Source: Tetrahymena thermophila SB210 (taxonomy: Eukaryota; Ciliophora; Oligohymenophorea; Hymenostomatida; Tetrahymenidae). Taken from it: a DNA stretch of 64,000 nt. Location of the stretch: positions 124,001-188,000 of the forward strand of contig NW_002476535.1 in NCBI RefSeq assembly GCF_000189635.1. Direction: 5' to 3'. The notes below the pieces were generated by a model, which worked only from the letters and a program-made list of their open reading frames with translations, was not told where the DNA came from and did no database searches. The position numbers and the translations under genes were made by a program. Position 1 is the stretch's first letter; each line of letters opens with the position of its first letter. Below, piece by piece: positions 1-64,000 of the stretch.

Positions 1-2
1 AA

Positions 3-1502
3 GGTTTTTTTATTTAAGACAAGACATCTTTTTCTTCTCCTATTTAATATGATGTGCTAAATACAAATTTCGATAGATCTTAAGTTATTAAAAGCAAAGG
101 CACCACATTGCTATTAATAGCTACACTACTATTAGATGAGATAGAGGAATATATTTAAATTTAATATTTTACTTTTGCAGAAATCTTAGCTATGTGTAAC
201 AGTATATTGGCTGTTTTACTGTGGGTTGGACTCATAGCAAAGAACTATTCTTCTTACCTAATAAATTAAGAATTTTTATTACTTTTCTTGTAGAATCTAT
301 ATTAAGGGACATATCAAAATATCTTGATAAAAAGTAAGCTGCTTAAAGATGAGTAAGAAAGTAGCTTATTTAATTAACAACAAATTTAAAAAGAAAATGC
401 CTAAACAGAAACAGATAAAGTTCAAGATGAATGTGAAAATGAAGATGTTGAAAATAATTTGCCTATTGCTGTTCCAAATTTAGATAGCTGCTATTCAGAT
501 TCATCAAAATTATTTTAAATGCTTAAACTCAAACCTAATTTAAATTAAAATTCCTCTTCAGAATTTTAACTTTAAAAAATTAACTAAATATTGAGTATCT
601 CTAATCCTACTTCTCCATAATAAATAAATTAAAAAAGTGATTATTTTAGAGAAAAAGAACAATTTGAGATTAATTCTTCTATTTAGAATAATTTTTTCCC
701 CAAAAATGATTTTTAATATGGTTTTCATGAAGGAGTTTTAAATAAAAACAAAACTTTTAATAAATCTAACTTTAATTTTTCTCAGGATTAAATGATTTAA
801 GCATAAAAAAAAAATTAATCTTAGATTGACAATAAGCTTCAACTAAATAGTTAATAAAATGTTAATGATTTTAAATTGAAAACAGAATAAGTAGCAATTT
901 AGTAAAATAATTTTAAAGGAATTTTAGCTTAATCAATTCCTAACAAAATGAATAAAATTATAAAAGGTGTAAAGTAAATAAAAATTCTAATTTACATTTT
1001 TTTATATAATATATTAAAAATAGTTTAAAATATTAAAACTATTTATTTATTTTATTAAAAGTTGCTTAAGAAGAGATTAACTTTTGACATCTAAATATAT
1101 GGAAAAAGAAGTTAAAAATGAAATTGAAGAATAAATTGTCAAAGGGACTGATATATTTTAGCACCTAAAAGATATTTTATTCTTAAAGAAAGCCATAATG
1201 ATCCTTTTAACCAAAGAACAATTAGCTATGATTTAATTTGTGGGATTTTCATCAAGTAAATCAATTAGTTCCCTTTAAATAAAAAATATTTGTTTCAAAT
1301 ATTATTGATAATAATAACTTACTCTTAAAAAAGATAAGAACAGCAACTTAGGGTATTTTGAAGAACAATTTAAAATATATAATTCAGAGGATTTATAAAT
1401 AAAATTAATAAACAAATTTAAATTGAAGTGTTAGCTAAATGAGTCCCTCAGTACAGTTGATTAAAGAATTAAATCTTCTTTAAGTGTCAATTTAAATATT
1501 TG
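3..1502 (+). CDS. C-terminal part of a ciliate-type multipass membrane protein (5' end outside window)
   Basis: The reading frame is open from the left edge and contains many in-frame TAA/TAG codons. I join exons 3-973, 1062-1255 and 1334-1502; the introns start GTAAAT and the phases agree. The first visible stretch carries a hydrophobic helix (FAEILAMCNSILAVLLWVGL) followed by a Gln/Asn/Ser-rich linker. After the first intron comes a charged segment ending FLKKAIMILLTKEQLA. From memory, this order (membrane helix, disordered linker, then an LKK...LLT/EQLA motif near the C-terminus) resembles a large family of ciliate 'transmembrane protein, putative' genes of unknown function. Without the second intron the frame would hit TGA at 1306. 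The start codon is not in the window, so total length is unknown. Function cannot be assigned. Confidence 0.6.
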
Positions 1503-2299
1503 ATTTATTATTTACTTTTTTTTATTATAATAAAATAAAATAAATTTTTTATTGGTTTATTTTTTTATATGAGTATTCATTAAAATTTCTGATTAAATTA
1601 TTAATTTTGTAATAAATAATTTTATATAAAAAAATACATATTTAATATAGTAATCAGAATTTATTGAGTTTAAAGGCAGGCTAGTTTAGCATCTAAAATT
1701 TTTTTTTACATATTAACCAATCTTTCTCATTGTTTAAAATAACTTTTTATAATTTTTAATAAAAGAGAATATAAGGTATTTGAAGAATAATATTTTTATA
1801 AATTTAAAATAGTTTTTATATCAAATAAAAAAATTATTAACAGCATGAATTTAACTTAATCATTTTTAAAGCTTTTTAAACAGTAAAAGACTACTCTTGA
1901 ATGCAAAATAAAAAAATTTTCTCACTAAAGATAAAAATATGGTGAAATTTAAATGTGTGTGTCAATTTATCTCCTATATTTTTAACTGTATTTTTGTTTT
2001 TATTTAAATATTATTTTTATTATTTTAGATAAATATTTTAATAATATATTCGTTTTTAAAAATTTTTTTATTTTTATTTGATATGGAAAAAAATAAAATA
2101 AATAAAGTTTAAAAATAGAGATAATAAATACTATGTAAAATGAAGGTAAATAATATAAGAAAAATATTGAAGTAGAATTTTTTATACTTAAAATAAATTT
2201 TATATAAATAAGAAGGATTATATTAAGTTTTTAGGTGATAAATATACTGTCTGTCTATTTTATATTTGATAACATTCCTAGAAATTTACTATTAATTTA
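1503..2299. other. intergenic spacer, convergent genes
   Basis: Very AT-rich spacer between the 3' ends of two convergent genes. I see T- and A-runs but no sustained coding frame or RNA gene. Confidence 0.6.
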
Positions 2300-3052
2300 T
2301 CAGTAATATTAGCTTGATTCTTATATTTTTTTGGGTTAATATGATTTATAAATTTGTTAAAAGTAATTATGGTACTTTTCTTCTAAATCTGTTAAATTGC
2401 CAGCAGATAGATTTAAATCATTCACTCTTCCATTATCTATACCATAAATCCATCCATGGATGTACAGGGATTAGCCGTTATCCCAAGCATTTTAAATGAT
2501 TGTAGAATTACCTAAGTTAAATACTTATTCTACAACATTAATTTCGCATAACTTATCAGTAATCTAATTCTCATTAAACGATTTCAAATAATTTTTGTGT
2601 TTGAAGTAAAGATCTCTAATATGCAATATCCAATTGTTGATTAAACCTAATTTTGGATTTATGATTGCTGCATTGACACCACCACAGCCATAATGTCCAC
2701 AAATAATAATGTGCTTAACTTTTAGTACATCTACTGCAAATTGAACGACTGAAAGACAATTCAAATCTGTATGCACAACTTGATTAGCAACATTTCTATG
2801 GACAAATAACTCGCCTGGATATGTTCCGGTTAATCTCTCAGCTGGGACTCTGGAATCAGAGCAACCTATCCATAAATATTTTGGGTGTTAAGCTTTTGCT
2901 AATTGAGTAAAATACTCAGGATCTTCGACTTTGATTTTTTCTGACCAATTAATGTTGTTTTAAATGAGACGATCTATATCTTTATACCTTAAAGCTTGCT
3001 ATGAGCTCAAAGATGCTTTAAATGTTGAGGATAAGAGTTTTCTTAAAGCCAT
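2300..3052 (-). CDS. beta-class carbonic anhydrase, possibly mitochondrial
   Basis: Single-exon gene of 250 residues. Beta-carbonic anhydrases interconvert CO2 and bicarbonate using a zinc ion held by Cys-His-Cys. The zinc ligands are visible: Cys64 in [11 protein letters not shown], with its Asp66/Arg68 dyad, and His120 and Cys123 in ICGHYGCGG. Further family matches are [13 protein letters not shown] near residues 80-92 and a C-terminal [13 protein letters not shown] segment. The length is normal for the family. The N-terminus ([17 protein letters not shown]) is basic, Ser-rich and lacks acidic residues, as in a mitochondrial presequence; the location is an inference. The stop is TGA at 2300-2302. 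The gene uses several TAA/TAG codons as Gln, so a standard-code reading shows only its central part. It diverges from the coiled-coil gene to its right. Confidence 0.93.
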
Positions 3053-5232
3053 TTGATTTAGCTAACTTCCTTATTCTAATTTTAATAATGTCTAATTATT
3101 ATTTTATTTCTTAATAATTATTATTTAGGATATAATTTTTGATAAGTATTTAATGTATCTTTGAGCTCAAAAAAGATTAAAAAAGGAATAAATAATATCT
3201 AGATTAAATTTTTTACAGTTAAGCTTACGTAATTAAGTCAAATTTGCTCTTTTTTTTAGAAAAGTATCAAAAAGTGATTACAATTATTTGAGTAAACATA
3301 AATTATATCGATTGATTTTATTTCTATTTTATACTTTTAGAATTAATTCTAATCATTTTGGATATTTGCGCCAGCAATTAAAAAATATACTCACTATCTT
3401 AAATGGTGATATTTTAATCTTTATTTATCTTGATTTAAGTTTATAGTTTTAGAACTTTTCTCTTAAAATTGCTCAATTTTATCTGTCAAATATTATTTCA
3501 TTTCTAGTAAAATATTCTTTTAATATGACAACATTAGCACACAAAAAAAAATCAATAAAAATATAAATTTTTAAAAGGTAAGCTTATTAATCAATATTTA
3601 AGTTTTGAATTATTGGTTACTAATAATCTTTAATAAATGTTTGTTATAGTTTAACTCAATTACATTAGTTAATGTAATTTAAATTCTTAGTATTTTAAAA
3701 TATTAATGAATACATTTACTGAAGACGATATAAATAATTACATTAAATTATATTCTATTTTTATCATTTTTTTTTAGAAACAATTAAAATCTCAAATTAT
3801 CTATCATACATACAGAGAAAAAGAAATATATAAATCATAATTGTTACAGAATTTTAATTGATTTAAAAATACAATCTAAAATTAACAACTAAATGTTCAC
3901 ACTGTATCAATCAAATTATAAAGCTAACAAAATTATTTTGAGATTTAATAACCAATTTTTCTTTATACATACAATAAAATATAGAGTATACTATTGAAAT
4001 ATAATATAAATTGTTGTAAAAAAGATATGTTTTATGATTGATTTTATTTATTTCATATGTTCTAAGTTTTTTATTTTTATTTTTTTGAAATCCTTTTATT
4101 TGAATTTAAGTTAACATTTAAAATTTTTAGCAAAATGTTTTTGTTTTTTTAATGTTTGCAATATATTTATTTGTAAATATGGGTCAGTTAAGTAAAAAAT
4201 ATTTCTAAAATTTTAGAATAATTGTAATAAACTTTTATTTATTTATTTAAGATATATATTTTATAATAAAATGATGAAAAAAGACAACAAGCTTTTCAAT
4301 TATTTTGGTTAAAAATAATATTTCAAAATCTAACAAATTTTAGATTTAAATATGTCAAAAACTTTTTATTTTTTAAATTAACATTATTCGTTAGACAGCT
4401 TCATTAATTTTTTTTCAAATTAATAGTATTTTTTCTAATATATAATTTTTATAAAACTAATTAATTTAATACCATACTTAATATTTAAACAATTTTTATT
4501 TTGGATTAAAATAATTATTATTTCTATTTAAAAAAAAATAAGATTTTTATCAATTTTCAAAAACTAACACTAAATAATTACCTAAATTTCTTTTTATTAA
4601 ATATTAATTTCCATAGCGTGCACTAACTTAATTTTTTTTCCCATTCTTTTTAACCAATTTTTATCAACTTAATTTTTTTTTCAGATTGAATTAGCTCAAT
4701 AAATTAATTAAATCTTCATATTTTTAAGTAATTCTTAAAAAAAATTTTATTTTAATTCTTCTTTGTTTCTTTGTAAATTTTATTAAATTCTTAAAAAAAA
4801 AAGAAAATAAAATAATAAAATGTTTTGAAATTCGAAAATATCGTAAAGATAAAGAATAAATATGAATAAATAACAAATTAACTTTATTAAATATCATTCC
4901 ACTATATTTAGATAGATTGCTGGCCAAGAATATTTATCTGCTTTTATGTATGAGCAAATTTAATATTTAGAATGAATTATAAAGACTGAGATACATACAT
5001 ACAGTACATATCCTGAGACAGTTTATTTCATGTAAAATAAAATCAGAATAAATAATTTGAATTAATAAATGAATACCAAAAACAAAACCAACCGTCCAAA
5101 GTTTTAGTAATTAATAAGCAAATAAATAAAGTTATAAATAATAAATTAAAGATTAATAGCAAGTATCAAACAAGAATTATTGTTTTTAAATAAAACTTAT
5201 ATCCAACAATAAAAGAAGCACAATTTATTAAA
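3053..5232. other. intergenic spacer, divergent promoters
   Basis: About 2.2 kb between two divergent gene starts. It is nearly all A/T with many short T-runs. I see no coding frame with plausible codon use. Promoters for both flanking genes must lie here, but no motif stands out. Confidence 0.55.
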
Positions 5233-7003
5233 ATGAATAGATCAGTAAGCAATTTAATCAAGCATAAAATTGAAAGCTAATTTGTTATGCTTTCTTATGA
5301 TTAATAAAACTAGATTAATCGCTCATTTTTTAAACATTTTTTGCTTTATATTAAAAGGGCCTTTCTCCAAATGGATCAACCAAATACGATTCTTACCAAA
5401 AAGATGTTCTTATATCTACTCTTTAAGCTTAAATTTTTGAAATGAGATAAAACGAAAAGGACTTCCAAGAACTTAATCATCATCTTAAGAATCTTGAGCA
5501 CAGATATAACATTCTTTCTGAAGAAAAGGTAATCAATTTTTACTTAAAAATAAAAATTTATACTTATTTGCTCTATCAATCTTTTTTCTAAATCAATAAA
5601 ACTTTTAGAAACTAGTCAAATGATTTAAAATCCTTATTTAATTTAATACAATAAAGTCTAGAAACGAAATAGATGCTAGAAATAAGCAGGCTGCTCAAGC
5701 AAAAACCATCTCTATTTACAAGAATGATATCGAAACTCTAAAATAAAGTTTAACTGAGAAGCACATAGAACTTTAAGAATTGCGTGCTGAAAATATGGCA
5801 GTTAAGGAAATATCAGACAGACGCTAATTAGATATTCAAAGGTTAAAAAATGAATTATAACACACCTCTGACTCTTTACAAAGAGTGAACAATGAAAGAA
5901 ATATTCTTGAGCAAGAACTTTCTTATTAAAAAGACGAAAATAGAAAGCTTCGCAGTGAAAAAGATTAGATCTCAAACACCTGCGAAACTCTCATTTAGAA
6001 AAATGCCCAACAAGAAAAATTAATAGCAGAGTTAGATCAAGACAGAGAACTTCAAGAGCAAGAAAGAGTAAAGCTCTTCTCTCAAATAGATTAAGTAACA
6101 TGAAGAGAAAATTTTAAAATTATTTATCTCTTTGTTTTGTAAAATATCATCAAAAAAGAAATTAATTAATAAATAAATAAATTTATTAATAAAGATTAAT
6201 GAGTGAAAGATTCTATCAAAGCAAAGAGAATTTTATTGGATATTTTTAGTAAATATTTTATTTAAATAAAAAAGCTTTAAGTTGAATTGCAAAACGTTTA
6301 AGAAAGTGTTAGATTCAATAACTTACAAATAAATGATAAAGATTCATAGATCAATCAACTTTAAAATGAAGTTCAAGAATTATAAAGTATCCGCGAAAGA
6401 TTAAGATCTGACAACAATAATTTATAGAGAAATTTATAAAATGAAAACTCAAAGGGTCTTGAATATATTTCTAAAATTTCTGCTCTTGAATCTTCTTTGA
6501 AGTAATCAATTTATCTATCTAGCAATTTTAATAATATTAACCTCTCTATAACAAATAGAACCAAAGAATAATTTATTGATGAATTGAAGAGAGATCTTGA
6601 TAAGCTCAATTTACTCTACTCTGAAAGAAACGAAAATGTTGATGCTTTGCAATTAGAGTTAGAAACATATAAAAGAAGCTACGAGGGATTAGTTCTCCAA
6701 AATTAAAAGGTAAAAATCAGCTATCAAATGCTCATAATTTGTTTTATATTATTATCTAAAAATTGAATCTTATAGAAATTAATTATAAATATATTTTTTT
6801 AAAACATAAAGGTTATTTAAGAAATGGAAAGCTTCTAAGATCAAGATGAAAGAGTAAGATCCATTTTAAATAGAAGAAGTATTGTTAGGGATTTAAGATA
6901 AAAGCATGATAATTTTATTAGATAAAGCTAAAATGATGCAAGCTATGGCAGAAATGCTCTATCTCCTACACTTTAAGGCTCTAAAGTTAATGATGCATAC
7001 TGA
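5233..7003 (+). CDS. coiled-coil protein, cytoskeletal or basal-body type
   Basis: Five exons (5233-5244, 5358-5528, 5657-6094, 6275-6709, 6812-7003) join in phase to 415 residues. The first exon encodes only MNRS; the intron starts GTAAGC. Apart from a short N-terminal SGLSPNGSTKYDSY segment and a Ser/Arg-rich tail, the protein is almost continuous heptad-repeat coiled coil rich in Leu, Glu, Gln, Asn and Arg, for example LENLQ-like blocks and ELRAENMAVKEISDRRQ. No catalytic motif, membrane helix or signal peptide is visible. Such proteins in ciliates usually belong to basal bodies, cortical fibres or vesicle tethers, but nothing here decides between these. The 180-base third intron could hide a small alternative exon. 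The gene ends at TGA 7001-7003. Confidence 0.8.
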
Positions 7004-7935
7004 GAAATATAAAACAAAAGATAATTTATTACTTAATTGTATTAAAATACCTACATATTTTATAAAAATATTTTAACTTATTAATACTTCTAAATTAATA
7101 AATAATATTTTTTAGAATTTTTTCTCAAAATAAAAATAGAATTTTAATTAAAAAATATCTAATGTTTTTTATTATAAAATTCTAATAAAGTAAAAACTTT
7201 ACTTATTTTTAAAAAAATTAATCAATTATATTAATTACACTTCTAGGCGTAAAAGATTAACATGAATTTTTTTATTTTAGATGAAACAAATAAGATAATT
7301 AATTAGTTATCAAAATTAGCTTTTAATTTATTTAAGTGCATTAATATTTCAAGTTAAACACCTAGCTTAATGAAAAAGAAATTGATTTACTTTTATTTTT
7401 TTTGCTAAATTTTTTTGATAATTTAATTTCTTTTTTAAATTAAAATTATTTACTATTTAAAATTCTTTTTAGTATATTTTTCTGGAATTTTGTTTAAAAT
7501 TTCATTAATATCTTAAATATTTTATCTTAAAAATTAACTCAAAAATAACTGATATTATTTAGAATGCTGAATTCAGGTATTCATTCTCATAAAAAATAAA
7601 CATTACAATTAAAAAATTTTTAATATCTTATTTTTTTTTGAAAGAAAGCGCTTTCTTTTAATAAATTACTTTTAATGTTTAAAATTTGATTTTAAAATAA
7701 AAATTTAATCTTATATGTAATATGGACTCTAAAAACTTTAATTTGTCAATTATTTGTGATAATTAATACCTTATATTAAGAATTATCTTTAATCTTGAAA
7801 AAAATCCTTAGTTACAACTTGAGATTAGAATAACAACACACCTTATGGTGTTAAAAAATTTATCAGTAATATTTTGATATTCATATATATATAACATATA
7901 CTTTTACATAAAGTTAACTTGTTTTAAGAATTTAT
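7004..7935. other. intergenic spacer, convergent genes
   Basis: AT-rich spacer between two gene 3' ends. I see no sustained reading frame and no RNA gene. Confidence 0.6.
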
Positions 7936-8628
7936 TCAATACTTGTAGCATTTATCAATTAATTTGAATTCAAACATCTTGAAGAATTATCTTGAGTAAC
8001 TCTTGCAAGCTGCAATTTAGTTAGGACCAGTGTAAAGAGAGCAAACATATCCGACTAAATCGTATTGGGCTTATTATTAGATATCGTCAGTGTGTTAACC
8101 ATTAACAACAATCCATGGTACGTATTTATGAGCGGGATTAAGAGCATCAGTAGCTTAACCTGCATTCAAAAGTAATTACTTACCTTCATTTCCAGTTTAA
8201 CAAGCTTAGACGTTGGCTTGGTCGGCAGCAGGGATGTTCATATTCTTGTAACAAAGTTAAGAAACTTTATCGAAGTTTTCGTTATTAGCTTCAATAGCAT
8301 TTTCGACGCAAGTAATAAATTCAAGGCTCTTAGCTGATTCAATGTGAGCAATAGCACAAGCTTCTAAGATATTACCATAACATTCGTTTGTACCATGTTG
8401 ACAAGTTACTTATTTAGTAGAACTAGTCTTAGCATTACCATAAGGGAACAATCTAATGTTAGCGATGGTTTCAAAACCTTCAACGTGGATAGCAGGAGTC
8501 AACTCTGTTTCGATAAAGTTTTGGCATCCAGGACATAAAGATTCGTAATACAAATCAACTACAACTCTGTCATCAGCATAAGATGACAAAACAAGCAATG
8601 CAGCTAAGAAAATGTAAATTTTGTTCAT
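7936..8628 (-). CDS. GILT-family secreted/lysosomal thiol reductase
   Basis: Single exon, 230 residues. It begins with a clear signal peptide (MNKIYIFLAALLVLSSYA). The mature part starts VVVDLYYESLCPGCQNF, placing the thioredoxin-like CXXC active site at Cys32-Cys35. The family signature CQHGxxECxxNxxxxC is intact at residues 76-91. A PWIVVNGQHTDD segment further on matches the usual GILT 'PWI-VNG' region. GILT proteins reduce disulfides of proteins in acidic lysosomes or phagosomes; in a phagotrophic ciliate a food-vacuole or secreted digestive role is plausible (inference). G+C is noticeably higher than in neighbours and codons look biased, suggesting strong expression. The stop is TGA at 7936-7938; earlier TAA triplets are Gln. 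Confidence 0.93.
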
Positions 8629-9824
8629 TTCTTTATCTCTTTGAAGATTATATTTATTAATTTAATTATTTTTTAATTATAATTTTTGGTAAAGAAACAA
8701 AAAACATATAAATATCAGTACTTTTTGTAAATCTTGACAAAAAATTACGTTTAGAGACAAACTTCTATCTTAATCACTACTTTTAACTAGTAACAAACAC
8801 ATTATAAGATGTAATTAAAGAAATGTTTAATCAACTTGTCAAATATTATTTAATCATTATGAAATATTAATCAAGAGCCATAGATCTAAAAATTCTTTTA
8901 CATTTTTAAATAATAGATGCAATATCTTTTATAAAGATTTCTATTTCTCCACACAAAATATACTTATTACATTTTAAAATTTAATAAAAGATGTAAAAGA
9001 TTTATATTGTTTTTTATTTTCAAATCCTATAATCTATTTTTCTAACCACATAAGTTTGTGCTGATAAACAGAAAAACATTTTTTTGAGTATTTTTATTAA
9101 ATGCTTAAACCATTTATAAAGGAAATTTCAGTGAATTTATTTAAATTTTATATCATTAAAAACTATTTAAGATCAATTTTTAAAATTTTTTTGTTTAATA
9201 AATCAAATATTTTTACTTTAGTGTCTAGAGATTCATAATCTATTCAAAATTTTTGATTTCTTTCAAAATATTTATTTAATTAAATACAATTTTTCTCCAT
9301 AATATTTCTTGATAAACTAAAGTAAACCATTTTTTATAGATGAGTATATTTATTTGTATTTTAATTTTAAATGTATTGAATTTTTTAGAGTATCTTTTAT
9401 TTTCCTTAATTTACAAAATAGTACATCATTTTGAAATTAATTAAATCAAATAAATGTCATTTTAATTTCAATAAAAAGAACAACACCAACTAAAAACAAA
9501 AAAGTATTTATAAAAAATAAATTATATTTTGTAATGATTTTTTTAGAATGGAAATTGAATTAATTTTTTTGATCCTTCATAACTACAAAAAAGAATAATT
9601 AATAGTAATAGTTTAGTATAATATTTAATATCTTACATATGAACTAAAAAAGTTATGTTTATAGTAAATTTTTAATTATATGCTTTTAAATTTTATTTAA
9701 ATTTAGATAGAGAAAATGAATCTTTTATTAAAGATACTGTATATTAATAAATCATAACTATTGCTATTATATTAAATTAAATTAAATTCAATTAGAATTA
9801 AAATATACACAGTTTTAGTTTTAG
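8629..9824. other. intergenic spacer, divergent promoters
   Basis: AT-rich spacer between divergent starts. It has homopolymer A/T runs and an ATTAA-repeat patch near 9770-9785. No coding frame seen. Confidence 0.6.
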
Positions 9825-12035
9825 ATGGGAAAGTAAAAGCAATAAGCAGAAGTCAGTCAAAAGAAAACAAAAAAAGAGTTGGAAGAAGAGGAAGAGGAAA
9901 AAAAATACAAAGAAGAACTTGAATTAGAAGAGATAGAAGAAAAGGAAAAAGAAAAATAGGAAAAAGAGAAGAAAAAGAGAGAGAAAGAGTTGAAATGGAC
10001 TATTGAGCAGGAATATTTTGATGTTGGTTTATTAGAATGGGATGAGTTTTATATTCCCTTTGATAAATATAGAAAAATGTACGAAAACAGTGATTCTAAG
10101 AATATTGTTGAGACTTTAAGAAAAGATATTGAAAAAATAGAGTTATTTATAAACTATAAGGCAAATGATATTTATGAGAAATGGGTATCAGTTAAAGATT
10201 AGCAAAAAGACACTGATGAAAATACATTAGCAGTTAAGAATGAAATAGAATGCTTAAGAGCTTATTATTAGTATCATCTGGTATTATTTGAAAAGTTCTT
10301 TAAAAGAGAAATGGAAGATATTTATAATAATTTATTACCCAAGATGTAAAGTTATTTCATAAATCATTTTCAATTTTTAAAATAGACTGTTTTAAAAATT
10401 TAATTATAAGTAATAACATGATAAAAAATGAAGGAGAAAAAATTTTAAATTTAGAAGACAGCTTTAAGTCTACAACGAAAGCAACTAATCGTATTACCTC
10501 TTTAACCACTTAACAAGTTGAAGAGTATACTGAAAACGAAGAGTATCTAAGGGAGAGAGAAAAGTATGTTTTAAAACAGGATATTCTTGTTTAGGAAAAT
10601 AAAAGATACTTTACTTTACAGATAGGATTTGTTTTCTTGATACCCGTTTTGTTAAATTATAGTATTAGTATTTAATCTATTTAATTTGAAAACATGCATT
10701 TTTACAGAGCCTTCTTCTAATTAACTTTGTAATTAAACTTTTTAATAAAGATTTAATTTTAATCAAATTTTTAGATATTATAAGAATTTATTAATTTTTT
10801 AAAGCAATTTATTCATTTTATAAATTAACATTTAGGTATACTTGCTGCTTTTCAGTATGTCTATGGATTTGGTCAAAATGCAAAATAAACTACAAGGTTA
10901 TATTTGAAACTCCTTATTAAAAGGAAAATCCTGTTTTTTGGAATAGTATTTTCAATATTATTTTAATGGTTGGTTGTTTATTTACTATTTTTGATTCAAC
11001 TTTTTTGGATTCACCAAGTGTTAGACAGTATTGTTTGATCTTGTTATTTTTGCAACTATATCTTGGGTACAAATTTATTTTTACCAAAGCATTGAGAGTC
11101 ATTTTAGATCCTTTTAAATTTTTAGTGGAATTTAAATCAACTTTTTTTACTGATCAACTCTGTTCTGTTACTCTTTTGCTGTAGGATATTGATTTCTTTA
11201 TATGCTATGAATATTTACAAAGATCAACTGATTATTGTAAGTTTAATATTATAAGATTTTCTCTTAAGCAATTCTTTTTAAAAAAATAGGTTTGGATAAA
11301 AAAATATTGCATAAAGGATTTTTAATAGCCGCTATTCCTCTCTTTTGGAGATTAATTTAATCATTTTTAATGATTTTCACTACACATAAGAGCTTCCCAT
11401 TCTTACAGAGACCAGGATTCTATAACACAATAAAGTTTATTAGCAATTTATACACAGTTTACTGTAATTATAACAGACAATTCGATAGCTACTATTAACA
11501 GCAATGGCAATATGCTATCATTGTTTCTTCATCTTTGAATTATTTATGGGATGTATACTAAGATTGGGGACTGTTGAGACCTTAGTATTTCTTTTTGAGA
11601 GAAAAAATGCTTTTCAAAAATCAAATGTACTATGTTTTGGCAATTATAGTAAATTTATGTCTAAGATTTTCATGGATAGTGGCAAACGATATAAGTTTAA
11701 AAAGAATGTTTTACATTACTTATTTAAATCCTTTTGAATAAGTTGCTCTATTTGCTGCTTTAGAAATTGTTAGAAGGAATATTTGGAATCTTTTTATTCT
11801 TGAAAAACTGTAAATTGACTTAAATAATAACTATAGAGTAGTTTAAAGCTTGAAAGAAGTGACTAAAAACTTAGAAAATGCACAGAACTCGAAAGATCCA
11901 GACGTCAAAAAAATCTTAAAAAATTACAATTTATTAACAAAAAAAGTTGCTTTACAAGAAGTAATAGAAATATCTAATGATCTAAAACAAAGTTATAAGC
12001 AGCTATCTAAAAAAACTAGAGTAAAATAAGAATGA
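9825..12035 (+). CDS. SPX/EXS membrane protein, XPR1/PHO1/SYG1-like phosphate exporter candidate
   Basis: Exons 9825-10409, 10469-10728, 10836-11236 and 11290-12035 join in phase to 663 residues. The N-terminus is a Lys/Glu-rich helix followed by an SPX-like helical region (FDVGLLEWDEFY; YYQYHLVLFEKFFKRE). Hydrophobic segments then lead into an EXS domain: an INYKVIFETP motif, FTDQLCSVTLLLQDIDFFICYE, PLFWRLIQ, YLWDVYQDWGLLRP and the terminal EIVRRNIWNLFILE. These match the order of EXS landmarks in XPR1, PHO1 and SYG1, which export phosphate and sense inositol pyrophosphates through SPX. The SPX part is divergent. The first intron (10410-10468) is short and its call rests on phase; without it two frames overlap in ATGA at 10418. 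The EXS assignment is firm, the transported substrate inferred. Confidence 0.85.
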
Positions 12036-12820
12036 TAAAATAAAAAAAGTTAGGTTATTTTTAAAAATTTTATTTTACTTATCTAGCATAAAAGATTAAA
12101 TATGTTCTATTTAAAAAATATATATTTAGAAATGTTTTAAAATATATTTTATTATTTTTAAATTACAATTTGTATTTATTGTGATATTAGTTTTATAAAT
12201 TATTCAGCTAGCTTAAAATTAAAAAAATGAAAATAAATAAATAAATTGACTTCATGTTTCACAAAACTCCTACTAAATTTCATTACTGATCGTATAAAAT
12301 AAAAAAATTCTAAATAACATCTTATTATTAATTAAATAAAATAGATACATCTTAAAAAGTATTCCTTTCTTTAATAAATCCCTATTTAACATTTTTTCAA
12401 AAAGTAACTTTAAAAAAATAAATTTAAAAAGAGGTTTTGATAGATTTTACTGGGTTATTAAAAATAATTTTTATTATTTAAATGAATTATTTAAATTTTG
12501 ATTAATTTGTTCTAGCCAATTTTTTATCTTTTTTACTGGTTTTTAAGACTTGTTTGTATTAAACTATGAATCTGATATTTATTGGATTATTAATTACTAT
12601 TCTATGATAGAAAATCTAACTCTAAATAACATGTGACTTTTTTATGATTTTTATAGGCTCGATTTTATGATTGATTGATTGATTTCATATTTTTAATTTT
12701 AAGATAAGTTAAATTCTGTTTTTATTGGGTTTCAAAATAATTTGTAAATTTTTAATTTAAACTAAAAATATTAATAAGAAAGTTATAGCTAAAAATTTAA
12801 TCATTAGAACACTCCATAAA
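12036..12820. other. intergenic spacer, tandem genes
   Basis: AT-rich spacer between two plus-strand genes. It contains a short GATT repeat near 12670-12688. No gene seen. Confidence 0.6.
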
Positions 12821-15800
12821 ATGAAAAAATGGATAGAAAAAGGAAAGTAATTCCTAAAAAAGCTTGAAGAAGATCATGATAAAAAGAAAAAAGAGGCAAA
12901 ATAGAATTAGGATAAGTAACAAAGCGAAGAAGAAAAGAAAGAGTCCATGATGTCAAAATCATTAGATGACGATAAGATGTATAAATTAGGGTAGTTATTG
13001 CTAAATCCAACTCCTTTAGAAGATAATAACAAATTTAAATTGCAGAATTCAGCATTTTTTAGACAGCAAATTAACTATATTTCTCTTTGCGAGTAGCTAA
13101 GAAAAAATAATCACGAGATCGATTTCTAATCATAAGGATTTTAGTAGCTGCTGAAATAAATTTACAATCAAGATCAAGAGTATTAGGCACCAATAATTGA
13201 GCAAAATCCACTTTTTTTGATAGGAGTAGTTGGTTTTCATCACAAAAAAGGTTCAGTAGTAGAGTTTTTCCATCCTTCAAATATGAATGATTTAAATTAA
13301 GAATAGCAATAGTATATTTTGGATTCTTTACCAAACTATTGTATGCCAGATGCTATTCACAATAAAAATGAAGATTACGTTTACTTCACTCTTACAATAA
13401 AGCTAAATAGCAATGAATACACTCTAAATAATTAAAATGAGCAAAGTTAAAATTTAGTTTAAACTACAAAGTAAGTTACACTGTTTGGTGTTTCATATTT
13501 TAAATAAATAAAGGTAATTTGCATTCAATTTATATTTAAAATTTGTTACTTTTTTAGAAGAGTATTTTGGTTTTTTAATTATAATAAATCCCATTTTCAA
13601 ACGATGCAGAAAAAAAAAAAATTTTATAATTTTTGTTTAAAGTTTTTGATAAATTTATTTGATGTAAGCACAGCAAAAATAGATTATTTTAAATCATTCA
13701 GAATCAAATCTTTGAAAAAGGGAAATTAGATGATAAAAATGCTTCAAAAATTAAAAGACTTCCAAAAATATTTAAAATAATTTAGGTTAATGAAAAGATG
13801 AGATAAATGGATAAAGAATTAACAAGAAGTCATTTGCAAAAATCTTTATTTGTATTGAGCACTGTACCTTTACAAGGCTATATTATGGGTAGACTTGAGC
13901 CTACCACTAAGGCCTACTTTGATTAAGAAAATATAACAGACTATGAAATACTCAAATGTGCTTATGATAATATGAATTTAACTCTTAAAAATAATTAAAA
14001 TATTTAAGAAAGTGAGATATATATTGGCACCTCATTAAAGACTATGATTCACTTCTTTAAAGAAAAGACTTTAGTTATTTTAAAAGCTTTATTACTTTAA
14101 AAAAAAATTTTGGTTTACTCACTGCACAGCTGCTCTACCAGTAATTTTGTAATGAGTTTGATTAGCTTAATACCCGGTCTTTCATTTTTCAAGTTCAAAA
14201 GTAAATATATAGATATAATATAAAGTGCTCTTGGTGAGTATGGATTACCTTTAAGAGTTTTTAATGAGCAAGACTGTCCTTTGGAATTATACTTTACGAT
14301 CTAATAATTAGATAATATGGATAAATATAAAGGTTACCTTATAGGTACTACAAACTAGTTAATAAGGTCTCATAAAAAAACTGGAGCTGATTTAATAGTT
14401 GATTTGGATACAAACTAACTCATCATCTAAAATGAAGCTATAAAGACATCTCTTTAACTAAATTCTGAAGAAAAAAAATTTATGGAAGGTATCACTAAAA
14501 CAGTCAATAAAGTAGTTAGTGAAAGTGATAAAAACTGGAAAAATATGGAATACAGTTAAAACGATAGCTCATTTATTGGTAGTAATGATTGGATTAGATA
14601 ACAGTTCACTAAATACATCATAGATTTGCTTTGTGAGATAGAACTTGTAAAAAAAAGGTAATAATATAATTTACTATCAAAACAATATCAAATAGATTAA
14701 TAATTTAATTGATTAATTTACCTCACTAAAATAAAAAAAGATAAACTTTTTTTAATTTGATGACTGTATAAGATATTTTTTTATAATTAATTTCTAATTA
14801 TTGCTCATTAAAAAAATGTCATGTTGATAAATTATTTCAAAAATAAAATAAGATTAAAATAAATAATTTTTAATTAATTATTTTGAAAATAAATTTATTG
14901 GAGAATATTAACTCTTCTTTTTCTAAATTAAAATACACTTTTTATTTAATATTAGGTATAGAGATTTCTAAGATGAAATATCAAATAGACTAAAAAGAAA
15001 ATCAAGCTTAGGAAAAAAAGATGATGCAAGAATTAACCAAAAGTTAGATAAATTAGAGAATAACTTAAGTCACAGAAAAGTAAATTTAAAGATTAGATTA
15101 CATTTTTAGTTAATTTATTACAAATAAATAGGAAAAAGATGAATTTTAAATAGAATCAGGTAATCAAGATCATTAAATTCAATAATCTTAGTCAACTACT
15201 GCTTCAACTATTTCAGATTTAGATAGTAAATAAGAAATTACTTAAAAAAGGAAAGTCAGTAATCTCTCAGAAAAAAGCTAAAACAGCAATGATGAAGAAA
15301 TAATAAATGAGTTATTTGATGATTTTTTAAATTTTGACTCTGATGAAGAAGAATAGTAAGCAAGTTACGGTCAGCAATCAAATAAATATGCTAAATTTAA
15401 TTAGCTTGATGGAGACACTCTATTAGCTTTTAACATAGATTCAGAAGTATCCAAAACAGAAAAAATTTTTAAGCAAAAGAAAAAACAGTTGAAAATTAGT
15501 TATGCAACTTTAAAGAAATACAATTTTAAATTTTTGAAAGAATTCTTTCTAACTGAAAATTATAAGTACTGGTTACTTCATCACGATGATTAAATATATT
15601 TACGTAGTATCAATTGTTCAGAGTTGACTTAAAGGTCTTGCATTACTCTTGAAAGTGGCTAAATATTCTTTGGTTCAATGTAAAATGGGGAAAGAAACGG
15701 AAAAGGTTTTTTGAAATTTTGATCTTAGAAGTAAATTTTTATTTTATAATAAATATAAAAATAGGTACAACATTTGATTAGATTTAAGGAAAGATTGAGC

Positions 15801-16477
15801 AATGTGAAAATTATGAAAATGATATGAAAAATGGAAAAACTACAATTGTAACCTTAAAAAACGACTATTACTTTGAAGGAGATTTTATTGATGATTAGAA
15901 GCAAGGTTTTGGAAACTTAGTCACAGATAAATTGAAATATTGTGGTTCTTTTAATTTAGACAAGTTTAATGGTTAAGGAACTTTAGTAGATAAAGATTAA
16001 AGCTTATATGAAGGAGAGTTCTAAAATAACATGAAAAATGGAATGGGCAAATATAGAAGTGGAGATAGCTCTATCAATTACGTTGGTTAATTTATTGACG
16101 ATCTTTTTTCTGATAAAGGTTAGCTTGTGAAATCTAATGGTGATGTTTACTGTGGAGATTTTAAAAAAGGGTAAATGCATGGTCAAGGTGAATATTAAAG
16201 TGAAGGTTATTCATATACTGGAGAATTCTTGCATAACAAATTTAATGGCTAAGGATTTTATAAAGACCTAAAAACAAATAACATTTATTAAGGAGAGTTT
16301 GTTGAAAATCAGCTTGATCCTGAACAATAACATATCATTAAATATCATAATGGAGATGTCTACAGTGGATTTATTAAAGATTGGTAACCTAATGGAGAAG
16401 GACTTATTTGTTACAAAGATGGAAAAATAGTAAAAGGAATTTTCGAAAGTGGAATAATAAAATAATAATTTGAGTGA
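12821..16477 (+). CDS. AVL9: AVL9-domain protein fused to C-terminal MORN-like repeats
   Basis: Exons 12821-13513, 13702-14657, 14956-15079, 15132-15705 and 15765-16477 join in phase to 1,019 residues. After a charged N-terminus, an AVL9/DENN-like domain begins: LIGVVGFHHKKGSVVEFFHP, LPNYCMPDAIHN, EDYVYFTL, LFGVSYFKQI, SLFVLSTVPLQGYI, then LLLQKKILVYS and SLIPGL. AVL9 acts in late exocytic transport from the Golgi. The C-terminal third has at least seven MORN-like units (YEGEF.NNMKNGMGKY; YCGDFKKGQMHGQGEY), which often bind membranes or cortical structures. Two points are uncertain. The 298-base intron 14658-14955 could be an intergenic gap, with AVL9 ending at TGA 14719-14721 and a MORN gene starting at ATG 14972. 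The last intron begins GTTTTT rather than GTAA. Codon use and the canonical 52-base intron at 15080 favour fusion. Confidence 0.75.
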
Positions 16478-17165
16478 AATAAAAAAAAATAGTCAAAATA
16501 ATACAAAATCAAGTTTATTTAAATTAAATTTTCAATTATTTATCTTGTTTATTGATTAAATTAAATATTTAATATAAAATAAATCCAAGGGAATATTTTG
16601 TAATTGAGTAAGTAGATTTTTGATTTTGGAATTTAAATTCATCAGTTGTAGTAAAATAATAATCAAACATAATATTTTTAAAATATCTTATCTTATAGAA
16701 AAAGGTTTTTATTATTAAATTTACAGATATTTAATTACTTTATAAATTCAACAGGCTATCATTTAAATTTGATTTTTTCTTTGGTTAAAACTTTTAATAA
16801 TATTTTACTTTAAAAAGCATCTAGCTTTCAAGAAAAATATATTTTTATAGAATTAATTGATTTGGTAAGTTTCTTAAAGTTTTTTTTAAAAAGGATTATC
16901 AAACACTTAAAAGTTACCAACTGAATATTAGATAAACTAGCCTATTATTTACCTTAATATAAGTTGTATTAGGTTAGATTATTATATTTAATATAGATAT
17001 TTTTAATGCAAAATTTATAGATTTTATTTAAAATAAAATAATTTGATACAAAGAATTTAAATATGAATAATAGGAATAACTTAAATTTAGTTTTTATATA
17101 TTTTCTGTCATTAGTTTGTTAATTTGTTGATTCTTGCTAATTTGATTGATTTATTTATTGATTAA
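16478..17165. other. intergenic spacer, convergent genes
   Basis: Very AT-rich spacer between two 3' ends. No coding frame recognised. Confidence 0.6.
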
Positions 17166-18936
17166 TCATTCTTATTTTATATCTCCTAATAAATAGAATA
17201 AATAGATTCTTAAAAAAAATTTTTGTGAAAAAAGTAGAAAATATTACCTTTTTAATTAATGAAACTTATTTCGTCTGACTTTTTAGCATTACCACCTTCT
17301 TAAATGTATTAATGCTCATCATCTTATTCCATGTTTTACTCAAATGTATTAAGAGCATCTATTTTCATTTATCTTGTTGGGAAGAAAAGCTTTGATAAAA
17401 AATAGCCATTCAAACCATAACAGATAATGTTTTCAAATCCTGAAAAGTAGCTCAGTACTGATCTATTAAAAAAATTAATAATAATTATAATAAATGAATT
17501 GACTTTTAAAAGAATATTTATTTACTAGCCAGTATATCCTTTAATAAACAAGCAAAGAAAATGGTAAATAAGCTTTGTTAAAGTGATAATAGCAATTGAA
17601 ACATTTTCTGATATTAGCTATTTTAAAATAAAATTTTTTATAATGTATTTTATTTATTTATTATTTAAAATCATTGTTTTTGCTAATTATCATGCATGTA
17701 AAATTAAGTTATTCGCAGTAACACTTGCTTATATTGGGCATCTTGTAACCGAAAAAACTGACACAATATAGAAAAATTTTTGAAATGTGTGATATATAAT
17801 AATAGTACCCAAAATAGTTAGAAATTAGCCTTTTAAACTAAAAAATTTAACCCAACATATAGAGTGCTTACTAGTAAAATGTACCGAAACCTGAATGGTT
17901 GCACTATATTTCAAGTAGTTTCATGATTAATTCATTAATAATGAAGCTCGTATGAATAAAATTTGCCAAAATATATTATAAATTTAAAAATAAAATACCT
18001 TAATTTTGTACTTATGTGATATCATATATATCTTTTCAAGATTTTTCCTAATTTTGATAATACTTCCAACAAAGAAAATCCCTATTAAAAATACTATTCC
18101 TATTATTGTACAATGACTTAAGAATAAAAAGATTAAATTTTAGATTGATTGAGAAAATAATTTTATTTACTAAAAGTAATAATTAATTTCTACTAATGTT
18201 TTAAATATATCACTATTCGAATTATTATTATTTTTATCTGGCTCGTTATAAAGTGCTTGCATTGCAGAATCCATTAAAATTTTATAGATAAAAGCAAACA
18301 CAAAAATTAAGCTTCCAAGCAAGATTTGCACAAGAATTAAGATATTAGATATATTAAAAATAATATTAAACCTATTTAATTTTTTAAATTCATGAGTAAG
18401 TGATTCTTTTAAAGATTAATTTACCAATAAATGCAAGCTAATACTATACTAAAACAAAAAAAGAAGAATAAAAAGTAGTAGAGTAGGTCTTAAGTAGATG
18501 CAAATTTGTAAAAATCTCCACCAATATATATTTTATCACAATCTTAATATTGACAACATAGTGAGTTATCATTTTTTTCTTTAAAATTGCTAATTTGTGA
18601 ATAATTTGTGTAGAATAGTAATTCTATAATGATTAAAACTATTATTAATATTAAATGAAAAGTTAATGTAAAGAAAGCTTTCAAAAATCATTTACGTAGA
18701 TGACAGGCTATCAGACATGAATGAATGTGTACAAATTTATTTAAGAAAATATTCTCCATATTTTATTTGCACCAAATAAATATCTAAATTAATCTGTAAA
18801 TCAGCCATAATAAAACTACACCAAAAACGATTACTTATATCAAGCAAAATATATGAGCATAATAATTGGCTCCTTCTAAATCGCCATAAATTAATTTATA
18901 TGTATCTTCATCAATACAAGCACCGTATTAATCCAT
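17166..18936 (-). CDS. multipass membrane protein, ciliate-specific type
   Basis: Exons read confidently on the minus strand are 18936-18696, 18638-18425, 18371 to about 18010, 17617-17526, 17462-17248 and 17185-17166. The protein begins at MDQYGACIDEDTYKLIYGD and has several hydrophobic helices (CLIQVIVFGVVLLWLIY; FLFFFFCFSIVLACIYWF; ILVQILLGSLIFVFAFIY; TIIGIVFLIGIFFVGSI). An extracellular-looking loop has CCQYQDC, and a conserved-looking FSGFENIICYGLNGYF segment lies near the C-terminus, followed by a charged tail. Between about 17620 and 18010 all three frames stay open for long stretches and I could not choose the splice sites. Upstream exons are also possible, because the frame is open for some 60 bases before the chosen ATG. 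I do not recognise the family. A plus-strand frame over 17258-17782 is antisense to this gene. Confidence 0.65.
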
Positions 18937-20787
18937 ACAAAGCTTATCTAATACAATATTAATATATTTGAAAACTAAATATCTAATATGATACTTTGCA
19001 ATTAATATTAACTTTTTTTAAAAAATATTATTTGGATCTTAGTATTATTTGTTATTATTATTAAGTATAATTTGTTATCACTATAATTAATGGATATATT
19101 TATATTTTAATAAAAAAGTCAAACAATCGTCATTCAATCTTAAAATTTAATATGAATAAGTCATTATTAGAGTGCTAAATGAAATAAATCGTCAATTTTG
19201 ATTTTTTATGTAATAAAAATTTAATCAATAAATTATCTTACATAAAGATATTTACTAATTAAAACATCATATGTTCTTGAGATGAGTTTATTCGTAAGAT
19301 AATATTTTTCTTTCTTTTTTTTCAACTATTAATTGTAACAAATGTTCAAACGTATCAAAAAATAATTGACATATTTACTAATATTTATTAATTCTATTAA
19401 TCTTTAAGTATTAGAAATGTTGAACACTAGTATATTGTTATAATCTTGTTTAAATTAATTTTATTGTTATTAATATGTAAATAAGAATTTATTTTCTCTT
19501 ATAAATTTCATAGTTTTTTAAGAAAAAATATATTATCCTAGATCTTCAACTATAAACATCCATCCAGTAAAAATTAACTAACATCCATTTTCAAAAATAA
19601 GAAGGATTTTTGAATATTCTTGATGTTACAATATTAATTAAGAAAAAATATCAAATTTTTAATTTCTTTTAAAGAACCTAAAAAGTCACAAAAAATAAAG
19701 AGTTTGTTTACAAATAAAGGTTAATTAAAATAAAATATCTAATTAATAACCATGCTTACTTACCTCTTCAAAAGTTATAATACTTGGTAAATTATTTAAA
19801 TAATTAATTAAATTCTTCACTTGGTATTTTGAGTAGATAATTAAAAAAGGGGTTTAAGAATTTTCAATATTTAAAGATTATTTTGTTTGATTTTATGTTT
19901 GATAACTCATTATTATTTATAATGTATTTCTTATTATTTTATTTAGTTTTTTGATTTTTGCTAAAAATTAAGGTATTATTTAATTATTTTTTAATTCTAT
20001 TATACCACTTATAACTTTTAAATTTTAATAAAATAAATTTATTTTTTTTGAAGCTTAAAATCATTTCTTTGTTTAGCTGAATAAAAGATTTAAATATTTA
20101 AAAATTAATTAATAATAATTTAGTTATTTATAACCATGAAAATTATATATAGATGAATAATAAATAATTAGTATTTTATGGATTAAATTTAATGGATGAA
20201 TTATTGATTAATTAATTTTTATTGATGAATTCAAACAAAATTCTTTTTATTAGTTTTTTTGAGCAATTAACTACTAATTTTGAATATAATCTTATAGATA
20301 GATGTGAAGTATTTCAATTTATTAAGATATTCAAATAAGTAAAATTTTATATATTATATTAAACACTAGTTTTTTATATTTTTAAAAATATTTTTTGCTT
20401 GAAAAAAACTTAAAATCTGATTTATAAGTGCATCAAATATTTTTGTAAAAAAAAAAAATGATTTAGCTACACTACATCATAAAATAGTATGAAATAAAAG
20501 TTAAGTTAAATCAATAAGTTAATTAATAATTAATACAATTTTTAGATCATCAATCGTTTACTAATGTAATATACTTTCTTGAGAAATAAGAATTATCATA
20601 ATTTATATCAATAATTGATCATAAAACCCTTAATATCAAGATTAAATTGTAAATAACAAAGAGTAATTAATTATGTTTATTAAGAAGATTGAGGTTTACT
20701 ATTTCTTGATAGTAAAATAAATTAAAAGCTGAGTGATTCTTAATATTTATAATAATATAGTAATTAAGGTAATATAATCAATAAGAA
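18937..20787. other. intergenic spacer, divergent promoters
   Basis: About 1.85 kb of AT-rich spacer between divergent genes. Nothing recognised; a small upstream exon of the minus-strand membrane gene could lie close to 18950-19170. Confidence 0.5.
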
Positions 20788-23700
20788 ATGAAAGTAGATT
20801 TTGCAGATTAACCAACTAAAAGACTCAAAGAGAGTGACAAAAGTAAAAAAAACTATTTAAGTACCTACGAATTTTTGAAATTGAACTCAGACTTGGTTGA
20901 ACATGATTAAGATGGTTTTAAAAATAACAATTACTATGCATCCATTTTGAAGGATTGTACTTTTAATTAGCAACAAAATAAGAATTAAAGCATTCCATAA
21001 AATATTCATACGTTATAAAGCCCTGTTTAGCCTTCTAATAACTACACTCTTAATTCACCAACAGAGATGCCTTTAAAATAATAATATAGCAATGAGAATT
21101 TAGGTGGAGACTATATATGTGAATCAAATAAAAATTTTTTTAGCAAATTACTTAATGTGATCGAATTTGAGAATATAGATAAACAAATGTTGTAGCCTTA
21201 TTGGAGAAATAAGTTTTTATTAATTTTTATGCTAGTTTCTTTAATCATCGCAAATATTTTAAAATTGTTATTTAATGATGATGAATTTTTGGATAACTTA
21301 TATTTAAGAGTATGCATCATTACACTTCTATCCTTATTTATGTTAATAAGTTTTATTATGTTTCATATTAAGGACTGCGGCGATAGCCCAATCCAAGATT
21401 TAAATAGAAGTAAATAGTAATGCTGTAATCAATAAGTTTTTCTGAGAAAAGCTATGCCTCAAACTATAATACTTTCAATGAGCATATTCCTCTTTTATTG
21501 CTACTCTAAATCTGTACAATAAAACATAATAAATATAAGTAGAAATAATAGCTGGGATTCTTAAATAAATTTCTAATTAGAAACGTATATGATTGAAATA
21601 ATACTTCTATATTACTATATATGTTCTTACTTCTTGAGTTTCATAAGTTTGAAAATGCTTCTTTTATTAGGCATCTAAATTATAAATTTTGTGCTTATTT
21701 TAAAAAATACTACAATTTCATTCTACTATTATTTCTTAATATTTATCATTCAGGCAATTTATTACTATGAAAGTGCTGTAATTTCTACTGAATTCAATAG
21801 CTATTCTTGTAGTCTTAATTGCTATAGCAAAAGATAATAATTTTTATCAAACACTTCTATACCAACGGAAATCAAAATTAATTTAAAATCACCTCACATA
21901 ATAAATTCTCCTAATCTGATTGCTTAAAATGAGCAAAGCAGAAAATTGCTTGGTGGAGAAAATTAAAAATTTAAAAAGTTTGAAATCAATAAATAGAATC
22001 AATAAAACTAATTTTAAGATGAATTTGCTGAAAATGATTTTTGTGATTCACCATAAAAATTTTAGCTCAAGCCAAACTAATAAAATGATAATGAATATTA
22101 ACAAAAAAATAAACAAGAATACAATATTTTCTATCAGTATAACACCAATTTAGATTAGAAAATAAATTATGAGTAAAACACAGAAAATTAATAAATTTAA
22201 AATCCCATAAAACTTAATGAAATAGAATTCAGCAAATAAAGTTAAAGCGCACATATTTAAATACCTTACTAAAGTTAAAACTTTAATGATCGATAAAAGA
22301 ACTATCAAAATAGTAAAGAAACAAATAACAAAAAGTCAAATTATATATAAAGTAAATAGAGTTACAAAAAATGCTTAGGATAGGTAGATGAACAAATACA
22401 AAAAGAGGGTAAAGGATAATATGGAAATGAAGATTTATAAAGTGATGGCAGAATTCAACAAGAAATATCCAGTATTAACTATTGCAATTCACCACTTAGT
22501 AGAGGAGATATTTCCTCAGCGAATGAATTGCAAAAAAGTAGTAATAGTAATAACACAAGCTAATAAGCTGCAAATTCAATGCTAACCTCAGAGTCAGCTA
22601 TTCAAAGCTAAATCCATAGAAATTTCTCAATTTTTAAAAGGTTGCAAGATTAATCTCATATTGAGGAAAAAGTCTCTTAAGAAGATGAAACGATTAAACA
22701 CTTTTTTAAAAAAGTAAATCCTAATTAATAAGCATTCAATCGATCTAATACAATTTGCATCCCTTAGTATAGATATAATTAGTTTTAAAAATATCAAAAA
22801 GAAAAAAATAAATATAAAAAGAGACCATTTAGATATTACTCTCCATAGCTTCAAGCAGAATCTGTATAAAACACTTTCAATTTAAGTATCTCTCTGACAG
22901 TTAATTCAGATGACACTAATAAGTTAGCTTCTAATAAAAATTATAATAAAAGTTGGAAAACGATGGATGAAGTCTTTAATTTAAATTAGGAAATTCCTTA
23001 AATATAACATGAAGAAAATAAAGATTAAATGAAAAATATTTAACTATTAAAAGAAGATAATTATAAAAATAAGGCATAAGATCAAGCTTATGGACCATAA
23101 GTGAATTGTTCTTCCAGCAAGATCTAAGCTAAAAAATTGTATAATTCAAAAAAGGGTAAATCGAGTGAGTATAAAACAGAACAAATAAGCAGATTAACCT
23201 TACCGCAATTAACATTCTAACGAAATTAAACAACAAGTTATTCCTATGCGAATAAATAAAAAACAAAGTTATATAAAAACATACTCAAATACCTGCCTGA
23301 GGAAGGAGTGATTCTTATAGATAAAAACCAGAATATTCATTTTGCTAATATATACATTTAATACCTTTTCCCAAAATCAAATAGTCACTCTCTCTTCAAT
23401 GAGCTAGTTTAGTTGAAGAGCATTGAAACATTAGAAAATTATAAACACTATTTAGATGAAATCATATCCCAGAAATAGCAAAACTAGACAGAAACAAAAA
23501 TGAAAAATTTTAATCAAAATTTTAATAAAGTCCAACTAACTAACTCAATTAATCTGTAAACTATTTAAGACCAATAAAATTATCTACAATATAATCAGCT
23601 GTAAGCATAAAACCAAACCACATAAGGTGTACATCCATTTTAATCTTAATAAAAATACTAAAGCAAATCAAGCCTCAAAAATATTAATATAGGCTAAAGT

Positions 23701-26700
23701 TTTTCTAATTAAAACATCAACTTAAATCAAAAAATATTACGAGAATTATCTTCAAATAATAATTTACAATACTAAGTTAATTAAAATACTTAGACGTTTC
23801 TTTAATAATAAACAAGTAACAACATAAATCAGAGTTCAAATCATAACTTGCCTATCTATAGTTTTGGAACTCATCCTAATTCTAGTGCATCTATTTTTCC
23901 AAATAATAAGCTTAGCCAAAGTAATTATTTCCTAAAATTAGATTTATTCAAAGATAAAGAGCAGCACTAACATAGAGAAAAAGAAATGTACTATATGAAA
24001 GAAAAAGAATAACTTTAACAGGCAGATAATATCATTCGCTGCAAGTCATTTCGAGAGCAATTTGAATAAATAATTCAGACTTTTTAAACATAAGCTTCTT
24101 CTTACAAGCAATATGGTATAATTAACTAAAATAAATTTACCTCTCTTTTTTATCGCTCCCAAAATGTAAATATTTTTTTGAAACTTTTATTTAAGAAACA
24201 CCATTTGATTTAAAAAAAATATCCTCTTACCCATATTTTAATTAATCGATTAAATTTTTATTTTTAAAGTTAAAACTTTAATTAAAGAATATTTTATTTT
24301 TATTTACTTCTTTTTCATTTAATTTTTCCAATTTTATTAATTTTATTGGATGGTCAAACCACAATAGATGAACTTCTACTTTTTTAAATGATTTTAATAT
24401 AAAATTTTCATAATTTTAAATTTAAAATTTTTCTTTAAATGTGTTTTTTAATCAAATCTATTTTAAATTTGTTAATTAATTTAATAAATAAAAGCAATAT
24501 AAATAAGAAAGTATTGAAGACGTATAAATTTTTGAGATTTAATTCATTCCATGCTACTTAGGATTTACTGAAGGAGTTATTGTTACTATCCGCGATGTGA
24601 CTCATTTTAACCAAATAAAAGTTTTAAAGGATATTAATGAAAGGAAATAAATTATGTTAAGAAATGTAAGCCATGAATTAAGATAGCCTCTAAACTGTAT
24701 AATAAGTATGATGCAGCTAACAAGAGACATTTATTAAGATGAAACATTAATATAAGAATATATAAATCCTACTTTATATTCAAGTTAAATTCTTCTTAAC
24801 CTTCTAAACGATTTTCTTGATTTTTCTTAAATTCAGGCTGGAACTTTTAAGTTAACAAATGTATCATTTAATATCAAGAAGCTATTTGAAAACATATTTT
24901 AGATGATGAAAGCCTAAATTAAAATAAGATAGTTAAATTTTATTTTGAATATCATTAATTAAAACGAAATTCCTGAAGAAATTAAATCTGATCCAAATAG
25001 AATACAACAAATAATAACTAACCTACTTGGGAATGCTGTTAAATTTACTGAATAAGGAGATATTTTGCTATCATTAGAAAAACAATCTCCTTATCTCTAC
25101 AAAGTAACAGTTTAAGACTCAGGTATTAGCATTATCATTATTAAAAAGAAGCATATTAATCAATTAATTTACTTTATATTTTATCATAGGTATCGGTATT
25201 ACAGAAGAAGGATAAAAAAATTTATTCAAAACTTTTGGAAAAGTAGATTAAGAATTTAAATAAAATCTTAACCCTCAAGGAGTTGGATTAGGATTAATGA
25301 TATCTAATATTCTTGCTAAGTAGCTCTCTCCTAGTGAAAATCTAGGACTTTAAGTAGAATCTAAACTTGGTAAATAAAAAAGATAAATTAATATTATTTA
25401 AATTTGATTTTTATTTAAAATTAGGACATGGCACAAAATTTTTCTTTTTCATACTAGATTAAAGTAGTAATGAAAAAGAATAGTTATCTCCTTTTAATAA
25501 ACTAAGGAAGACTAATTCTTTTAATTAGTATAACAATTTGCCAAGCTATAGGAAACTCAGTTTGAAGATAATTGAAAACTCAGACACAAACAGAAACTCT
25601 ACCCCAGTAAATTGTGAAGAAAACGACTTCAATTCTTTAGAAGCTATTCCTGTTCCTTATATAATGAATTCTATAAAACTTACAAAATTTAATTAAAATT
25701 TTATGTCAAATAATTCAATCGATAGTACTTAAGAATGTAATTTTGATAAGTTAAAAACATTCACTTAGGGTTTAACTTAATAAATTAATGAAAATAACAT
25801 CTAAAAAATAGATTAAAAAAATTAGAATAATATCAATTATTAAAATGAGAGTTAAAAATCAAATTAAAATTTTATAAGTTGCATTAAAAAAGCTTCCATT
25901 TAATAAGACAATAATATAGATTCTCCAATTACGCATCTTGATAAAGAAATATCAAAAGTGAAAATTTCTAAAGTTAAAAAAATACAAAATTCATCTTCAT
26001 TCTTTACTCAAGGAATATTGCTTAGGTAGTAAACATTATTTTTACAGTAAGACTTGCTACCATCTAAGCAAAAGCAAAAGGTAGAAGACTTCGTTAATTC
26101 TCACAAACGATAATAAGCTTCTATATGTTAATGTTCGAATGTTAAAGAAGTTCTTATAGTTGATGACAGTGATTTTAACATCTATATCCTTGATAAATAC
26201 CTCAAAACATTCTCAATTGAGGTATCTTATTTAATACTTATAATATAAATTTCATTCAAAATAATGCTAAAGATAAACTTTGCTCAATTATTTCTACAAA
26301 AATATACTGTTTATTGGCATAATCCTTTCATAAAAAAACTTATTAAAATAAATTTTATGTTTAAATAAATTAAATTTGATGTTATTTATTTGAATTTTTT
26401 TAATAAAAGGCTGATACTAGCACAAATGGACCTGGTTCTGAAAAAAAAGTTAGAGATAAAATTGAAAATGAAAAATGCGAATCTTGTAAAGTATATAAAA
26501 TGATATTTATGGATTTAAATTTAGGTACTGCGTGTGGAATTTAGACAGCAAACAACATTTAATAAATTTATGAATCACTTTAATTACCATAGCCAGTGAT
26601 TATAGCATGTACAGGTAAATCAATCAATATATATAAATATAAAGTTTTTAATTTCAAAAAAATTAAAAATAATAGGATTCATAGATGAAGCTACTATTTA

Positions 26701-26797
26701 GAAGTGCTTAGCTAATGGATTTGATGATTACTTAGCAAAACCTATTATTAAAGATTAACTAATTGAAATACTTTAAAACCATTTATTGAATAAATGA
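20788..26797 (+). CDS. membrane hybrid histidine kinase with C-terminal receiver domain
   Basis: Exons 20788-24165, 24495-25122, 25190-25369, 25425-26221, 26410-26614 and 26676-26797 give 1,769 residues. Order: disordered N-terminus; about six membrane helices (residues about 135-350); some 750 residues of Asn/Gln/Ser-rich linker; a PAS-like stretch; then the kinase. The H-box is [14 protein letters not shown] with the phosphoacceptor His near 1186. The N-box is [19 protein letters not shown]1 is [10 protein letters not shown]2 is [10 protein letters not shown], and the domain ends GHGTKFFF. A second Gln/Asn-rich linker precedes the receiver: VDDSDFN, phosphoacceptor Asp near 1696 in IFMDLNLG, and Lys near 1751 in LAKP. 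All catalytic landmarks are present, so it should autophosphorylate and relay His to Asp. The 329-base first intron is the least certain. The sensed signal is unknown. Confidence 0.92.
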
Positions 26798-27903
26798 GTT
26801 AAATTTGTTAATTAAATTATTTTAATATTTATAAAATATTAAGTTAATTATATTACCATTTCTTCTATCTGTAGTGAATTATTTGTATTTTACAATATAA
26901 AAAAGCTTATTTATTTTATATATCTAAGTAAAACCTTTACTACTTTTGTAAATAAAAAAACTAATTTTTTAATTTTATTTCTATTTAATTTATTTATTTA
27001 TTTTTTATAGTTAAGAATCAAAATTTAAATAAATGCATGCTTTATTAAAAACTTATTAAAAACACTTCAAAAAATCAAATAATTTTTTTCATCAAATTTT
27101 ATGCTAAAATTTTAAAAGACAGAATTTTTTATTATTTATTTATTAAGAGTGCAAATTCAATATATTTACTTAAAGTTTTTAAATCCTTTATAAAATAAAA
27201 ATTTTTTTTAGCTTAAAAAATAAATGATTATTATTTTATTTTCAATATTATTTTTATTTTACAAAATATTTACTTTTTTTAAACTAAAAGAATTAAAGAC
27301 TTTTTATAAAAGATTATTTATTGTATTTTTTTATTTAAAATGTTTTATGAAATTTGTAAATTTAATTTTATATTTCAAAATTTTTATTAAAATTGATTTA
27401 TGTAGCTTATATTTTTGCTATTTGGATTGAAGTTATTTATTTTTTATTAATCAATAAATAAATTATATCCTATTTTTAAATTATTTTGTTATAAAATACA
27501 AAAGTGTAACAAAACATAAGCAAATTCTAGCCAATAAATTAATATTTATAATAATCATTTAATTCAAAATTTTGATTAATTATATTGTACACAAAAATAA
27601 TAAGTATCACCATAAAATACTAAAATTAATTTTCTAAAGTATTCAAGCAATCAATATGGGCGATTTATTAGTTTTTTAATTGCAAAAAAACTAAGTGCTA
27701 AAAATATTTAAGTTTGGATTTAATTAGCTATATTTCTATTTAAATTTTAATGAAATTACTAAAAAGAAAATTAATGGTTAAAAATTGTTAAATTTATTAT
27801 ATTATTTTTTATAAATATAAAATACGTAAACATTTAGCTTACAAACACTTTATTATGTTATTTTATATAAAAGATAATCAATCTTGATTTAGTGATTGTT
27901 TTC
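26798..27903. other. intergenic spacer, convergent genes
   Basis: AT-rich spacer. Short hydrophobic frames here are Phe/Leu/Ile/Lys-only translations of T/A runs and I do not regard them as genes. Confidence 0.6.
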
Positions 27904-28323
27904 TCAACCAAGGAATTCAATTTAGACGTTATCAAGGAAACCATCGCAGTTACCGATACCCAAATCTTGAGCAGCTCTCTTGTGAATATCAATCTTAGGG
28001 TGGTTAGGACCGCCAGCACCAACATCTCCCTTAGAAGCAATGATAGAGTTACCATTGTAAGAAATTCTAAGCTTGTAGCCAAAAGGAAGTCCACCAAGAG
28101 CCTTGAAGTCCTTGCTTCTATAATCAACAGAGAGTTCAGCATAGTAGTCACCAGCATAGAGGTCGTTATCTCTCATACCAGTAGAGTCATCGAAGCAGGA
28201 AGCAAGAACAGTTTGAGTATTACCAGTTCCAGCCAATCCTAACAAACCATTGATGAAGTTGGATAAAGGGCTAGCAGCGCAAATGACAGTGCAGGCAATT
28301 AAGAGGATAGCAATCTTTCTCAT
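27904..28323 (-). CDS. small secreted double-psi beta-barrel (expansin/barwin/RlpA-like) protein
   Basis: Single exon, 139 residues. It opens with a signal peptide (MRKIAILLIACTVICAASP). The mature domain carries ALGGLPFGYKLRISYNGNSI and then GDVGAGGPNHPKIDIHKRAA ending QDLGIGNC. The pattern GDxGxGGPxxxxIDxxxxAAxxLG is what I expect of the double-psi beta-barrel fold shared by expansins, barwin, cerato-platanins and RlpA-like proteins. The Asp/His residues in this block and two cysteines (43 and 126) would lie where such domains bind or act on polysaccharide. G+C and codon choice differ strongly from the surroundings, implying high expression. The TAA just before the end is read as Gln and the gene stops at TGA 27904-27906. 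Role (digestive, wall-loosening or mucus component) is inference only. Confidence 0.8.
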
Positions 28324-30265
28324 TATTTATCTATTTTTCTAAATTTTTTTTTTTTTAATTATTTATATGTTTAAGATCAACTTGAGATACGAATTTATAA
28401 AAACTAAAGAAAAAGAAATAGCGTAAACTAAAATTTGTTACAATCTAATGTTTTAATTTAACAATTATTAAAATCCACAAAATTTAGTACATAAACGTTT
28501 GGATTTTAAGAGTTCTGTAAATAATATCATTAATCATTAGTTATCTTGTTAATTAAAAATAAATATAGTTGATTACTGCAATAAATAAATCCTTACTATG
28601 AACTATAATTTATAAGTTTGTGGGCAAAATAAATTTTACTTACATCAAATTACATCTTTGAAAACATTTCAATTTTATTTGTATTAAAGCTTCTTTGTTT
28701 CTTACTATTAAGCTAAAAAAGCTATAAACAATATATTTATTTTGTGGATATAAAAATATGGCGCGAATTTGACAAAATGTTTAAACAAAATTAAAGTTTT
28801 CACCACTTATTAGTACTTTAAGTTTAACATAATTTTAGCAAAATTACTTTAATTTAGACATTTTTTAGATTTCTATAAGTAAATTTAGCTAAATTTTATT
28901 CTTAGCTCACAACCTTAATATACTTTTATATCTGAATCCATCAAATAATTCTTAAGAAAGTAATCTGTAAACACAGGTTTATTTTATCAAAAAAATAAAA
29001 AGTCATTTTAAAATGGTTTTACAATTAAAAAAAGAATAATTTTATATATTGAAGAACTTATAATTATTTTTTATGCTAGTTTAATAATATTCTCCAATTT
29101 TTTAGAATTCTTAATCAAATCTTTTTTTTGACAGAAAATCCTTCTTTCTGTGATTAAAAAAAAATTAAGAAGAAGAAAAAAATATAATTTTAACTCAAAT
29201 TGATTTATTTTTGGAAAATAAATTCGTATGGACAAATAATTTTACTAAATAAATTAAAGCATTGTGAAGACAGTGTAAATTAAATTAATTCAAGTGAATA
29301 AAAGGAATGTAAGTTATAATTAATAACAATTAATCTGTAAATTAATAAAAAATAAAATAAAGAAACCAAATAAGTCAATATTAACCAGTGCCTTAATTGA
29401 ATTCAATATGCAATAAAATATATACTAAGAATAACTTTAGATGTGTAAATTAAATATAGTGGAAAATTAATAAATACATTTCGTCATAAATAAATTTAAT
29501 TTAATGATTTATAATATTAATCTATGCCAACACCTATAATAAAATTAGGGATAAAGATTTATAATAATAACCTATTTAAAATATTCTAAATTTATCTAAA
29601 GCATCACTTTTAATTAATATTTTAAAAGTGTAAATTAATCATAAATTCAATTAAGCAAATATTTACAAATTCATCGATCTATTTTAATGATTTGTTCTAT
29701 AGCATTATTATATGATAAAAATTTTACTAACTCAACTCATAAACCTAAACAAATAAATGAAAAAATACCAATCAATTATTATTTTACTGTTTGGTTAAAA
29801 AATATTTTGTCAAAAAAACTTTTATTGTTTTTAATTTAATCAATTTTTGTTTTGGCTTTGTCTTATTTAAATTTTCAATAAAAATTTCTTTAATTGATTG
29901 CTGCTCCCTGTCGATCAACAATAATTAGATTTGCATTTTTAATTTTTAAGATAATATTTTTAAATAAAACCTACTCCAGTCTAATTAAATATCTCATTTT
30001 ATAATTTCTGTAACATATTTATTATTTTAAAGTAGTGTTTAACATTCCAAATATTAAGAAAAATACTATTAAAAAATAAACATATTTTCATTAAAAATTT
30101 TAGTGAACTTTTTTAAGTAAGACAATTTTAATGATAATAAGTAAAAATAAAATATCTTTAGATTTACTAAATAAATATAAAAATTTTATTATCTAAAAGA
30201 AATAGCTCTAACTAGTATAAATACAGCATTTGTGTTTTTATTGTAAAAAATGAGTTTAAAAATAT
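28324..30265. other. long intergenic spacer
   Basis: AT-rich sequence with no convincing exon. The upstream control region of the secreted beta-barrel gene should lie within the first few hundred bases on the right of 28323. Confidence 0.5.
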
Positions 30266-30832
30266 TCATTAAAAATAAAATATCTAAAGAAGCACAGAAA
30301 AAAGTGTAATGCAAAACAAACAAATAATTAATTATTCAAGAGAAAATAGAAGGCATCTATGAGAGAATAAATAAAAAATAAATTATATTTTTCTCACTTA
30401 TATACTTTTAAAAAATTAAACGTGGATTTGGAAGGATTTACGAATATTTGTGAAAATGATCTTTTCTTTATTCTTTATTATAAGTTATAATCTGTAAGAA
30501 TTAGAATCTATTTTTTTAAGAGGGGGAAACAAACTAAATCTTATTGTTTTGATTTTTTTTGAAAAATACATAATTATTAGTAAAATGGTTATTAATTTCT
30601 TCTTAATTTACAAAGTTGCTTTACCTTCGTCTTGTATCATATCTTTTTTATTATCAAAATCTAAAAAACCATACAATTCAATAATTTTTAACAATTGTTT
30701 GCCTTATGTATTAATCTGTAAATTTAATCCCATTCCTCTTTCATATTTTATACATATATCTTTTAAATTTTTAAATATCTGAAGAAAACCTTAAAACTCT
30801 TAATGTTAATCAAGTATAATGAATGCAAACAT
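30266..30832 (-). CDS. possible coding region of unknown function
   Basis: A 188-codon minus-strand frame, uninterrupted by TGA, starts ATG at 30832. Its first half looks like protein: QGFLQIFKNLKDICIKYERG, then MGLNLQINTQGKQLLKIIEL and FLDFDNKKDMIQDEGKATL, with coding-like codons and normal amino-acid balance. The second half becomes Phe/Ile/Leu/Lys-rich and may be an intron or past the true end; a GTAAAG donor-like site follows the Asp-Glu-Gly codons. It could be one exon of a gene whose other exons I cannot find. No family is recognised. Confidence 0.35.
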
Positions 30833-31912
30833 TATTTGAAAAAATAAAATTCATGAATGGTAATGTTAGATTAAAACTTTCAACATATTTTTGCTAGTTA
30901 TTTTACCTAGCACTTTTATACGCTTATTTAATAAATCATCTTTATTAGAAAGGAATATAATAAATAGAATAAAATAGTCCTTATTAATTACAAATTACAT
31001 CAAAAAGACACAAAAAACATTCAGGTTACTGTATTAAATTTTTAACACATTAACAAAATAATTAATTTTCAATGTGAAAAATATTCTAGATAAATTAATG
31101 TATATGAAAATATTAATTTCTACAATTTTAATAAAAATAGACTTTAAATTCTTTACAAAAATCTTATTAAGCTATGAAAAATTATTCTTAGAAGAATCAA
31201 TAAATTTTAAAGTCTAATCTAGTTAGAATTAAACATTTTGATATTAAATTTATAATAATAATATAAAAGTATTAATAGAAAAAAAATTATTAAAATAAAA
31301 AGTTGAAATATTATCATTCATTTTTTTTATTTTTAACTTATGTTAATCAATAAAAATCTAAATTTTGAATTTATTTTTAATAACTGCTTTTAATAAAATT
31401 TTTATAAAAAAATAAATTAAAAGTTAGTTTATTGTTTATTAGAAAAAAAATTTTAATAAAGAAATTTACTATGAACTCTATCTTCTTTTCTTCTAAAATT
31501 TTTTAGAAATGAACTATATCACATTTAACATTATTTTTTTTAAATTCTTAAAATTATAAAATAAAATTTTTTTTGTTTTAATTGTTAACTCTTTGATTAA
31601 TAAATAAATATGAAGATCTAAAATTTAATTATTTCGATATTTAAATTAATTTTTTTCATTTAATGATTAATCAAAATTAAAAAAAAATATTCAATTTGTA
31701 TTTAAAAATAATAATTATTCATAAAACAAACTTTATTTTTTATTAATAATATGAAAAAAATTATAAATAAGATATTTTTTACTTTTTTTCTTCAACTTTT
31801 CACTTTTCTCTTTAGTATATTAGATATTTATATTGATTAAAATAATTCATACATATTTATTTATATAACAAAACAAAAACTAATAACTATATTATTATTT
31901 GTTTAATTTTAG
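30833..31912. other. intergenic spacer
   Basis: AT-rich; nothing recognised. Confidence 0.5.
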
Positions 31913-32804
31913 GGAATAAGCAAATATAAGATTCTATAGATGATTCTTTTTGGATAATAAATCTTTCTTTATATCTTTTTAAAATTAAGAATACGATTTT
32001 TTAAAGTATTTTATGAAAGTTAAATCTATTCATTCTTAATATTTTTTAAAAAAATCAACAAATGGTAATAATAAATTACTTATATTTTCTAAAATTTAAA
32101 TAAAAAAATAAATTTAATATTTTTATTGCTCTCTACTATCAGTATTTACTTCATGTCATTCTATGTAAAAGTTTGGTTTTCTAAAATAGTAGTGAGCATA
32201 AATATTTATAATTCTAATAAATCTAATTGAATGTAAATTACTATGATTTTAAGTTATTTGGCTACTTTACCTCTAAAAACCAAAAATAAGCAAATTTTTA
32301 AAAATAATTTATGAGTAAAATTTAATTAATAATAAGATTATTATTCTATATATGATGATTTTTTATTTAATAAAAAAAATCTAAAAATGAGATTTCAAAT
32401 AAGAGTTTTTTTAAGTGTAATTGTGTCTATGTTTTTAGTATCACATCTAAAAATATTTAAAACAATTAAAAGGATAAAAACGTAAATTATACCAGTTTAG
32501 TAGTTTTTTCTTGTGAAAAAAAATTATATTTTTATTTGCAGCAAACCTAATTGTAAGTTATATTTTTGCTTGGTTGCTTTGTAAGTATTTACAAAAAAAT
32601 GAAACTATAAGAGCTATTTAATTTTAACATAAAACTTAATTTGAAATAGCATTATAATTCTTTTTTTTTTCAGTTTCTTTATTTTTTTAAACATTTGTTA
32701 TTATTGTTTCTATGTTTTTAAAACAGTACCTCAGAATAGATTAATTTAGTTAATAATACCTCTACTCGCCACAATAATATTAAATTTTATTAAAGTGTCT
32801 ATGA
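31913..32804 (+). CDS. probable exons of a multipass membrane protein, incomplete model
   Basis: Several plus-strand pieces look coding although I cannot join them all. The clearest is the last exon, about 32542-32804, preceded by TTTGCAG. It encodes a membrane helix (ANLIVSYIFAWLLCKYL), a polar loop with ETIRAIQFQHKTQFEIALQ, a second helix (FFFFSVSLFFQTFVIIVSMF) and a tail ending at TGA 32802. Upstream, 32130-32360 holds an open frame with LYYQYLLHVILCKSLVF and a Gln/Asn-rich stretch. A canonical 60-base intron with donor GTAAAT near 32484 would connect to the last exon. It may be a short real gene or a decaying one. The Thg1-like gene begins only 112 bases downstream. Confidence 0.4.
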
Positions 32805-32916
32805 GCTTTAGTAATTTATCAAAAAGCTTGTTCCTAAAAAAAAAAAAAATTAAAATTAAATTAAAAGAATTACTAATTAAAAATATATTATAGATTATAA
32901 AAACATAGGTTAAAAT

Positions 32917-33998
32917 ATGATTGAAGAAGATAAAGAAATATTACAAGAAGCTGAAATAATTTGTGATGATAATAAAAGTAAAAAGTCTATTGGAGATAGA
33001 ATGAAAGAATATGAATTAAGTGCGCGTTCAAAAATTGATCCATCTCTACCTGCAATTATGAGAATAGATGGTCATTCTTTTTCTAAATTTACTAAAGGTC
33101 TTAAAAAGCCGTATGACGAATGGTTACACAAATTAATGTAAAATATATTTATTAATTAGTACATTCAAGTATAAATTTATAAATTAAAAATGAAGGGTTG
33201 AAACAACAGCAGCTTTAATATCTGAATTTAGTTTTAATATTGGCTATACTTAATCTGATGAAATAACTTTAGTATACTTACCTTCTTTTGATAAGAGTGG
33301 AAAATTAAATGACTATCCGTATGCCAATCAAATCATGAAACTTGTTTCCCTAAGCTCAGCATTTGCTACAAACTATTTTACAAGAGGAATTTAAAGAGGA
33401 ATATAAGACAAAACTATTAATTTAGAGGATTATTAAGAATCAACTATTACTAAGTTATAAAATCCAAAATGCTATTTTGATAGTCGTATTTTTAACGTTC
33501 CTTCAATACAGGAAGTTTACAGCAATATTTACTGGAGGTATATTATTATTTTAATCAAAATAAATTTATAAATTATAAATATTAAAATATAGATCTTGTT
33601 ACGATTGCATCAAAAACTCTGTAAGTATGGTTGCATATGTTCACTTTCCTGTAAAATTAACTGATGGTCTTCATACCCAAGCTAAAATAAAAAAACTATT
33701 AGAAGAAAAAAATATAGATTGGAATAAAGACTTCTCAAATCATTTCAAATATGGAACTTTTATAAAGAAAAGATAATTTGAAATAGATCTACCTCTAGAG
33801 TACTAAAAGTTTAAGAAAGATAGTTCAAATCAAAAGGTTAATAGAACTGAGACAGTTGCCTTTTCTTATAATTTCTCTGGAAATAAATTTAACGAGGATA
33901 CTAAAAACATACTTTTTGAAAAATACATTGACTAAAAATATTTTGAAAATGACTCTATTTTCAAGTTACAAGAAGTTTACACAATAAATATTTAATGA
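32917..33998 (+). CDS. Thg1-superfamily 3'-5' nucleotidyltransferase (tRNA-His guanylyltransferase or Thg1-like)
   Basis: Exons 32917-33137, 33196-33537 and 33593-33998 join in phase to 322 residues. The superfamily adds nucleotides to tRNA 5' ends in the 3'-5' direction. Family motifs are visible: IMRIDGHSFSKFTKGLKKPYD with metal-binding Asp51, and IGYTQSDEITLVYLP with Ser94-Asp95-Glu96. Other matches are YFDSRIFNVPS with WRSYDC-like spacing (here split by an intron) and an N-terminal DRMKEYELSAR typical of the group. The YTQSDEI form and the SFSKFT context look more like bacterial and Dictyostelium Thg1-like proteins, which repair 5'-truncated tRNAs, than like classical eukaryotic Thg1. That distinction is from memory. 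Introns are 58 and 55 bases. The length is a little above the usual 260-300 residues. Confidence 0.88.
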
Positions 33999-35554
33999 AA
34001 AACTAACTTTTAATTTACTTACTTTCTAATTATATAAAAAATTTTAATATATAAATTAATTTATTTTATTATGTTTAGGATTTTTGTTTTAAAATAATTG
34101 TTTTAATCTACTTATCTTTTCAAAATTAAAAATACTTACAGCTAATTTCGTAAAAATATAATCCTTTACAAAAAATCAATAATTAAAAAAATGAGTTAAA
34201 CTACAGAATTCAAATCATTTGCTCTCTTTGCCAAATTAAATTATTAAAATTTTAAGATTTTTTCTAATTTTATTATGAGTTTTTTAATAAAATTGTAAGA
34301 AAAATGGAATAAAAAATAAGTTTTACAATCTAAATATTAATTAGGATATAAAACTATTTTTTAAATCTAAGTTAATTAATTTCATTTTGGTTAATCATTC
34401 CAAAATTTTACATTACAACTCCTAACAGTTGCATATTTAATACAAAAATTAAGTTAAGTAAATACAAATTTGTTTTTTAGCTTTTAATGATAATAAAATA
34501 CATATTAAATACCTTTAATATTAAAAAAAAATAACAATAAATGGTATAGATTTATTTAGTTAACGACCAATTCAAATGATAAATTTCACTTGAAATAATT
34601 TTAGGAACTTATAAAAATAAATAAATAAATAAATAATTTTGCAAATAAGTAGAAAAATAATAATATATCGCATATATTCTCAAATATTTAAAACTTAATA
34701 GTCATACGATTTGAATAATTTACTTTTCTTTTTCTTTTAATTATTATATTTTTTAATAGATCCCCAATTATTTAAAATAAATAAATAAATGCACTTTGAA
34801 AAATACATGATTTAGAAATGAATTTTGAAATTTTATTTATTTGGTTACTTGATTTTTTTTGAATTATAAAATGATAGAATGCTTAATATAATATATAAAT
34901 CATAATGAATTTTTATATAATTATTTATAATATTAAAATGGTATTTATTACTCATATAATTATTTATTGTGAAATACAATTGTTTGCTGGTAAATTAGGG
35001 AAAATGGAGAAAAATAGATATTGTTGATAATATTTTATATATTTATAGTATCCTGAAGATTAGATATTTAAATCTGATTTATAGCTCTTCCTTTTGTAAA
35101 GATAATAAAGCTTGAATCTGAAATTTATAGTCAGGAGATTTTTTTAGTATTTTAGATATTTTAATTTAAAATTTTTTTGATTAATTAATTTTGGTTACTA
35201 ATGAAAAAAATAAATTTTCAAAATTTTGAAAGTCTTACTTATGTGACTTTGGAGAGATTTTATTTGTTCTAATAGAATTTATTTATTTTTAAATATTGAT
35301 ATTTAAAATTTATTTTTGAAAGAAATTTCATATCAAAATTGATATGCAAATTCTACCATTTATGTTGTTGACAGTTCAACTCGTTTGTTTTTTGCTTTAT
35401 TTTATAGACTTTTTAGGGAAAATAACAAAGAGATTATGTTATCGCATAAAAATTAACTTGAATTTTTTAAGAGAGGATTAGCAAAAATTTTCAATTTTTA
35501 GTAGAAAATAATAAAGTTTTGAGTTTTTATCTTAAAACCTATCTATCTATCTAA
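33999..35554. other. intergenic spacer, convergent genes
   Basis: AT-rich spacer with ATAA tetranucleotide repeats near 34616-34636. No gene recognised. Confidence 0.55.
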
Positions 35555-36589
35555 TCAATTTAAATTAATTTATTGAGTAATGGTGCACTTCGAATTTCTC
35601 TTATTTATTTATGGAGAAAAGGTTTAGTTGATAGTGGTCATAGTACTTAAATTTATGGTATTCATCGTTGTTTTTGTAGCTATTATTTACACGTTTTTTT
35701 AAGGATTATTACTTAATATCGAACCAAAGAAGGATTATCTATTTTGTTTCTTTAAAAAATACAAACTCTCCTTTTCATCGAAATACTCGTCTTCTACTTC
35801 TTAAAGTTCTGATTTATTATCAACTAAATCAAATTCATTCTTTTAAATTTTCTAAATATTAAGGGATTCCTCTTATTTATCTTCTATTTTTGGTAGATCT
35901 TCTTTGAGGTTAATATCTTTGATGAGGATTTCTTATTCATAATTAGCTTCATAATTATGCTTACATTTACATAAGGAAGAATTTATTTGATCTCTTTTAC
36001 TAATATTTAATTTATTATTTTAGTTATTTGGTTATATATTATCATTTGAATCTAATACAATTTCTTATAAAACATTTATTAAATTCTTCCTATTTTGCAT
36101 AACCTGCTCCCATTAAATGCAGCTACTTGTTACAGTATCACTAGAGCTATCACTAGAATAATTCAATTAATTAAGATTCAAATTAAGTCTATTGTCTCTA
36201 TTGATTATTACTTATTGTTCTAAAACCCGAGCATTAATTTGATCTGGATATTCAATGCTACTTGACATTAATTAGAGGAAAATATCATTAATATTTGCTG
36301 ATTTGTTTTGTAAAGGGCTTGAGCAAAAGGATTCTTCAGCATCTATAAATTTATTTTAAATTTAATAAAAAGATGGTTTTTGCTTCTGATGCTGAGTCTC
36401 ATTTTACTTTTTGTAATTTGGTTGAGGTGCTATTGTGTGTTTTTAAATGAATGGATTACTATTGGTTCTAAATTATCGAACACTGTTTAATCTAATTTCT
36501 TAGATTTAAGAGCGATTCTACTGAATGATACAAGATGACAAAAGATTACCATTTATATCAGAAGAGATAAAATGCTAATCATTATTCAT
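35555..36589 (-). CDS. Asn/Gln/Ser-rich protein of unknown function
   Basis: Single exon of 344 residues from ATG 36589 to TGA 35555-35557, with many TAA/TAG Gln codons and no in-frame TGA. Composition is low-complexity: a Gln/Asn-rich N-terminal half (NSVRQFRTNSNPFIQKHT), a Ser/Thr patch (YSSDSSSDTVTSSC), a small CKCKHNYEANYE cluster and an acidic stretch (DKQEESLNIQ; LQEVEDEYFDEKESLYF). No membrane segment, signal peptide, zinc motif or catalytic motif is evident. Such proteins are common in Tetrahymena and rarely assignable. Codon use and balanced composition support that it is expressed protein rather than a chance frame. Confidence 0.7.
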
Positions 36590-37953
36590 ACATTTTTATT
36601 GCTTGAGCATTCCAAAATGCTTGAAGTATTTTGAAATGAATGAATGAATTGACTTAATTATTAATATTTATTAGTTTGTTAATAATTGTTTTTTTTTTTT
36701 TACTTTATTTATTATGATTGATGCAATTATCAAATTAATGTAATCTATTATCTCGAATATCCAAAAAGAAAGGATTTTAAGTATAATAAAAGTTTGTTCT
36801 ATCAACTTATTAAAATAAAAAAATTTTACTTGACAACCAAATAACTTCGAATCAAAAAATATTTGTGTATTCTTGTTGATGCTTTTTCTGAACCATAAAT
36901 TGAATAATATTACGAAATATTTTGGATTCAAAATAGTAAAAATCTATTTTAGAATTTTATTTGTTTATATTTTTTCTTAGCAATACCCTTTGTTTGTATT
37001 TCTTAACATAAATAGTTACATTTTTGAATTAAGGGAGAAAATTTGTCTAATAGATGCTATATCATTGAAATTTTATGAGATCATATACATCATTTTTTGT
37101 TTGAGATAGAAGTTTTTACTAATAATTCTAAATTATTAATTTACATAAGTTAAGCTATCAGCTAAAATTAGTGCTAATATAGTGCTTTAAAATACCTCAC
37201 TAAGATTATTTCAACACTTTATCTATTTAATTTTAGCTCTTAATAAATATAAAATACTGTTACAGTTAATATTAACTTTATAATATTTTTGTATTATAAT
37301 TCTGATCCTTCAAAAATAAATATAAAGTTATTTGTATTACATATTAGATAAAGTTAAAATAAATGCTAATAACTTTAAATATATTAATTTAGTAACCATT
37401 TAAAGATAAATTTGTAAGCAATCAAAATAATTAATATCACATTTTTAATTAAATTTTTTAAAAGTTTATCAAATTGATTGAACAAAAGATTTGTAACCAA
37501 ATAAAGAAGATTTTTTTTTATTTTAATTTATATAATTGATCAAGAAAATCTTAAAAGAACAAATAAAGTAACTAATTATTCTTTAAGATACATATCATCA
37601 AACTAATTTTATTTAGTATTATTTCATTTATATCAGTTCTCAAATTGTAATATTCTCAATATAAATTTACATTTTTTTATTAGACTAATTTTGCTAGCTA
37701 GCTAATCTATGATTTGAAATACTAGAAGTAATAATTTCTAGTTATCATAAAAACTTTTTTAATAGTTTTTTTTAGTACTATTGAGAAATTTAAGTATTTC
37801 TATTCTAATTTAAAAAATAAAATATTGAGTTAATAATAGAAAATTCAAAGTTTATTTTGAAAATAAAAATATTGGTTTATCTTAACAAAGTTAAAGTATT
37901 GAGTAAATTGGTTTTTGAAAACAAAATTTGATATCTTTTAATTAATTATGTAA
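36590..37953. other. intergenic spacer before the tRNA gene
   Basis: AT-rich with no convincing protein-coding frame. The short minus-strand frame near 36671-36931 is Phe/Ile/Lys/Asn-rich and I do not accept it as a gene. Confidence 0.5.
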
Positions 37954-38026
37954 TCCCCTATAGTCTAGCAGGTTAGGATAGAAGGTTTTCACCCTTCAGA
38001 CCCGGGTTCAAGTCCCGGTGGGGGAA
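37954..38026 (+). tRNA. tRNA-Glu (UUC anticodon)
   Basis: The sequence folds as a complete cloverleaf. The acceptor stem pairs TCCCCTA (37954-37960) with TGGGGGA (38019-38025), leaving discriminator A at 38026. The anticodon stem GAAGG/CCTTC encloses the loop TTTTCAC with anticodon TTC at 37988-37990. The T arm is CCGGG-TTCAAGT-CCCGG, which also forms the B box; the A box lies in TAGTCTAGCAGG. There is no intron. It would read GAA and, by wobble, GAG. The gene stands out as a G+C-rich island in AT-rich spacer. Confidence 0.97.
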
Positions 38027-38029
38027 TTA

Positions 38030-38036
38030 TTTTTTT
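38030..38036 (+). terminator. RNA polymerase III terminator (T run)
   Basis: A run of seven T residues starts four bases after the tRNA-Glu discriminator base, the normal Pol III stop signal. Confidence 0.8.
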
Positions 38037-39167
38037 GTTAAATTTATTTTTTTAATTTATTCAACCAAAAGAAAATTAACAAATAATTAACACAAAATAG
38101 AATTAACATGCTTTTAAAAATATTTTATCTTAGTTTTATCGATGCAGATTTATATATATTTTTTAAACAATAAAAGAAATTATGTAGAAGAAAAAGAAAA
38201 TGTAATCTTGCTTTATATTTTTTTAAATCTTCATAAAGGCTAAATTTATTTAATTACTTTTAAAAACTAGAAATATCTGATAATAAGAAAGTTGAATTTA
38301 ATAAAATTTTACAATAATTGGAATTAAGCTTTTGTAAAATAAGTTTAGTTGATCTAATATTTTTGAAGCTGCAAAAGTTATCATTGTATTTAATATCTGA
38401 TAAGATAAATTTTTACAAAGCATGTAGAATAAATATTTTTTAGAGCGAATAAACATATCAGTTAATTTATTTATTTACTCTATAACCTTAACAAATTCAA
38501 TTTGCTAATAAAAAAATTTATGGCAAATTATCATAATTCAAAAGGAATTATTTCAAGGAATAGATTAAATTCTTTAATTTAATAAAGGGGAATTTGTAAA
38601 ATTACAAATTTTATGCTTGAAATAGAAAATTTAAAAAGAAACAACTTGAGATGTAATGAATAAAAAATTACAGCCAAAAAAAAAAATTAAATATATTTTT
38701 TGATAAAGTAATAATAACTGCAAAAGTTAAAGTTTGTTTTTGACAAATAAGAAGTTTTATTTTAATGGTTTAATGAGAAAATTTATTTAATATAAATTAT
38801 AACTAAAAGTGAATAAAAATGTATGACTGATTGATATGTTGCAAAGTAATTAAATTTAAGATTTTTATACTAAATACATTCGATTGAGTAACTTCTATTT
38901 TAGCCTTCTATTTTTACCTGCAAATACTTAAAAGCTTAAATGCTGGTATTTATTTATTAAACATATTTATCTTGATTTATAGATTTTAGTGAGTAATTAA
39001 ATAGAGTAATGCGCAAAAAAATTATGTATTTTTTGATTTAGGGCTATTCATTAATTTTTGCTCTCTAATGATTATTAAGATTTTTGGTTATTTTTTTATT
39101 ATTTATCATTTGCACATAGGTTTTTTTTCTTTTTATGTAAGGTTTTTTTAATAAAAGCAAATACAAA
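38037..39167. other. intergenic spacer
   Basis: AT-rich; no coding frame or RNA gene recognised. Confidence 0.55.
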
Positions 39168-39866
39168 TCACAAACCTATGCTAGAAATTTGGTTAGCATT
39201 CATAATAATTGAACACCAATGCCATAGCTTTTCGTTTTATCCTAGTTAAGCAAAATTATTATAAAGTTTTACTAAAGACTTGTTGAGTAAGAAAGGCTCT
39301 AAAAAGTAGCAATAAGCAATAAGGAAGGAGGAAATCATGTAACCATAAGAATAGTGGATAACTTTCTTTTTAATTGTGCCGTTATTGCAGTAATGGTTAT
39401 AAATGCCATCAATGCACCTAGAGAAAAAGAACATTTTCCAAACATACCAGCTTTTTTTTTCAATCATTTATAAGGATAAAAAACCTGCTATAAACCCGCT
39501 GATAAATGCGTTGTATCCATCTTCCTTTTTACGTAAATAGCGGAGTATACAAATAGCTCCCCTCATAGTCCCTGTCATTGTAGCTAGGAATAAGGGTAGC
39601 TAAATATTTTATGTTGTAAGAAATAGTGCTTTAAAAGTTTGTAGACTCTTTTTCTTTGAAAGCAAAAAGAATAGAATATTTGTGATGGTCTTTACTCCTA
39701 GTCCAATTCCTAATGATTTTATAAAGCCGCCTACTGCGTTAATAATGCAATTTCCATCATGCTTGCATAGTTTATGGCACTTAATGGGTTAGTCTTCTTC
39801 TTTCACCTTCTAGCATTCAGGTATTTCCTATAAAAATTATTGTTATTCACAATTATTTGTGTTCAT
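39168..39866 (-). CDS. TMEM135-like (Tim17-related) membrane protein
   Basis: Single exon, 232 residues, ATG 39866 to TGA 39168-39170. The N-terminal part contains a cysteine cluster (IKCHKLCKHDGNCI). A Gly-rich amphipathic segment follows (INAVGGFIKSLGIGLGVKTI). Next comes GTMRGAICILRYLRKKEDGY leading into NAFISGFIAGFLSL. The pattern of an arginine-bearing helix, then 'KEDG-NAFISGFIAG', then a second pore-like helix is what I associate with the TMEM135/Tim17 group, linked in animals to mitochondrial and peroxisomal dynamics. The protein is about half the usual TMEM135 length and so may represent one repeat unit. The C-terminal region has another hydrophobic helix (YMISSFLIAYCYFLEPFLL). The family call is moderately sure; function here is not. 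Confidence 0.72.
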
Positions 39867-40876
39867 TTTTTTAAAAGATCTTTAAATAAATCTGACTGAC
39901 TTTTAATTGTTAAAATTTTAGTTTTTATCAATTTAATTTACTTTAATCAATATTTAATTGATTGATTAGTTTATTTTTATCAATCAATTCTATTGATTAC
40001 TTGCTAAGATTTATGAAAATGTTTTTGCTTTCTAATTTATTTTGAATATTTTAATTCTATTAAATTACATCTAATATGCTTGTTCGTTATTAAAGTATCA
40101 TGGATTTTAAACAAAGCAGAGCATTCATTAATATTCGACTATTTATTTTTTACATACTTTCATCAAAAAGGAGTTTATTTGGTTTTTAATATGTATTTGA
40201 AATGCTATATTTCTTGGAATCAAATACGTAACAATCATTATCGATTGCGTAAATAAATTAAAAATATGTAATATAAATTTTGAATTTTACCATTAGTTGC
40301 ATTCATAATTACAAATTTACTACATAACTAAATTTCTTAATTTATTTATTTATTTTGAGTGTTTAATTAAAAAATCTTTAATTACACTTTTTTGATAAGC
40401 AGTATCCAAAAAATATAAAAAATATCAAAATTTTTTTTTATCTATTTTACTACAGAAATTTAGAAAAATTTATTATAAGTACTTTAATATACTGTCAGTT
40501 CTCATAATTTAATGATTTTTTTACTTTAAGACCTAATATTAATATTTTCTGAAGTAAGGAGCTTCATTAGAAATGGGCTTAATTTTTAGGAGGGCTATAA
40601 AAAAGTAATTATGGTAATCTAATTAATGGTGTATTTAGAAGTTTAAAAGATAATTTTTATTTTTACAACTTTTAAAACTTATTTTAATTTAAACAATTAG
40701 ATTGAAATACTTTAAATTGATATTAAGTTATTTATTAAGTCATAATAAATTTTTTTATTTTATATAAAAAAAAATGAAATTTTTTGGTTTTTATTTAATT
40801 TGTAGAAAAGAATTAATTATTTTATAGAATACATACATACATTTTATAAATTGAGTAGAAATTAAATATAAAAAAT
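39867..40876. other. intergenic spacer, tandem minus-strand genes
   Basis: AT-rich spacer holding the TMEM135-like promoter on its left side. Nothing else recognised. Confidence 0.55.
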
Positions 40877-43341
40877 TCAAAAATTATTGAAATTCATTTG
40901 TTTTGTTGGAGAAAATCTTTGGTTTTGTGTTTAGAAAAATCTAGTTTGCTATGTTTATGATTTAAGTTTCTCGTTACTTGTTGGATTATGTTTCCATCTT
41001 GGATTTAAAGAACTTAAATAGTTATTTATTATTTCTATTTCCCTTATAGATTACTAATTAGATGAGCTTTATTATTACTGCCTTGAGCTGTTAAGACCTT
41101 AATTATATGTCATATGGTTAGATAGTTAACCATTTTAATTAACGTCAAAACTTTCGTCTTAAGTATTAATGCTCAAGTTATTTTACAAATGCTGAGGAGT
41201 CTTTGTTTTTGATTTTATACTAGTCCTAAAAGTTTATTGTTATTAATATTCCCTATTTCCTAACTCAGATGAAACCCTAACTTTATTTTAAAGACTTGGA
41301 GTTTGTATTGGGCTTGGAAGCTAACCACCTGAACCGACTAAAGATCTATCTTTAGACACTACTGGTGACTCTGGTTTAGAAAAAGCTGATATCCTTCTAT
41401 ATTAAGTAGAGAAGTAGTCTATGTTTTATCTCCGACTTTAGTGCTTGTAACGACTAGAATTAGCATTAGTAGTCTAGGGCTATTAAAAATCATCCATACT
41501 TTGTATATTATTGATATTATATTGAAGATTATTTTTATTATTTATGGTATTGTTTGGTGAGTTAATGTTTAGGAAAAGGTTATTACTATTTGAATTGTAT
41601 GTTTAATTTAGAATGCTACTATTATTTGAAATCTAATGTAGCTGCGATTACCTGCTAAATATATGTTTTCTAATCAATTATTACACATTATTATCATTTA
41701 GAAAGAGTTTTAGAAGCTCTTCTGGATCAATTTAAAGCATGGTATTTCTGAGTAAAATTTTTTCAACTACTTAATTTGTTTAATCTTACTTTTGAGGTGC
41801 TTGCTAACATACCTAACTATTTTTAAGTTCATTAACACACTTAACAAATAATTGATAGTAATAATTTTCAGCTCTTTACTCTCTTTACTATCCTATTAGC
41901 TTATTTTTATTTAAGTTTTGTTATGTTTTTTCTGCAGAAGGTGATTAAAATTAATATTGCTTCTTTAAATTTTAAATAAGTTTATCAGTTTCTAAAAAAA
42001 GATCGAGAATAGTGAAAGTGTATTTATCGAAAATAAAATTTTTTATAAACTTTTAGTAAGTTGAAGGTTCGTTATCTTAGCCATTATTTTTATTTAAATA
42101 AACTTTGATATCTTCCATAAGTGTAATATTTTTCTCTTTTTCGATCTGTTAAAGTTTAGCTAGTTCATTATCTATGTTAATACTATACTTTTTTTTGAAA
42201 AAGTCAATATATTGCTCTTGTTTGCTTGTAATCAATTCTAATTCCCTTACTCTATCTCTCAATGTATGGACTCTTTATATAAAACACTAAAATCAATTTC
42301 ATAAAAAAACTTTTGTAAATTTTATACATTAAAAATTTTATTTAATCTTTAAAATTGCTTTTTTTATTTATTCTTAAAATAGTTCTAAAAAATTAAATTA
42401 AATTTATTAAATTTATTTTTTATAAAACTAGATTATCAATTAATCTTTATTTTAACTAAATCATAAATAAAAATATTTAATTTTCCTATTAAATTTGTTG
42501 CAATTATTAATAAAAATCTAATATCTTTTTTGAATTTCATGTTGAAATAAATCAATTTTTTATTAGTTGAAATGAAGTTTATTTTTTTTAACGAATAGCT
42601 TCTATTTATTCTACTATTATCTTACTCTTTTAACAAAAGTTAAATGACTTATCTAAAGTTAAAGATTCATTTTAACACTGAAGTTGTATATTTACCTAAA
42701 AAGCTAGTGTAAATAATTTATGATATTAAAAATATTTTTGATTTGGTTAAAATCTAAATTATATCTTAATTCGATTAGTAAGCTTATGCTTTATAAAAAT
42801 ATTTCTCCTATTTACTTGATGTTCCATTATTTGTTTTCTCTACTCACTTTAAGAAATGCGTCATAAACCTTTTGATATTCATCTTTATACTCTTTTATTA
42901 TCTAAATACTTGTCTTAAGCTGATTTTATGTGGTTAATCCTTAACCATTAGTGAACGAATCTACTAATTTGGTCATCTATAATTTAACAATACATGTAAT
43001 GAATTACAAATGTCATTAAAACTATTTTTTAAATATACCTTCTCAAGCTCTAACGAAAGGGAAATAATAATATCTTTAAAGTTTTCTGCTATATTAATTT
43101 CATTTTTTTTTTATAGCAGATGAATCTTTTCATCAAAGTTGCTCATAGTTTAATTAATTTTTTGCTTTAAATGATCAATTTCATTTTCATTTATTTCGAT
43201 CATGTCATCAACATATTTAGTACTATAGGCACTCATTTATATAGTCTCTTTCTTTTATATTTATTTTCTTTATTTCTCTTCATCCATATACTTTTGCTAT
43301 TTTGAAACTTATGTCATATTAACCAAATTGTGATCAATCAT
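40877..43341 (-). CDS. coiled-coil protein with long Asn/Gln/Ser-rich tail
   Basis: Three exons, 43341-43039, 42976-42848 and 42286-40877, keep phase and total 613 residues. The first two exons and the start of the third form coiled coil (DDMIEINENEIDHLKQKINQ; RVHTLRDRVRELELITSKQE). A middle part has short helical blocks (KFIKNFIFDKYTFTILDLF; DPEELLKLFLNDNNVQQLI). The last 300 residues are Asn/Gln/Ser-rich with scattered Ser-Pro sites (SAFSKPESPVVSKD; GGQLPSPIQTPS) that could be kinase targets. No membrane or catalytic motif is seen. The second intron would be 561 bases, exceptional for this window; the alternative is that it separates two genes, with exon 3 belonging to a downstream gene. 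A basal-body, axonemal or cortical protein is plausible but unproven. Confidence 0.7.
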
Positions 43342-45550
43342 TTTATTAGTAAGAAAATAAATTAGTAAAAGCTTATCTTAAAATCTAATTAAATTTTATG
43401 GATATTATTAATTTAAAAATATCATCAATACCAAATAACTAAGAAAATTGTAAATTGAATAAATAAAAATTAGCCTTTCACTTATTCACATTTTAAAATA
43501 AGTAAATTAGTTTGTTGTATTTATATCTACCATTTTTTCATTCATATAAAATCCATTTTTATTCTTACTTTAGTTATGAAAAAACTACTTTAAAATGTTG
43601 CTTAAAATTAATAAAAAGTAAAATAATTTTTGTAGAAGAAAAAGGTTTCCAATTTAAGAAAAATGTAAATTAATATTAAATATAAAATATATCAGTTATC
43701 AAAAATCTAATTATTGAATAAATTATGATTATTTTATACTATAATAAGTAAATAAATTATCTATCTAACAGCTAAATAGCTACTCTGGTAATGTTTTAAG
43801 TAGTTTCGGAAATATTGTCATTAAATAAAATGTTTCTATTTATCTTATTATGAGAATAATTAGTTTAATTGATTAATATAAATTAATAGAAAATATAAAT
43901 AGCATCATAAAGGCTTAAAATTATTTATGGATAAGAAATTATAATTTAAATTAAATATTTAAAAGCAATTTGTTGTCATATATTATTATAAATTTAATTA
44001 CAGAAAAGAAAAGTAAATGTTTATTTTATTTAATAATAAAAGGAAAAAAATTTTACAATCTTATTGAGAATTATTTTTAATGATTTTTTTATTAAATATA
44101 TTTTTATAAAAAATAATGAGAAAGTTTATTTATTTAACATTGTGATTTATCTAAAATCTAGCTTTTAACTAAAAGTGTTAATAAAATAAAAAAACTTATT
44201 TTAAGTTTTAAAATTACTCTTATTAGGTAGTTTATAATTAAATTAATGAATTTATTTGCTTATTATTATTATAATCACCGTTAAAATATATTTACTATTT
44301 TTATAAGATATTTATTCTTTTTGTATTGTTTATTTTCTTCATAATTATTTTGTTTATTTATTTAGTTACTTGTATATTTTAATTTTTGAATATAATACAA
44401 CTTTTGAATACAAAAGAAGAAGAATAATGAATTTATATTTATTTTATAAATTATTATTCAAATATATTCTTAGAAGATAAAAATATTAATTATAAATATA
44501 ATAAATAGTATTGATTCTTTCTAATTCAAGTTAGTAATTATAACGTTTTTATTTTGTAAGTAAAGTTGGAAAATTTATCAATTAATTTACAAGTTTTACT
44601 TATAAAATATAATTTAAAAACATTATTTTTTTTATTTTCTTAAAATACCCACTTTGGAGAATGAAAATTCTAAAAGAATTTTGATTTTTTTTTATAAAAA
44701 ATTTAGGTGAAATAAAATTTGCTTACAAATATATGAAATACAAACCAGCCCTACAATTATTTAGTTGGTAAATTTAGTGTTGTAATCCATTAAAAATATG
44801 TAATAATTTAATAATCAAATAACAAAAATTAATAAGCTTTTTTAGTATAAAATTGATTATAACATTACATTTAACTATTTATAAATAATTTTTATATTCT
44901 TTTTTAATCATTTTAGTATATTTTATATAAAATATTGATTGGAATTAAGTTTTTATAATTCATATTATATATAGATAGATATTGATTATAATTTTTGTGT
45001 TTCAATTTATAAAAGAACAAAAATATTAAAGAAGTTTATTTTTTTCTTTTATAATTTGTAGTCTCATTAGTAGAAATATAATTATAAAAAGGATTTCAGA
45101 TTAATCACTAACTAGATTTTCAAATATTTAAAACCATTTATTTTAATAATTTGAATAAAATTTAGTCACATAAAACAATATAAACGATTCGAGGTAATTA
45201 TTTATTTTTAAAAAATACTTAAACAAAAAATTAATATCTTTGAGGGATAGTATAATTTAGATACTTTTAAAATAGATTAAACTTTATATTCTTTTTCTAA
45301 TTTATTATTTCTAAAATAATTTCTGTAAAAAGATATCTATCAATGTTAAAAATAAAAAAATAAAAGTCTTCTATTAATAAAAAAAACTTACATTGTTTAA
45401 TTATAATTAGAGTTACTAATTTTTATTAATATCAGTTAAAAATTAAAGTTAAGTTCAAAAATTAAAATCTACTTGCTTAGTTTTACATTTCAAGATAATT
45501 TTTAACTTGGATAGATTACAGTGTTTTTTATGTATAATTAATCAGACCAT
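43342..45550. other. long intergenic spacer, divergent
   Basis: About 2.2 kb of almost pure A/T with no sustained coding character on either strand. Confidence 0.55.
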
Positions 45551-46232
45551 AATTTGTTTAGAATAAATGTAAATGAAATTCAGGCTTTATTAAGAAAGTA
45601 AAGCATTATAAACAATAACTTCACTCATTTAATTTGTAAATATCTTGCATTTTTAAAGAAATAAAAAATATTAATTTCAGTTTTTGAGTTCATTTAAAAA
45701 AATGTAATTCATAAGATTAACTAGTATTTGAATAAGCTTGTCAAATAAAGCATACTTTACTAGAAATGTATTTAAATATATCAAATTCTTTTTTATTGAT
45801 GTTTTATTTTATCAAAATGGAGATAAGAGTGATATTATGAATGTAAATTTAAAAGAATAATTAGGATTAACCAATTTTATTTAACAATATTTTTACTTTG
45901 TTAATGAAAGTGGTGAAATTTATCTTAGAAGACACTATTTGATAAACTTAGGTGAAAAATTAAAATAAAAATTAATGGAAGTGATGAAGGTTCGTGAATT
46001 TGGAATTTCTGATGGACTAAATTAATTTAATCAAAAGAAGTATATATAATCCTTTACAATATATCAGGTATAATAACTTACTAAAATTGCTTATGATATA
46101 GATAATTTTATAATTTAATCACTTTTAAAAACAAATATATTATTTTAGTTAATTTTTCTTGTTTGTCTCTATTCGATTTCAATACAGCTTGCTATTTTAT
46201 GGCCACTAAATCAATTTTTTTGGTTCAGTTGA
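45551..46232 (+). pseudogene. fragment of a TmcB-like ciliate membrane protein, apparently broken
   Basis: Two plus-strand frames look strongly coding. One, to about 45795, reads NEIQALLRKQSIINNNFTHL and onward. The second, from about 45733 to TGA 46230, contains FYQNGDKSDIMNVNLKEQLG, then NESGEIYLRRHYLINLGEKL and VREFGISDGLNQFNQKKYIQ. It continues IYQVQQLTKIAYDIDNFIIQ and ends in a membrane helix (LIFLVCLYSISIQLAILWPL). This resembles, from memory, the middle of very large Tetrahymena TmcB-like/PAS proteins, where the same polar block precedes a transmembrane helix. Here there is no long N-terminal part, the frames shift without a plausible intron, and TGA follows the helix. Another coding-like patch lies at 46300-46450. 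I read it as a decayed gene copy; a missed intron is the alternative. Confidence 0.5.
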
Positions 46233-48118
46233 ATTACGCTGACAAAAAAAATTTGTATGAAAAGTTTGTAACAAAAATCTTTTATAAAACAACAAAGTAT
46301 AAATAATTAAAGCATCTAGTGATAATTATAAATTAGCTTTATATGTAAATAGGCAAGAAGGGCCAAAAATAATACAAGCTTTCAATTACATTTTTTATTC
46401 AAAGTTTTTTACTGCTAAGATTTAATCAAAAATTAATTAAAAAATGTAATGAATTTTTTGCCTTTTGAAAATAATAAAGTTAAAGTGTGCCTGATAAAAT
46501 ATATCAATAATTAATTGCACTCTATCACTTTTTTATAGACTACAGATTTTATTTCTTTTAAATCTGTAAACAAAAAAAGGACTATGAAGAAAAATATTCT
46601 TAATAAAATAAAATCAAGTCTATAATCATATTCAATAAATTTCAAACTTTGCTAATCAATAAATCATCAAATTAATTGTAAATTTAAAGATAAAACAGAA
46701 TCACTAATCTATCTCGTGTCTTTGGATAATCTATTTTCTTTTCTTTTCTTTTTTGTTTGTTTGTTTTATTTCCACATAATTCTTTTCTTAAAAGACTTTA
46801 TCTATTATTGCTTCATATTACTAATATTATAAAAAAAAATTATTCGCTTTGTATTATTAAAAGTATTACCTATCTATGAAATCAACATATTTTACTTCAT
46901 AATTAATTTTAGTTCTCACCTTTAACAAATGTTGATACAATTTAGAAAAAAATATTAAAAATGATATCCAAATTGAAATAAGCTTCGTACAAAATACTTA
47001 TTTCTGAAATATTTTCAAACAAATATTTTATTTTGTGAGATTTTACCATTCTGTTTTTTTATATTTGCATTATTTAATTGTTTTTATTCTTTTTGACAGT
47101 ATTTGTTTTACTAGAAAGTAAATAGTAGCTGCAGTAAATACTTTATAAATATTTTAATTAATATTTCAAATAGGAGTGGGTTTTTAAAAATTTTGAAATG
47201 GAATTTTCAAAAGACATAGTTAAAGTAAAATAGCATGTAAGATGTATATGTTATTAGATTGTGTAAAGCTCAGAAAATCAGAGAGTAACAGTGTTTCTAT
47301 TAGATATAATATCGTGAAGTTAGTTTGATGTTTATTGGTAATTAACAGAATAAAAGGTTAACTTTTTAGGAATTTTGGGAATAAATTAATTGTATATATA
47401 TATAAATAGCATTAAAGACTTTCTAATCAATGCTTAACTTGATTGTAATTTTTTTTACGTCATCATGAGAATTTAATAATTTTCAAATAAGGAATAATGT
47501 TAATTGATAAAGTGAGTAACTATTTATGAAAGTATTATAACTTTTTCAGATATTATCTTACTCACTACTTCGCATGAATTTATCTAAAATTTACCTATTA
47601 TAAACTATTCATTACTCTAAATGGATAATTTTAAACAAAATTTGTCTTATAAAAGGTTTTAGTTTTAAAATAAAAATTTATTTATTTATTTCTCAATAAA
47701 TAGAATTAAAAGCAATGTAAATAAATAAATATATATTATTAAATAATTTATCAGAAATACAAGTAAACGAATTTCAAAATTTTAATGTTAAATGAGATAA
47801 TTGCGCATCAAAAAAAAATAAAATTAGGGTATATGTAAGCCTTATATAATTTACTTCAATTAAATATGTGCTAATTAATCCTCTAGTGAATAGGTTTATG
47901 TATTAATTTCAAACATTATTTCACTTATTCAACCTAAATATTATTTATATTTAAATTAAGTGAAGAATCTATTAAAAAAGCTTATAAATACTTTAAATAA
48001 GTTAAATTCAAGTAAATAAATATAATATTGTAAAAGAAAAAAGACAAACAACTATAATATTTTTAAAGTATTATTCACTCAACAAATCATACTTCTAGCT
48101 AACAAAACTATCTCTCAA
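46233..48118. other. intergenic spacer with simple repeats
   Basis: AT-rich spacer. A pyrimidine tract of CTTTT units followed by GTTT units lies around 46734-46768, and a TA repeat at about 47392-47408. The patch at 46300-46450 may be residual coding sequence of the broken gene to the left. Confidence 0.5.
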
Positions 48119-50931
48119 ATGCTTAGAAATCTTTTGCGTGACATTTATTCCAACAAGAAGAATAACAAAAACAATTTGGAAGCTCTTCTCGTTCCTCTAG
48201 ATACTTAAAACACCCTTCAGAGTAGCTGCTCTAGCTTAAATTTTGATCTTCCTACTTTTGGAATGGTAGACTTTATTTATAATTATATTTATCTTAATAA
48301 ATTTGAATGCTTAATCGAATTAACCCACAACTATCGCGCAAGTTCGATAAAATAGCACTTATATATATATTTCATTTTGAAAGTTTGTGAATTTAAACTT
48401 TAACATTTCTTCATTTAAAAAAATTAGCTTGACCTTAAAGAGTCAAGTTAAAATAAAAACTTAGCTTTATTTAAGCTTATTTCGCTAAAAGTAGCTAATT
48501 AATTCATTAATAATATTCTTTGATTATTTGAAAATGATATAAATAAAATCTTTCTCAACTTTAATAATATTTTTTTATATTGAAATATAAAGGATCTGAT
48601 TATTAGCTAATTCCTTTTTTCTAATACTAATGAAAATAATCATTAATGTTTCTTTTCTGCTCTAAACATTAGTAAGTCTGTATAATTTAGCGAGTTCAGC
48701 AAAAACAACATTGTTTCAATATTCCTTCAAAATTCCTCTGCAAGCAAATCAAAAAATACATAGTTTTACCCTTCAATCCAATAATTAAGGTAATAATTTG
48801 ATTATAAAATTATAAATACTATTAAGCAAGCAATATAAATCCCATCCAATTTTTAAATATGAAAATATTTATTTTATAACTAAATTTATAATTTCTTAAT
48901 AGAACACTCATAAAACTATTTCCTGTAAATACTTTGAGAATTTTATCTCATATTTTCAGGCTCTCTTCATTGGAGAAACAATAATTTTATCATAGAAAAA
49001 ATTACTTAGTTAACTTTCAAGGGTGGATCGTAATTTACCACTAGTACTTAATTAGTTAATATTATAATTTTAAAAATGTGCTAAATTATTAATAATAAAT
49101 CTTTGGAAGCTATCTTCTAGTATTTATTGGATTTTACCACAATAAATATGAAAAAATTTTTATACAACACCATTAATAATTTATAGCACCTTAACAAAAG
49201 TAGCTTATGGTTTAATAAATGAAATTTTAAAGAAAAATAAATAATTCTAAAATTTTCTCAACTGATCAAGATAATTTGCTTTTTACATTAATTTTATTGT
49301 TAAAAATGTATACCCTTGATAGAAGCTGGATTTTAATTAAGTATTTTAGAGTAAATTTAGTTTTATGGGTGGGCAGCTGAAATAGATCATTTTAATTGGA
49401 AAAGAAAAAATATTATTTTGAAAACTCTTGTTACAGATAAACTCATCAATTTCAAAATCTTTTTGAATTACTTACATTCTTTTAATTTAAATATAATTAT
49501 TGTAAAATAAATCTAAAAGGGAATCAATAGATTTAAATTCGCCTCTCTCAATGATCTAGAAATAGATACTCTCTAAAATTCAAATCCTCAAAGAAATGAG
49601 ACAAAATGAAAATGTTATCAAATAATGCAGAGAATAAAAGCAAATAGGTAGTTTCGGATTAGCCAATTTATCTCATAAGCCTGTCATTTCATCACTCTTT
49701 GAGCTTATAAAAAATAAACCTTCTATCATTCTCTAATTTAAGAAGAACCCCCAAACACTAGAAAAGAATTTCCACGCCGTACATTTAAACAAGGTATTTT
49801 GTTACTTTATATTTTAAAGTAATCTAAATATAAATTTACAAAGAATTTTTATTTTTTAAATTATTACACTTTTAATTATCTCTTTGTTACCATAGATAAG
49901 TATTTGATTGATTTAATCAAGAATTTTTAAATTTATATTTTTTATTTTGTTTAATATAAAATAAACTCCCTCTAAACCCAATTTCATTTTTACTTGATTG
50001 CACCCCGATAGTCATTTAGAAACCAAAAAGGTTTTAAAAAATCCAATTCAATTACCAATTTATAAAAGATTATTAAGTGTAAAAAAATCGATTGCTACAA
50101 TAACCAACATTTATTCTTGCTTATATTGTATCTAAAAATATTTCATTATTTAATTAGGAGATATTTAATATTATTGAACAAAATCCACTCGAATTCCAGA
50201 CTCAAGTGACTGTGACATCTCTCCAGTCTTCTTAAATGTAAAAATATATTTTTTGAATTATTTTTTAATTCTTTTGAAATATTATTCACATTTTTAATTA
50301 ATTAAAAATAGTAACATAAAGACCACAAACTACTTGAAATTGATTGATTTCTTCCTTTAATCTGAAATTGAATACTTGAATAGTGGATTATCAAATAAAA
50401 AATAATCTGAAAAATTTGATTTACACATATTATCTTCACAAAACAAGGTAAAATCTTTTTTCTAAATTACAGATGATTACTCTTTTTATCATGCTTTATA
50501 ATAATAATAAATTTTACTAGCAAATAAATCTTCAAACTTGTTACATTTAATTAACATTATTTTTAATTTAGGAAATCGAGCTTGAAATGCAAATTTTCTA
50601 ATACGATAGTGGCCAAGAGGATATTTATTATGTGTTTGAAGGTATGAAGTTAAAAGAAAACTGCTTCTCCTCTCTAACTTCCTTGGGATTACTTAGCAGA
50701 AAAAACAGTACAGAAATACCTAATAATATACACTCATATGAGCCATAATTAAGAAAGAAAAAAATGAACAACGACCGTAAAGCAATATAAACATAATAAA
50801 ACTCATTCAAACTATAAACTCCTAATGATGAGTACAATCAAAAGACTTTCTTAATTCTTGAAAATGAACATATAATGGAAAGTTCTACAAGAAACTCTAT
50901 TGATAGCTCTTCTCTTAAACAACTCTTTTGA
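48119..50931 (+). CDS. multi-exon gene of unknown function
   Basis: The start ATG 48119 begins MLRNLLRDIYSNKKNNKNNL. Exons I trust are 48119-48265, 48428-48490, 48593-48789, 48903-49022, 49520-49793, about 50159-50237, about 50314-50447 and 50572-50931; all start and end at GT/AG with matching phase where I could check. The region 49970-50158 probably contains another exon (SFRNQKGFKKSNSITNLQKI) whose limits I could not fix, and the 497-base intron after 49022 may hide one. The exons are richer in C than most of the window. Visible protein is polar: MRQNENVIKQCREQKQIGSF, then FELIKNKPSIILQFKKNPQT, and a last exon with DSGQEDIYYVFEGMKLKENC and a Ser/Asn-rich tail ending LKQLF. No known domain is recognised. 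It could be two neighbouring genes. Confidence 0.55.
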
Positions 50932-53058
50932 ACATATCACTCAAACTGAATTCTCCAAATCTTCTCTCCCTACCTACCGTTTAAACTTCAAATAAAATAT
51001 GCACTTACTCACTACCACTTAAATATTACCAAAAACTAAAACTTAATAACTATTTCTCATCTAAAATATATAAAATAATAAAACAACTAAAATCAAAATA
51101 AATTGCAGATAAAAAAAGTGATTTAATCAAATATTTAAATCTCAATTAAGAATAAAAATATCAATAATTTTTGAAACAATTACTCTACCAAATACCAAGC
51201 CTTTTGATACTTTAACTTCTACTATCATTTTCTCCTTTATATTCTATCCTTTTAAAATCTCATTAATAACCCATGCAACAATATTACTATATTATTATTT
51301 CTCAAAACACATAATATTTTATATTAAATGTCTTGTCATCTTTTGAATTGCTTCTAAATTATCATTTAAATAATTTTTGATTATTCTTTCTTACTCAATT
51401 ATCAGATTTATTTGCTTTTTTTTTTCCTTACATTTTTTTAAAGAGCAAAAGATTATTATTTATTAATTAAAAATACTCTTTTTCCTTTTGATAATTTACC
51501 AAGTTAATTAATTGCAATACAAAATTTTTACATTCTTATCCCTTTAAATCCTGACATTCAAAATTTTATATAACTTTTCATAAAAGCAAAAAGCCCCTTA
51601 TTCCAAATTAGTAAATTTTTAGTCATAATTTTCTGAAAAAATCATACAAAAATTGTACTAATATTGATTACATTTTTATTGAACATAATTTATTAGGATT
51701 TACATAATTCTTAGATTGCAAATTTGAATCAATTAACTAATAGCAAAGAAAATTTACACAAAGTAAAAAATAATAAATTCAATTTTTGTTATTCAAAATT
51801 TTTAGATGAAATTAAAATTGAGAAAAAAAATCAAAAAACTCTATTTTCATTAACAAATATTTATAAATAAATAAATTAATTAAAAGACCTGATAAATATA
51901 AAAAGGCTAATTATCGATAATCTTAAATGATCTATAATCTACTTTACAGTTTAAATTGATTCTTAGAATATTTTTTAAAACTAAACATTCTTGGATTTTA
52001 TATTAAACCTTTGTGTATTTATAAAAAAAGACAAATAAATCATCTTGCAAATTAATAAAAGAGGTAATATTAATTATCTAAATTTAAAATAATTCATTTA
52101 ATTAAAATGTGCAAACATATAATGTTCTATTTTAATTATTTAATACACTTCTTTGTTTTAAGCAGGTTATTTTAATTTATTTTACTAATTTTTTATTTTA
52201 AATCGTTTATTTTTGATATTTATTTTAATTTTTATTTGAATAATTTTTTATTTTAAATCATTTATTTTATATTTCTTTTAGTTAGTAATGTATATATGAA
52301 TTTTAAAGATCTAAGACTTAATTAAAGTACTTTTGTTAAAATATAATAACTCATTATTATATTCATTTTATAATTTCCTATTAAATACTAATAAAATATA
52401 GATATCATTTTTAAATTAATTTTATTTTACTTTTTTTATTTTTAAAATAGAATCTTGATACTAATAATAAATTATAAAATAATAAAAAAATTGATAAAGC
52501 CTATAATTAAAAGTTTAATTTTATATATAATATAAATAAATACAATTACATAGTTTAATTTTTAATAAACATAAAATAATTTTTTAAAACAGAATATCTA
52601 TAATTTAATTATTTATTAAAATTTCTACTTCACTCTCGTCTATACATATTACCAATAATATATAAGAATTCTATCTAATTTATATATAAAGTATTATACA
52701 TTTTATAATTATAAATGCTTGTAACCAGTAATTCAACATAGAATATTACTTTTATTTTTTTAGAAAAAGACATATTTTTGATAATTTATTTGCTGTGAAG
52801 AATTAATTTATAAAATTCAACGAATAAATTTACATGTTCAGTTGAAAATAAACAATCAATCAATCATAATCTTTCAATAAAAAATTAAGTATTTCATTTT
52901 TTTTTTTAGCTTCTTAATATTAATTGATTTTAATATTATCAATTAATTAATATTAGTATTAAGAATAATAAGATAAAAATTCATCAGTAATTAAAAAGTT
53001 AAACAAAAATAAAGCTTAAGCAACCTATAAATTTATTACTTTTGAGAAAATTTAAAGA
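50932..53058. other. long intergenic spacer
   Basis: About 2.1 kb of AT-rich sequence between two plus-strand genes, with no convincing exon. It includes a 55-base-period direct repeat near 52187-52259. Confidence 0.55.
52187..52259. repeat. imperfect direct repeat, period 55
   Basis: The 18-base string AATTTTTTATTTTAAATC occurs at 52187-52204 and again, identical, at 52242-52259, with partly matching flanks. It looks like a small tandem duplication in spacer; no function is implied. Confidence 0.6.
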
Positions 53059-56000
53059 ATGTCTAATTAGTTATATCCTGTAAGATTTCATTTTTTTATA
53101 GTTAGAATTTGAGGTAGAAGGCTAAATAACTTAATTATAATTCATCATATTTGTAAAGGTACAAGAAGAAACAGATTATGAACGAAATCAATTTATGAAA
53201 GGTTTAACAGAAACTCAATATAATAGTTAAAACTATTATGAAATTAAGAAAAATAATTAAGAAATATCTCCTTAAAAAAAGGATATTAGAAGTAGATTAG
53301 GGGATATTTCATCAGCAATTTCATAATTTAGTCCAGGCAAAAGTCCAAGCAAATATATGAAATAATCTGAATAATCTTTTTCTCCAAACAGAACCTAATT
53401 AGTTAGATAATCTTTATCGCCATAAAAAAATTAAATGAATTCTTTTGATAAGAGTTAGTTAGAGTCGAGTATTTATGGTAGAAATTAATAACAGCAAATG
53501 TCAAGTCCTTTTTAGATAGTTACAAGTTAAGCAAGAAGGATTGAAGAACTTCAAATGCAAGTCGATTTACTAAAATAAAGAGAATGTATTTAGCTCTCTG
53601 CAGAAGAAAAGAATTAGCTTATCACAGATTTATATACACAAGTTGAACAAAAAAATACACTGCTATAAAGGTACAATAGATATTATTTAACTGAAACATA
53701 GTTCTATTTAGATACATAATTTTTTCATCAAATAAATTGGCAAATTTATTTTAACTTAATATTAGAGAAATAATAAAGGAAATTTGCATTATTTATTCAA
53801 AATAGAATTAAATTTATAATTTATATTTAATATATTCACTTGTGAAGTTTGCTTTTTCAAAATATTTTAAATCAAAATTATATTATTTTATTAATTTTAT
53901 ATTAGATAAAATGAAATTATTAGCAGCTTAGAAAGATAAACTTTAGATGCAAATGCTAGGCTAAGAATATTTGAGATTGACACTGAGCAGAATATGATTG
54001 AGATAAAATAATATAAAGATGAATTAATGCTTTAAAATGCAAGAAATTAATCATTATAACAAAGTCTAAATGAACTAAGAAAGGCTTTTGAGGAATTACA
54101 AAATGAAAAAATGTAAATGGGAGATAATTTTAGAAAACAGTATTCAGATGCTTTAGAGGAGAATCTTTCTCTTAAAAATAAAATAAATGAATTAGAATTA
54201 AAAAATAATTAAATATCAAACGAACTAAATACTGCTTTGGATTAAATAATATCTGAAAAAGCTTAGTAAGAGCTTTTAAAGAAGTAAATGTAGTAAGATA
54301 AATAGCAATAAGTAGAAAAATAACCAATAAGAAAAATATCATGTGATGATGAAAATCAAATGTATAATAACTTGTCACCTTCTTATAATAACCAAAGCTT
54401 TTTGCTTGATGACTTTCACGCAAACACAATTAATATTTCTATGACAAGTGAAAACTTAAGTGAAAAAATGAAAAAGTATTGTGCAGAACTTGATGTGTTT
54501 ATTGAAAAATTCCTTGAAAACAAAAAATATAGAGTTAGAAGTAAATAAGAGATGAAGTTTTTTACAGAAATGGGAAAAATGATTTAATTTTTAAAGAATA
54601 AACATTTAAAAATATCAGATGAATTCAAAGAACAGGTTGATATCATGAATAAAAAAAGCGAAGAAACAAGAGTCAATATGATAACAACACTAGCTCATGT
54701 CAGAATCCTTAAATAATCAACTGAAATCACTATAACAGGTCATTTAAAATTGATTTTTTAATATCAAAAATATCTTTTTTGAATATTTTTAAGTGAAAAT
54801 TTAATTTCTTTAAAAAAATTTTACTTTATTTTTCTTTTTTATAGTTTATTTTTATTTTAAAAATCTAAAATATGCTAATTATTTTTTATTACTACAGATT
54901 TAGAAAAAACAATTGATGATCTTAAGAATACAAAAGAGAGGAATTTAAAAAAAATAGAAGAGTAAAATAAAAAGATTTAAAACTTAGAAAATGAAATTGT
55001 GGAATTAAAGAAAAAAAATAATCAACAAACTGTTAAGATTCATGAATTAACTGAGCTTAGTAATTAAAGATAAAATAAAATTGAATCTCTTGAAAAGAAT
55101 GTTAATAATCTTAATGTGTTTATTGCTGATTTGAAGGAGTAACAAAATAAGATAAATGAATCATTTAAGTAAAAAGAGTAATAAATGGAATAAAAAATTG
55201 AAGAGTAAGATAATTAAATTAACGTTTTACAAAATAAATAAGAATAACTATTAGCTGAGATAGAAGAATTTTCAAATCAACTCAAAGATTCCAAAGCAAA
55301 GGTTGATGATCTTAAGTAGGACATAAAGGACTTGCATGAACAAATGGACACTGAAAAGGAAGAATATGAATAAATAATAAAATAAAATATTTAAAGCATT
55401 GAAAATAAAAACTAATAAATTAAAAAATAGCTAGAATAAATAGAAGAATTAACAAGCCAAGTTTAAATACTTGGTGATAATGGAAATAGTATTTTGTTTT
55501 TAAATACTTTTTATTAATTTCTTATTGAAACATTTAAAAATAGACTAAGGTCAAGAGGTTATCAGACTAAATTAAGAGGTAAAAGAGTTGAAGTAATCAG
55601 AATATAACCTATAAGAGGATCTAAGAACATGCAAAAGAAAAATAATGTCACTTGAGAATAAGTTAAGCAATAATTTCGATGATAGATAGCAACTTGTAGA
55701 GTAAAATCAATAGCTATCTGAAGAAAATTAAAAATTAGCAGCAGAGTTAGAGTAAATTTATAATAAATTTTATATACTATTAATACACTATTATTAATCA
55801 AAAGTGAGATAAAGCTCTCAAAGAACGAAATAGATATCTAATATCAATAGCTTCATGAGTAAACTCAAACATCAGAACTAGAACTCTCAGTAATCAAAGA
55901 TAAAATTCCTTTGGTAGAAGAAGAAATGAAGTAGTTGATTGAATTAAAAGATAAAAATTTAGTTTAGATTAATTAGCTGAAGGCAGTCGCTATATAACAG

Positions 56001-56669
56001 GAATCAAAGTTACTTGTTCAAGAAACTAAAATAAAGGAGTTGGAGGATGAGCTTGAATAAAAGCAAGTTCTTGTATAAATGATGAAAATAGAGTTAGAGC
56101 AAATAGATAACTTACACTAAGAGAGCATGATTCATGAAAAAATTTATTATGTTAAGAAATAAGAGGAATATGAAAAGACCATTTTCAATTTAATAGAAGA
56201 AAATAAACAGCTTAAAATTTAAAAAGAAACCCTAAACACAAGCATAAATTACCTGAACAAGCTGGACAATTTCTTTGAGAGTGAAAATTAAATTTATTAA
56301 GACTAGAAATAGTAAATTTAAAAGTAAAATAAAAAAGTAAAAGTCTTGGTCCAAGAGCTTGATAATTAAATGAAAGAAAAGCAAATTCTGGAGAAAAGAA
56401 TTTCAGAATTAGAAACCTACATAAACTTGATAATTGAAAATTCAGTAGAGTATAACATAAACAATGATAAACAAATTTAAGAACTAAAATAAGTATTATT
56501 TAATTCTTAAAATGAAAATAAAAATGGCATCTAATAGTAATTTTACTTAGGAAGAAATGAAATTCAAACGTACAATATAAATTTATAATCACCTGAAAAT
56601 AAAACAAATGAAGATTTAAGTATGCAGGTAAACAACCCAATTACTTTCGAATCAAATGAAATTAATTGA
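53059..56669 (+). CDS. long coiled-coil protein (golgin- or centrosome-like)
   Basis: Six exons, 53059-53079, 53159-53670, 53906-54738, 54898-55488, 55544-55751 and 55805-56669, join in phase to 1,009 residues. The tiny first exon encodes MSNQLYP. An N-terminal disordered region is rich in Ser-Pro (QFSPGKSPSKYMKQSEQSFS), a likely phosphorylation target. From about residue 150 to the end there is nearly unbroken coiled coil (ELRKAFEELQNEKMQ; ELVDQ-type heptads; KELEDELEQKQVLVQMMKIE), interrupted around residues 370-460 by a globular-looking block (SEKMKKYCAELDVFIEKFLE; YRVRSKQEMKFFTEMGKMI). It has no signal peptide or terminal membrane anchor. Proteins like this tether vesicles or organise centrosomes and basal bodies; I cannot distinguish these. 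Introns are 79, 235, 159, 55 and 53 bases. Confidence 0.87.
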
Positions 56670-57069
56670 TCAAACTCTAAATAAATAATTCAAACTACAG
56701 AGTAATTTTATATTAATAATATATAATTTAAGATTCTCAAAAATCTATGTTGTAAACTATTATCATTTTTCTTTCTTATTTTGATTAATCTAATTTGGAA
56801 GAATTCTTTATAATAAAGTATCTTAAGATAAATGATGAATGTATTTTATTTTAGTTTTTAATTTAAGATTTATTTTCAGCACTTTTTCTTCTAAAATACA
56901 TAATTTAATTAAATGATTATTAAAATTATGAGCAAATAAAAATCATATATATAAGTGTTTAAAAAAGATAAAATGTATAAGCAGATGCAAAGACATATAT
57001 TAATATAATTTAATGAATTAATTTAAAATTTTATATAAATTCTAATAAAATATATCTCTCTATATTCAT
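56670..57069. other. short intergenic spacer, convergent genes
   Basis: AT-rich 400-base gap between two 3' ends; nothing recognised. Confidence 0.6.
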
Positions 57070-58638
57070 TCATTCTAAAATACTTGGCATGATATTTGAA
57101 ATTAAATTATGCAACTTTTCTTATATTTGAAGTTGATAGCTAAGTAAATTGTTGCATAATTTTTTTAAAACAGATTTTGATTTCTCTTCACTTTCAAATT
57201 TGTCTTAATTCTTTGAGAGCTCTAATATTTCTATGGTAATTTGACCTCTATTTGATTAAGATTATTTTAAAAATTAATTATAACATTAAAATATTTATAA
57301 GAAAATTAATAGATAATGTATCATATGTCTAAAGAAATTTTTACAGTCCTATGTATTGTATCTGCTATTGGTAGTTAAGGGATTAAAGGAGGTAGTTGAC
57401 CTAATTTAGCTAGTAAGCACTTTTGAAAATTTCTTGAATAAAATAGTTTATATAGGTTAGGAAACAGTCGATTTCATTCTAAAAGAATTTAAAAACCTTA
57501 ATCAAAGCATGTTTAATGTCTTCTGTGAGAGCTACTGAATAAGATGAATTGTATTCATCTAGTAATGTTTTCACAACTGATTCTAAATCATTGATAGAAT
57601 TTCTGATAAGTTTTTCTTAAGAGCATAAGAGATCTCGAGTATATTTCATGTTGTTATTTTCCATCTCATAGATAATCAATTTTTAAATTTGTGAAATAAA
57701 CTCATAAAGCATGAAAGTATAGTTGCTGTAATATGTTTTTGATTTGATTAAGGACCTAATATGCTCTTTTTTATAAAATTAGTCCATCATTTAGATATTA
57801 AACAAGTCAATAATAGAATCTAATTCTTTTATTAGTTATTAGTCTTTTTCTACTAAGTAATTTTTATTTTGCATCTACAGCAACTTCTTCATCAATTAAA
57901 TATTTTCGCTATGTTTTTTGAAATGATTGCTGCTTTCCATTCCTTTTATAAATTTATCAACTACTTTAGACATCCAAGCTTAATCTATTTTTTTGAATTG
58001 CTTTATCTTCTAATCAAATTAAATAGTTTGATTTGCACTCTAATTAGTCTTAAGATCTTATTCCATAATATTCTCCATATTATATTCTAAATTTTAGTAA
58101 TTATTGAAAATTATTTTTTTATTTTATCTAATGATATCTATGTAATAGTTATCTCTCCTTCTCACATTATGATTTATACAGTTCATCCAATCTATAGCCT
58201 TTTTGTTTATTTATATTTATTTAATTAAAATACTTTTAAATTGTTTTATTTATTTATTTACATTCTACATTTCAAGAGTCTCCATTAATGTTCCTCTAAC
58301 ACTCTTTTTAGGATCTTTAGGTTAGACTGAAAGCCCTTTTTAATCAGGCTAAAATGTATACTCAATTAAGTTGTATATATTCTAGATTATTAAATAGTGT
58401 TATTTGTGAAGAAAATTAAATTTAATACTGATGGTTAATCTTAGTGTGCATTAAAATATACTTCAGAAGGATATTCATAGAGCACTGTCTCGCTCAAAAA
58501 GTAGAACTTTTTCCCAAATACTCCTATTTGTTAAAATTCATAAATACATAAATTAGTAAGAATGAATAATACTGAACCTTTTAAATAAAAGAATTCTGGA
58601 TTTGTAAAAGAACTCTGATCCCTTTTGCTGATATGCAT
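57070..58638 (-). CDS. PH-domain protein with long helical C-terminus
   Basis: From ATG 58638 the first exon (to 58578) and the next (from 58523) give EFFYLKGVFGKKFYFLSETV and LYEYPSEV, the opening strands of a pleckstrin-homology domain. After a poorly resolved stretch near 58380-58450 the frame reads NLIEYTFQPDQKGLS and RGTLMETLEMQ. Intron 58199-58261 joins in phase to AIDWMNCINHNVRRRD, the Trp-containing final helix of a PH domain. The remaining 300 residues are helical (SKVVDKFIKGMESS; LYEFISQIQKLIIYEMENNN; DLESVVKTLLDEYNSSYSVA) and end after intron 57248-57344 at TGA 57070. PH domains bind phosphoinositides, so membrane recruitment is likely. The C-terminal part could be a BAR- or GLTP-like helical bundle or simply coiled coil; I cannot tell. 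A downstream ATG at 58078 would give only the helical part. Confidence 0.7.
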
Positions 58639-59227
58639 GTTGCCAAATATGAAATAAGCTATTTTAATATTTTTATTGTTTTTGCAAAAAAATTTTGTTA
58701 TTATTTTTTATAAATTATTTGCTTAATTAATTGGATTTTAATGATTTTTTTTGAAATTAAAAAATTTTTGATATCTTACTGTATCTTAAAGTAGAAGTTA
58801 AGATACAACAAAGATACTTTATTAACTTCTATATTTTATTTTCGATTTATTTTTTATAAAATTTCAACTTATTAAAAAGATACATTATTTTTTAAATTAG
58901 CTTCAAAATCTTTTCAAATTATTTTAAACAAATTTATTTTTTAAAATATTTTTTTTATTTGGAAAAATAATAAAATTATTATTTTGAAAGAAAACAATTA
59001 AAAATTTTATGAGAATATTTTTATATTAATAAATTGAATTAAAATTATTAATTATCAAAAATGTTATCATTTATTTTATAATGAAATGCTATAAAAAAAA
59101 ATATTTTAAAACTATATTCGTATTTTTTATATTTTCAATTAATATAATAAATTATAAATTTTAGTTATTATCTATTGATTGTATATTGGCCTTTAATTCT
59201 TAAATTATCCAACAGTTTCAAAAGAAA
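58639..59227. other. intergenic spacer, tandem minus-strand genes
   Basis: AT-rich 590-base gap. Nothing recognised; it must hold the promoter of the PH-domain gene. Confidence 0.6.
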
Positions 59228-60590
59228 TCATTACTGCATTTTGTTCTATTACTGATTGCTATTTACAGCTACAATAAAATCGTAAAGTGTAAATAGATCT
59301 AAAACAGTAGTTGTAGTTCCAGCAGTAATAGCTTACAATATTTTAGGAGTTTAATGATTCCAAATAAATGGGTAGGAGTTTCTTTTATTAGCTAATGGGA
59401 AAACATAATTAAAGTTATCGGTAACATACTTTTCAATATATTATTTAATTTTTTATGATTCCTATGAACTATCCTTTATTGTGTAAAGATAAACTGATCC
59501 AAGATAACGCATGTATATTCCTTTAAAAGTTGCTCTAGTTTCTCCTTAATCATTATTTTCATACTCTTTAAGGATTACAAAATGTTTATCAGCTAAATAA
59601 GGATAAAACTGTAAGCGATTATGATTGAAATGGTTTTTGTTTTAAGTAATTGTTTCTACAGATTTAAAGACAACTTCTTTATACTTAGGATCATTGTAAA
59701 AATCAGATAATGCTAGGTAACCTTTCATATATACTCCTTAGTTGTATGTCCACTTATCGTAGGTTTTGTTTGAGCAGTTTTTATTATTATAAATACCATC
59801 TATGAAAAGATAATCATTAGTGTCAAGCATTTCAGAAACTCCTATTTCCCAATCAGCAATCGTCTTAACTTTTTGAATGTATTTTACATCTTAAGTATAT
59901 TCGAACAAATAAGTGCCTAAATCAATATAGAGATGATTAGTTATTGCATTTTTGTAATTTTTATCACAGTCCCAGAATACTCCACCACCGCAAATGTTAT
60001 TTTCAAAAGCTTTTCCAACCCAACCAAATATCTCATTTGCAAGATCAAAAAAGTCTTGAGTTGTCTTATTCTACCTGTCAATAATATTTTGAACCTACAT
60101 AAAGCTAATAGCATACCAGAGTCTATCATCTATTCCTACACCATAAGGGTCATCTAATTTTAATTTATCCCATAAAAGAATATCCCTCATTCTTTTCAAA
60201 TTCCAATCCTATGTTAATTTTAGAATATCTTAATAGAAATTTTGAGGTATTTCTAAATTTAGCATATCTAGGTAGTTGTATAGATAAAAGAAAGTACTGG
60301 GAGATGTTCCATCATTCCAAAACTCTCTATAAAATTACAAAAAATTAATTTAAATAAATAATAAGTAATAATTTATACCTATCCATGGTGTGATTGGCTC
60401 CATAAAAGCATTGAGAATGATAAGTCAACTTAAAGTGAGGAAACCCATCAATATTACCACAATAGTAATTCTAAAATATACTATCAGATAAATGAGTTGA
60501 TACCATAAAATCTCTCTAGTTGTTAATAATCTCACCAGATGAGATGATGAATAACAAACTAAAAATAATTATCTTTAACTAATTGGTCAT
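59228..60590 (-). CDS. glycoside hydrolase family 76 (alpha-1,6-mannanase-like), secreted
   Basis: Two exons, 60590-60379 and 60326-59228 (52-base intron), give 436 residues with an N-terminal signal peptide (LKIIIFSLLFIISSG). GH76 landmarks appear in order: GVGIDDRLWYAISFMQ with the likely catalytic Asp-Asp pair near 137-138, then ICGGGVFWDCDKNYKNAITN near 182-201. YNQGVYMKGYLALSDFY and RATFKGIYMRYLGSVYLY follow later. The CGGG-W and KNA-TN elements are what I know as hallmarks of the family. GH76 enzymes cleave alpha-1,6-mannan backbones of fungal walls, or act as transglycosidases (DFG5/DCW1) on GPI-anchored proteins in fungi. For a phagotroph, digestion of yeast or bacterial mannan is plausible (inference). 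Several possible N-glycosylation sequons (NHT, NKT, NCS) are present. There is no C-terminal GPI-type tail. Confidence 0.85.
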
Positions 60591-61053
60591 CTTTAACTTA
60601 ATGATTTAATGCTTATGAAAATATTCTTTTATAATTAATTGTTAATTTAAAAAACTAACACTAAGTTTAATATTCTGATTAATTGTATAGATATGTCATA
60701 ATAATCCTAATAGTGGTAAATTTATCATATTAATTTGTTTATTTAAAAAATGCTTATATGTTAAAATATAATTTTTAATTATTAAATGATTGTAAAATAG
60801 ATTTTGCTAAAAATCGATTTGTTTGTTATTTAATTATTTTGATTTTAAATATTATAATAAAAGATGAATTCTTAAATTTTTGGCTTATAAATATGATTAA
60901 AAATTTTAGTTATTAATTAATGGATGAAATTTTTATAACAAAAACAAAAAAATATAAAAATAAAAATAAGAAATATTTTTCACAAAATAATATTAAAAAG
61001 CTAAAAAAATGTAATTTTTAAATAATAATATTTTATTTAAGTAAGTCAGCTTT
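60591..61053. other. intergenic spacer, tandem minus-strand genes
   Basis: AT-rich 460-base gap with A- and T-runs; no gene seen. Confidence 0.6.
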
Positions 61054-64000
61054 TCAATCAAATTAGATTAGAGAAGCCTCTTCATTTACTTTAGTTTTAT
61101 CATCATGTCGATCATGAATATCTTTTTCTGTTTGTAATGTGAAATTTATTCTTTAATTAGAATTATTGAATGAAGAAACTCTGTTAATTTCTTAAACATT
61201 ATTAACTCTTAAATTTGGTTTCTATTGTCCTTTTGGATTTTTCTAATTTTTATCAATTGCAATTTTAATTTCATCCAGAGATATAATATTAGGATGAGAA
61301 GAAAAGTTTAGGTTTTCCTATTCAGGTGTCTATTAAGGTAATAGGGGAGTATGATTATTTTAATCATCCTTTTTATTATTTGCTTAAATATTTTTAACAG
61401 AATCTTAAAATATTTAAATTGACGAATTTGATAACTATTGCTTGTTTTTATTAGAAATAGGAGTATAGTTGTTCAAAAAAGAGTTATTGATTGAAACATT
61501 TTATGTTACAGGCATCTAATTTAATTAATATTAGTCATTGGTGTATGACTATTATTCAAAGTTTTACTTCTAGTCTATTTCGAACTCAGCTCTTTTTTTT
61601 TCAATAATTTTTTCTACTGCAAAAGTATGATCTTATTATTCTTTCAATAAAATTAATTTAATAAATTTAAAATATTAAACAATAAATTACATGCATTTTA
61701 AGCTTATTAATTAACTTGATAATCGGATTCTTAAATGCTTATGCTCAGACCAAGAGCATCACCTTTTTTTGGAAGAACAGTGGCTTCTTTTTAAGCTTTT
61801 TAGTTTTATTCCTAAAATTAATTTTTAAATTGCTATGAATTTTATTTTATGATTTTAGATTTTTAAATTTACATTGTCATATAAAACCTTGATGTTATCT
61901 TCTAAAAATTACCGTGCTTTGAGATTGAATATATTTACTATTATTTTGTTAAACAAATTATATTTAAAACATATTATTCGATAAATTTTACCTTTATCAA
62001 GAGTGTTAATATTTTAAAAATTATTCATTGCTTATGTAGCTATTATAAAATTGATATTTCTTTGTATCAACATCCATTTCTAACAAATTTTAAACTTGAT
62101 AATTTATCTGTGTTTGAAAATATATCTATATATCTTAAAAGGGAGTATTTTTTAAAGAACTTTTTAGTGTAAGAAGTGGCTAAACATATGGATAGAGAAA
62201 AAGAATTTTGATAAACTGGCAATAGCGATCATTAAAATAATGTAACTACAATAAAGGATAGTTATTACTTAGCTTAGATTTTATGATTTCTGAGCATAGT
62301 CCTCATATAGATACTGCAAGAAAACTATTAGTGCTAACATGAAATTAGAAATCGTGTCAAAATTTGAAAGATTTTTGTTTTAAAATGGTTAATAAATGAG
62401 TTTTGCAGAAATGTAGATAACTAAGATTATCGTGATTATTATTTTTGATAAGGACTATTAATCTGAATAGATAAAGTATCCATTTATTATAACAATTATT
62501 GTTTTCATATAAATTCTAACAAATTCCCAAAGGTAAAATTAGTTTTTATACTCTAGATATAAAAAACCATACTTTAACACAGTTCTTGTACTTTAAAGTG
62601 ATTTTCTTCTTTTTACCAGAAACAAAGAAAAAATAAGTGGAGCCCCAAGCCAAAATATTAGAGAAGGAATGAAAAATAGATTAAAAATTTTTTGAAATTT
62701 TTCATCATTGCAAGGTGTAGCAGGATAGAAATTAATATAATCAGTACCAGATATATTCCTACATCTCATAGAGCTTAGCAAAAAGTGTACAGCAGTTGGT
62801 TATAAATAATATAGTAAAAGTTATATAGAAATGATGGTAGCATGAGGGTTAGTATAAGATGAAAAGTACTTTGATTTATTTTTAGCTTATGGTATATAAA
62901 CTATAAAGCTAATAAATTATATTAGCATGTAAACTGCAGCAATATAAAAAAAAGGTAAAACTGTATTTTAAATACCTAAAATGCCTGCATATCCAGCATT
63001 ATTATTCCATTAAGAAGGATATATGCAAGAAAAAGAGTATGTGAGCTATGAAGTTGTTTCTCCAACAATAGATATACTAGTTTTAATTCGATTTCCAACA
63101 CTTTCATTCAAATTAACTGCCAACACACTTATTTATAGAAAATTAAGTATAATTTTTATATGAAAAGGAACATTGTCTCTAAAACAAGAGGAGGACACTG
63201 GAAGAATTTCCATCAAGCGGATATAAGTTGCCTTACAATAGTGAGTAAATGTTTTGATGATCGTGAGAAGTAATAAATAGGTAATTACTATTAAAGAACT
63301 CAATAATACGAAAAAATAAATTAAATTTGACTATAAGCTTCCACATTCTCTGCATTAATTCAATTATGGAACACTTCTATATCTTCTTTGAACAAATATA
63401 TTTTATATGTTCGAGCTATTTGTATCTTCTACACTCTTATTTTATGACCAGACTAAACCATCAACATCACAACTTTCACAAAGGGGCCCTTTTAAATTAT
63501 TTTTTATGTAAATTATTAGAATTTTAATGAAAAAACTATTAAAATATTTTAATACAAAATTTTTTGTTAACTATTTTTAATCTTTTGTTTTGGAAAAAAT
63601 ATAATTTGGATTTATTTTAATGTTAAATAGCTCAACAACAATAGCTAAAATATATGAGGTTGATTCATTTATTATTAAAAAAAAATAATTTTTAGCAATA
63701 TACCTATATATCCTTCTATGCATCCATATTTAGAATTAGGGTCTTAGCTCTTACAAGCAAAGGGCTTATTTTTGCATTCAAGAATATTATCTGATATATC
63801 AGATTAGCTTTTCCAAAATCCATCTAAAAGTTGTATTTTATTTGAATCACAAGCTAAAGCTCCTTGTGGGCAAGGTAAGCAATTTTGTGGAGAAGCTAAA
63901 AATTGATCATCAAATTTTTATAAAGAATAAGTTCCTTGAGGACAGACGTAACAAGTAGTAATATTAGATGGGAGTTATTGATATATTTCACCTTAGATAC
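61054..64000 (-). CDS. C-terminal part of a large cysteine-rich multipass receptor-like protein (5' end outside window)
   Basis: The gene runs in from the right edge. Visible exons are 64000-63704, 63488-61992, 61901-61873, 61811-61691 and 61640-61054. The N-terminal visible part has cysteine repeats like those of GCC2/GCC3 or IGFBP/TNFR-type ciliate ectodomains: TTCYVCPQGTYSLQ, NCLPCPQGALACDS, CKNKPFACKSQ, GPLCESCDVDG and NQCRECGSLQSN. Then come about seven or more membrane helices (FVLLSSLIVITYLLLLTII; IFWLGAPLIFSLFLV; IIITIILVIYISAKLIY). A cytoplasmic tail of about 230 residues rich in Asn/Gln/Ser ends at TGA 61054-61056. The layout, Cys-rich ectodomain then multipass core then disordered tail, is typical of very large Tetrahymena surface proteins. 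A receptor or adhesion role is inference. The 215-base intron 63489-63703 and the tail introns fit phase. Confidence 0.82.

Follow-up and report, generated by a model that had tools for sequence, protein, structure and literature searches.

An AVL9-domain gene with a probable C-terminal MORN-repeat array in a ciliate

The window considered here is the whole 64-kb stretch of DNA that was analyzed (C39:124001-188000 of a 101-Mb, 445-contig ciliate assembly), and all coordinates below are positions within it. On the plus strand, a five-exon model spanning 12821-16477 yields a single 1019-aa protein under the ciliate code (code 6, TAA and TAG translated as glutamine). The whole coding sequence contains 49 TAA and 17 TAG codons, with 23 such codons within the Avl9 region, and the sole TGA is its end. 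Exon 1 (12821-13513) encodes an N-terminal extension and the start of the Avl9 domain (the longin part; Avl9 profile positions 2-82), exon 2 (13702-14657) the remainder of this domain (the DENN part; profile 83-377), exon 3 (14956-15079) the beginning of a linker, exon 4 (15132-15705; 44.1 bits, one frame open) a Ser/acidic linker with the first MORN-type unit, and exon 5 (15765-16477) the remaining MORN array with the stop codon TGA at 16475-16477. These exons are separated by predicted introns of 188 bases (intron 1, 13514-13701, GTAA..CAG with a candidate acceptor), 298 bases (intron 2, 14658-14955), 52 bases (intron 3, 15080-15131, GTAA..TAG) and 59 bases (intron 4, 15706-15764), with GC contents of 0.181, 0.131, 0.135 and 0.119, respectively, compared with 0.25-0.28 for the exons and about 0.17 for the flanks. 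The preliminary description is borne out in its coordinates, its 298-base intron, its linker with Ser/acidic patches and its MORN array, although that intron is one of four that the model requires.

The donors are GTAA in three introns and an unusual, non-GTA GTTTTT in intron 4. The latter intron interrupts a MORN unit on the plus strand directly after GKG. Use of a GTAAAA donor at 15673 for this intron would cost the protein a well-formed MORN stretch (NGERNGKG). A frameshift, with an extra base in the T run at 15706, could also explain why the frame changes from exon 4 to exon 5; it was rejected, by reasoning on the sequence, because it would either leave an AT-rich, intron-like stretch coding or need an intron too, when one 59-base GT-AG intron suffices. 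With intron 1 held fixed, 162 of the 1872 enumerated GT/AG combinations are open, so that an open joined frame by itself proves little.

A Pfam scan of the neighborhood, covering 10 of the 28 coding segments of the window, identified a GILT-type thiol reductase domain at 7942-8649 on the minus strand (E 5.5e-30), a Lebercilin-like match under the curated cut-off at 5654-6091 on the plus strand (E 4.9e-7) and a strong Glyco_hydro_76 match in the minus-strand segment 59234-60328 (E 7.8e-32). Since Glyco_hydro_76 is known mainly from bacteria and fungi, horizontal transfer of this segment is a possibility to consider. One neighboring segment searched against the PDB gave no match. The sole tRNA gene in the window according to ARAGORN is a tRNA-Glu (ttc) at 37954-38026 on the plus strand.

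A Pfam search with 1018 aa of the joined protein (the final Glu missing) places the Avl9 domain (PF09794) at aa 132-542 with E 2.5e-78 and 263.8 bits against a curated cut-off of 22, covering positions 2-377 of the 379-position profile, so that the region belongs to this family. Over the same region, the SPA and Afi1 profiles match more weakly than Avl9, yet above their cut-offs, and the DENN profile falls below its own. A profile search of the assembly detected Avl9 once, as two exon pieces. In PDB, no convincing match to the AVL9 part was found, and two oxysterol-binding-protein-related chains (E 0.58 and 0.62) were taken as chance hits. A tblastn search for relatives of exon 2 in prokaryotic and viral contig collections found none (17 and 7 pattern matches), a result that, given the composition of these collections, says nothing on ciliates. 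Single-sequence AlphaFold predictions for single exons were unusable, with mean pLDDT of 40.5 for exon 5 and 32.5 for exon 2. LFGVSYFKQI and KSLFVLS flank a loop whose final residues are LTRSHLQKS, in which Arg273 (codon 13825-13827, plus strand) lies just ahead of KSLFVLS; the loop contains further arginines. By the position of this loop, and through what we take to be the corresponding motif of human AVL9, Arg273 may correspond to human R111 and is a candidate arginine finger. Such a finger has been placed between longin strands beta4 and beta5 in the yeast (R116) and human (R111) proteins (PMC12803157).

The MORN array occupies aa 758-1015 (15630-16462, plus strand), is divided by intron 4 and comprises up to 11 units. 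In the Pfam search of the joined protein, MORN (PF02493) scores 53.1 bits against a cut-off of 22.5 (E 1.8e-14), which identifies the array as a member of this family, with four stretches passing individually at a permissive E of 10. MORN repeats have been defined as tandem units of approximately 23 aa with GxG and YEGEW-like motifs (PMC7725318). Here, 11 contiguous hand-drawn units of 22-25 aa each tile the region free of gaps and seven of them begin with GxG, consistent with the earlier count of at least seven MORN-like units; some units are degenerate, with irregularities of differing extent in the first, second, third, seventh and tenth. The periodicity stands out against shuffled sequences, with 84 identities at lags 22-24 versus 50.9 +/- 6.6 (a value reached by 0 of 5000 shuffles) and eight [YF].G.[FIYW] motifs versus a mean of 0.93 and a maximum of 6. 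The net charge of the array is -10. A PDB sequence search matched the MORN part to the solved MORN1 proteins of Trypanosoma brucei, Toxoplasma and Plasmodium (6t6q, 6t4d, 6t4r and others) with E about 1e-14. The T. brucei protein shares the array but, as described, consists of MORN repeats only and lacks the AVL9 part (PMC7725318).

With respect to the connection between the two domains, the sequence directly shows that both are present and in which order they follow each other on the same strand, that joined models stay open and that the assembly has only one Avl9 gene. One gene very probably encodes a 1019-aa AVL9 protein with a MORN array as its tail; this joined gene is favored by intron-like stretches rich in AT, by the 308 bases that separate the two coding parts (14646-14955), fewer than in any of the nine strand-switch gaps of the window, and by the independent precedent from Plasmodium falciparum discussed below. 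The splicing itself is predicted from the sequence, and the point of ambiguity is exon 3. Both readings of 14956-15079 are open, as the preliminary description had stated, though openness discriminates little; codon use does score the joined frame higher, as was also claimed there, but the margin is weak, with 12.4 versus 9.5 bits in one scoring (a difference of 2.9 bits) and 9.2 versus 6.6 in a second.

One alternative, which we consider unlikely, keeps a single gene and reads exon 3 in the other frame, with intron 2 running from a donor at 14647 to an acceptor near 14963 or 14972 (plus strand) and an exon unbroken to 15705, such that intron 3 becomes coding. This variant belongs to the 162 open combinations, saves one intron (there being no intron 3) and uses the frame that a splice-blind segmentation chose, unbroken over 14955-15707. 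Its frame scores 2.9 bits lower, however, and it has to read through 15080-15131, which is intron-like in its GC content (0.135) and GTAA/TAG ends and scores -3.0 bits over the 17 codons of 15081-15131 in that frame. As joined models are available, among the 162 combinations, in both readings of exon 3, the fusion is independent of this choice.

Two neighboring genes, an AVL9 gene ending at the TGA at 14710-14712 and a MORN gene starting from an ATG, are improbable. The comparable frame scores of exon 3 and the segmentation, which took the MORN-side frame unbroken, are also compatible with such an arrangement, and the separate 5' end proposed near 14972 does have an ATG, the exact position of which is 14973; the stretch that it starts (14973-15080) is coding-like, with 8.7 bits over 36 codons versus 0.3 at the 99th percentile of noncoding stretches. 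Against this arrangement, two stretches that it would require to be coding score negatively, namely the extension of AVL9 into intron 2 (-2.3 bits over 18 codons) and 15081-15131 in the MORN-side frame (-3.0 bits over 17 codons); in addition, 14658-14955 has a GC content of only 0.131, and P. falciparum has both domains in one protein. Moreover, only approximately 260 bases would be left for a 3' UTR, a promoter and a 5' UTR, compared with 806-8312 bases in all nine gaps of the window at which consecutive coding segments switch strand, lengths that include UTRs and missed exons; same-strand gaps in the window range from 56 to 4322 bases (n=18), so a short intergenic distance can occur. A further consideration is the exon 4 block YNFKFLKEFFLTENYKYWL (aa 721-739; 15519-15575, plus strand), a possible AVL9 C-terminal block located downstream of the point where the Pfam Avl9 profile stops, which presumably resembles a block located just after the final DENN helices of human AVL9. 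If this likeness is true, the intron in question lies inside AVL9 itself, and two separate genes are no longer tenable.

Genome-wide comparisons provide a weak control. The exon 4 part is unique in the assembly, matching itself only. All 19 DENN matches and the one other SPA match are more than 20 kb away from the MORN matches listed, the shortest distances among the listed matches being approximately 28 kb (C154) and 37 kb (C308). This proximity control is weak in that the matches are exon pieces and that the main MORN list, for which 150 of the 672 candidates were scored, does not include the array studied here, which appears only in a second MORN search.

The single AVL9-MORN fusion thus holds up as the better reading compared with two genes, but the suggestion that the combination is unfamiliar does not. 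Table 3 of a 2011 study lists P. falciparum PFE0560c as "Atypical Golgi transport protein (AVL9 ortholog) with MORN domains, putative", with MORN as the standard domain and Avl9 as an additional one obtained by a context method (PMC3090354). As presented there, this method gives a positive weight to domain pairs observed in Pfam 23 and a penalty to unobserved pairs (PMC3090354), which implies that the Avl9 and MORN pair had been seen before the 2011 table. Elsewhere, the same protein is listed as "MORN repeat protein, putative" (PMC3486833). In the literature searched, which covered few subscription papers, no report of an AVL9-MORN protein from a ciliate was found. Probably, then, the locus extends to a ciliate a domain combination that is known and little studied. 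PFE0560c likewise comes from an alveolate and combines Avl9 and MORN in one protein; the difference is that, in PFE0560c, MORN is the standard domain and Avl9 is predicted from context, whereas in the ciliate protein Avl9 is the stronger match. This strong match suggests that the pairing is real and possibly old in alveolates.

Comparison with better-studied proteins offers hints to function. Yeast Avl9 and human AVL9, described as DENN GAPs, share with the ciliate protein the Avl9 domain and putatively the arginine finger, an arginine being present in the loop where it would be expected, but the C-terminus of yeast Avl9 is predicted to be disordered (PMC12803157) where the ciliate tail is a MORN array; the word "MORN" is absent from the main text of that report. 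For yeast Avl9, Arf1 GTPase-activating protein activity has been measured and recruitment by Rab8 reported in the same January 2026 preprint (PMC12803157). Following that work, the "DENN-like late-secretory factor" of the preliminary description can be sharpened to a putative Rab8-recruited Arf1 GTPase-activating protein. As for the tail, alsin/ALS2 (RLD, DH/PH, eight MORN repeats and VPS9) similarly joins a regulator of membrane-traffic GTPases to a MORN array, and loss of either its MORN or its VPS9 region abolishes Rab5 exchange in vitro, as does blocked self-association (PMC8773251). The catalytic domains of the two proteins are unrelated (alsin being an exchange factor, not a GAP) and their domain order is different, so alsin is a functional analogue only.

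Taken together, these parallels lead us to propose tentatively, with somewhat less than even confidence, that the ciliate protein acts on late secretory vesicles as an Arf-GAP equipped with its own MORN scaffold. The AVL9 (longin-DENN) part would be brought to post-Golgi secretory vesicles by a Rab8-type GTPase and would there stimulate GTP hydrolysis by Arf1 via the arginine finger, thereby freeing the vesicle of Arf1. The MORN rod would self-associate and/or grip a protein partner, gathering the GAP into clusters or keeping it where it acts; the model for this step is alsin, in which the MORN region is needed for self-association and Rab5 exchange activity. All three properties, namely Arf-GAP activity, Rab recruitment and MORN-mediated assembly, are predictions for the ciliate protein. 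C-terminal dimers have been found in three MORN1 proteins (PMC7725318), and MORN arrays are now viewed chiefly as protein-protein modules. Given that the Avl9-type DENN GAPs are described as monomeric in the preprint (PMC12803157), an oligomer-dependent GAP would be a departure, and a partner-binding role of the MORN array is equally open.

Alternatively, the MORN array might serve mainly as an anchor to a membrane or the cortex, regardless of what the AVL9 part does, which appears unlikely. Junctophilin MORN regions have been linked to plasma-membrane targeting and T. brucei MORN1 is located just under the plasma membrane, but the same account reports that T. brucei MORN1 interacted with single phospholipids and was recovered together with PE without binding membranes, vesicles or liposomes, and cautions against inferring lipid binding from MORN repeats (PMC7725318); the negative charge of the array also argues against a membrane anchor. 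Tethering to the cortex or alveolar membranes, as put forward in the preliminary description, is thus a possible, putative role for which MORN repeats are poor evidence. Still less likely is a Rab exchange factor like the classical DENN proteins, with no Arf-GAP activity, as membership in the DENN superfamily and the SPA and Afi1 matches would allow, since AVL9 exchange activity was undetectable in the assays of PMC3383995 and Arf-GAP activity was measured in PMC12803157. As a whole, one AVL9-MORN gene whose product would function as a scaffolded Arf-GAP is the best explanation, which we favor by a slight degree.

The AVL9-MORN gene does not amount to a new class of system. It could be speculated, with low confidence, that the fusion predates the split between ciliates and apicomplexans and that a MORN rod replaced the disordered AVL9 tail in alveolates, giving rise to a self-assembling Arf "eraser" at defined secretion sites (the cortex, the basal complex or the base of cilia), through which the removal of Arf1 would be spatially patterned. 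Now that Arf1 GAP activity has been reported for Avl9, the predicted ciliate protein, from a group whose laboratory species are amenable to tagging and gene knockout, would represent a testable GTPase regulator with a built-in MORN scaffold.
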